This document shows positions 1 to 40,636 of a stretch of DNA of 40,636 nucleotides, piece after piece. Source of the stretch: Pseudomonadota bacterium (GTDB lineage: Bacteria > Pseudomonadota > Gammaproteobacteria > Ga0077536); the NCBI GenBank assembly GCA_029977665.1, contig JAPOKK010000004.1, positions 1-40,636 of the forward strand, read 5' to 3'. Within the stretch, counting starts at the first letter, position 1; each line of letters opens with the position of its first letter. The translations under genes and the position numbers were made by a program. The notes under the pieces are model-generated. The model worked only from the letters and a program-made list of their open reading frames with translations, was not told the DNA's origin and made no database searches.

Positions 1-1395
1 CGCGACAAGCGCCTGCATTTCTCCGAGGTGCACGACGTTTACGCCTTCCGCATCATTGTCGACTCGGTCGATACCTGCTACCGCACGCTCGGCGTCGTGC
101 ACGGTCTGTACAAGCCGGTGCCGGGACAATTCAAGGACTACATCGCGATCCCCAAGGCGAACGGCTACCAGTCGCTGCACACGGTTTTGTTCGGCCCCTT
201 CGGTATTCCCATCGAGGTCCAGATCCGGACCAACGAGATGGACCAGGTGGCCGAGGCGGGCATCGCCGCGCACTGGCTCTACAAGACCGGCGAGAGCGCG
301 GCGCGCAGCGCGCACAAGCGGGCGCGCGACTGGCTGCGCGGCGTGATCGAGATGCAGCGCCGCGCCGGCGACTCGCAGGAGTTCCTCGAGAACGTCAAGG
401 TCGACCTGTTTCCGGACGAGGTCTACGTGTTCACGCCCAAGGGCGAGATCATGGAACTACCACGCGGCGCGACGGCAATCGACCTCGCCTACGCCATCCA
501 TACCGATCTCGGCAACACCTGCGTCGGTTGCCGCATCGATCGCCGCCTCGTGCCGCTGCGCACGCCTTTGAAGACCGGCGAGTCGGTCGAGATCGTGACC
601 GCACCGGGCGCCCGGCCCAACCCCGCCTGGTTGAATTTCGTCGTCACCGGCAAGGCACGCGCGAACATCCGCCACTACCTCAAGAACCTGCACCAGGACG
701 AGGCCTGCACGCTCGGCAAGCGCATGCTGAACCGCGAACTCGAACGCTTCGAGTTGAGCATCGACACGCTCGACCAGGAACGTCTGCAGAGCGCGCTGAA
801 GAGCTTCAACCTGGCGAGTTTCGACGAGCTGCTGGCCAACATCGGCCTGGGCGTGCGCCCGGCGCCGCTCGTCGCCCGCGTGCTGGTGCCGGGCAACCAG
901 GAGGAGCGCGTCGAGCCGGCACGGCGGCGCGGCCGGGTCGAGAACGCCCCGGGGCCGCTGCTCATCCACGGCACCGAGGGCATGGTCGTGACGATACCGA
1001 AGTGCTGCTATCCCATTCCGGGCGATCCGATCATGGGTTTCATCACGGCCGGGCGCGGCATCGTCATCCATCATCCTTCGTGCAAGAACGTCGTCGAGTT
1101 CCGCAACGCGCCGGACAAGTGGGTGGACGTCGAGTGGGCCGATGACCTCGCGCGCGAGTTCTCCGCCGAGATCGTGCTCGACGTCGCCAACCAGCGGGGC
1201 GTACTGGCGACGGTCGCCGCCGGCTGCGCGGACCAGAGCGCCAACATCGAGGGCATCGAGCTCTCCGAGCGCGACGAGCACCATTCGCACATGCGCCTGA
1301 CCGTCGGCGTGCGTGACCGCAAGCACCTGGCCGACGTGATCCGTGTGCTGCGCAATATCAAGACCGTGGTGCGCGTGCACCGCAAGCGCGCCTGA
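1..1395 (+). CDS. spoT: Bifunctional (p)ppGpp synthetase/hydrolase SpoT, 5' end missing
   Basis: SpoT makes and degrades the alarmone (p)ppGpp in the cytoplasm. The reading frame is open from base 1 (RDKRLHFSEV...), so the N-terminal HD hydrolase domain lies outside the window. The remaining part starts within the synthetase domain, with family motifs FKDYIAIPKANGYQSLHT and EVQIRT...DQ.AE.GIAAHW. A TGS domain follows (from VYVFTPKGEI), then a Cys/His-containing region (IPKCCYPIPGD...HHPSCKN), and an ACT domain closes the protein (AEIVLDVANQRGVLA to the end). The family is about 700 aa; 464 codons are visible. The order spoT-ridA-recG, known from Pseudomonas, favours SpoT over RelA. An internal GTG at 28 is not a genuine start. 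Very secure apart from the missing end. Confidence 0.96.
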   Translation, partial: RDKRLHFSEVHDVYAFRIIVDSVDTCYRTLGVVHGLYKPVPGQFKDYIAIPKANGYQSLHTVLFGPFGIPIEVQIRTNEMDQVAEAGIAAHWLYKTGESAARSAHKRARDWLRGVIEMQRRAGDSQEFLENVKVDLFPDEVYVFTPKGEIMELPRGATAIDLAYAIHTDLGNTCVGCRIDRRLVPLRTPLKTGESVEIVTAPGARPNPAWLNFVVTGKARANIRHYLKNLHQDEACTLGKRMLNRELERFELSIDTLDQERLQSALKSFNLASFDELLANIGLGVRPAPLVARVLVPGNQEERVEPARRRGRVENAPGPLLIHGTEGMVVTIPKCCYPIPGDPIMGFITAGRGIVIHHPSCKNVVEFRNAPDKWVDVEWADDLAREFSAEIVLDVANQRGVLATVAAGCADQSANIEGIELSERDEHHSHMRLTVGVRDRKHLADVIRVLRNIKTVVRVHRKRA

Positions 1396-1422
1396 GGACA
1401 CGCCACGGCGGACCTCGCCCGC

Positions 1423-1428
1423 TACAAT
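1423..1428 (+). promoter_or_regulatory. Possible -10 element (TACAAT) upstream of ridA
   Basis: TACAAT lies in the 87-bp gap between spoT and ridA, 54 bases before the ridA ATG. No recognisable -35 hexamer sits 16-18 bp upstream, so this is a weak promoter candidate. Read-through from spoT is equally possible. Confidence 0.3.
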
Positions 1429-1482
1429 GCGGCGTGGCGGCTGCAGCGGCCGCCATCCCTGGCAAAGCAGAAGGTTCCCGCG

Positions 1483-1869
1483 ATGAACAAGACCGCCATA
1501 CACACGGACGCGGCGCCGGCCGCGATCGGCACCTATTCGCAGGCAGTCGTGCATGGCGACACGCTGTACGTGTCGGGCCAGATCCCGCTCGATCCGGGCA
1601 CCATGGAACTCGTCGATGGCGACATGCGCGCCCAGGTCACGCGCGTGTTCGACAACCTGGCGGCCGTCGCCGCGGCCGCCGGCGCGACGCTCGACGATAC
1701 GCTCAAGCTCAACGTCTTCCTCACCGATCTCGGCCACTTCGCGCTCGTCAGCGAAGTGATGGCGGACTACTTCGGCAAACCCTACCCGGCACGTGCCGCC
1801 ATCGGCGTCGCCGCGCTGCCACGCGGCGCGGCGGTCGAAATGGATGCGGTGATCGCTCTCAACGTCTGA
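1483..1869 (+). CDS. ridA: RidA family reactive intermediate/imine deaminase
   Basis: RidA proteins hydrolyse the 2-aminoacrylate and related enamine/imine by-products released by PLP enzymes such as threonine dehydratase, which protects other PLP enzymes. The 128-aa length is standard. Family signatures are visible: AIGTYSQAV near the N-terminus, [11 protein letters not shown], the [15 protein letters not shown] helix and strand, and the C-terminal [24 protein letters not shown]. This last block contains the conserved Arg (ParaA/RxxI) that binds the carboxylate of the substrate and the ...EMDAV block. The ATG is preceded by AGAAGG. It lies between spoT and recG, as in Pseudomonas; the link to stringent control is positional only. 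Confidence 0.95.
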
Positions 1870-1875
1870 TCGCCC

Positions 1876-3957
<2,082 letters not shown>

Positions 3958-3991
3958 GCCCGCAGGGACACGGCCCGCGCGTTCTTCGTGG

Positions 3992-4000
3992 TGCTAGAAT
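3992..4000 (+). promoter_or_regulatory. Extended -10 promoter (TGCTAGAAT) directly before ubiA
   Basis: TGCTAGAAT matches the extended -10 pattern TGnTAnnAT. Only seven bases separate it from the ubiA ATG at 4008, so a normal start point would fall on or next to the A of the start codon. There is no Shine-Dalgarno sequence between them. If the promoter is used, the mRNA would be leaderless or nearly so. Confidence 0.4.
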
Positions 4001-4007
4001 CGCGACG

Positions 4008-4904
4008 ATGGCGTCAGCCCGTCCACACAGGTTTTCGCACACGGCGTCCCTACGCGAGCGGCTCGGCCACTATGCGCGCCTGACCCGCCTGCACAAGCCC
4101 ATCGGTACGCTGCTGTTGCTGTGGCCGATGCTGTGGGCGCTGTGGCTCGCCGCCGGCGGCCTGCCCGCGCTAGACGTGCTCACCATATTCGTCCTCGGTA
4201 CGCTGCTGATGCGCTCGGCCGGCTGCGTCATCAACGACTATGCCGACCGCCACTTCGACGGCCATGTCGAGCGTACCCGCGAGCGGCCGCTCGCGACCGG
4301 GGCGGTCTCCGAGCGTGAAGCCTTGATACTGTTCGCTGTCCTCGTCGCGCTGGCGGCGGCGCTGGTCATGCTGACCAACCGTCTCACCGTCCTGCTCGCC
4401 CTCGGCGGCGTCGCGCTCGCCGTCACCTATCCGTTCGCCAAGCGTTATACCTACCTGCCGCAGATGCATCTCGGCGCCGCCTTCGGCTGGGCCGTACCGA
4501 TGGCCTTCGCCGCGCAGAGCGGTGCGGTGCCGCCGCTGGCCTGGCTGACATTCTGCGCCGCGCTGCTGTGGGCGGTGATCTACGACACGGAGTACGCGAT
4601 GGTCGATCGCGACGATGACCTCAAAGTCGGCATCAAGTCCACCGCCATCCTGTTCGACGACAACGATCGGCTCATCATCGCGCTGCTGCAGGTACTGCTG
4701 CTGTGCAACCTGTGGCTGATCGGCGAACAGGCCCGGCTCGGCGGCAGCTATTACCTCGGCCTGGCCGCGGCCGCCTGCCTGTTCGCCTACCAGCAATGGC
4801 TGATCCGCGATCGCTCGCGGGCCGGCTGCTTTGCCGCTTTCATGAACAACAACTGGGTCGGCGGCGTGATCTTCGCCGGAGTCGCCGCCGGCCTGCCCGC
4901 CTGA
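4008..4904 (+). CDS. ubiA: 4-hydroxybenzoate octaprenyltransferase UbiA
   Basis: UbiA attaches the polyprenyl chain to 4-hydroxybenzoate, the first membrane-bound step of ubiquinone synthesis. The 298-aa protein is strongly hydrophobic with about eight to nine membrane segments. The first Asp-rich motif NDYADRHFD spans residues 76-84 and is followed by [10 protein letters not shown]. The second motif [20 protein letters not shown] begins at residue 193. Both bind the Mg-diphosphate of the prenyl donor. I chose the ATG at 4008 because the sequence from there ([27 protein letters not shown]) matches the family N-terminus; the longer frame upstream overlaps recG. No ubiC lies beside it in this window. 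Confidence 0.95.
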
Positions 4905-4932
4905 GATGCTGGCGCCCGGGCGGTGATCGCAG

Positions 4933-4941
4933 TGCTATGAT
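4933..4941 (+). promoter_or_regulatory. Extended -10 promoter (TGCTATGAT) before the PuuD-like gene
   Basis: TGCTATGAT is an extended -10 match located 36 bases before the ATG at 4978. A GGGGGAG Shine-Dalgarno sequence lies in the predicted leader. No good -35 is visible, which is tolerated by extended -10 promoters. Confidence 0.35.
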
Positions 4942-4977
4942 GCGGCGCCTGATCAGGGCCGGGGGAGCGCCGCAACC

Positions 4978-5562
4978 ATGAATCCACTCAAATCCGTCGT
5001 CGGTACGCTGGCGCTCGGCTTCGTCGTCGCACTCGGCATCATGCTCGTGATGGGTACCGGCGAGTTCAACCTGTGGTCGTTCACCGTATGGCTGCACGTG
5101 CTGTTCGGGGTGATCTGGGTCGGGCTGCTGTATTACTTCAATTTCGTCCAGGTACCGGCGCTCGCGGCGGCCAACGCGGACAGCGAAGGGCCGGGCCCTG
5201 CCGCCATCAACAAGTACGTCGCGCCCCGCGCGCTGGCGTGGTTCCGCTGGGGCGCGCTCGGCACCTGGCTGACCGGTGCTTCGGCATTGGAGAGCATGGG
5301 CGTGGGCCTGCTCAACGCGTTCATGCTGCGTGACGGCGCTGCCGTCATCGGCCTCGGCGCCTGGCTCGGCACCATCATGATGATCAACGTCTGGGTACTG
5401 ATCTGGCCCAGCCAGCAGAAGATCCTCGGCATGGTGCCGGCTACGGACGCGGAGAAGGCGCGCGCCCGCGTGGTCGCACTGATGGCTTCGCGCACCAACA
5501 CCTTCCTCTCCATTCCCATGCTGATGTGCATGGTCGGCTACGCGCACGGCCTGCCGTTCTGA
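4978..5562 (+). CDS. PuuD/urate-oxidase-N-like integral membrane protein, short form
   Basis: The protein has 194 aa and is very hydrophobic, with about four to five membrane spans: near residues 8-26, 34-53, 88-110, 122-144 and 176-192. The block WLHVLFGVIWVGLLYYFNFVQVP (H40) followed by PRALAWFRWGA and GTIMMINVWVLIWPSQQKIL resembles the membrane domain of PuuD-type urate hydroxylases (Urate_ox_N). PuuD itself carries a C-terminal cytochrome c domain; this protein ends after the membrane part and has no CxxCH. Whether it acts on urate is doubtful, and a quinone- or heme-linked membrane role is only a guess. It follows ubiA by 73 bp, with its own possible promoter. Family assignment is moderate, function unknown. 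Confidence 0.65.
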   Translation: MNPLKSVVGTLALGFVVALGIMLVMGTGEFNLWSFTVWLHVLFGVIWVGLLYYFNFVQVPALAAANADSEGPGPAAINKYVAPRALAWFRWGALGTWLTGASALESMGVGLLNAFMLRDGAAVIGLGAWLGTIMMINVWVLIWPSQQKILGMVPATDAEKARARVVALMASRTNTFLSIPMLMCMVGYAHGLPF

Positions 5563-5598
5563 CGGCCCGCCGCGGCGTTGATCGCCGCTGCGAGGGCT

Positions 5599-6708
5599 TC
5601 AGTCGCGCGCGGAGAGTTGTGCGACCGGGTCGCCCGGCGCTGCCGGCTCGCCGGCCGGCCGACGGTAACGCGCCGCGCGGGCATCGACCGCCGCGAGCGC
5701 GCCCGCATCGAGCCCGTCGCAGAGCAAAGCACGATTCTCCCGCGCCGGCGCGAGTCCCTGCTCGGCAGCGACACTGAGCAGCGCACAGGCCTCGATGAGG
5801 TCGACGTCGGTCCCGATGCCTTCGGCGTGCAGGTAGGCGAGGTTCACCTGGGCCGACGCGCTGCCGTGTAAGGCGGCGCGCTCGTACCAGCGCCGTGCGA
5901 GCGCGACGTCGTGCGGCCAGCGCTGGCCCGACTCGTACAGCATGGCCAGCGTCAACTCGGCGCGGACGAGCCCCGCATCGGCCGCCGCCTCGTACAGGCG
6001 CCGCGCCTCGGCGACGTCGCGCGCGACGCCGCGCCCGAGCCGGTGCAGTCGGGCGAGGTTGTATTGCGCTTCGCGGTGGCCACTGCTGGCGGCCGCAGCG
6101 TACCAGCGCGCAGCTTCGGCCGCCGAGGCAGCAACACCCTCGCCCTGCTCGTAGAGCACGCCGAGCGCGAACGCGGCTGCCTCGTCACCGGCACTGGCAG
6201 CACGCTGGAACCAGCCGAAGGCATCACGCGCACTGCGGCCGACACCGCGCCCGAGGTAATACATGCGCCCGAGCTGAAGCTGGGCGGCGCGATCATCTCC
6301 CTCGGCGTAGCGGTGCAGCCGGGCGACGGCGTCCGCATTGCCGCGCAGGGCCGCGCGCCCGAACCAGGTTCGTGCCTGCTCGGGCGGGCCGGCGCGGCCA
6401 TGCTCGATCATCAGCGCGAGGTTGTACTGCGCCTTGGCGTAGCCCTGCTCGGCGGCGAGGCGATACCACTCGGCCGCGCGGGCGGGGTCGGCCACCACGC
6501 CTTCGCCGTTGTCGTAGAGCAGCCCGAGGGCAAACTGGGCACGCGCATCGCCGACGCTCGCGAGCGGCTCGAAGCGCGCCATCGCGGCAGTGTAGTCGCC
6601 CCGCTTGTAGGCCGCGACACCGGCCGCAAAATCGCCCCGCGCACCGGCCGCCGCACTCCACAGGGCCAGTATAATCAGCACCTTCCACCCATACAGCCGG
6701 ATACTCAT
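5599..6708 (-). CDS. Secreted Sel1-repeat (SLR/TPR-like) protein
   Basis: The 369-aa protein begins with a cleavable-looking signal peptide (basic SIRLYGWK, hydrophobic VLIILALWSAAAGA), so it is exported. The rest is a solenoid of about eight Sel1-like repeats, each with the A..LG.LY..G.GV..D...A..WY..AA..G pattern, for example AQFALGLLYDNGEGVVADPARAAEWY and the stretches starting near residues 90, 130, 165, 205, 240 and 275. Sel1 repeats mediate protein-protein contacts; no catalytic residues are seen. The C-terminal ~50 residues are low-complexity and Ala/Arg-rich. Its start codon overlaps that of the divergent vanZ-like gene. An AAGGGGG stretch precedes the ATG unusually closely. The partner is unknown. 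Confidence 0.88.
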   Translation of the reverse strand: MSIRLYGWKVLIILALWSAAAGARGDFAAGVAAYKRGDYTAAMARFEPLASVGDARAQFALGLLYDNGEGVVADPARAAEWYRLAAEQGYAKAQYNLALMIEHGRAGPPEQARTWFGRAALRGNADAVARLHRYAEGDDRAAQLQLGRMYYLGRGVGRSARDAFGWFQRAASAGDEAAAFALGVLYEQGEGVAASAAEAARWYAAAASSGHREAQYNLARLHRLGRGVARDVAEARRLYEAAADAGLVRAELTLAMLYESGQRWPHDVALARRWYERAALHGSASAQVNLAYLHAEGIGTDVDLIEACALLSVAAEQGLAPARENRALLCDGLDAGALAAVDARAARYRRPAGEPAAPGDPVAQLSARD

Positions 6709-7117
6709 GCCCCCTTATAGCGGCCGCGCGGCGGCAGCTCTCCAATGGCCGCGCGCGGCGTGGCAGATGCTGGCCTGGAGCGGCCTGGTCGCGGTCTCGG
6801 CAGCCTCGCTACTGACCGCGCCACCGCTGCCCGACGAGCTGCCCGACTTCACCGACAAGCTGGTGCACGCCGCCATGTACGCCACGCTGATGGGGCTCTT
6901 CGTGCGCGCACACCCGGGCCTGCCGGCGCTACTGCTCGCCGCCGGGCTCGGCGCGTTCGGTGCCCTCATCGAACTGCTGCAGGGCCTGACACCGGCCCGC
7001 ACCGCGAGCCTTGCCGACGGCGTTGCCAATTGCGCCGGGATCTCGATAATGCTGGCACTGCATGCGGCGCAGGCGCGCGCCGCGACCACCTCACAACCGC
7101 CCCGCTCCCGCCCATGA
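6707..7117 (+). CDS. VanZ-like family membrane protein
   Basis: The 136-aa protein has three to four predicted membrane segments and the VanZ-like pattern: an N-terminal W..L..VS....TAPPLP block, then DKLVHAAMYATLMGLFVRA, then GAFGALIELLQGLTPARTASLADGVANCAGI. The conserved D-K-x-x-H, E-x-x-Q and D-x-x-A-N residues are all present. VanZ confers low-level teicoplanin resistance in enterococci, but most bacterial homologues have no known role. The first ATG (6707) overlaps the start codon of the opposing Sel1 gene and has no Shine-Dalgarno sequence. An in-frame ATG at 6767 would remove 20 residues and start just before the first membrane segment. The stop overlaps the next start in an ATGA. Confidence 0.82.
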   Translation: MPPYSGRAAAALQWPRAAWQMLAWSGLVAVSAASLLTAPPLPDELPDFTDKLVHAAMYATLMGLFVRAHPGLPALLLAAGLGAFGALIELLQGLTPARTASLADGVANCAGISIMLALHAAQARAATTSQPPRSRP

Positions 7118-8319
7118 CACAGACTGCCCAGGACACGCGCCCGCTCGCCGGCATGCGCGTCATAGAAATCGGCCAGCTCCTCGCCGGCCCCTTCACCGGC
7201 ACCATCCTCGGTTACTTCGGCGCCGAGGTCATCAAGGTCGAGCCGCCCGGCCAGGGCGACCCGATCCGCTCCTGGCGCGAGGTCAGGAACGGTACCTCGC
7301 TGTGGTGGGCCAGCCTCGCACGCAACAAGAAGTGCGTCACCCTCGACCTGCGCAACGAGCGGGGCCGCGCCCTGCTGCGCGAACTCGCCGGCAAGGCCGA
7401 CGTGTTCATCGAGAACTTCCGCCCCGGCACGATGGAGAAATGGGGCCTCGGACCCGACACCTTCAAGGCCGACAACCCGGGCCTCATCTACGCGCGCATT
7501 TCGGGCTACGGCCAGACCGGACCGAACGCGCCCAAGGCCGGTTTCGCCTCGGTGTGCGAAGCCTACGGCGGTTTCCGCTACGTCAACGGTTTCCCGGGCG
7601 AGCCACCGGTGCGTCCCAACCTCAGCATCGGCGACACGCTGGCCGGCATCCACGCCGCGCTCGGCGTGCTCCTCGCCTACATCGGGCGCCAGCGCGACGG
7701 CGCCGGCCAGGTCGTCGACGTCGCCATCTTCGAGGCGGTGTTCAACCTGCTCGAGGCAGTGATCCCGGAGTACGCCGGTGCCGGCGTCATTCGCCAGCCT
7801 TCGGGCTCGACGCTGACCGGTATCGTGCCGTCTAACACCTATCGTTGCAGCGACGACAAGCTGATCGTGATCGGCGCAAACACCAATTCGATGTTCAAGC
7901 GCCTCGTCGAGGCCATGGGCCAGCCGGCCATGGCCGAGGATCCGCGCCTCGCCGACAACGCCGGGCGCGTCACCCACCAGGCCGAAGTCGACGGCGCCGT
8001 GCAGGCGTGGACCGGGAGCCTGACCGCGGCCGAGGCCCTGGCCGCGCTCGACGCCGCCGGCGTCGCCGCGGGCCCGATCTACGATGCCCGCGACATGTAC
8101 GAAGACCCACACTTCCACGCGCGCGGCCTGTTCCAGGAAGTGACCATCAACGGCGAGCCGCTGGCGATCCCCGCCATCGTGCCGCTGCTCTCGCGCACAC
8201 CCGGACGCACCGATTTTCCCGGGCCCGCACTCGGCAGCCATAACGCCGACGTCTACGGCAGCCTGCTCGGGCTCGACGACGACGCGCTCGGCGAACTGCG
8301 CGAGGCGGGCGTGATCTGA
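7114..8319 (+). CDS. Class III CoA-transferase (CaiB/BaiF/Frc family)
   Basis: This family moves CoA between carboxylic acids without a ping-pong release of free acid, using an Asp that forms an aspartyl-CoA anhydride and thioester. The 401-aa length is typical. Visible blocks are RPLAGMRVIEIGQLLAGPFTG, LGYFGAEVIKVEPPGQGDPIR, KKCVTLDLRNERG, DVFIENFRPGTMEKWGLG, and ISGYGQTGP. The catalytic Asp is most likely D174 in PNLSIGDTLAGIHAALG. The start ATG overlaps the vanZ-like stop (ATGA), which suggests translational coupling. Substrate cannot be told from the sequence; carnitine, formyl, succinyl-benzylsuccinate and methylsuccinyl types all share these motifs. No acyl-CoA dehydrogenase or ligase is adjacent. 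Confidence 0.92.
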   Translation: MTQTAQDTRPLAGMRVIEIGQLLAGPFTGTILGYFGAEVIKVEPPGQGDPIRSWREVRNGTSLWWASLARNKKCVTLDLRNERGRALLRELAGKADVFIENFRPGTMEKWGLGPDTFKADNPGLIYARISGYGQTGPNAPKAGFASVCEAYGGFRYVNGFPGEPPVRPNLSIGDTLAGIHAALGVLLAYIGRQRDGAGQVVDVAIFEAVFNLLEAVIPEYAGAGVIRQPSGSTLTGIVPSNTYRCSDDKLIVIGANTNSMFKRLVEAMGQPAMAEDPRLADNAGRVTHQAEVDGAVQAWTGSLTAAEALAALDAAGVAAGPIYDARDMYEDPHFHARGLFQEVTINGEPLAIPAIVPLLSRTPGRTDFPGPALGSHNADVYGSLLGLDDDALGELREAGVI

Positions 8320-8339
8320 GCGCGCAGGCGGGCTGTTCC

Positions 8340-8828
8340 GTGCGGCAAACGCCCTCCACCACGACAGCCACCCGGGCCGCGACCGCGGGCCATGCGGCGC
8401 GCGACGGGCGCCGCGCCATCACTAACGCCGCACACACCCTGTTCGCCTACGGCACCCTGATGTTCCCTGCCGTGTTCCACGCTGTCACCGGGCTGACCCG
8501 AACCGGCGTGGCGGCGATGCTCGAGGATCACGCGCGCTACGCGGTGCGCGGTCAACCGTGGCCGGCGATGCTCGCCGAGATCGGCGCACGCACTGACGGC
8601 TGTGTGTATACCGACCTGCCCGCCACCGCGTGGCCGCGCCTCGACGATTTCGAGGGCAGTTTCTACGTCCGGACCGCGGTCGAGGTCACGCTCACCGATG
8701 GCACGCGCTGCGCGGCCCAGACCTACCTCGCCCGCGCGGGTACCCGCACCTGGCTGTCGCCGCGTGCCTGGTCCGCGGAGGAATTCCGCCGCCGGCACCT
8801 CGCAAACTATCTCGCGCGGGGTGCGTGA
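8340..8828 (+). CDS. Gamma-glutamylcyclotransferase-fold (AIG2/YtfP-like) protein
   Basis: The fold is identified by FAYGTLMFP (the YGTL substrate-binding loop) near residue 36 and by LDDFEGSFYVRTAVEV. The Glu of DFEG fits the catalytic acid that opens or cyclises gamma-glutamyl compounds. The chain of 162 aa includes an N-terminal ~30-residue Ala/Arg/Thr-rich stretch that is probably not part of the domain, so the GTG at 8340 is an uncertain start; no clearly better start lies closer to the domain. The 3' end overlaps the DUF488 gene by eight bases. Substrate unknown: gamma-glutamyl amino acids, glutathione or a gamma-glutamylamine are all possible for this family. Confidence 0.8.
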   Translation: MRQTPSTTTATRAATAGHAARDGRRAITNAAHTLFAYGTLMFPAVFHAVTGLTRTGVAAMLEDHARYAVRGQPWPAMLAEIGARTDGCVYTDLPATAWPRLDDFEGSFYVRTAVEVTLTDGTRCAAQTYLARAGTRTWLSPRAWSAEEFRRRHLANYLARGA

Positions 8829-9390
8829 GCTGGCCACGCTCTTCACCATCGGCCATTCCAATCGCGCCAGCGACAAGCTGCTCGCGTTGCTCGCGGTACC
8901 CGCTATCGAAGTCCTGGTCGACATCCGCGCCTTCCCGCGTTCGCGGCGACATCCGCATTTCGACCGCGCGGCACTCGAGGGCATGCTCGCGCGCGCCGAC
9001 ATCGCCTACGTGTGGGCCGGTGACGCCCTCGGCGGCTTTCGCAAGCCGCGGCGCGACTCGCGCCACGCGGCGTTGACCGACCCGGCATTTCGCGGCTTTG
9101 CCGACTACATGGAAAGCGCGCGTTTTCACGCCGGCATCGCGGCGCTCGTCACCCGCGCCGCGCAGCGGCGCGTGGCGCTGATGTGTGCCGAGGCCGAGCA
9201 TCACCACTGTCACCGCCAGTTCATCGCCGATTTCCTTACCCTGGCCGGCCACGAGGTGCGCCACATCGGCGGCCAGGGCGAGACCCGGCCCCACCAGCTC
9301 ACGCCTTGCCTCGACGGCAGCGGCGACGCGCCGGTTTACAATAGGCACGAGCAACGCGACCTGTTCGCCCCCACCGGCATGGTGACGTGA
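8821..9390 (+). CDS. DUF488 family protein
   Basis: The 189-aa protein has the DUF488 hallmarks: FTIGHSN at the N-terminus, VLVDIRAFPRSRRHPHF, a YVWAGDALGG block, and the Cys/His motif LMCAEAEHHHCHRQFIADFL (C-A-E...C-H-R). The function of the family is not established; the conserved Cys/His cluster suggests metal binding or nucleic-acid-related chemistry. I chose the GTG at 8821 because it places the IGHSN strand eight residues from the start; it overlaps the preceding stop by eight bases, so the two genes are probably translated together. A longer frame upstream is the shadow of the preceding gene. Confidence 0.82.
   Translation: MRELATLFTIGHSNRASDKLLALLAVPAIEVLVDIRAFPRSRRHPHFDRAALEGMLARADIAYVWAGDALGGFRKPRRDSRHAALTDPAFRGFADYMESARFHAGIAALVTRAAQRRVALMCAEAEHHHCHRQFIADFLTLAGHEVRHIGGQGETRPHQLTPCLDGSGDAPVYNRHEQRDLFAPTGMVT
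9337..9342 (+). promoter_or_regulatory. Possible -10 (TACAAT) at the end of the DUF488 gene
   Basis: TACAAT in a TTTACAATAGG context stands out in GC-rich coding sequence, ~45 bases before the DUF488 stop. It could drive the small ORF at 9433 or the PBP4 gene at 9602. No convincing -35 is seen. Confidence 0.22.
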
Positions 9391-9432
9391 ACGACGGCGC
9401 GCCCGGTCACACCGCCAACCCAGGAGACTCGC

Positions 9433-9561
9433 ATGTTCCATCCCACCGACCTTGCCGCGCCCTCCGGGCATGCGCGAATCCACGCGTTCGCGTGCGCAGC
9501 GGAAGCGAACGGGATGGCCAGGGATGGTGCCGCTACCCGCAAGACCCCGCGCACGGCCTGA
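9433..9561 (+). CDS. Possible 42-aa small protein
   Basis: An ATG at 9433 has a good ribosome binding site (CAGGAGAC, spacing about six) and opens a 42-codon frame beginning MFHPTDLAAP and ending in KTPRTA. It occupies the 211-bp gap between the DUF488 gene and the PBP4 gene. I recognise no domain or family. It could be a leader peptide, a decayed gene start, or chance; only the ribosome binding site argues for translation. Confidence 0.22.
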   Translation: MFHPTDLAAPSGHARIHAFACAAEANGMARDGAATRKTPRTA

Positions 9562-9601
9562 GCGGCGCCGCCGCTCGACGTCCCGCCAGGCAGTGTCCGC
9601 C

Positions 9602-11044
9602 ATGAAGCCGGCCCGCGTTCATGTGCGCCTGCTGCGCGCACTGCTACTCGTCCTGGTGGTGGCCGTCGCGCCGCCCGTACGCGCTGACCTGCCGAGCGAG
9701 CTGACCCGCGTACTGTCCCGCCACAAACTGCCGCACGATGCCGTCAGCCTGGTCGTGCAGGCCGTGGACGAACCCACGCCGCGCCTCGCGCTGAACGTCG
9801 ACGTCCCGCGCAACCCTGCCTCGACGATCAAGCTGGTGACGACCTGGAGCGCGCTCGACCTGCTCGGCCCGACCCACACCTGGACGACCCGGCTGTATGC
9901 GCTCGGACCGATCAAGGACGGCGTGCTCGACGGCGATCTGCTGATCGAAGGCGGCGGCGATCCCTATCTCCTGCTCGAGGAATTCTGGGCCATGCTCGGC
10001 GAACTGCGCCGCGCCGGGGTGCGCGACATTCGCGGACGCCTGCTCGTCGACCAGAGCCGCTTCGCTACCGACGAGACCGATGCGGGTGCTTTCGACGGCA
10101 GCCCGTTCCGCCTCTACAACACCTTGCCGAGCGCGCTGATGGTCAACTTCCAGTCGGTCGCTTTCAACTTCGACCCGGACGCCGCGCGCGGGCGCGTGAA
10201 CATCACTACCGTGCCCGAACTGCCCAACCTCGTCATCGACAACCAGATCCGCCTGACCAAGGGTGAGTGTCGCGGCAACGCGCCGCGCATCACCATGCAG
10301 CAGGCCGCGCCCGACGCCCCCGATCACATCGTGTTCGGCGGCGAGATGCCCTACACGTGCCACGGCTACCGCCTCGCCCGCAGCGTGATGACGCCGGCCT
10401 CCTACGCCTACGGCGTGTTCAAGAGCCTGTGGTCGCAGTGGGGCGGCAGCATCGAGGGCGGCTTCGCCCTGGCGACCCGTCCGCGCGGCAAGACGCCGCT
10501 GGTAACCTGGCCTTCGCGCCACCTCGGTGAGGTTATCCGCCCGTTGAACAAGTGGAGCAACAACCTGATGACGCGCATGTTGCTCTACTCCCTCGCCGAC
10601 AGCCGCTACCCGGCGCCGGTGACGCGCCAGCAGGGCGCCACGCTGGTGCGCGAGCATCTCGCCGCACGGGGCCTCGATACCAGCGCCCTGATCATCGACA
10701 ACGGCTCCGGGCTGTCACGCGACGCGCGCGTGACGGCGAGCTTCATGACCGCCCTGCTCAAGCTCGCCTGGCGCGAACCGACCATGCCGGAGTTTCTCGC
10801 CTCGCTCGCGATCGTCGGCAAGGACGGTACGATGCGCAAACGCTTCCGTCGTGGCAGCGAAGCCGGACGCATGCACCTCAAGACCGGCAGCCTCGACAAC
10901 GTCGCCGCGATCGCCGGCTACGTACACGCCCCCGGCGGCCGCACCTTCGTCGTCTCGCTGATGGTCAACTACCGCGGCGCCAACTGGGGCGCCGGGCGCG
11001 AACTGCAGGACGCCCTGCTCGCGTGGACGTTCCGTCAGCAGTGA
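9602..11044 (+). CDS. dacB: D-alanyl-D-alanine carboxypeptidase/endopeptidase, PBP4 type (peptidase S13)
   Basis: PBP4 trims the terminal D-Ala and cleaves peptide crosslinks of peptidoglycan in the periplasm. From the ATG at 9602 the protein has 480 aa, close to E. coli DacB. An N-terminal signal peptide (RLLRALLLVLVVAVAPPVRA) is followed by the mature enzyme. All three penicillin-binding motifs are present: S74-T-I-K77 (in NPASTIKLVT), S319-N-N (KWSNNLM) and K427-T-G429 (LKTGSLDN). The DLLIEGGGDPYLLLEEFW block belongs to the S13 inserted domain. The start was chosen because it begins the signal peptide; the frame is open further upstream, but that part is Arg/Ser-rich and unlike the family. 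Confidence 0.95.
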   Translation: MKPARVHVRLLRALLLVLVVAVAPPVRADLPSELTRVLSRHKLPHDAVSLVVQAVDEPTPRLALNVDVPRNPASTIKLVTTWSALDLLGPTHTWTTRLYALGPIKDGVLDGDLLIEGGGDPYLLLEEFWAMLGELRRAGVRDIRGRLLVDQSRFATDETDAGAFDGSPFRLYNTLPSALMVNFQSVAFNFDPDAARGRVNITTVPELPNLVIDNQIRLTKGECRGNAPRITMQQAAPDAPDHIVFGGEMPYTCHGYRLARSVMTPASYAYGVFKSLWSQWGGSIEGGFALATRPRGKTPLVTWPSRHLGEVIRPLNKWSNNLMTRMLLYSLADSRYPAPVTRQQGATLVREHLAARGLDTSALIIDNGSGLSRDARVTASFMTALLKLAWREPTMPEFLASLAIVGKDGTMRKRFRRGSEAGRMHLKTGSLDNVAAIAGYVHAPGGRTFVVSLMVNYRGANWGAGRELQDALLAWTFRQQ

Positions 11045-11045
11045 A

Positions 11046-11059
11046 CGCGCGGCCGCGCG
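11046..11059. terminator. 14-bp perfect palindrome in a 16-bp convergent gap
   Basis: CGCGCGGCCGCGCG fills the gap between the convergent stops of the PBP4 gene (11044) and the malY-like gene (11061). It can fold as a 5-bp GC stem with a GGCC loop in either transcript. There is no T-tract on either side, so it is at best a weak bidirectional terminator or a pausing hairpin. Confidence 0.25.
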
Positions 11060-11060
11060 C

Positions 11061-12218
11061 TCAGCGCCCGGCCAGCACGCCGTCGAGACGTGCGAGGATG
11101 GCCTCGAGCAGCGCCGGCGAGGTGGCGAAGTTCAGTCGCACGAAGCCCTCGCCTTCCGGGCCGAAGGTACGACCGTCGTTCAGCGCGACCTGCGCTTCGC
11201 GCAACAGGAACTCGTGCGGCGACGGCTCGAGCGCGAGCGCACGCAGGTCGAGCCAGGCGAGGTAGGTCGCCTCGGGCGGCAGGTGGCCGACCCGCGGCCA
11301 ACGCTCGGCGACGAAGGCGGCAACGCGATCGCGGTTGGCGCGCAGCTGCACGAGCACTTCGTCCAGCCAGGGCTGCGACTCACTCCAGGCCGCCCGCACG
11401 GCAGCGATACTGAGCGTATTGGTGCCGCCGCGCACGTGCGCGGGCACGCGTTCGAAGCGCTCTTTCAACGTGCGGCTGCCGAAGTGCGCGAAAGCCATGC
11501 ACATGCCGGCGATGTTGAACGCCTTGCTCGCCGACATCAGCGTGACGGTGCGCGCGGCGATAGCGGGCGAAACGGTCGCGATCGGTACGTGCGGCACGTC
11601 GTCGAGGACGAGGTCGGCGTGGATTTCGTCGCTGACGATGACGAGGTCGTGGCGGCAGGCGAGTTCGCCGATACGCTCGAGTTCCTCGCGCGAGAGCACG
11701 CGACCGGTCGGGTTGTGCGGGTTGCACAACATGAACAGGCGCGTGGTGTCGTCGATGGCAGCTTCGATCTGGTCGAAATCGATCTCGTAGCGCGCCGCCC
11801 CCGCAACGAACGGCACGCACACCGCGCGCCGGCCGACCTCCGCCGCCGCGTGCAGGAAAGGTGGGTAGATCGGCGTCTGGATGACAGCGCCCTCACCCGG
11901 CGCGCTGAAGGTCTCCAGCGCCAGGTAGAGCCCCTGCACGACATCGCTCAGGATCAGCACATCGCGGGAATCGATCTCCCAGCCGAAGCGCGCACCGGCG
12001 CGCGCGACGAACAGGTCCGGCAGGCCGGTCGCGCGATGGGCCTGGGGATAGCCGAGATCGGCCGCGTCGACGGCCGCATGCAGCGCCGCGCGAATCGGCT
12101 CGGCGACGACGAAATCCATGTCGGCGACCCATGCCGGCAGCACGTCCGCGCCATAGTGGTTCCACTTCGCGCCGCGGCGGCGGCGCAGGACTGCTTCGTT
12201 GATATCATCGAGCGACAT
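11061..12218 (-). CDS. MalY/PatB-family pyridoxal-phosphate C-S lyase (cystathionine beta-lyase-like aminotransferase fold)
   Basis: The family cleaves C-S bonds of cystathionine or cystine to release homocysteine or H2S, pyruvate and ammonia; E. coli MalY also modulates MalT. The 385-aa length fits. Family features are KWNHYGADVLPAWVADMDF near the N-terminus, LGYPQ, a PIYPPF block, NPHNPTGR around residue 169, SDEIHADL with D197 that pairs with the PLP ring nitrogen, and the Schiff-base lysine K232 in SASKAFNIAG. The start at 12218 was chosen on the MSLDDINEAV beginning; the longer upstream frame covers another gene. A TACACT element eight bases upstream could give a leaderless mRNA. True substrate unproven. 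Confidence 0.92.
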   Translation of the reverse strand: MSLDDINEAVLRRRRGAKWNHYGADVLPAWVADMDFVVAEPIRAALHAAVDAADLGYPQAHRATGLPDLFVARAGARFGWEIDSRDVLILSDVVQGLYLALETFSAPGEGAVIQTPIYPPFLHAAAEVGRRAVCVPFVAGAARYEIDFDQIEAAIDDTTRLFMLCNPHNPTGRVLSREELERIGELACRHDLVIVSDEIHADLVLDDVPHVPIATVSPAIAARTVTLMSASKAFNIAGMCMAFAHFGSRTLKERFERVPAHVRGGTNTLSIAAVRAAWSESQPWLDEVLVQLRANRDRVAAFVAERWPRVGHLPPEATYLAWLDLRALALEPSPHEFLLREAQVALNDGRTFGPEGEGFVRLNFATSPALLEAILARLDGVLAGR

Positions 12219-12226
12219 GGGCAGCG

Positions 12227-12232
12227 AGTGTA
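12227..12232 (-). promoter_or_regulatory. Possible -10 (TACACT) directly before the malY-like gene
   Basis: On the minus strand TACACT is followed by eight bases and then the ATG. A weak TTTGCC/TTGCCG -35 lies about 15-16 bp further upstream. A normal start point would be within one or two bases of the ATG, and no Shine-Dalgarno sequence is present. Confidence 0.33.
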
Positions 12233-12335
12233 GCCGCTTGCCGCCCGCGGCAAAACACGAACGACGATCCGCGGTGCTGCCGGCGGGCCGCGTGAGAGCG
12301 TGCGCCCTGCCGTCGCGCCGGTAGGAAGGAGCAAC

Positions 12336-13061
12336 ATGAACGTACTCGTGACCGGCCACACGCGCGGACTCGGCCGCGCCCTCGCCGACACCTACCTCGC
12401 TGCCGGCCACCGCGTGTTCGGCCTGGCGCGCGGCCACGTCGACGGCGCACCGGCGGCGCTGGTCCAGGGCCATGCCGATTTCGCCGCACCCGCAGCGCTC
12501 GGTGCCGCTGTCGATGCACTGCTCGGCGATATCACCCTCGATCTCGCGTTCCTCAACGCCGGCGTGCTCGGTCCCATCGCCGCGCTGCGCGAGACCTCGC
12601 TCGACGACATCCGGCACGTCATGGACGTCAACGTGTGGGCCAACAAGACGCTGCTCGATGCGCTGGCGGCGCGCGCGCCGGCGCCCGCGCAGGTCGTGCT
12701 GATTTCATCCGGCGCCGGCGTGCGCGGCAATTTCGGTTGGGGCGCCTACGCGCTGTCCAAGGCGACGCTCAACATGCTCGCGCAACTGTACGCGCACGAG
12801 TTTCCGCACAGCCACCTGTGCGCGCTCGCGCCGGGCCTGGTCGCGACCGCGATGCAGGACACGCTCGCGGCCAAGAGCGCCGCGACCTTCCCTTCGCTGG
12901 CCCGGCTGCACAGCGCACGCGGCACCTCGCGCATGCCCACGCCGGCGATTGCCGCGGCCCACATCGCGTCGATCGTGCCGCGCCTGGTCGAACATCCGAG
13001 CGGCAGTTTCGTCGACGTCCGCGAGCGCTACCCGCTACCCGATGACGAACGCAGCGGCTAG
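12336..13061 (+). CDS. Short-chain dehydrogenase/reductase (SDR)
   Basis: The 241-aa protein is a classical-type SDR: the cofactor loop TGHTRGLG spans residues 6-13, the NAG motif lies at 74-76, the active-site Ser is in VLISSGAG (S124/S125), and the catalytic YxxxK is Y138-ALS-K142. The substrate region (residues 165-215) carries no diagnostic feature. The start is well supported by GGAAGGA eight bases before the ATG. It is convergent with the following lipoprotein hydrolase. Cofactor: no acidic residue is obvious at the end of the second strand (LARGHV), which makes NADP(H) somewhat more likely. Physiological role unknown. Confidence 0.9.
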   Translation: MNVLVTGHTRGLGRALADTYLAAGHRVFGLARGHVDGAPAALVQGHADFAAPAALGAAVDALLGDITLDLAFLNAGVLGPIAALRETSLDDIRHVMDVNVWANKTLLDALAARAPAPAQVVLISSGAGVRGNFGWGAYALSKATLNMLAQLYAHEFPHSHLCALAPGLVATAMQDTLAAKSAATFPSLARLHSARGTSRMPTPAIAAAHIASIVPRLVEHPSGSFVDVRERYPLPDDERSG

Positions 13062-13073
13062 CTCCGGGCGGTC

Positions 13074-13943
13074 TCACGGCGCCGCGCACAGCGCCGGCGC
13101 ATCGGCCCCGAGTCGATGCAGCACGCGGCACGGCAGGCGCGGCCAGGCGTCCACCCAGCAACAACGGTGATCGAAATCATCGACGATCTCGACGGCGGCC
13201 GCGTCCGCCACGGCAAGGTAGCGCGCGACCAGTGACGGCACGACGATGCGATCTTCGCCGCCGAGCAGCACCGCCTGCGGCGTATCCGCGAGGCGCGGCG
13301 CGAGCACGACCGGATCGAGTCCTGACAACGCGCTCACGCCATGATGCGCGGTCCACGCCGCCGGATCGAGGTTGCCGGCAACACTGACCACCCAGGCAAC
13401 GTCATCGCGACGCGCGGCGAGCAGGGTCGCGATGACGGCCCCGCCCGAGTAACCGGTGAGCCCGAGCGTCGGCCGCGCGCCGTCGTCACGCGACAGGAAT
13501 GTGTCCAGCACGCCGTCGAGCGCGGCAACGACGACCTCGCCATAGCGTTCCGCGGTCCAGTGGCGCGGCTCGCAGCCGGCCAGTTCGGCCGCGCTCGCGT
13601 ACTGGCACGGCCGGCCGAGGTAGAGCACCGCCGGCGCCGGGTCGCGCAAGGCGAGCGCCAACGCGAGCGGGCGGCGCGGCGTCGGGTCGCGCGAGACGCG
13701 CCGGCGCGATTGCCAGGCGCGGCCATCCCCTTCGAGGTAGACATCGACATGGCTGGCACCGGCAAGGCCGCGGGAGAAACTGCGCACGGGTCCGGCCGGC
13801 GTCGCATGGACCGCGAGGCGCATGCCGGCGCGTGATGCCGCGGTGAGCAATTCGCCGCGTGAGCCGCCACCCTCCTGCCCGGTGGCGCACGCGCACAGCA
13901 GCACCACACCGACAAGCAGGCCACACCGCGCGGCGCGTGTCAT
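13074..13943 (-). CDS. Lipoprotein alpha/beta-hydrolase-like protein
   Basis: The 289-aa protein has a lipoprotein signal peptide: MTRAARCGLLVGVVLLCAC, with lipidation Cys probably C19 in an L-C-A-C lipobox. The mature part has the nucleophile elbow LGLTGYSGGAVIA (G-x-S-x-G) and a late His in DDFDHRCCW. The Asp of the triad may be in GGEDRIVVP. The Cys pairs (LGRPCQYASAAELAGCEPRHW, RCCW) suggest disulfides and thus an extracytoplasmic location. It is probably an esterase or lipase-like enzyme anchored in a membrane. The stop lies five bases from the neighbouring gene's end on the same strand, so the two genes may share an mRNA. Confidence 0.8.
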   Translation of the reverse strand: MTRAARCGLLVGVVLLCACATGQEGGGSRGELLTAASRAGMRLAVHATPAGPVRSFSRGLAGASHVDVYLEGDGRAWQSRRRVSRDPTPRRPLALALALRDPAPAVLYLGRPCQYASAAELAGCEPRHWTAERYGEVVVAALDGVLDTFLSRDDGARPTLGLTGYSGGAVIATLLAARRDDVAWVVSVAGNLDPAAWTAHHGVSALSGLDPVVLAPRLADTPQAVLLGGEDRIVVPSLVARYLAVADAAAVEIVDDFDHRCCWVDAWPRLPCRVLHRLGADAPALCAAP

Positions 13944-13948
13944 CCCGC

Positions 13949-14761
13949 TCAGTCGTTACCGCCTTCGCCAACGCGTACCGGCGCGCCACGGCCGAGACCG
14001 AGATGATTCGCCGCGTGCCCCTCGGCGCACGCGATCTCGAGCACGCCGAACGAATTCACCAGCGCAAGCAGCTCGCCCGGGGCGGCATCGCCGTAGGTGC
14101 GCAGGAAGCGAATGTCGTGTCCCCCGGCATGCACCACCGGCCGGCGCAGGGCCGCGAGCTCACTCGCGGCGATGTTGGTGATGAGGTTACCGAAGTGATC
14201 GCTGGTGATGACCACGCCGCAGAGCTGCCCCTGTCGCTGTTCGACCGGTTCGATGATCGAGGGCACGTAGTCGCGCGTCGGCTCGCCGCAGGATTGCGGC
14301 GCGAGGCGGCCGGCGGCGAGCGCCGCGGCGAGCGGCGCGAAGATATCGCGTCCGTGGAACGTCGCGCTGGTGTCGGCGAGGCGATGGGCATCGATGACGG
14401 CGTCGGAGACGTGGCGCACTTCGGCGCCGGTCGCCTCGATCACTTCCGCCAGCAGGCCGTTGTCGGGCGCGAGGAACGCGTGGCCGTCACCGACGGCGAG
14501 GAGCACGCTGCGATCGGTGCCGACGCCGGGATCGACGACCGCCAGGTGGACCGTGCCGCGCGGGAAATAATGATACGATCGTGCAACCCAGAAACCCGCT
14601 TCCGCCGGCCAGTGCACCCATGCTTCGTGCGTCAGGTCGACGATCTGGGTCTGTGCATGACGACTCAGGATCACGCCTTTCATGGTCCCGACGAACGGGC
14701 CGCGATGACCGAAATCGGTGGTAACGGTGACCACACCGCTGGCTACGAAATGCTCGCTCAT
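13949..14761 (-). CDS. S-adenosyl-L-methionine hydroxide adenosyltransferase (DUF62/SAM hydrolase family)
   Basis: This family uses a water-derived hydroxide to split SAM into adenosine and L-methionine; relatives include fluorinase and chlorinase. The 270-aa protein shows VTVTTDFGHRGPFVGTMKGVI at the N-terminus, then VHLAVVDPGVGTDR, FLAPDNGLL, FHGRDIFAPLAAALA and SDHFGNLITNI, all family signatures. The Asp-Arg-His combination associated with hydroxide use is consistent with D in TTDFG and the R/H of GTDR and FHGRD. The ATG at 14761 has GGGGGAG just upstream; the long frame beyond it is a shadow. It probably leads a two-gene unit with the lipoprotein hydrolase five bases downstream. Cellular purpose of these enzymes is unclear. 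Confidence 0.9.
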   Translation of the reverse strand: MSEHFVASGVVTVTTDFGHRGPFVGTMKGVILSRHAQTQIVDLTHEAWVHWPAEAGFWVARSYHYFPRGTVHLAVVDPGVGTDRSVLLAVGDGHAFLAPDNGLLAEVIEATGAEVRHVSDAVIDAHRLADTSATFHGRDIFAPLAAALAAGRLAPQSCGEPTRDYVPSIIEPVEQRQGQLCGVVITSDHFGNLITNIAASELAALRRPVVHAGGHDIRFLRTYGDAAPGELLALVNSFGVLEIACAEGHAANHLGLGRGAPVRVGEGGND

Positions 14762-14866
14762 GACTCCCCCGTTGACTGACGCTGTCGTGCCGGCCCCGCA
14801 CCGCTGCGGGAGGCCGTCGCACGCCCCGATGATCCGGGCTCGCCGCCGGCGGCGCAAGCAGCGCCC

Positions 14867-15634
14867 GTGAACACGCCGGCCATGGCCGTGGCCGGCATCG
14901 ACCGCGCCGGCTGGGAGCACATCGACTGCCCGGTCTGCGGGGGCCGCGCGTTCACGCACCTGTTCGACAAGGGCGGCGAGCCGTTCGTACGCTGCACCGG
15001 CTGCGGTCTCGTGCTGATCAACCCGCGCCCGTCGTTTGCCGCCATCCGCGCCGGCTACGATGCGTCCTACAGCGCCGGCTATACCCGCAAGGCCGACAAG
15101 AAGCTCCGGCGCGCGCGGCGACGCGTTGCGCGCGTGAAGCGGCGCCTCGGCCATGGCGGACGCTGGCTGGATGTCGGATGCTCGGCCGGCTTCGTGGTCA
15201 AGGCGGCCGCCGAGGCCGGCTTCGAAGCCCACGGCGTCGACATCGAGACCGCCGGCATCGCCTATGGCCGCGAACAGCTCGGTCTCGCGCACCTGCGCGA
15301 AGGCCTGCTCGACGAACAGGCCTACGAGACGGCGAGCTTCGACGTCATCTCGCTCTATGACGTCATCGAGCACGTGCCCGATCTGAACGCTTTCGTCGCC
15401 GAACTGGCGCGTCTGCTCGCCGCCGATGGCGTGATCGATCTCGGCACGCCGGACCTCGGCCACTGGCGCGTACCGCGACCGCTCCAGCGCTGGGACGAGC
15501 TCAAGCCGTCCGAACACCTGTATTACTTCGACCGCACGACGCTGGCGCGCCTGCTCGCGCACCACGGCCTGCGCATCGTGCACCAGCGCACGGCGCTCAA
15601 GCCCGGCCTCAAGGTCATCGTGGGGCACGCCTGA
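14867..15634 (+). CDS. Class I SAM-dependent methyltransferase with N-terminal zinc-type CxxC pairs
   Basis: The 255-aa protein begins with two Cys pairs, CPVCGG and CTGCGL, which probably form a zinc knuckle. The SAM-binding core starts with WLDVGCSAGFVVKAAAEAGF (motif I) and HGVD (motif II), and includes FDVISLYDVIEHV, the UbiG-like acidic block. The C-terminal part (EHLYYFDRTTLARLLAHHGLRIV) is typical of methyltransferases of the sugar/O-antigen and UbiG-like groups. GTG at 14867 is the likely start; an ATG at 14882 would remove five residues without touching a motif. Substrate unknown. It stands alone between divergent and downstream operons. Confidence 0.87.
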   Translation: MNTPAMAVAGIDRAGWEHIDCPVCGGRAFTHLFDKGGEPFVRCTGCGLVLINPRPSFAAIRAGYDASYSAGYTRKADKKLRRARRRVARVKRRLGHGGRWLDVGCSAGFVVKAAAEAGFEAHGVDIETAGIAYGREQLGLAHLREGLLDEQAYETASFDVISLYDVIEHVPDLNAFVAELARLLAADGVIDLGTPDLGHWRVPRPLQRWDELKPSEHLYYFDRTTLARLLAHHGLRIVHQRTALKPGLKVIVGHA

Positions 15635-15788
15635 GGCCACCCCGAACACGCAGCCTCGAACATGCCGCGATGAAGAGGACCGCCGCAGACGCCGCCGCCC
15701 ACGCACGCCACCGCCTGCCGACGGTGCGCGGCAGCACCAGAAGTGGTCGCGTACCCTGGTCCCCGCAATCGGCACAGTCGGCGCAGGC

Positions 15789-16928
15789 ATGAGCGAGACC
15801 ACGCCCGCCGCGGCCGCGTTGACGACGCGCACGGACGACACCCGCCTCGTGGTGTGCCCGGCGGGCGCATGGACGCTCGCCGCCACCCTGCCCGCGTCAC
15901 CTGCGGCGCTGCACGCGCCCGAGCCCGCCGGCGTCACCCGGATCGCCTTCGACTGCACCGGCCTCACTGCGTGGGATTCGCGTTTCGTCGTGTTCGTGCG
16001 CGAACTCGAAGAGCGCTGCGCGGCGGCCGGCGTCGCGCTCGAGCGTGACGACCTGCCGCAGGGCGTGCGGCGCCTGCTCGAGCTCGCCGACGCCGCACCC
16101 GAACGCGCCGCGGAAAGCCCCGGCGGCCACGAGCGCGCCTTCCTGCGCGAGGTCGGGCTGCAGGTGATCGCGTTCGTGCGTTCGGCCGGCGAGCTGATCG
16201 AATTCACCGGTGCGGCGGCCGTGGCCTTCGGCCGCCTGCTGCGCGGCCGCGCGCGCTTCCGCGTGCTGGACATGCTGCGCATCATGCAGGACGTCGGCGC
16301 CGAGGCGCTGCCCATCGTCAGCCTGATCAGCATCCTGGTGGGACTCATCCTCGCCTACATCGGCTCGTTGCAACTCAGCCAGTTCGGCGCCGACGAGTAT
16401 GTCGCCAATCTCGTTGCCATCGCGATGGCACGCGAGATGGCGGCGATGATGACCGGCATCATCATGGCCGGCCGCACCGGCGCGGCCTTCGCCGCCCAGC
16501 TCGGCACGATGACCGCGAACGAGGAAATCGACGCCCTGCGCACCGCGGCCATCCCGCCGATGGAGTTCCTCGTGCTGCCGCGCCTGCTGGCGCTGGTGCT
16601 GATGCTGCCGCTGCTGACCGTCTACGCCAACCTGATGGGTATCGTCGGTGGTGCCGTGGTCGGCCTCCTGCTGCTCGATATCGAGCCCCTGCAGTACCTC
16701 GTACAGACGCGCGGCGCGGTCGACCTCGGCGACTTCGCGACCGGCCTCATCAAGGCCGCGGCCTACGGCGTCATCGTCGCCGTCTCGGGCTGCCTGCGTG
16801 GCATGCAGTGCGGCCGCAGCGCGGCGGCCGTGGGCGCCGCGACGACCTCGGCCGTGGTCACCGGCATCGTCTTCATCGTCGTCTGCTCGGCCACGCTTAC
16901 CGTGGTCTACCAGGTGCTCGGGATCTGA
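15789..16928 (+). CDS. MlaE-like ABC transporter permease with N-terminal STAS domain
   Basis: First gene of a lipid-transport operon of the MCE type. Residues ~15-115 form a STAS-like domain (RLVVCPAGAWTL...ITRIAFDCTGLTAWDSRFVVFV..LEERC), the role played by the separate MlaB protein in E. coli. From ~150 the MlaE permease follows with about five to six membrane spans and the family blocks GAEALPIVSLISILVGLILAY, AREMAAMMTGIIMAGRTGAAFAAQLGTM and NEEIDALRT. The 379-aa length equals an MlaB plus MlaE fusion. MlaE-type permeases move phospholipids between inner membrane and a periplasmic MCE ring. ATG at 15789, preceded by GCAGGC; the upstream 154 bp hold no gene. Confidence 0.92.
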   Translation: MSETTPAAAALTTRTDDTRLVVCPAGAWTLAATLPASPAALHAPEPAGVTRIAFDCTGLTAWDSRFVVFVRELEERCAAAGVALERDDLPQGVRRLLELADAAPERAAESPGGHERAFLREVGLQVIAFVRSAGELIEFTGAAAVAFGRLLRGRARFRVLDMLRIMQDVGAEALPIVSLISILVGLILAYIGSLQLSQFGADEYVANLVAIAMAREMAAMMTGIIMAGRTGAAFAAQLGTMTANEEIDALRTAAIPPMEFLVLPRLLALVLMLPLLTVYANLMGIVGGAVVGLLLLDIEPLQYLVQTRGAVDLGDFATGLIKAAAYGVIVAVSGCLRGMQCGRSAAAVGAATTSAVVTGIVFIVVCSATLTVVYQVLGI

Positions 16929-16932
16929 GTGT

Positions 16933-17703
16933 ATGCGCGGCGCTGGAAACGACGAGGATGACGCCGCGGTTTCCGTGCGCGGCCTGAGCGTCGGCTACGG
17001 TAAGCACGTGGTACAGCGCGATCTCGATTTCGACATCGCGCGCGGCAGCATCTTCGTCATCATGGGGCCGAGCGGCTGCGGCAAGAGCACGGTGCTGCGC
17101 GCACTCATCGGCCTGCTGGAACCGCTCGCGGGCGAGGTCCTGTTCGGCGCGGAGAACTTCTGGGACGCGTCGCCCGAGCAGCAGGACCACCTGCGTCGAC
17201 GCTTTGGTGTCATGTACCAGGGCGGCGCCTTGTGGAGCTCGATGACGGTGGCCGAGAACGTCGGCCTGCCGCTCAGCGAACACACCAGCCTCGATGCCGC
17301 GACGATCCGCCGACTGGCCGAGCTCAAGCTCGCCCTGGTCGGCCTCAAGGGCTTCGAGGATTTCTACCCGGCCGAGATCAGCGGCGGCATGAACAAGCGC
17401 GTCGGCGTGGCGCGCGCGCTGGCGCTCGACCCCGCGGTGGTGTTCTTCGACGAACCGTCCGCCGGCCTCGATCCGCTCAGTTCGCGACGCCTCGACGACA
17501 CCCTGCTCGCGCTGCGCGACGGGCTCGGCTGTACCATGGTATTGGTGACCCACGAACTCGACAGCATCTTCGCCATCGCCGACGACGCCATCCTGCTCGA
17601 TCCGCAGGCCGGCACGTTGATCGCGCAGGGCAACCCGCGCGAGCTGCGCGAGCACAGCACGGATGCACGCGTGCGCCGCTTTCTCCTGCGGGGTGCGGCA
17701 TGA
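16933..17703 (+). CDS. MlaF-like ABC transporter ATPase
   Basis: Cytoplasmic ATPase of the MCE lipid transporter. The 256-aa protein has Walker A GPSGCGKST at residues 45-53, a Q-loop in GVMYQGGALWSSMTVAENV, the signature ISGGMNKRVGVARALALDP (Mla/Ttg2A type SGGM rather than SGGQ), Walker B VVFFDEPSAGLDP, and the switch His in LVTHELDSIF. The ATG lies four bases after the permease stop. The 3' end overlaps the MCE gene by ATGA, so translation is coupled. No start ambiguity beyond the shadow frame that extends into the permease gene. Confidence 0.94.
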   Translation: MRGAGNDEDDAAVSVRGLSVGYGKHVVQRDLDFDIARGSIFVIMGPSGCGKSTVLRALIGLLEPLAGEVLFGAENFWDASPEQQDHLRRRFGVMYQGGALWSSMTVAENVGLPLSEHTSLDAATIRRLAELKLALVGLKGFEDFYPAEISGGMNKRVGVARALALDPAVVFFDEPSAGLDPLSSRRLDDTLLALRDGLGCTMVLVTHELDSIFAIADDAILLDPQAGTLIAQGNPRELREHSTDARVRRFLLRGAA

Positions 17704-18788
17704 GCGAACGCGCCAACCCGGCAGTCGTCGGCGGCTTCGTCATCGGCGCGCTGGTGCTGCTGGTGGCGGGCGTACTGCTCTTCGGCAGCGGTGCCCTGCT
17801 CAGCGAGCGCGTGCCGGTCGTGGCCTTCTTCTCGGGTAACGTGCGCGGCCTGCAGGTCGGCTCGGCGGTGGAGTTCCGTGGCGTGCGCGTCGGCACGGTC
17901 ACCGACATCCAGCTCGCGCTCGACATGGATCATTCCGACCTCATGATTCCCGTGCACATGGAGCTCGAGACGCGCAGTCTCACGCTCGCCGGCTCCGTGG
18001 CGCGCGCGGAGGCGGCGCGCGCCTCGCGCTTGTTGGATGCGCTCGTCGACAAGGGCCTGCGCGCGCGTCTCGACCTCAAGAGCTTCGTCACCGGGCAGCT
18101 CGCAGTCGGGCTCGACATGTATCCGAACACCGAGGCCGTGCTGATCGGCGCCGTCGACGGCGTCTACGAGCTGCCGACCGTGCCATCGGCCCTCGACCGC
18201 GTCTCCAAGGTGCTCTACGAACTGCCGCTGCAGGACATCGCGGCGAAGTTCGTCGCGACCCTGGACAACCTCGATCGCCTGCTCGCCGACCAGCACCTCG
18301 CCGAGGCGTTGCGTGACGCCGCGGTGACGGCGCGTCACTCGCGCGCAGCGGCAGCGCAGCTCGAAGCCAACCTCGGGCCGCTGCTCGGCGAGGCGCGGGC
18401 CACCGTGGGCGCGCTGCGCGAGCGTGTCGATGCCTTCGGACGCCGCGGCAATGAGACCCTCGACGACTACGCCGACCTCGCCACCACGACGTCGCGGCGC
18501 GTCGATGCCCTCGCCCCCCGGCTCGACGCGGTGCTGCACGGCATCGAGCAGGCGAGCGCAGCCGTCGACGCGAGCATCGCGCCGCTCGGCACGGCAGCGG
18601 TCGCGACCCTGGACCGGGCACGCGAGGTCATCGACGGCGCCGGGGCGGTGCTCGCCGACGACTCGCGCACACGCTACAACCTCGACACCGCGCTCGAGGA
18701 GTTCGCCGCGGCGGCACGCGCGTTGCGTATCATGGTCGATGATCTGCAACGCAATCCCGACGCCCTCATCCGGGGCAGACACCCGTGA
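17700..18788 (+). CDS. MCE domain protein (MlaD/PqiB-like substrate-binding subunit)
   Basis: The 362-aa protein has one N-terminal membrane anchor (residues ~10-34, GGFVIGALVLLVAGVLLFGSG) and then an MCE domain (VVAFFSGNVRGLQVGSAVEFRGVRVGTV... ), with the typical G-L-x-x-G-x-x-V-x-x-x-G-V-x-V-G pattern. Residues after ~180 form a long Ala/Leu/Asp/Arg-rich helical region. That is longer than MlaD (~180 aa) and more like the tube-forming helices of PqiB or YebT. It would sit in the periplasm and bridge towards the outer membrane. It overlaps the ATPase gene (ATGA) and the lipoprotein gene (GTGA), so the operon is tightly packed. Confidence 0.9.
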   Translation: MSERANPAVVGGFVIGALVLLVAGVLLFGSGALLSERVPVVAFFSGNVRGLQVGSAVEFRGVRVGTVTDIQLALDMDHSDLMIPVHMELETRSLTLAGSVARAEAARASRLLDALVDKGLRARLDLKSFVTGQLAVGLDMYPNTEAVLIGAVDGVYELPTVPSALDRVSKVLYELPLQDIAAKFVATLDNLDRLLADQHLAEALRDAAVTARHSRAAAAQLEANLGPLLGEARATVGALRERVDAFGRRGNETLDDYADLATTTSRRVDALAPRLDAVLHGIEQASAAVDASIAPLGTAAVATLDRAREVIDGAGAVLADDSRTRYNLDTALEEFAAAARALRIMVDDLQRNPDALIRGRHP

Positions 18789-19414
18789 GCTACACTGACT
18801 TCGTTGACCGCTTCCGCACCCTGGCCGCGCGCTTCGCCGTCGGCCTGCTGCTCGCGCTGCTCGCGCCGCTGCTGCTCGGCGGCTGCGCGCGGGCACCCGC
18901 ACCGCAGCTCTACGTGCTCGATTCGCCGGCAAGCGCCGGGCGCGTCGGCGCGGACAACGGACCGGTCGTCGGCATCGCGCCGCTGGTGCTGCCGCGCTAC
19001 CTCGACCGCCCGCAGATCGTCACCCGCGACGGCATCCATCGTCTCAGCGCCTCGGACAGCCACATGTGGGCCGAACCGGTGGCGCTCGGCGCCGCGCGGG
19101 TGCTCGGCAACAGCCTCGCGGCGGCGCTCGGCAGCAACCGCGTCTACCGCCTGCCGGCACGCCACCCGGTCACGCTCGACTGGCGCGTGGAGGTCGACAT
19201 CGACCGCTTCGAAGGCGGCCTCGACACGGCGGTCACGCTGGAGGCGCGCTGGAGCCTGTTCCGGGCCGACACCCGCACACCCGCCGCGACGCGCCTGTCG
19301 CGCATCGATGTCATGCCCGACGGCCCGGATCACATCGCGCTGGTTGCCGCGCAGACCCATGCCCTGGAACGCCTGGGCACAGAGATCGCGGCCGCCATCG
19401 AGACCGCGCCCTGA
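18785..19414 (+). CDS. ABC-type transport auxiliary lipoprotein (PqiC/YmbA-like)
   Basis: The 209-aa protein starts with a lipoprotein signal whose lipobox LGGC ends at C34 (LLLALLAPLLLGGC). The mature region APAPQLYVLDSP...VVGIAPLVLPRYLDRPQIVTRDG...WAEPV is the recognised start of the auxiliary lipoproteins that accompany MCE transporters. It probably docks the MCE tube to the outer membrane. The GTG at 18785 overlaps the MCE stop by four bases (GTGA). This is the fourth and last gene of the operon. An MlaC-type soluble carrier is absent, which fits a Pqi/Let-like direct bridge rather than the Mla shuttle. Confidence 0.88.
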   Translation: MSYTDFVDRFRTLAARFAVGLLLALLAPLLLGGCARAPAPQLYVLDSPASAGRVGADNGPVVGIAPLVLPRYLDRPQIVTRDGIHRLSASDSHMWAEPVALGAARVLGNSLAAALGSNRVYRLPARHPVTLDWRVEVDIDRFEGGLDTAVTLEARWSLFRADTRTPAATRLSRIDVMPDGPDHIALVAAQTHALERLGTEIAAAIETAP

Positions 19415-19457
19415 CCTCAGCGGTAGCGCACCGGGCCGGCGGCGCGGTCGGCGCCGT

Positions 19458-20252
19458 TCAGTCTCCGGGATTCCAGGCCGCGGGGCGCTTCTCGGCAAAA
19501 CTGGCGAGCCCTTCGGCGGCCTCCGCGCTTTGCCGCTTGGCAGCGTGCTCGGCAACGAGGCGTTCGAACACCGCATCGTTGACCAGGGCGCCGGCAACCT
19601 GCATCGCGCTGCGCTTGCTGAGCGCGATGGCATCCGGCGCGACGGCAAGCAGTGCGTCGATGACCGACGCGGCGGCGGTATCGAGGCCGCCCGGCTCGCA
19701 CACGTCGTGGACCAGGCCGATGGCTCGCGCGGTCACCGCATCGAAGCGCTCGCAGGTCAGCGCGTAACGCCTGACGTTGCGGATGCCGATGGCGGCGACG
19801 AGCTGCGGAAAGATGATCGTCGCCGCCATGCCCCAGCGCGCCTCGCTGACGGCGAAACTCGCGGTGCGCTCGGCGATCACGACGTCGCAGGAACTCGCGA
19901 GCCCCGTACCGCCGCCGACACAGGCACCGTGGACGAGGGCGATGGTCGGCTTGGGCAGCTGATTGAGTGCGCGCATCGCCTCGGCGGTCAGGCGCGAGGC
20001 AGCGAGATTGGCGGCGGTATCGCGCGCCGCGACCTCACGCAGCCAGGTAAGGTCCGCGCCGGCCTGGAAGTGCGGCCCGTTGCCCCGTACCACGAGCACG
20101 CGCACGGCGTTCTCGACCGCGAGCTTGCGAACCGTCGCGAGCAGGGCCGCGAGCAGGGCCTCGTCGTAGGCGTTGTTGACCGTCGGGCGGTTCAGGGTGA
20201 CGGTCGCGACGCCGCGTGCGTCGAGATCGCACAACACCTCCGCTTCCTTCAT
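19458..20252 (-). CDS. Enoyl-CoA hydratase/isomerase family protein
   Basis: The 264-aa crotonase-fold protein has VATVTLNRPTVNNAYDEALL at the N-terminus, the oxyanion-hole strand HFQAGADLTWL, KPTIALVHGACVGGGTGLASSCDVVIAE (second oxyanion Gly), FAVSEARWGM with the Glu position of hydratases, and the C-terminal helices. It acts on a CoA thioester in the cytoplasm. Methylglutaconyl- and isohexenylglutaconyl-CoA hydratases share the ADLTWL start, but this is not enough for assignment. It overlaps the TetR gene upstream by four bases (ATGA), so it is the second gene of a repressor-hydratase unit. It probably takes part in the same pathway as the divergent carboxylase-like genes. Confidence 0.9.
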   Translation of the reverse strand: MKEAEVLCDLDARGVATVTLNRPTVNNAYDEALLAALLATVRKLAVENAVRVLVVRGNGPHFQAGADLTWLREVAARDTAANLAASRLTAEAMRALNQLPKPTIALVHGACVGGGTGLASSCDVVIAERTASFAVSEARWGMAATIIFPQLVAAIGIRNVRRYALTCERFDAVTARAIGLVHDVCEPGGLDTAAASVIDALLAVAPDAIALSKRSAMQVAGALVNDAVFERLVAEHAAKRQSAEAAEGLASFAEKRPAAWNPGD

Positions 20253-20923
20253 GCTCGGCTTCCCCTGCGTGGCGATTCGTCTTGCGGACCGCAGATGGCT
20301 TGAAAGCCGGCGGCCAGGAACGGCAGCATGCGGGCGTGGATCGTGGCCAGGTCGCTGCTCGCGCAGCGCCCGCCAGAGAGCACGTCGATGCGGCCGGTCT
20401 CGGCAAATGTAATCGTCATTGCGCCGATCAGGAAGTGGAAGCCCCAGTAGATGTCCTCCTCGCGCGCCTGCGGCAGGCTTTCGCGCACACGCGCCAGGAA
20501 CGCCTGCGCGACGGGGTCGAAGTAGGCCGTCATCAGCGCGCTCGTCCAGCGCTGCGAGTTGGCCACCTGCGCGATGACCCGCGCGTAGGCCTTCCAGCCG
20601 GGGCCGCCGCTCAGGCTGCGCGAGAGAAACGGGCCGCTGAAGGCTTCGATGACCTGTTCGAGCGGCGCGTCGGCGGGCAATGCCTCGAGCGCGGCCAGGC
20701 GCGCACCGTTGAGATCGCTCGCGCGGCGCTCGACGACGGCGCGGAAGAGTTCGAGCTTGGGTCCGAAATGGTAGTTCGCGAGGGCCAGCTCGACACCCGC
20801 CCGGCGCGTGATCATGCGCAGCGACACGGCGTCGTAGCTGGCCTCGGCGAACAACTGCTCGGCGGCATCGAGAATGCGTTCGCGGGTCGGCACGGTGCTG
20901 GCGGCGGCGGGGACGGACGGCAT
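20249..20923 (-). CDS. TetR/AcrR family transcriptional regulator
   Basis: The 224-aa protein has a clear N-terminal TetR helix-turn-helix (residues ~13-60: RERILDAAEQLFAEASYDAVSLRMITRRAGVELALANYHFG). The ALANYHFG end is typical of regulators like PsrA. The rest forms the ligand-binding domain; GGPGWKAYARVIAQVANSQRW and the helical PVAQAFLARVRESLP are PsrA-like. It is transcribed away from the hyuA-like gene and overlaps the hydratase gene. An 18-bp palindrome 31 bp upstream of its ATG is the obvious operator. Effector unknown; PsrA-type proteins bind fatty acyl compounds, so an acyl-CoA or acid of the pathway is a reasonable guess. Start ATG at 20923. Confidence 0.92.
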   Translation of the reverse strand: MPSVPAAASTVPTRERILDAAEQLFAEASYDAVSLRMITRRAGVELALANYHFGPKLELFRAVVERRASDLNGARLAALEALPADAPLEQVIEAFSGPFLSRSLSGGPGWKAYARVIAQVANSQRWTSALMTAYFDPVAQAFLARVRESLPQAREEDIYWGFHFLIGAMTITFAETGRIDVLSGGRCASSDLATIHARMLPFLAAGFQAICGPQDESPRRGSRA

Positions 20924-20942
20924 GCTTGCAGCGGCAGGTGGA

Positions 20943-20971
20943 TTGGATTAATTTTTGAACGATCGTTCAAA
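20943..20971 (+). promoter_or_regulatory. Divergent promoter region with an 18-bp palindromic operator
   Basis: TTTGAACGATCGTTCAAA at 20954-20971 is a perfect 18-bp palindrome in the only AT-rich patch of the neighbourhood. On the plus strand it overlaps a candidate promoter, TTGGAT at 20943-20948, 17 bp, then TTCAAA at 20966-20971. On the minus strand TTGAAC starts a candidate -35, with TCCAAT 17 bp further. A repressor bound here would block both directions. The half-sites GAAC-N4-GTTC resemble the GAAAC-N4-GTTTC type reported for PsrA. Predicted, not shown. Confidence 0.75.
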
Positions 20972-21024
20972 TCTTGCAAGCGCGCCGCCCGGCAGGGCGC
21001 GCGCCTGCCACGGGGAGGAACCAC

Positions 21025-23130
21025 TTGAGCTCTTATCTTTGCGGCCTGGACATCGGCGGCACGTTCACCGATTGCGTGCTGATCGACGACGCCGGCCATC
21101 TCACCATCGCCAAGGCTCCGTCGACGCCGGGCAACTTCGCTGCCGGCGTGATCGAGGCGATCGAGCGCGCCGCGAGCAAGGTCGGCTTGCCGATGAGCGA
21201 CCTGCTCGCCTCGATCAGCGTGCTCGCGCACGGCACCACTGTGGGCACCAACACCATCATCCAGCGCCGCGGCGCCAAGGTCGGGCTCATCACCACCAAG
21301 GGCCATAACGACGTCATCCACATCATGCGTGGCTCGCGCGGGCTGTCGGGCCAGGACATCAAGCTTATCGTGCACATCCCGGAGAGCCGCAAACCCGAGC
21401 CGCTGATCCCCAAGCGCCTCGTGCGCGGCGTGTCCGAGCGTGTCGACTGCTTCGGCAAGGTCGTCGTGCCGCTCAACGAGGACGAGGCGCGCCAGGCGAT
21501 CATCGAACTGCGCGACGCCGGCTGCGAAGCGCTCGCCATCTGCACCTTGTGGTCGTTCCTGGAACCCGCCCACGAGCAGCGCATCAAGCAGCTCGCCGAA
21601 GAACTCGCGCCCGACCTGTACGTGACCTGTTCCTCGGAACTCGCGCCGAAATGGGGCGAGTACGAGCGCACCACCGCGGTCGCGCTGAACGCCTACATCG
21701 GCCCCGTGACGGTCGGTTACGTGACCCGTCTCGACACACAGCTGAAGGAAATGGGTTACAAACCGCCGCTGCAGATCACGCAGTGCGCGGGCGGCACCAT
21801 CACCGTGCCCAAGGCGCAGGCGGCGCCGCTGCTGACACTCGACTCCGGCCCCGTCGCCGGTGTCACCGGCTCGGTCTACCTCGGCGGCCTGATGGGCCAC
21901 CGCAACGTCATCACCACCGACCTCGGCGGTACCTCCTTCGACGTCGGCGTGATCCATGACGGCCTGCCGGTCGTCTCCTACAAGAGCCTGGTCAACCAGT
22001 ACGAGTATTTCCTGCCCAAGGTCGATGTGCAGACGCTCGGCACCGGCGGCGGCTCCAAGGTCTGGATCGACACCACGACGAAGAGCCTGCGCGTCGGGCC
22101 CGATTCGGCCGGCGCCGACCCCGGCCCCGTCTGTTACGGCAAGGGCGGCGAGGTACCGACGACCACCGACGCCGACCTTGTGCTCGGCTATCTCGATGCG
22201 GACAACTTCGCCGGCGGCACCATGACGCTCGACCGCGACGCTGCCGCGGCCGCCTTGCAGAAGCTCGCAGACGAACTCGGCATGGATCTCTACGAGCTCG
22301 CCAGCGGTGTCGCCACCATCGCCGAGTTCCAGATGGCCGATCTCATCCGCAAGGTCACGGTACAGAAAGGGCTGGACCCGCGCGAATTCGTGGTCTTCGC
22401 GTTCGGCGGCGCCGGCCCCGTGCACATGGGCGTCGCCGCGCGCGAGCTCGGCGTCGCCAAGGTCATCGTGCCGCAAGGCGATACCGCGGCCGTGTGGTGC
22501 GCCTTCGGCGCCGCCTCGGCGGACATCCTGCACGTCGACGAACAGGTCGCGATCCAGGCCTCGCCGTTCGATCTCACGCAGGTCAACGCGATCCTCGCCG
22601 ACCTCGGAGAAAAGGGCCGTCAGCACCTGCTCGACGACGGCGTCGACGCCGCGCGCCACGTCTTCCGCTACTCCATCGACATGCGCCACCGCGGCCAGAT
22701 CAACGAGGTCGAGGTCGACCTCGACGACGGCCATCTCGACGACGCCGCACTCGAAGAGCTGCGCGAACGCTTCGTCGCACGCTACGAGCGGCTCTACGGC
22801 CGGGGCGCGGCCCTGCGCGGTGCGCGCCTGGAAATGGTCACGTTCCGCTGCCGCTCCTCGGCGGTCTCGCGCAAGCCGACCCTGGTCGCGGCCGACACGC
22901 TGAGCGACGTCATCGCGCCCGACGCGCAGACCGGTACGCGCGAGATCTGGTGGGCCGAACAGCGTGCCCTGACCCCGACGCCGATCTACGATGGCTACAA
23001 GCTCGTGCCCGGCAATCGCCTCGACGGCCCCTGCGTGGTGGAGACCACCACGACCTCGATGGTCGTCCATCCCGGCCAGCGCATCGAAGTCGACGCGCTC
23101 GGCAACTTCGTCATCGACCCCAACGCCTGA
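21025..23130 (+). CDS. HyuA-like / acetone-carboxylase beta-like ATP-dependent subunit
   Basis: The 701-aa protein is a hydantoinase A/oxoprolinase family member with an ASKHA-type ATP-binding fold: CGLDIGGTFTDCVLIDD at residues 6-22 (phosphate 1 loop), AHGTTVGTNTI, and VITTDLGGTSFDVGV in the second half. The blocks SRGLSGQDIKLIVHIPESRKPEPLIPKRLVRG and WGEYERTTAVALNAYIGPV resemble the beta subunits of acetone/acetophenone carboxylases. These phosphorylate the ketone enolate and bicarbonate. Start is TTG at 21025, chosen because GGGGAGGA lies six bases upstream and the family begins there. It is followed by the alpha-like gene after eleven bases. Ketone carboxylase versus cyclic amide hydrolase cannot be settled from this subunit alone. 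Confidence 0.85.
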   Translation: MSSYLCGLDIGGTFTDCVLIDDAGHLTIAKAPSTPGNFAAGVIEAIERAASKVGLPMSDLLASISVLAHGTTVGTNTIIQRRGAKVGLITTKGHNDVIHIMRGSRGLSGQDIKLIVHIPESRKPEPLIPKRLVRGVSERVDCFGKVVVPLNEDEARQAIIELRDAGCEALAICTLWSFLEPAHEQRIKQLAEELAPDLYVTCSSELAPKWGEYERTTAVALNAYIGPVTVGYVTRLDTQLKEMGYKPPLQITQCAGGTITVPKAQAAPLLTLDSGPVAGVTGSVYLGGLMGHRNVITTDLGGTSFDVGVIHDGLPVVSYKSLVNQYEYFLPKVDVQTLGTGGGSKVWIDTTTKSLRVGPDSAGADPGPVCYGKGGEVPTTTDADLVLGYLDADNFAGGTMTLDRDAAAAALQKLADELGMDLYELASGVATIAEFQMADLIRKVTVQKGLDPREFVVFAFGGAGPVHMGVAARELGVAKVIVPQGDTAAVWCAFGAASADILHVDEQVAIQASPFDLTQVNAILADLGEKGRQHLLDDGVDAARHVFRYSIDMRHRGQINEVEVDLDDGHLDDAALEELRERFVARYERLYGRGAALRGARLEMVTFRCRSSAVSRKPTLVAADTLSDVIAPDAQTGTREIWWAEQRALTPTPIYDGYKLVPGNRLDGPCVVETTTTSMVVHPGQRIEVDALGNFVIDPNA

Positions 23131-23136
23131 AGGAGG
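23131..23136 (+). promoter_or_regulatory. Consensus ribosome binding site of the alpha-like gene
   Basis: AGGAGG directly follows the stop codon of the upstream hyuA-like gene and lies five bases before the ATG at 23142, which fixes that start and suggests both subunits are translated from one mRNA. Confidence 0.7.
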
Positions 23137-23141
23137 GTGTC

Positions 23142-25424
23142 ATGCCACGTATCAGCGAACTGACCGACGTCGACTTCAACGGTATCGAGAATCCCTACGT
23201 ACCGCCGAAACAGCTGCGCATCAGCGACAAGCTCAGGCTGCATCGCGATTTCGACGCCGATGTCGATCCGGTCACCTACGAAGTCATCCGCCACAACCTG
23301 TGGCAGATCAACGAAGAGCACGGCGCCACCATCCAGCGTCTTTCGGGCTCACCGGTGGCGATGTACGCGCTCGATCTCAATCCCTCGATCCTGACCGAGG
23401 ACGCCGAGTTCGTCTATTTCGGACCGTACATGCAGTACATGTCCGGCGTCACCGACACGCAGGTCAAGTGGACGCTCGAGTTCCGCTCCGACAATCCCGG
23501 CATCAACGAGGGCGACATGTTCATCGCCAACGATCCCTGGGTCGGCGCCGCACACCAGCAGGACGTCATGCTGCTGTGCCCGGTGTTCTGGGAAGGCGAG
23601 CTGTTCTGCTGGGTGACCAACTGCCTGCACCAGTACGACATCGGCGGCATCACGCCCGGCAGCTTCTGCCCCTCGGCGGAATCGGCCTACGAGGAAGGCA
23701 TCATGCTGCCGCCGCTGAAGATCATCGAGAACTACGAGATCCGCAAGGACATCGAGGCGGTCTACCTGCGCGCATCGCGCAAGCCGCAGCTCGTCGCGCT
23801 CGATTTCCGTGCCCAGGTCGCCGGCAACACCACCGCGCGCGAGCGCGTGATCGAGTTGATCAAGCGCTACGGGGCTAAGGCCGTCAAGGGCGTCATGAAG
23901 CGCATCATCGACAACTCCGAGAAGTCCTACCTCGAGAAAATGGCGCGGCTGCCGGACGGCGAATGGTTCGACCGCACCTACATCGAAGCCTGCCGGCCGG
24001 GTGACCGGCGCACGCACCGCGTCGTGCTCGGGCTGCGCAAGGAAGGCAACAAGCTGATCTTTACCAATGACGGCTCGGCCGGGCAGGAAGGCGCGATGAA
24101 CGCGACCTACTCGGGCTGGCGCGGGTCGATCATGGTCGCCATCAACGAGCTGCTGTGCTGGGACCAGTACTTCGCCTGCGGCGGCGCGCTGCGCCACGTC
24201 GAATTCGACCCCACCCCCGGCACGCTGAACTGCGCCGATTTTCCGGCCTCGGTCTCCACCGCCCCTATCCAATCGATGGAGATCTCGCTCTACCCGGCCT
24301 ACAACGTCATCTCGAAGATGATCTACCCGGATGCCGAGATGCGCCGCGACATCATGTGTATCGGCGGCACCAGCCAGTGGCCGGCAACGCTGTTCCGCGG
24401 CGAGGACCAGTGGGGCGAGCGCTACGGCTACCTGCTCGTCGATCCGATCGGCGGTGCCATCGGTGCGTTCTCCATGGCCGACGGCATCAACACCGGCGGC
24501 CAGTCGCGCACGCCGATCTGTCAGCTGCCGAACATCGAGCACACCGAGCAGAGCTTCCCGGTACTGTTCCTCTACCGCAAGGAGCTGCCCGACTCCGGCG
24601 GCGCCGGCCGTTACCGCGGCGGACTGTCGGCCGAATCGTGCTTCATCCCGCACAATACCGAGGCAATCACCCAGGACACGCTGTCCTCGGGCAACGCGAC
24701 GCCGACCTCGGCCGGTATGATGGGCGGCTATCCCTCGACCACCAACGCTTACGCGTTCGTACGCAACAGCAACGTGTTCGAACGCTTCGGTGCCGGCGAC
24801 ATGCCGGAAGATATCGGCGAGGTCACCGGCGACGAGGTCACGCTGCAGCTGCGCGAAGAGAACTTCCTGCAATACCCGGCCGACGTGTACGCCGTCCGCT
24901 GGACCGGCGGCGGCGGCTTCGGCGACCCGTTCGATCGCGACCCGGCCGACATCGAGCAGGACCTCGAGGATTTCGCCGTCACACCGGAAGCAGCGCGGGC
25001 GATCTACGGCGCGGTGCTCACCGCCGACGGCAAGGTCGACGTCGAAGCGACGCTGGCCGAGCGCGAGCAGATCCGCCGTCAGCGCGTCAACGGCGGTGCA
25101 CCCGCGCCGCGCGACGGCCAGCTCGTCTACCAGGCGGCGGCCAATCTCGACGTGCGCGCCGACGCCACCGGCCAGTACTGGGCCTGTGGCAAGTGCGCCG
25201 CCGATCTCGGCCCGACCACGACGAACTACAAGGAGGCATGCATCCGCGAGGACCGGCCGGTGTCGGACTCGAACCCGCTGATCGGCGATCCGGCCCGTTT
25301 CATTGACGACGACGTCGCCTTCCGGCAATTCTACTGCCGCGGATGCGGCACCCTGATCGACAACGAAATCGCCGTCACGCGGGACGAGCCCCTGCACGAC
25401 TTCCGCTTGCCGGCGTCGGCCTGA
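23142..25424 (+). CDS. HyuB-like / acetone-carboxylase alpha-like subunit fused to a gamma-like zinc domain
   Basis: The 760-aa protein has the HyuB fold (residues ~40-660) with DPVTYEVIRHNLWQINEEHG at the start and the NDPWVGAAHQQD block, where H138, D141 and, 25 residues after H138, H163 (LHQYD) form an H-x2-D...H set. This matches what I recall of the Mn site of acetone carboxylase alpha. The tail, residues ~680-760, is distinct: C682-x2-C685 (WACGKCAADLG), then C732-x2-C735 (FYCRGCGTLID), ending DEPLHDFRLP. That resembles the small gamma (zinc) subunit of acetone carboxylase, here fused. Start is ATG after AGGAGG. It probably works with the upstream subunit in ATP-dependent carboxylation of a ketone; substrate unknown. 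Confidence 0.82.
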   Translation: MPRISELTDVDFNGIENPYVPPKQLRISDKLRLHRDFDADVDPVTYEVIRHNLWQINEEHGATIQRLSGSPVAMYALDLNPSILTEDAEFVYFGPYMQYMSGVTDTQVKWTLEFRSDNPGINEGDMFIANDPWVGAAHQQDVMLLCPVFWEGELFCWVTNCLHQYDIGGITPGSFCPSAESAYEEGIMLPPLKIIENYEIRKDIEAVYLRASRKPQLVALDFRAQVAGNTTARERVIELIKRYGAKAVKGVMKRIIDNSEKSYLEKMARLPDGEWFDRTYIEACRPGDRRTHRVVLGLRKEGNKLIFTNDGSAGQEGAMNATYSGWRGSIMVAINELLCWDQYFACGGALRHVEFDPTPGTLNCADFPASVSTAPIQSMEISLYPAYNVISKMIYPDAEMRRDIMCIGGTSQWPATLFRGEDQWGERYGYLLVDPIGGAIGAFSMADGINTGGQSRTPICQLPNIEHTEQSFPVLFLYRKELPDSGGAGRYRGGLSAESCFIPHNTEAITQDTLSSGNATPTSAGMMGGYPSTTNAYAFVRNSNVFERFGAGDMPEDIGEVTGDEVTLQLREENFLQYPADVYAVRWTGGGGFGDPFDRDPADIEQDLEDFAVTPEAARAIYGAVLTADGKVDVEATLAEREQIRRQRVNGGAPAPRDGQLVYQAAANLDVRADATGQYWACGKCAADLGPTTTNYKEACIREDRPVSDSNPLIGDPARFIDDDVAFRQFYCRGCGTLIDNEIAVTRDEPLHDFRLPASA

Positions 25425-25607
25425 GTCCGCGCCTCACATCGCGCCCGGCTACTCGTGGGCGCGGTGCCATCGGCGCGCGGCCGGGCATCGAGCGTCAGGC
25501 GCGTGCCGGCGCGTCTCGACCGCGCTCCGGCCGCATGGCGTCGTCGTAGTCAGACAAGGTGCGGCGCCGGGGCGGCGTCGCGCCCAAGTCCCCGGTCGAC
25601 CTGCACG

Positions 25608-27428
25608 TCACGACACGCGGCGCCCGGCACGCGCCGCGCCGCCAAGACGCCAGCCGAGGATCCCGAGCAGGCCGGCGGCGAGGGCGGTCCACGCGGGAGA
25701 AAACGGCACCGTGCGCAACGTGGCGCCCGGCGCGGCCCCGTTCGTCTCGAACGCGAGATTGTCGATGGCGAATCCCGGCAACGCGCCGGTCAGCTCGTGG
25801 CCGATTTCGATCCGGCGAACGCGAGCCTCGCCGGCGAAGCCACGCAACTGCACGGGCGTCCGCGCGCCACTGCCAAACGGCACGCCTGCGAGTTCCTGGT
25901 CGGCGCGCACCACCACCAATGGCACGTCACCGGTCTCGCTATCATAGACCCGGACAGTGATGGGAAACCCGTCGGAGAAGAAGAAGTTCGCGATCTCGAA
26001 ACTAATGCGCTGGACTGGCTCCGCGAATCGCAGCGTGATCTGGGGGCTGCTCGATGTCGCCGGCGCGAGCGTGGCGCCGCTACCCGCATCATCGCCGGCA
26101 AACGCCGTGTCGGCGCCCCCCGGGCGCGCGAGCACGGCACCGTCGATGGTCAACGCGGGCGCCGACGGTACGCTACTGACCGCGGTGCCCTCGGCGACAT
26201 CGGGCAACGTGAAATCGAGCAGCAGCGACTGCCCGGCCGGCGGATCCGGCGCGAACACAGGCTTCACGCAATAGACGGTGTGCCAATTATTGTCGAAACA
26301 GGACCGAGAAGGTGCGTCACTGGCCGCCACCGGAAAACGTATCGCGGGAGCATTGTACGGCGCAGGTACCTGCTCGTAGGAGAGCAGCCTGACAACCGTC
26401 TCGCCGTGTCGCGCGTAGAGATGTTCCTTGTCGACGAACAAGGTGTAACCCGCAGCCGTAGCTAGAAACGGCGGACCGCTGCCGAAATCGAACGAACCGA
26501 TACCAGCAGGGAGCATATAGGAGTCGTCGACCACGATGTCGGGGGAAGCGCCGCGCCAGACGCCCGCGGTCGCGCCGCCGAAGCCGCTGAAATGCACCTC
26601 GCCACCGATGACGGCAACATGGTCGAACTGGTCGAACGTAAAGGACTCACCGGGCACCGTCGTCGTGCGGTCGGCGACGCGCGTCAAGGTGCCGTCGAAC
26701 CGGTATACGCCCCACTGACCGACTGCATCGAGACCCACGAACCCGATGACGCCGGAATCGAAATCGACGTTCAGGACACGCGTGAACGAACCCGTTCCGT
26801 GCGGCACCGGGGTCGTGGCATCGACGACGACGCTCAGCGTACCGTCCCAGCGGTATAGCGCCCAGCCGCCATCGCTGTGCGTGGCATAGAACACCACACT
26901 GCCGCCATCAGCCGCAAAAACACCGAAGTGCTGAAACGTCGCGTCAATTCCCGGCACGGTGGTGGCGCGATCGACGATCGTCACAACGCCATGGCCGGGT
27001 TCGTGACGATACAGACCTCGACCGTTGCTCGTGTTGCTGGCGCGAAACACGGTGACCACACCATCGATTGCGCTCTCGGGCCCTTCGAAATCGCCTGAGA
27101 ACTCACCGCCGCCTTCGGGTAAGGCCTGACCGGTCGTGACAATGGTAGTCACGCTCCCGCTCTCGAGGCGGTAGATACCCCCCGCGGTACCGAGCCGCCC
27201 CGCGCCGAACACGAGCACGTCGCCGGCCTGCGCCGAGAGGTGGAAGAAGTCGGTGTCGGCGAGTCCCGGCGGCGGATGGGTAGTCGAGACCACCTCGGTC
27301 AGGACCACTTCGTCGAGTACATCAGCCTGCGCCAGCATCGACAGCGCGAGCGTCGCGAATAGCGTGACGGTGCCGCGGCGGCCGCGCGAGGCGTGTGTCG
27401 GCGAATGAGGTGTGCGTGCGAATGACAT
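25608..27428 (-). CDS. Secreted repeat protein with C-terminal sorting-signal-like tail
   Basis: The 606-aa protein has a signal peptide (RRGTVTLFATLALSMLAQA). Residues ~40-330 are built of similar ~55-aa units with G.YR.DGT...V.D..TTVPG...F patterns (examples near GLYRHEPGH, ALYRWDGTL, GVYRFDGTL), suggesting a beta-propeller. Residues ~395-575 look like a beta-sandwich ending in PGFAIDNLAFET, as in choice-of-anchor proteins. The last ~32 residues, TVPFSPAWTALAAGLLGILGW then an Arg-rich end, have the motif-hydrophobic-basic layout of IPTL/PEP-CTERM sorting signals, so an exosortase may process it; none lies in the window. Function unknown. Sequence is locally less GC-rich than its neighbours. 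Confidence 0.75.
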   Translation of the reverse strand: MSFARTPHSPTHASRGRRGTVTLFATLALSMLAQADVLDEVVLTEVVSTTHPPPGLADTDFFHLSAQAGDVLVFGAGRLGTAGGIYRLESGSVTTIVTTGQALPEGGGEFSGDFEGPESAIDGVVTVFRASNTSNGRGLYRHEPGHGVVTIVDRATTVPGIDATFQHFGVFAADGGSVVFYATHSDGGWALYRWDGTLSVVVDATTPVPHGTGSFTRVLNVDFDSGVIGFVGLDAVGQWGVYRFDGTLTRVADRTTTVPGESFTFDQFDHVAVIGGEVHFSGFGGATAGVWRGASPDIVVDDSYMLPAGIGSFDFGSGPPFLATAAGYTLFVDKEHLYARHGETVVRLLSYEQVPAPYNAPAIRFPVAASDAPSRSCFDNNWHTVYCVKPVFAPDPPAGQSLLLDFTLPDVAEGTAVSSVPSAPALTIDGAVLARPGGADTAFAGDDAGSGATLAPATSSSPQITLRFAEPVQRISFEIANFFFSDGFPITVRVYDSETGDVPLVVVRADQELAGVPFGSGARTPVQLRGFAGEARVRRIEIGHELTGALPGFAIDNLAFETNGAAPGATLRTVPFSPAWTALAAGLLGILGWRLGGAARAGRRVS

Positions 27429-27645
27429 CCTGTACTACCCTGCGTCTCCGGCGGCCTCAATTATGACTGCCCGCGTGATATGCGCCCACCGCGGCAGGCG
27501 CGCGAGCGCCGCGACGTCGCCACGATGACACCTCGTGGTGGCGCCGAGAGCCCGTTGGTCTGCCTCTTGCACGGGATAGCGGCAGGCGCGCTCCCGACAC
27601 CAAGAGATGGTTTGCGCCTGTCAGCAACCTAGCAAGGAGAATCAC

Positions 27646-27840
27646 ATGAATACCGATATCGCCAGCGGCAAGTGGAAACAGCTCAAGGGCGCCGTGAAAC
27701 AGAAGTGGGGCGACCTCACCGATGACGAAATCGACCAGGTGGACGGCAGCGCCGACCGCTTCGCTGGCCTGATGCAGGAACGTTACGGTCTCGCGCGCGA
27801 CCAGGCCGAAAAGGAGTTCGATACCCTGCGCTCGATGTGA
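27646..27840 (+). CDS. CsbD-like stress protein (YjbJ family)
   Basis: This 64-aa acidic/basic soluble protein has the CsbD pattern: ASGKWKQLKGAVKQKWGDLTDDEIDQVDGSADRFAGLMQERYGLARDQAEKEF, close to E. coli YjbJ. Such proteins are induced by general stress; their molecular function is not known. The ATG at 27646 has AAGGAG nine bases upstream, and extension to the GTG upstream would add non-family residues. The 217 bp before it and 256 bp after it hold no other gene. A convincing promoter could not be picked out in that stretch. Confidence 0.9.
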   Translation: MNTDIASGKWKQLKGAVKQKWGDLTDDEIDQVDGSADRFAGLMQERYGLARDQAEKEFDTLRSM

Positions 27841-28096
27841 CGGTAAGCCGTCCTGGCGGCCTTGGAAGGATTGCCGTCCGCGTGCAAGCCTTACACGTCG
27901 GTGCTGGCCGCCGGGGCTCCCGTCACGAATTCCACCGTGCGCGCAGATCCGGGGTATCGTAACCACGCGGCCGGGGCGGCCGGCGCCGCGTCGATGCTCC
28001 GCTGCGACGCCCCGCGCGCGCTCACCGGGCGAGACCGGTTGAACGCGGCGCGCAGTGCCGCCATGCCGCATCGGCTCACAGAGGCGCCCGTGTGCG

Positions 28097-29485
28097 ATGG
28101 AAACCTGGCTGTACTATTTCACCGCGCCGCCGGCGCTCTCGCTCTTCGGCCTCATCGCGGCACTGCTGGTGGTCAGCCGCGATCTGCGCAAGCGTGAGCG
28201 CCCCGCGACGTCGCTGGCCTGGGTCGTCGCGATCATCGTCGTCCCGCTGATTGCGGCTCCCGCCTACCTGCTGTTCGGCTCGCGTAAGCTGAACCGCATA
28301 CTGCGACGCAGCCGGGGACATCGTCTACGCGCACAGGCGCGACGTTCGGGCAAGGCGCTCGGGACCGCGCAGGTACTCGAGACCTATGGCCTGCCGCCGA
28401 CGCGCAACGGTAACAGTGTGCGCTTGTTCGACGACGGCGTGGCCGCCTTCGAACATCTGCTCGACTGTATCTCCCGTGCCGAGCACTCGATTCACATCCA
28501 GACCTTCATCCTCGGCACGGATACGACCGGCCGGACCATCGTCGACGCACTCGCACGGCAGGCCGCGCGCGGCGTCGAGGTCCGCCTGCTCATCGACGCG
28601 GTCGGCAGCTGGCGCGCGCGCCTGGGACTGCTGCGTCGCCTGAGACGCGCCGGCGGCCACACCGCGGTCTTCCTCCCCGCACTCGCCTTCTGGCGGAGCG
28701 GCTCGGCAAACCTGCGCAACCATCGCAAGATTGCCGTGTTCGACGGTCAGTGCGCGCTGGTCGGCGGCATGAACCTCGCCGACGAGTACATGGGTCCGCG
28801 CGCCAGCGCCGACCGCTGGATCGACACCACCAGCGAGTACCGGGGACCGGTCGTCGGCGACGTCGCGCGCGTGTTCGCCGACGACTGGGCGTTCGCGACC
28901 GGCGAAGTGCCGGGCGCGCCACCGACCCCGCCTCGGGTGGCGGGTGCGTGCGCACTGCAGACCGTGCCTTTCGGCCCCGATGTCGATGGCGATCCGCTGC
29001 GCGACGCGCTGACCGCGGCGTTCTACCGCGCCCGCGAGCGCATCTGGATCTGCTCACCTTATTTCATTCCCGATCTCGAGCTCACCCGGGTCCTCGAAAT
29101 GCAGGCGCGCGCCGGCCTCGACCTGCGTATCTGCATGCCGCGTCGTTCCGACAGCCGGGTCGCGGATCTCGTCCGCGATCGCAGCGGCCGGCGCCTCCTC
29201 GCCGCCGGCGCCCAGCTCTACTTTCATCCTTCGCGCATGGTCCACGCCAAGTGCGTGCTCGTCGACGACGACATCGTCGTTTCCGGCTCGGCGAACATGG
29301 ACATGCGCAGCATGTACCTGAACTTCGAGATCGCCATGCTGGCGCACGACGGGCAACTGACCGCAACCACCGAGCAATGGTTCGAGACCCTGATGCGCGA
29401 GTGCGAGGCCGGCGAAACGCCGGCGTCCGGCCCGCTGCGACGCTGGGGCGAGGACATCAGCTGGCTGATCTCGCCGCTGCTCTGA
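28097..29485 (+). CDS. cls: Cardiolipin synthase, phospholipase D superfamily (ClsA type)
   Basis: The enzyme joins two phosphatidylglycerols to cardiolipin plus glycerol at the inner membrane. The 462-aa protein has two N-terminal membrane helices (TAPPALSLFGLIAALLVV; SLAWVVAIIVVPLIAAPAYLLFG), as in ClsA with its PLDc_N region. Both HKD motifs are intact: H209-R-K211-x4-D216 in NHRKIAVFDGQCALVGGMN, and H383-A-K385-x4-D390 in VHAKCVLVDDDIVVSGSANMD. The start at 28097 (METWLYYF) matches ClsA-like beginnings; a longer upstream frame adds unrelated residues. Length is close to the family's usual ~480 aa. It stands alone, between the CsbD gene and ybiI. Confidence 0.93.
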   Translation: METWLYYFTAPPALSLFGLIAALLVVSRDLRKRERPATSLAWVVAIIVVPLIAAPAYLLFGSRKLNRILRRSRGHRLRAQARRSGKALGTAQVLETYGLPPTRNGNSVRLFDDGVAAFEHLLDCISRAEHSIHIQTFILGTDTTGRTIVDALARQAARGVEVRLLIDAVGSWRARLGLLRRLRRAGGHTAVFLPALAFWRSGSANLRNHRKIAVFDGQCALVGGMNLADEYMGPRASADRWIDTTSEYRGPVVGDVARVFADDWAFATGEVPGAPPTPPRVAGACALQTVPFGPDVDGDPLRDALTAAFYRARERIWICSPYFIPDLELTRVLEMQARAGLDLRICMPRRSDSRVADLVRDRSGRRLLAAGAQLYFHPSRMVHAKCVLVDDDIVVSGSANMDMRSMYLNFEIAMLAHDGQLTATTEQWFETLMRECEAGETPASGPLRRWGEDISWLISPLL

Positions 29486-29639
29486 TCCACCCCGTACCGC
29501 GCGCAGTCGCCGGCGTCCCGCTGCACGCGCCCCTTCGCCGTGCCGAGGACCCGCGCGCGCGTCGGCGCGCAGCGATTGACGGGCCGCGCGCGCGGCGGGA
29601 CCATGTCGGCTCATGGTGAAACCCCGCGGGGGTAGCCTC

Positions 29640-29906
29640 ATGGCCGGTGGTTGGTCGCGCGACGGCGCGGTACAGGATCAGATAGACCAGAGCGTGGCGG
29701 ATGCCGTCGAGCGCGCGCGCCGCGCGTTGCAAGCCGGCGAAGGCCGCAGCGATTGTGAGGATTGCGGCGAGCCGATCCCGGAAGCGCGCCGCCGCGCCGT
29801 GCCCGGCGTGCGCCGCTGCGTCGCGTGCCAGGAGGCGCACGATGCCGAATCGCGCCATGCCGATCCGATCAATCGACGCGGCAGCAAGGACAGCCAGCTG
29901 CGATGA
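29640..29906 (+). CDS. ybiI: DksA/TraR-type zinc-finger protein YbiI
   Basis: The 88-aa protein matches E. coli YbiI in length and layout: MAGGWSRDGAVQDQIDQSV at the N-terminus, C4 zinc finger CEDCGEPIPEARRRAVPGVRRCVACQ, and the C-terminal NRRGSKDSQLR identical to the YbiI ending as I recall it. This similarity decides the start at 29640 over an upstream codon at 29613. YbiI-like proteins resemble the C-terminal part of DksA but lack the long coiled coil. Their function is not established, though binding in the RNA polymerase secondary channel is possible. The stop overlaps the next start (ATGA). Confidence 0.92.
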   Translation: MAGGWSRDGAVQDQIDQSVADAVERARRALQAGEGRSDCEDCGEPIPEARRRAVPGVRRCVACQEAHDAESRHADPINRRGSKDSQLR

Positions 29907-30742
29907 GTACCGTGTGCGCGATCCGCAGCCCGGGCATGCGCCTGTTGCAACTGTTCGGCATCCTGCTCGCCGCCCTCGCCGCGCTGTCCGGCGCCGCGGC
30001 GGCCGAGATCGAGCGGGGACATGTCCGCGTCGACGATGTCGACCTCTATTACGAAGACCGCGGCACGGGCACCCCGCTGCTGCTGCTTCATGGCGGCTTC
30101 GGCCATACCGGCTCGTGGCAGCACCAGGCCGCGGCCTTCGCCGCCGCGGGTTACCGTGTCGTCGCCGTCGACAGCCGCGGTCAAGGCCGCAGCACGCTCG
30201 GTGAGAGCACCCTCGGCTACACGCGCATGGCCGATGACGTACTCGGCCTGATGGACCACCTGGGACTCGAACGCGCGCACCTGGTCGGCTGGAGCGACGG
30301 CGGCAACATCGGGCTCGACATCGCGATGCGCCACCCGGAACGACTGCTCAAGCTCGTCGCCTTCGGCGCCAACTACCGCGTCGATGGTGTGCGCGCGGAC
30401 GTCGGCGAGAATCCCCGCTTCGCGGCTTACGTCGCGCAGGCCGAGCGCGACTACGCCGCGCTCTCACCGCAGCCCGAACGCTGGAATGAACTCGTCACGC
30501 GCATCAGCGCGATGTGGGCGCGCGAGCCGAACCACGCGGATGCCGCGCTACGTGCCGTCACCGTTCCCGTGCTGGTGCTGCACGGAGAAACCGAAGAAGC
30601 CATCGTCGACAAGCATGCCGAAGCGCTCGCGGGCCTGATCCCCGGCGCGCGCTTCGTGATCCTGCCGGACACCGGCCATTTCGCGATGTGGGAGCAGCCC
30701 GACGCGTTCAATCGCGTCGTGCTCGACTTCCTGCGTGACTAG
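29903..30742 (+). CDS. Secreted alpha/beta hydrolase
   Basis: The 279-aa protein has a hydrophobic export signal (GMRLLQLFGILLAALAALSGAAAA), though the initial MSTVCAIRSP is short of a classic n-region; M12 (29936) is an alternative start. The hydrolase core shows the oxyanion block LLLLHGGFGHTGSW, nucleophile elbow VGWSDGGNIG (Ser in G-W-S-D-G), a late acid in VLVLHGETEE and catalytic His in LPDTGHFAMWE. It resembles esterases and epoxide hydrolase/haloperoxidase-like members; the substrate is unknown. The start overlaps the ybiI stop, so translation is coupled, although the genes look functionally unrelated. Confidence 0.85.
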   Translation: MSTVCAIRSPGMRLLQLFGILLAALAALSGAAAAEIERGHVRVDDVDLYYEDRGTGTPLLLLHGGFGHTGSWQHQAAAFAAAGYRVVAVDSRGQGRSTLGESTLGYTRMADDVLGLMDHLGLERAHLVGWSDGGNIGLDIAMRHPERLLKLVAFGANYRVDGVRADVGENPRFAAYVAQAERDYAALSPQPERWNELVTRISAMWAREPNHADAALRAVTVPVLVLHGETEEAIVDKHAEALAGLIPGARFVILPDTGHFAMWEQPDAFNRVVLDFLRD

Positions 30743-30753
30743 CTGCGATGTAA

Positions 30754-30770
30754 CCGCCCTTCAGTGGCGG
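30754..30770. terminator. Short hairpin in a 36-bp convergent gap
   Basis: CCGCC at 30754-30758 and GGCGG at 30766-30770 can form a five-bp stem with a seven-base loop, between the convergent alpha/beta hydrolase and cytochrome c' genes. No T-tract follows on either strand, so terminator status is weak. Confidence 0.22.
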
Positions 30771-30778
30771 CGCCTCGC

Positions 30779-31231
30779 TCAGTGCTCTTCCTGGTACTCG
30801 TCGTGGCAGCCCTTGCAGACTTTCACGGTATCGCCGAACTGTGACTTCATCGCCCCCTCGTCGCCGCTCCTGGCGACCTCGGCGAGCTTGGCCGATGACT
30901 CTTCGAGCTTCTTCATGCGCTCTTCGAAATCAGCGTAGTTCTCCCACAACGCCGGCAGCGCATGCGATTCGGCCGCGGCGCTGCTCTTGGGGAAACCCTC
31001 GAGCGCCATGGGCGCAAGTACCGCGACGCGTCCGGCATGGAAGGCGAACTGGCCGGCGTCGAACGGGATGTCACCCTTGACCATCGCTCCCATCGGGCCG
31101 ACGTTCCAGCCGAGAGCCATCATGATGCCCTGGCGGTACTCGACGGCGTCGTCGGGCTTCGGATCGGCGACGACGGCCACGCCGCCGACAAGGGCGCCGG
31201 CGCCCAGCAATGTGATCAATGCTCGCTTCAT
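30779..31231 (-). CDS. Cytochrome c' (cytochrome c556 type)
   Basis: Periplasmic four-helix heme protein. The 150-aa precursor has a signal peptide (MKRALITLLGAGALVGGVAVVA) and a single heme c motif C139-K-G-C142-H143 near the C-terminus, as in cytochromes c'. The YRQGIMMALGWNVGPMGAM block near residues 32-50 is the start of the first heme-pocket helix. Cytochromes c' bind NO or CO, and the c556 members carry electrons. I preferred the ATG at 31231 over the GTG at 31240 because GGGAG lies about eight bases before it. It is followed upstream by a b561 gene 15 bp away, which is probably its electron partner. Confidence 0.92.
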   Translation of the reverse strand: MKRALITLLGAGALVGGVAVVADPKPDDAVEYRQGIMMALGWNVGPMGAMVKGDIPFDAGQFAFHAGRVAVLAPMALEGFPKSSAAAESHALPALWENYADFEERMKKLEESSAKLAEVARSGDEGAMKSQFGDTVKVCKGCHDEYQEEH

Positions 31232-31246
31232 GGTTGACACTCCCGG

Positions 31247-31906
31247 TCACAGGTTGACGATGATGGCCACGATAGCAGCACTTGCGGCGGCGAGCACGAA
31301 AACCCGCCAGACGCCGACGCGCGCCAGCGGTTCGGCAGCCTCCGGCAATTGCTTGCGGCCGGTGAACATGGCCCGCACGAGATGCTCGCCCTTGCGCAGC
31401 CGGTGCCAGACGATGGCCAGCACGTGCACCCCTGCGAGCACCATCAGTACGGTGAAGTTGACGTGATGGATACCTGTCAGCCAGTCGCTCGTGTCCTTGC
31501 CCACGTGGGCGTAGAGCGGGCCCTCGTTGAACAGGTCGTCGTTGGCGAACAGTCCGGTCGCGACCTGCACCGCGAGGCTCGCGAGCAGCGCCAGCACCAT
31601 CCAGCCGCCGAGCGGATTGTGGCCGGGCCAGGCGAGCGGTCGCGCACTGAACAATTCGCCGAGCGTGCCCAGCACGCGCCGCGGGCCGTGCACGAAGCTG
31701 GCGAAGCGCGCGTAGCTGCTGCCGGCGAAACCCCAGCCCAGGCGGAACAGCACGAGACCGAAAATCCCGTAACCGCTCCACATGTGGTACTTCAGCATGA
31801 CGCCGCCTTCCTCGGCACTCCACCACGAGAAGACGACAGCGATGACCAGCAGCCAGTGGAACAGGCGGACGGGAACGTCCCAGACGTGAACGTGATGTTG
31901 ACCCAT
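31247..31906 (-). CDS. Cytochrome b561-type di-heme membrane protein
   Basis: Inner-membrane cytochrome that exchanges electrons between quinol and a periplasmic carrier. The 219-aa protein has about four membrane helices with well-placed heme ligand His: RLFHWLLVIAVVF, KYHMWSGYGIFGL, HHVNFTVLMVLAGVHVLAIVWH. The VWDVPVRLFHW beginning is typical of the bacterial b561/hydrogenase-b type family. A final short helix (FVLAAASAAIVAIIVNL) closes the protein. The start was taken at ATG 31906; a GTG at 31927 would add seven residues. It is directly upstream of the cytochrome c' gene on the same strand (gap 15 bp), an arrangement often seen, and both are likely cotranscribed. Confidence 0.88.
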   Translation of the reverse strand: MGQHHVHVWDVPVRLFHWLLVIAVVFSWWSAEEGGVMLKYHMWSGYGIFGLVLFRLGWGFAGSSYARFASFVHGPRRVLGTLGELFSARPLAWPGHNPLGGWMVLALLASLAVQVATGLFANDDLFNEGPLYAHVGKDTSDWLTGIHHVNFTVLMVLAGVHVLAIVWHRLRKGEHLVRAMFTGRKQLPEAAEPLARVGVWRVFVLAAASAAIVAIIVNL

Positions 31907-31990
31907 GGCGACACAGTATAAGGCCACCGTGAAGCCGGTATGAACGCGGCTGCCGCAGGTCCCGCATGACTCCGCGCAGCGGCGACGGAC

Positions 31991-33868
31991 TCAGGCCGGG
32001 GTCGTCGGCAGGTTGACCTGGCGTGGTGTGCCGTCGGCGGCGATGAGACTGAGCGTGGCGAGGGTCAGGCGATCGCGGCCTTCGCGCTTGGATCGATAGA
32101 GCGCCTCGTCGGCGCGGCCGATCAGGTCGGCAGCGCTCATGCGCTGCTCGCCGCCGTGACAGACGGAGATGCCGATACTCGCGCTCAGCCTGTCGTGGGG
32201 CGCGCCCGGCACCTGTATCGCGCGCATGCGCTCGAGCAGGCGTTCGCCGAAATCGCGCGCGGCCAGGGCATCGGCGTGCGGCATCGCGATGAGGAACTCC
32301 TCGCCACCGTAACGGCCCACGATGTCCGAATCCCGCAGCGCCTCGCCCAGGTTCTGCGCGACCATCTCGAGCAGCGCGTCACCGACCTGGTGGCCATAGG
32401 TGTCGTTGACGCGCTTGAAGTGATCGATATCGAGCATCAGCACCGTGACCGGGAAATCGTAGCGATGCGCCTGGTGCAGCATCTGCTCGAGCAGTTCGAT
32501 CGCCGCGCTGTGGTTGTGCAGCCCGGTCAGCCCGTCGCGGATCGCGAGCTCGCCGAGCTCGCGGTTGCGCGCCTCCAGCTCGCTCGTGCGCTCGGACACG
32601 ATCGATTCGAGATTGTGGTTGAGCGCCGCCAGTTCGGCGTTGGTGCGTACGACTTCGGCTTCTTTCTCGCGCTGGGCGACGCGCAGGCGATCGGCCATGG
32701 CGAGCGTCAGCGTCACGAACTTGGCGAGCGAGCCGATGTAGAGGCCGTAGGTGCCGAGGAAGCCGGCCGCGACCACGCCATACATCTCTGCCGCGGCGAT
32801 GCCGCACCCGGCCGTATAGGCCAGCCAACCGAAAACGAAGTAGCGCGCGAAACGGTCGCCGCGCAGCGCGCGCAGCAGGCACGCGGCGAACACCAGCGGA
32901 CACACGCCCAGGGCCGTGGCGATCACGATCACCATGCCGAGCTGGGTATCGGCCGCGACGTGAACGAGCGTGCCGAGCGTCGCCAGGCCGAGGGCGGCAC
33001 CGAACAGGCGGGCGAAGGCCGGCCACGGCGAGAGATCGATGAAGCGGCGCAGGAAGGCGAGCCCGGCATACATCGTCAGCGTGACCAGGACGGTGGGCAG
33101 GACCTGCTGCAGGGCGGGCGCGTTCGGCCACAGCAGCATCATGCCGTAACCACTGACGGCTGCCGCCATCAGGGTGAACGCGCCGACATAGAGTGCGAAG
33201 TAGGCGAACACGGCCTGGCGCAACAACATCGCGAGCATCAACGCGGTGACGACGAGTCCCACCATCACGCCGAAGTAGCCGCCGAGCAGCAGGTTGTCAC
33301 GCATCATGAGACGGTGGAAATCGCTCTGATCGACGAGATCCAGCGTGACGTCGAGCGCGCTGTTCGGGCTGCGCAGGCGCAGGTAGTAGTCCACCGTCTG
33401 GCCCGGGCGTGCGGCGAGTTCGAAGGCGACGACGCGATAGGCGAGGTCACGCGCCGCGAACGGGCGCGCGTCGCCGCTGCGCGCGCGCTCCCAGATGCGC
33501 CCGCCGCTCACGACGTAGAGTTCCACATCATCGAGCAGCGCGCGCGGCAGCAACAGGAACGCCGGTCGCGCGAGATCCGGGGCATGGCGCAGGCGGAAAT
33601 GGGCCCAGACCTGTGCCTTGGTGAAACCGAAATTGGCGTCCCGGCGTGACAGCGCCACGAACTCGCCGCTACGCGCACGCACTTCGGCGAAGCTCAGCGC
33701 CGCGGAGTCGTCGACCAGCAGCTCGTACCAGCCCGCGCCGGTCGGTGGCGAGAACGCCGTCGCGGGCAGATCCAGCGTGGCCGCGCCGACACCGGCTCCC
33801 GGGCACAGGAGCAGCAGCAAGCCGATGCGCAGGAAGCTGCGCATCGGCAGGGTGTAGCGATTGAACAT
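31991..33868 (-). CDS. Diguanylate cyclase with 7TMR-DISM sensor
   Basis: The 625-aa protein makes c-di-GMP. It has a signal peptide (RSFLRIGLLLLLCPGAGVGA), a periplasmic 7TMR-DISM-type sensor domain (residues ~30-180), seven membrane helices (~190-400), a coiled coil (VRTNAELAALNHNLESIVSERTSELEARN), and a C-terminal GGDEF domain from ~440 (DGLTGLHNHSAAIELL, MLDIDHFKRVNDTYGH). The active-site loop is GGEEF at 521-525, so catalysis should be intact. The inhibitory site R512-x-x-D515 precedes it by five residues, which predicts product inhibition. Start ATG 33868 or in-frame ATG 33844 both fit. Signal unknown. Confidence 0.94.
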   Translation of the reverse strand: MFNRYTLPMRSFLRIGLLLLLCPGAGVGAATLDLPATAFSPPTGAGWYELLVDDSAALSFAEVRARSGEFVALSRRDANFGFTKAQVWAHFRLRHAPDLARPAFLLLPRALLDDVELYVVSGGRIWERARSGDARPFAARDLAYRVVAFELAARPGQTVDYYLRLRSPNSALDVTLDLVDQSDFHRLMMRDNLLLGGYFGVMVGLVVTALMLAMLLRQAVFAYFALYVGAFTLMAAAVSGYGMMLLWPNAPALQQVLPTVLVTLTMYAGLAFLRRFIDLSPWPAFARLFGAALGLATLGTLVHVAADTQLGMVIVIATALGVCPLVFAACLLRALRGDRFARYFVFGWLAYTAGCGIAAAEMYGVVAAGFLGTYGLYIGSLAKFVTLTLAMADRLRVAQREKEAEVVRTNAELAALNHNLESIVSERTSELEARNRELGELAIRDGLTGLHNHSAAIELLEQMLHQAHRYDFPVTVLMLDIDHFKRVNDTYGHQVGDALLEMVAQNLGEALRDSDIVGRYGGEEFLIAMPHADALAARDFGERLLERMRAIQVPGAPHDRLSASIGISVCHGGEQRMSAADLIGRADEALYRSKREGRDRLTLATLSLIAADGTPRQVNLPTTPA

Positions 33869-33956
33869 TATTGTGGCGCCGGGCGATCCTTGCCGCCGGC
33901 GTACCTTGTCGTAATCGCTCTAGCCTATGCGCTCCCGCGGGTAGCGTCCAGCAGCA

Positions 33957-33972
33957 GCAAAAGCGCTTTTGC
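33957..33972. promoter_or_regulatory. Perfect 16-bp palindrome GCAAAAGCGCTTTTGC
   Basis: This palindrome is about 90 bp upstream of the diguanylate cyclase start. It could be an operator or a stem-loop of an mRNA leader. No family-specific match is known to me. Confidence 0.4.
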
Positions 33973-33990
33973 AACAGATCGTTACGTGTC

Positions 33991-34014
33991 GTCGCCCGTC
34001 ACGTGACAGGCGAC
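33991..34014. promoter_or_regulatory. 24-bp near-perfect dyad centred on GTCACGTGAC
   Basis: The outer arms GTCGCC and GGCGAC and the inner core GTCACGTGAC are symmetric; one base pair (33997/34008) mismatches. It is a plausible repressor site or a terminator-like stem. There is no T-run after it in the minus-strand direction. Confidence 0.4.
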
Positions 34015-34138
34015 TCGCCGAGCGCCGCCAGAACGTCACCGAGCGCTGAGCGGCGGTGCACCGCACACCGCCACATACCGCGCCTGCAGGCCGTTTGAGG
34101 AGGCCCGGGTAGGGGGAGTGAGTCGTGGAAAGCGCGCT

Positions 34139-34162
34139 GCCGCGGCCGTCCCGGGCCGCGGC
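34139..34162 (-). terminator. GC-rich hairpin just after hyuB
   Basis: A 9-bp perfect stem (GCCGCGGCC with GGCCGCGGC) and a six-base loop lies 17 bases after the hyuB stop. The downstream minus-strand sequence has no U-run, so termination would have to be Rho-dependent or weak. Confidence 0.35.
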
Positions 34163-34179
34163 GGCGCATCGGCGCGGAC

Positions 34180-35988
34180 TCAGGCAGGCGTCGCGCGCGT
34201 CTCCTCGCGCAGCTTCGCGGTCGCGGCCTGGTCGACCGTCATCGTCTGTTCGTCGATGACGACCCCGTAGTGGCGCTTCGCGGCTGCCGCGGAGATGTAC
34301 TCGTCGAGCACGTCGTCGAGCACTTCCTCCACGTTGCGCTCGAGCGGGTTGCCCCAGCCACCGCCGCCGGTCGACTCGAACATGAACGTCTCACCGTAGC
34401 GGAACGGCACGCTGGCGAGCAGCGGGCTCTTCCAGTTACCGGCCTCGTCGAGTCCGCCGATGACCTCGCGGCGGCCGTCGGTATGCAGCTTGATCTGGCG
34501 CTGCACGTCAGAGCGCTGGCCGCCGTTGACGCCGGGGCTGCCTTCGAACGTGCGCGCCGACTCCATGCTGAGCTCGCCGTCGGCCAGGTAGCGGACCTTG
34601 AAGATGGCGCCGAGGCCACCGCGATGCCGCCCCGGACCGCCGCTGTCGGTGCGCAGTTCGAAAGCCTCGTAGGCAATCGGGAACAACAGTTCAGCGGTCT
34701 CGGCCGGCATGTTCATGCAATTGCCGAGCGGATCCTCGGTGACGTTCATGCCGTCGGCATAAGGAGTGCCGCCCCAACCGCCCGCGGGCAGATCGGAGAA
34801 GACATCGGTCGAGCCGTCGGGCGCGATGACCGAAGAAACGAACCAGTTGCACTCCGCGTTCGTCGACCCGGTAACCTTCTCCGGGCAGGCCTTGGCCAGC
34901 GCCTGCCAGATCGCGCTGGTGATCTTGCACGAGGTGAGCGTGGTGCAGCCGATGGTCGGTGCCGGCCACTTCGCGTTCAGCCAGCAGTCGTCCGGCAGCT
35001 TGATGGTAATCGGCTCGAACATGCCCTGGTTCTGCGGCGCGTAAGGGGCGAGGAAGAACTGCAGCGAATAGAGCGTCGCGGACGCCGTGTTGGCGTAGGG
35101 CGAATTGATCGCGCCCTTGACCATCGGTCCCGTGCCCTCGAAGTCGACCGTGATGTCCGAGCCCTTGATGATCAGCTTGACCTTGATCGGAATGGGCTTG
35201 TCGGAATGGCCGTCGGTATCGGCGTAGTCTTCGGCTTCGTACACGCCGTCCGGCATCTCGGCGATGCTCTTGCGCACGATGCGCTCGGTGTACTCCTGCA
35301 GCTGCTTCATCGCTGCGCGCAGCGTCGCCGCGCCGTACTTCTCTGCCGCGCGTTCCATCTCCTGCTGCGCGGCTTTCAGGCAGCCTACGTGGGCCTGCAG
35401 GTCACCTTTCACGAAGTGCGGCGTGCGCGTGTTGTTGACGATGATGGCGAGCAGGTCTTCGCGCACCTGGCCCTGCTCGTAGAGCTTGAGCGGCGGCAGG
35501 CGCAGACCTTCGCCCGCGATGTGCGTGCCACCGAAAGCCTGGCCGCCGGCCGCGCCGCCGCCGAGGTCCATCCAGTGGCCGCGGCTGACCGCGAAACCGA
35601 GGATGTCACCGTCGAAGAAAATCGGCATCAGGAACGTGATGTCGTTGATGTGCGTGCCGCCCTGGTAGGGATCGTTGACGACGTAGACGTCGCCCGGCTG
35701 CATCTGCTCGCGCGGGTAACGCGCGATGATGGCCTCGGCGCTGAATTTCATCGCGGCGAGGTGAATCGGGCAGTTGGCGGCCTGCGACAACAGCTTGGCC
35801 TCGCTGTCGTAGATCGCGTTCGAGAAATCGACCATGTCGGCCAGGATCGGCGAGAACGAGGCGCGCTGGAGCACCGTCGACATGCGGTCGGCTGCGTACT
35901 CGAAGATGCTGCGCAACACCTCGAAGGTTACCGGGTCGACGCGGGTCTGCTCGATGACCGAGGCGTCCACTTTCACTTTCTTGTCCAT
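34180..35988 (-). CDS. hyuB: N-methylhydantoinase B / oxoprolinase-family subunit (HyuB)
   Basis: From the ATG at 35988 the protein has 602 aa (MDKKVKVDASVI). AGGAG precedes it by about eight bases, which decides against the longer frame that overlaps hyuA. HyuB signatures: DPVTFEVLRSIFEYAADRMSTVLQRASFS, NDPYQGGTHINDITFLMP with H113 and D116, and SRGHWMDLGGG with H138, 25 residues after H113. The C-terminal half has STGGGGWGNPLERN. It lacks the CxxC tail of the other HyuB-like protein in the window. The enzyme with HyuA hydrolyses cyclic amides such as N-methylhydantoin using ATP. Third gene of a minus-strand operon with hyuA and the dehydrogenase. Confidence 0.9.
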   Translation of the reverse strand: MDKKVKVDASVIEQTRVDPVTFEVLRSIFEYAADRMSTVLQRASFSPILADMVDFSNAIYDSEAKLLSQAANCPIHLAAMKFSAEAIIARYPREQMQPGDVYVVNDPYQGGTHINDITFLMPIFFDGDILGFAVSRGHWMDLGGGAAGGQAFGGTHIAGEGLRLPPLKLYEQGQVREDLLAIIVNNTRTPHFVKGDLQAHVGCLKAAQQEMERAAEKYGAATLRAAMKQLQEYTERIVRKSIAEMPDGVYEAEDYADTDGHSDKPIPIKVKLIIKGSDITVDFEGTGPMVKGAINSPYANTASATLYSLQFFLAPYAPQNQGMFEPITIKLPDDCWLNAKWPAPTIGCTTLTSCKITSAIWQALAKACPEKVTGSTNAECNWFVSSVIAPDGSTDVFSDLPAGGWGGTPYADGMNVTEDPLGNCMNMPAETAELLFPIAYEAFELRTDSGGPGRHRGGLGAIFKVRYLADGELSMESARTFEGSPGVNGGQRSDVQRQIKLHTDGRREVIGGLDEAGNWKSPLLASVPFRYGETFMFESTGGGGWGNPLERNVEEVLDDVLDEYISAAAAKRHYGVVIDEQTMTVDQAATAKLREETRATPA

Positions 35989-36052
35989 GGCTCTGCTCCT
36001 TCGGGCCGCTGGCCCGCTCAGGCGGTGTGGTGGCGATGGGTGGGCGATGCCT

Positions 36053-38074
36053 TCAAACGAGGTCAATCAGCATGTTGCCATATTGGTCGACCTTACCACG
36101 GGCATTCGGCGGAAGCACCGCGCAGGCGTGCTCGAACTCGACGATACACGGCCCCGCCACGGTGGCGTCGGCGACGAGCGCGTGCCCGTCGTAGATGTTG
36201 CTTTCGTGCCACGCGCCGTCGAACCAGACCTGCCGCGTACCCTTGAGCGGCTCGCGACCGCTGGCATCGACCGTCAGCGCCGGCGGGCGCGCGGTACGTC
36301 CGACCGCGGTGACGGAGAGCGAGACGATGGCCGGCGCGAAGTCGTCGGAGCTGACGCCGAACTCCATCTCGTGGCACTTGTGGAAGGTCTCGGCGATCTT
36401 CGGCAGGTCGGCCGCGGTCAGCTTGCCGCCCGGAATCGGCGTCTCGACCTCGTAGCTCTGGCCGACGTAGCGCATCTGCGCCGAGCGCGTCACGGTGACA
36501 TCGGCGGCCTTGACGCCGTCGGCCTCGAGCAGCGCCACGGCGTCGCGCTCGAGCACCGCGTAGAGCGAGTTGATGGCCTCGACGTCGGCATCACCGACGG
36601 CGCAGAAGTAGAACGCTTCGAGATCCTGGCGCAGGTCCATCGCGGTGGCGCCGAAAGCCGAAGCGACACCGGCCTGGGCCGGCACGATGATGCGCGGGAT
36701 GTTCATCGACTCGGCAACGAAGCAGGCATGCATCGCGCCGGCGCCGCCGAACGCGGCGTAGACGAAGTCGCGCGGGTCGCGGCCGCGCCCGACCAGCACC
36801 TTCTTGACCGCCTGTGCCATGTTCTCGCAGCCGATGCGGATCATGCCTTCCGCGGTTTCGATGGCCGACAGGCCGAAGGTCTCCGCGAGGCGCTCCATGG
36901 ACTGCTCGGCGGCGTCGCGGTCGAGCTGCATCTTGCCGCCGAGCGAGGGCTCGATGCGGCCGAGCAGCAGGTTGGCATCGGTGATGGTCGGCTCGGTGCC
37001 GCCGAGGCCGTAGCACACCGGCCCCGGGCTCGAGCCGGCCGACTGCGGGCCGACACGCAGGCTGCCGCCCTCGTCGACCCAGCCGATCGAGCCGCCGCCG
37101 GCGCCGACGGAATGGATGTCGAGCATCGGCACGATGACCGGGATCTCCCACTCGATCTCGTGATCGCGCGTGACCAGGCCCTTGCCGTTCTCGACGATGG
37201 AGACGTCGAAGCTGGTGCCGCCGACGTCGGTGTGGATGATGTTGGGGCAATCACCGCGCAGTTCGTTGAGATAGGCGGCATAAGCCACGCCGCCCGCCGG
37301 GCCGGATTCGATCAGCTCCTCGGGATGCTGGATCGCCGCTTCGACGCCGGTGATGCCGCCGCTCGATTTCAGGATCATCAGGCGGCCGGCGAAACCGGCT
37401 TCCTTCAGGCTCGCCTCGAGCCGGCTGAAGTAACGCTCCATGACCGGCATCGTCGCGGCCCGAATCGCGGTTGTGGTGAAGCGGCCGTGCTCGCGGAATA
37501 CCGGGCGGGTATCAGCCGAGGTCACGCAGTAGATGCCGGGATTGACCTCGAGCACGATGTCGCGCATCGCGTTCTCGTGGGCCGGGTTGACGTAGGCGTT
37601 GATGAAGGCAATCGCGACCGACTGGATGCCATGCGCCTTGATCTTCTCGGCGATGGCGCGCGCGTGGCCGGGATCGAGCGGGCGTACCACCTCGCCCTTG
37701 ACGTCCATGCGCTCGTCGATGCTGTAGCGGTAACGGCGCTTGATGATGGGCTTGGGCTTGGTCTGGTACGGATCGTAGAGCTGGGCGCGGTGCTGGCGGC
37801 CGATCTCGATGGTGTAGCGAAAACCCTCGGTCGTGATCATCGCCGCTTCCGGGTAATCGCGCGTGATCAAGGCATTCGTTGCGGTCGTCGTGCCGTGCAT
37901 GAGGTAGGCCACGTCGCGCGCTTCGATGCCGGCCTCGGCGAGCGCGTTCATCACGCCGCGCGAGCGGTCGTCCTTGGTCGTGAGGACCTTGGCGGTGACC
38001 TCGCGGTTATTGCCTTCCTGCCAGGCATAGAGGTCGGTAAAGGTTCCGCCTACGTCGATTCCTACGCGCCACAT
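36053..38074 (-). CDS. hyuA: N-methylhydantoinase A / oxoprolinase-family ATPase subunit (HyuA)
   Basis: The 673-aa protein has the HyuA ASKHA-type fold: MWRVGIDVGGTFTDLYAW at the N-terminus, YLMHGTTTATNALI, NIIHTDVGGTSFDVSI in the middle and VGAGGGSIGWVDEGG. The family uses ATP to activate a cyclic amide or carboxyl substrate; HyuA supplies the nucleotide site and HyuB the metal site. It starts at ATG 38074 with GGGGGA at -12 to -7. The hyuB start is 64 bp downstream of its stop and the dehydrogenase stop 61 bp upstream, so a three-gene operon is likely. N-methylhydantoin is the best-known substrate; other lactams, such as 5-oxoproline, are possible. Confidence 0.92.
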   Translation of the reverse strand: MWRVGIDVGGTFTDLYAWQEGNNREVTAKVLTTKDDRSRGVMNALAEAGIEARDVAYLMHGTTTATNALITRDYPEAAMITTEGFRYTIEIGRQHRAQLYDPYQTKPKPIIKRRYRYSIDERMDVKGEVVRPLDPGHARAIAEKIKAHGIQSVAIAFINAYVNPAHENAMRDIVLEVNPGIYCVTSADTRPVFREHGRFTTTAIRAATMPVMERYFSRLEASLKEAGFAGRLMILKSSGGITGVEAAIQHPEELIESGPAGGVAYAAYLNELRGDCPNIIHTDVGGTSFDVSIVENGKGLVTRDHEIEWEIPVIVPMLDIHSVGAGGGSIGWVDEGGSLRVGPQSAGSSPGPVCYGLGGTEPTITDANLLLGRIEPSLGGKMQLDRDAAEQSMERLAETFGLSAIETAEGMIRIGCENMAQAVKKVLVGRGRDPRDFVYAAFGGAGAMHACFVAESMNIPRIIVPAQAGVASAFGATAMDLRQDLEAFYFCAVGDADVEAINSLYAVLERDAVALLEADGVKAADVTVTRSAQMRYVGQSYEVETPIPGGKLTAADLPKIAETFHKCHEMEFGVSSDDFAPAIVSLSVTAVGRTARPPALTVDASGREPLKGTRQVWFDGAWHESNIYDGHALVADATVAGPCIVEFEHACAVLPPNARGKVDQYGNMLIDLV

Positions 38075-38089
38075 GGTGCATCCCCCACT

Positions 38090-38113
38090 GGTTTGCTGTT
38101 CGGTTTGCTGTTC
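38090..38113. repeat. Two tandem 12-bp repeats (GGTTTGCTGTTC)
   Basis: Two exact copies lie head to tail at 38090-38101 and 38102-38113, followed by a partial GGTTCG, in the 61-bp gap between the dehydrogenase and hyuA genes. They may come from slipped replication or set the spacing of the operon leader. Confidence 0.6.
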
Positions 38114-38135
38114 GGTTCGTTGATGGTCGAAAGTC

Positions 38136-40589
38136 TCAACCGCGCATGCGCTCGGCCTTGGGATCGTACAGGGGCGCGAGCGACGCGCGCGCCCCGTAAA
38201 CCCGGTCGGCCTGCTCGATACGGTAGCTGCCGCTCGTGACCCAGTCGCTGCTGACCCCCTCTTCGCACTGCACGTAGCCTAGCGCGCAGGCCGCGCCGAG
38301 TGTGTGTGCATAGCCCGCCGAGGTGGTGTAGCCGACGCGTGCGCCGTCGCGCAGTATGGGCTCGTTGTGGGTCAGCACGGGCTCCGCATCGTCGAGCAGG
38401 AACTGCACCAGGCGGCGTTTCGGCAGCCCGGCCTCGCGCTGCTCGAGCAGGGCCTCGCGGCCGATGAAGCCGCCGGCCTTGTCCCATGCACAGGTGAAGC
38501 CGAGACCGGCTTCGAGCAGGCTGTCGCAGGGGCCCATGTCGTGCGCCCACTCGCGGAACGCCTTCTCCACGCGCAGCGTGTTGAGCGTGTGGTAGCCGCA
38601 GTGCCGCAGACCGTAGTCAGCGCCGGCGGCGATGAGCTTGTCGTACACGGCAAGCGCCATCTCGCTCGGCACGTAGAGTTCCCAGCCGAGTTCGCCGGTG
38701 TAGGACATGCGCAGCGCGAGCGCCTGCTGGTAACCCACTTCGATCGGCTGCAAGGTCCCGAACGGGAACGCCGCGGTGGAGAAATCGGCCGAAGAGATCG
38801 CGCCGAGCAGCTCGCGCGAGCGCGGCCCCTGCACGTTCAGCATGCACCAGGCGCCGGTGACGTCGGTAACCACGCAGCAGGCGTCTTCGGGCACGTTCTC
38901 ACGGATCCAGGCATCGACGTGGGTGGTCGTGAACGCCGGCGTCACGACCAGGTAGCGGTCTTCAGCGAGGCGCGTGATGGTGAGATCGGCTTCGACGCCA
39001 CCCCGCACGTTGAGAAACTGGGTGTAGACCGCGCGACCGATCGCGACGTCCATTTCGGCCGTCGCGAGGCGATTGAGCACGCGCGTCGCGTCACGGCCCT
39101 GCACCAGCAGCTTGGTGAACGAGCTCTGCTCGAACACGCCCACCTGTTCGCGCACGGCGCGGTGTTCGGCGGCGTTGTTGGCGAACCAGTTCTGCCGGCC
39201 GAAGCTGTATTCGTAGCGCGCCTCCTGCCCGGGTTCCGCGTACCAGTTGGCGCGCTCCCAGCCGGCCGACTCGCCGAAACAGGCGCCGGCCGCGGCGATG
39301 CGTTCGTGCAGGACCGACCGGCGCATGCCGCGTGCGGTTTCCCACTGCCGGTTCGGCCAGTGCATCTGGTAGGCAATCCCGAGCGACTCCACGCCGCGAT
39401 CGACGACGTAGGCGGCATTGTTCTGCACCGGCTGCAGGCGACGGATGTCGACGTCCCACACGTCCATCGGCTGCACGCCGTCGTTGATCCACTGCGCCAT
39501 GACATGCCCGGCGCCGCCGCCCGAGAGGATGCCGAGGGAATTGAAGCCGCAGGACACGAACAGGTTCTTCACGTAGGGCGCGCGACCCATCAGGTAATTG
39601 TGATCGGGCGTGAACGACTCCGGGCCGCAGAAGAACTGGCGGATACCCGATTCCATCAGCACCGGCATGCGCTGCATGCCGCGCTCGATCCACGGCTCCA
39701 TGCGCTCCCAGTCCGGCTGGATTTCGTCGAAGCAGAAATTCTCCGGGATGCCGTCCACGCCCCATGGCGCGGCGACGGGCTCGAAGAATCCGAGCATGAT
39801 CTTGCCGGCCTCCTCGCGGATGTAGGCGCTGCGGCCGGGATCGCGCAGAATCGGCAGCTTGTTGTGCACGCCTTCGATCGATTCAGAGATCAGGTAGTAA
39901 TGCTCCATCGCCTGCAGCGGGATATCGACGCCGATGCGGCGGCCGAACTCGCGCCCCCACATGCCGGGGCATAGCACGACGACGTCGGAGCGGATGTCGC
40001 CCGCCGCGGTGCGCACGCCGACCGCGCGTCCCTGCTCGATGATCACGTCATCGACCGCGGTATTCTCGAACATGCTCACGCCGCGCTGCCGCGCGCCCTT
40101 CGCGAGCGCCATCGTCACGTCGGCCGGGTTGACGCGGCCGTCGTTCGGGAAGTAGAAGCCGCCGACGAGATCGTCGACGTAGGCGAGCGGGAAGAGTTCC
40201 TTGATCTCGCTCGGCGTCACCGCGTGGTTCTCGACCCCGAAGGTGCGTGCCATCGCGCAGCCGCGCAGCATCTCCTCGCGCTTGTGCTCGTCCATCGCGA
40301 GCTGGATCGAGCCGCAGCGGATGAAGCCGGTGGCCTGGCCGGTCTCCTCCTCGAGTTCCTGGTAGAGCCGCAGCGAGTAATGCGCGAGTTCCGTCTGCGC
40401 CTCGGTATCGCGCAGCGTGGTGATGAGTCCGGCCGCGTGCCAGGTGGTGCCGCAGGTGAGTTGTTTGCGCTCGAGCAGGACGACGTCGGTCCACCCGAGC
40501 CGCGCCAGGTGATAGGCGATGGAGCAGCCGATGATGCCGCCGCCGACGATGACGGCGCGGGCGTGGGTGGGCAGCTTCGCTTCGCTCAT
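38136..40589 (-). CDS. FAD-dependent dimethylglycine/sarcosine dehydrogenase-like protein (DAO plus GcvT domains)
   Basis: The 817-aa protein oxidatively demethylates an N-methyl amino acid, passing the C1 unit to a folate. The N-terminal FAD domain has AVIVGGGIIGCSIAYHLA (GxGxxG at ~16-21), E40, and the covalent-flavin His region GTTWHAAGL with H51. SGGGAGHVMAQWI lies near the end of the DAO part (residues ~350-370). From ~430 the GcvT/T-protein domain follows (VFEQSSFTKLLVQG, VQGPRSRELL, SYTGELGWELYVPSEMALAVYDKL). Length matches the family (about 810-860 aa). It is the first gene of the hyuA-hyuB operon. ATG at 40589 with AAGGGG upstream. Substrate (dimethylglycine or sarcosine) is inferred. 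Confidence 0.91.
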   Translation of the reverse strand: MSEAKLPTHARAVIVGGGIIGCSIAYHLARLGWTDVVLLERKQLTCGTTWHAAGLITTLRDTEAQTELAHYSLRLYQELEEETGQATGFIRCGSIQLAMDEHKREEMLRGCAMARTFGVENHAVTPSEIKELFPLAYVDDLVGGFYFPNDGRVNPADVTMALAKGARQRGVSMFENTAVDDVIIEQGRAVGVRTAAGDIRSDVVVLCPGMWGREFGRRIGVDIPLQAMEHYYLISESIEGVHNKLPILRDPGRSAYIREEAGKIMLGFFEPVAAPWGVDGIPENFCFDEIQPDWERMEPWIERGMQRMPVLMESGIRQFFCGPESFTPDHNYLMGRAPYVKNLFVSCGFNSLGILSGGGAGHVMAQWINDGVQPMDVWDVDIRRLQPVQNNAAYVVDRGVESLGIAYQMHWPNRQWETARGMRRSVLHERIAAAGACFGESAGWERANWYAEPGQEARYEYSFGRQNWFANNAAEHRAVREQVGVFEQSSFTKLLVQGRDATRVLNRLATAEMDVAIGRAVYTQFLNVRGGVEADLTITRLAEDRYLVVTPAFTTTHVDAWIRENVPEDACCVVTDVTGAWCMLNVQGPRSRELLGAISSADFSTAAFPFGTLQPIEVGYQQALALRMSYTGELGWELYVPSEMALAVYDKLIAAGADYGLRHCGYHTLNTLRVEKAFREWAHDMGPCDSLLEAGLGFTCAWDKAGGFIGREALLEQREAGLPKRRLVQFLLDDAEPVLTHNEPILRDGARVGYTTSAGYAHTLGAACALGYVQCEEGVSSDWVTSGSYRIEQADRVYGARASLAPLYDPKAERMRG

Positions 40590-40636
40590 GGGTTCCCCTT
40601 GTGTATCGTACTGTCAACGGCAGGCCGTCGTGATCA

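Follow-up and report, generated by a model that had tools for sequence, protein, structure and literature searches.

Our results indicate that the window, the whole stretch of 40,636 nucleotides analysed here, carries a two-gene unit in which a HyuA-type ATPase subunit is followed by one protein that joins a HyuB-type metal-binding domain to an acetone-carboxylase gamma domain (A-Bgamma). Judged from its sequence, this pair probably forms a ketone carboxylase of two parts, or else an enzyme closely related to such carboxylases. The fused architecture is distinct, yet it is widespread and public records already contain it, and in the HyuB tree it lies outside both the acetone (Acx) and the acetophenone (Apc) carboxylases.

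Results

The fused protein and its gamma domain

A HyuB-type domain and a gamma-type zinc domain on one protein had been proposed in the initial annotation, and Pfam, a PDB sequence search and Foldseek all bear this out. The fused open reading frame (Table 1) begins at ATG 23142, with an AAGGAGG ribosome site in front, 11 bp after the HyuA stop. In Pfam, Hydantoinase_B covers residues 42-596 (E 7e-98) and Acetone_carb_G (PF08882) residues 673-755, the latter scoring 31 bits (E 3e-7) where the gathering score is 21. NCBIfam weakly assigns the body to acetophenone carboxylase delta and the tail to the Apc small subunit, both far under the equivalog cut-offs.

Table 1. Features of the window discussed in the text.
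Feature	Position	Strand	Remarks
Enoyl-CoA hydratase/isomerase-family protein	19458..20252	-	Next to tetR; near the A-Bgamma pair in 14 loci
TetR_C_30 (PsrA-like) regulator, divergent	20249..20923	-	Kept beside the A-Bgamma pair in 13-16 loci
Perfect 18-bp palindrome	20954..20971		TTTGAACGATCGTTCAAA; probable operator for the TetR-type gene
HyuA-type ATPase subunit	21025..23130	+	Best start TTG 21025, preceded by GGGGAGGAA; Hydant_A_N, Hydantoinase_A, Hydant_A_C
Fused HyuB-gamma protein, 760 aa	23142..25424	+	Hydantoinase_B 42-596, helix 634-649, short linker, Acetone_carb_G 673-755
Metal-ligand tetrad, coding stretch	23373..23630	+	D78, H138, D141, H163; alignment to Apc-beta D65/H123/D126/H148
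Gamma domain, residues 673-755	25158..25406	+	PF08882; 5l9w_C match; Zn cysteines C682, C685, C732, C735
Second, gamma-less HyuA/HyuB pair	34180-38074 and 38136-40589	-	Beside a DAO/GCV_T dehydrogenase of sarcosine/dimethylglycine type

When residues 653-760 alone were compared with PDB sequences, the Apc small subunit 5l9w_C was found at E 9e-7; no other PDB match of the tail alone was significant, the next ones being unrelated proteins at E 0.27 or worse. For the body, the PDB sequence search found Apc-delta. An AF2 model of the fused protein, built from 38 homologues with six rows from plasmid records left out, had a mean pLDDT of 79.9 and a pTM of 0.85, the gamma region lying mostly at 78-93 per ten-residue block. 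Foldseek matched the body of this model to 5l9w_A, to acetone carboxylase A chains (5m45_A among them) and to N-methylhydantoinase and caprolactamase CapB chains (6yra_B among them), and the tail, separately from the body, to 5svc_C and 5m45_C (acetone carboxylase gamma) and 5l9w_C (Apc small chain). Both Pfam domains were matched in all 38 aligned fused homologues. The C-terminal tail is thus a genuine acetone-carboxylase gamma domain, and the gamma likeness expected in the initial annotation is seen in the PF08882 score, above its cut-off, in the weak NCBIfam match and in 5l9w_C. The low pairwise identity to 5l9w_C (about 26% over the Foldseek alignment) would suit an unrelated zinc ribbon that resembles gamma by chance, a reading that we reject as extremely improbable given that the gathering score is passed in the window and in genomes of its own family, that every aligned homologue matches the profile, that carboxylase gamma chains rank first for the tail in both the PDB search and Foldseek, and that the adjacent haloarchaeal gene in the same place is annotated as gamma.

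Metal ligands and zinc cysteines

Alignment to 5l9w_A and the published ligand list (PMC5214803) placed D78, H138, D141 and H163 on the Apc-beta ligands given in Table 1, of which H123, D126 and H148 make up the mercury site of 5L9W. The tetrad corresponds to the Asp/Glu-His-Asp-His metal site of the hydantoinase/ketone-carboxylase superfamily; H138, D141 and H163 had been correctly named earlier, and D78 is the fourth ligand, missing from that account. The CxxC...CxxC described for the C-terminus is present as C682xxC685 and C732xxC735, the four cysteines of Acetone_carb_G that are predicted to bind Zn. The four metal ligands and the four cysteines are invariant in the 38 fused homologues (alignment A2). 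At the position of D78, Glu occurs in 6/6 Acx-type proteins, and the gamma cysteines follow the pattern CxxC...CxxC in fused and Apc-type proteins and CxC...CxxC in Acx-type proteins (Cys74, 76, 124 and 127 in Acx gamma; PMC5543143). A separate case is a fused HyuB-gamma protein on the Rhodococcus opacus plasmid pCP105 (L116, 7992-10301), where three of the four Zn cysteines are lost, TKTA and CPIS replacing CxxC; the gamma fold may be kept there without Zn.

The HyuA partner and the gene neighbourhood

In the window, HyuA carries the ASKHA motifs DIGGTFTD, DLGGTSFD and GADPGP together with ERVDCFG, the interface motif of Apc-alpha. In 62/62 HyuA partners we found the two phosphate motifs, the adenosine motif and the ERxDxxG interface motif, which is present in Apc-alpha and absent from Apc-alpha' (PMC5214803). 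The best NCBIfam model for HyuA is that of caprolactamase alpha (572 bits, under the cut-off of 1000). A HyuA gene precedes the fused gene in 65 loci (the upstream HyuA cluster), most other loci being cut by a contig end, so that the proposed two-gene unit with a beta-like ATPase subunit holds at the gene level. The operon combines a HyuA-type ASKHA ATPase with a HyuB-type subunit, as is characteristic of the superfamily, and the two genes would specify a two-polypeptide complex.

The sequence TTTGAAC-N4-GTTCAAA lies upstream of hyuA in most of the TetR-bearing relatives checked, with its arms kept and its spacer varying; the conserved arms suggest an autoregulated, ligand-induced hyuA operon. 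An enoyl-CoA hydratase/isomerase gene follows tetR in many gammaproteobacterial loci. The superfamily of this enzyme includes beta-ketoacyl-CoA hydrolases. An enzyme of beta-ketoacyl-CoA hydrolase type acts downstream of an unrelated ketone carboxylation (PMC9618137) and, by analogy, one might speculate that the enoyl-CoA hydratase-family neighbour acts after carboxylation.

The neighbours of the fused pair are HIBADH-like, TctC, LysR and CoxL/CoxM genes in betaproteobacteria and a class III aminotransferase gene in alphaproteobacteria; neither these nor the amidase genes point to ketones in particular. CoxM/CoxL-type molybdenum hydroxylase genes flank the pair at several betaproteobacterial loci (L075, L083, L086, L089, L091, L099 and L100), a hint of N-heterocycle substrates. 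Within the clade of the window (about 80 loci, some of them too short to show such neighbours), a ligase was found in 5, a dehydrogenase (SDR or Zn-ADH) in 7 and a thiolase in 1; genes for molybdenum hydroxylases, amidases, aminotransferases and HIBADH-like proteins occur at least as often. No single answer as to the substrate was found from the gene neighbourhood across the fused-pair loci. Among distant relatives, the fused gene of R. opacus lies beside SDRs and an acyl-CoA ligase, that of Natrinema caseinilyticum beside a 2,3-butanediol dehydrogenase, an AMP-binding enzyme and a CoA-transferase, the split genes of Haloterrigena beside an acetoacetate decarboxylase family protein and an AMP-binding enzyme, and those of Haladaptatus beside a 2,3-butanediol dehydrogenase. 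These actinobacterial and haloarchaeal neighbourhoods would fit a route from alcohol to ketone, beta-keto acid and CoA ester.

Distribution of the fused form

Among 35 other genomes of the window's family, at least 27 have the fused form, counted as an open frame of about 750 aa or longer with PF08882 at its end. PF08882 had no match in other families of the same class (0/22 genomes), and a phylum-wide draw of 150 genomes contained the fused form in the window's own genome only; the form is thus frequent within its family and scattered outside it. Scanning GTDB contigs yielded 80 loci at 61-98% identity, titled as gamma-, alpha-, beta- and deltaproteobacteria and SAR324; 79 of them are fused through to gamma and the 80th runs off its contig inside the gene, which rules out an assembly artefact or a frameshift joining two genes. 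Four contigs titled 'MAG: Klebsiella pneumoniae' (L037, L040, L051, L072) carry the gene at 69-85% identity, and their species label looks wrong. Fused relatives at 28-36% identity occur on plasmids of Mycobacterium branderi, Rhodococcus opacus, R. pseudokoreensis, Halorientalis, Natrinema caseinilyticum and Niveispirillum. The fusion is not singular, being present in these family genomes, in about 80 contigs and in some actinobacteria and haloarchaea. Public records annotate the product only as 'hydantoinase B/oxoprolinase family protein', and a literature search, whose limited coverage does not prove absence, found no description of a HyuB-gamma fusion.

The closest split relatives are encoded on haloarchaeal plasmids (L113, L114, L119, L120, L125), where the B and gamma genes adjoin or overlap and fall inside fused lineages of the tree; these may possibly have arisen by natural gene fission.

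Several architectures stand side by side in genomes of the family: A-Bgamma (fused), A-B-gamma (Acx), A'-gamma-A-B (Apc), B-gamma-A, and A-B without gamma. Besides the fused pair on this contig, the window's genome contains an Acx-type B-gamma (C292), an Apc-type A'-gamma-A on a contig that stops inside the next B gene (C373), and several gamma-less HyuB genes. Another genome of the family (G009; L149, L152-L154, L156-L160, L163-L165) has 14 PF08882 matches in operons of Acx, Apc, B-gamma-A and fused type, which suggests an unusually rich ketone-carboxylase repertoire. The gamma-less pair of the window, with its neighbouring dehydrogenase, looks as would be expected for N-methylhydantoin or creatinine breakdown.

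Position in the HyuB and HyuA trees

In careful HyuB trees, Acx and Apc each form a monophyletic group, and a branch with 100/99 support separates the two together from all others, namely the fused lineages, the split forms of haloarchaea and the gamma-less enzymes (hydantoinases, oxoprolinases and caprolactamase). The gamma-less enzymes are nested beside one set of fused proteins (98/97), and there are deep branches inside the fused set. A HyuA tree, in quick mode, recovered Acx, Apc and hydantoinases as one group each, with weaker support within the fused set. A clade of fused proteins alone was rejected by the AU test (p 5e-56), the haloarchaeal split forms lying inside it. With the haloarchaeal split forms added to the fused proteins, the clade was not rejected (p 0.21), and the nesting of hydantoinases within the fused set is therefore suggestive only. 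The tree and the AU tests together imply that fusion or fission took place more than once, and that the fused lineage did not arise from within Acx or Apc.

Gene content, metal ligand and tree rule out that the fused protein is itself a member of either group. The initial annotation had spoken of a distinct architecture in the acetone/acetophenone carboxylase group: the architecture is indeed distinct, and the 100/99 branch sets it apart from that group. The related idea that it simplifies the usual three-subunit complex, that is, a late fusion from an Acx-like ancestor, finds no support in the tree. Being outside Acx and Apc, on the side of the gamma-less hydantoinases, the fused protein represents a lineage between the two kinds and not a simplified acetone carboxylase.

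Discussion

Comparison with characterised systems

Both parts of the fused protein have their nearest solved relatives in Apc (ApcABCDE of Aromatoleum aromaticum, 5L9W), in the delta chain for residues 36-643 and the small chain for 673-743, and the D-H-D-H metal site and the CxxC...CxxC gamma are common to both. Apc, however, has alpha and alpha' kinases, a separate gamma, the order A'-gamma-A-B and often an epsilon subunit, whereas the fused system has one kinase and a fused gamma, is without alpha' or epsilon, and occupies its own branch of the HyuB tree. Acx (AcxABC of Xanthobacter autotrophicus, 5SVB/5SVC/5M45) resembles it in having one kinase, one metal subunit and one gamma, in the order A, B, gamma. 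It differs in its metal ligand, a Glu (XaAC Glu89) in place of Asp78, and in its gamma, which has CxC...CxxC and a longer N-terminus and is encoded by a separate gene after acxB instead of forming a domain; the fused HyuB also falls outside the Acx branch.

Hydantoinases, CapAB and 5-oxoprolinases (6YRA, 9H03) share with the fused system the two-gene A-B unit, the Asp in the metal tetrad and the same side of the tree, and its HyuA scores best against CapA. Their HyuB, of about 580-630 aa, is without gamma or a zinc tail, and two genes with gamma present as a domain depart from the hydantoinase/lactamase pattern of two genes and no gamma. The HyuA-HyuB-gamma operons of Haloterrigena, Natronosalvus and Haladaptatus, about 41-44% identical to the window protein, have the same gene order and differ in having B and gamma on two genes that adjoin or overlap.

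Proposed reaction

Ketone carboxylation is our best guess because of the usual company of gamma and of the gene context in distant relatives. Gamma is known biochemically only from ketone carboxylases, hydantoinases being without it (PMC5214803). HyuA would phosphorylate the carbonyl substrate at its ASKHA ATP site, and the phosphorylated intermediate would move to the second subunit, whose HyuB part contains the D-H-D-H metal site; there the intermediate would most likely react with activated bicarbonate and yield a beta-keto acid. A structural Zn would be bound by the CxxC...CxxC of gamma, and the domain would lie against the HyuB core in the manner of Apc. We infer the (A-Bgamma)2 assembly, the Apc-like docking of gamma, the binding of Zn and the carboxylation reaction. 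As the best explanation, this mechanism is held with restrained confidence, a little better than even. It is weakened because the HyuB tree groups the fused forms with hydantoinases and not with Acx or Apc, and because few loci of the window's own clade have ligase, dehydrogenase or thiolase neighbours. Two published points also count against it: no sequence signature is known that divides carboxylases from hydrolases (PMC5214803), and the role of gamma in known carboxylases is unclear (PMC5543143).

A substantial, though clearly less probable, alternative is that the pair is an ATP-dependent cyclic-amide hydrolase (hydantoinase, lactamase or oxoprolinase-like) in which gamma is an inherited structural module with no role in carboxylation. 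Gamma-less hydantoinases, oxoprolinases and CapB do nest among the fused lineages, caprolactamase alpha is the top NCBIfam model of HyuA, and the CoxL/CoxM-type hydroxylases, amidases and FAD enzymes near beta- and gammaproteobacterial loci suit N-heterocycle breakdown. Gamma is, however, missing from every hydantoinase and lactamase of the family that has been characterised (PMC5214803), the invariance of the four Zn cysteines in 38 fused proteins indicates a gamma domain under constraint, and the distant fused and haloarchaeal split relatives lie amid ketone and CoA genes. It is unlikely, although the neighbourhoods differ by lineage (TetR and enoyl-CoA hydratase; HIBADH/TctC/LysR/CoxLM; class III aminotransferase) and deep branches run within the fused set, that the same scaffold performs some other ATP-dependent activation, such as carboxylation of a thioester or another carbon acid, or that the fused group comprises several activities; direct evidence for this is lacking, and the identity of 61-98% over the whole length within the proteobacterial clade argues for one reaction there. 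Ketone carboxylation by A-Bgamma is thus the reading that we prefer.

Implications for the family

As a passage of PMC4959651 puts it, citing Schuhle and Heider 2012, the gamma gene serves to tell acetone carboxylases from hydantoinases. A search for a stand-alone gamma gene alone misses the fused proteins, and since records list these under 'hydantoinase B/oxoprolinase family protein', candidate biotin-free, CO2-fixing carboxylases may hide in many genomes. The crystal-structure papers leave the role of gamma open, and a one-chain Bgamma would offer a clean test of it, because trimming the domain or mutating its cysteines causes no loss of a subunit by dissociation. The fused branch sits where hydrolase and carboxylase lineages meet. 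A tentative and rather doubtful extension is that the fused A-Bgamma form is a fourth branch of the family linking hydantoinases and ketone carboxylases, in which hydantoinases and oxoprolinases would have lost gamma, or the gamma of Acx and Apc would have split off a fused ancestor. If this were true, the fused enzyme would be the missing middle of the family, showing what gamma does and how hydrolases and carboxylases interconvert.
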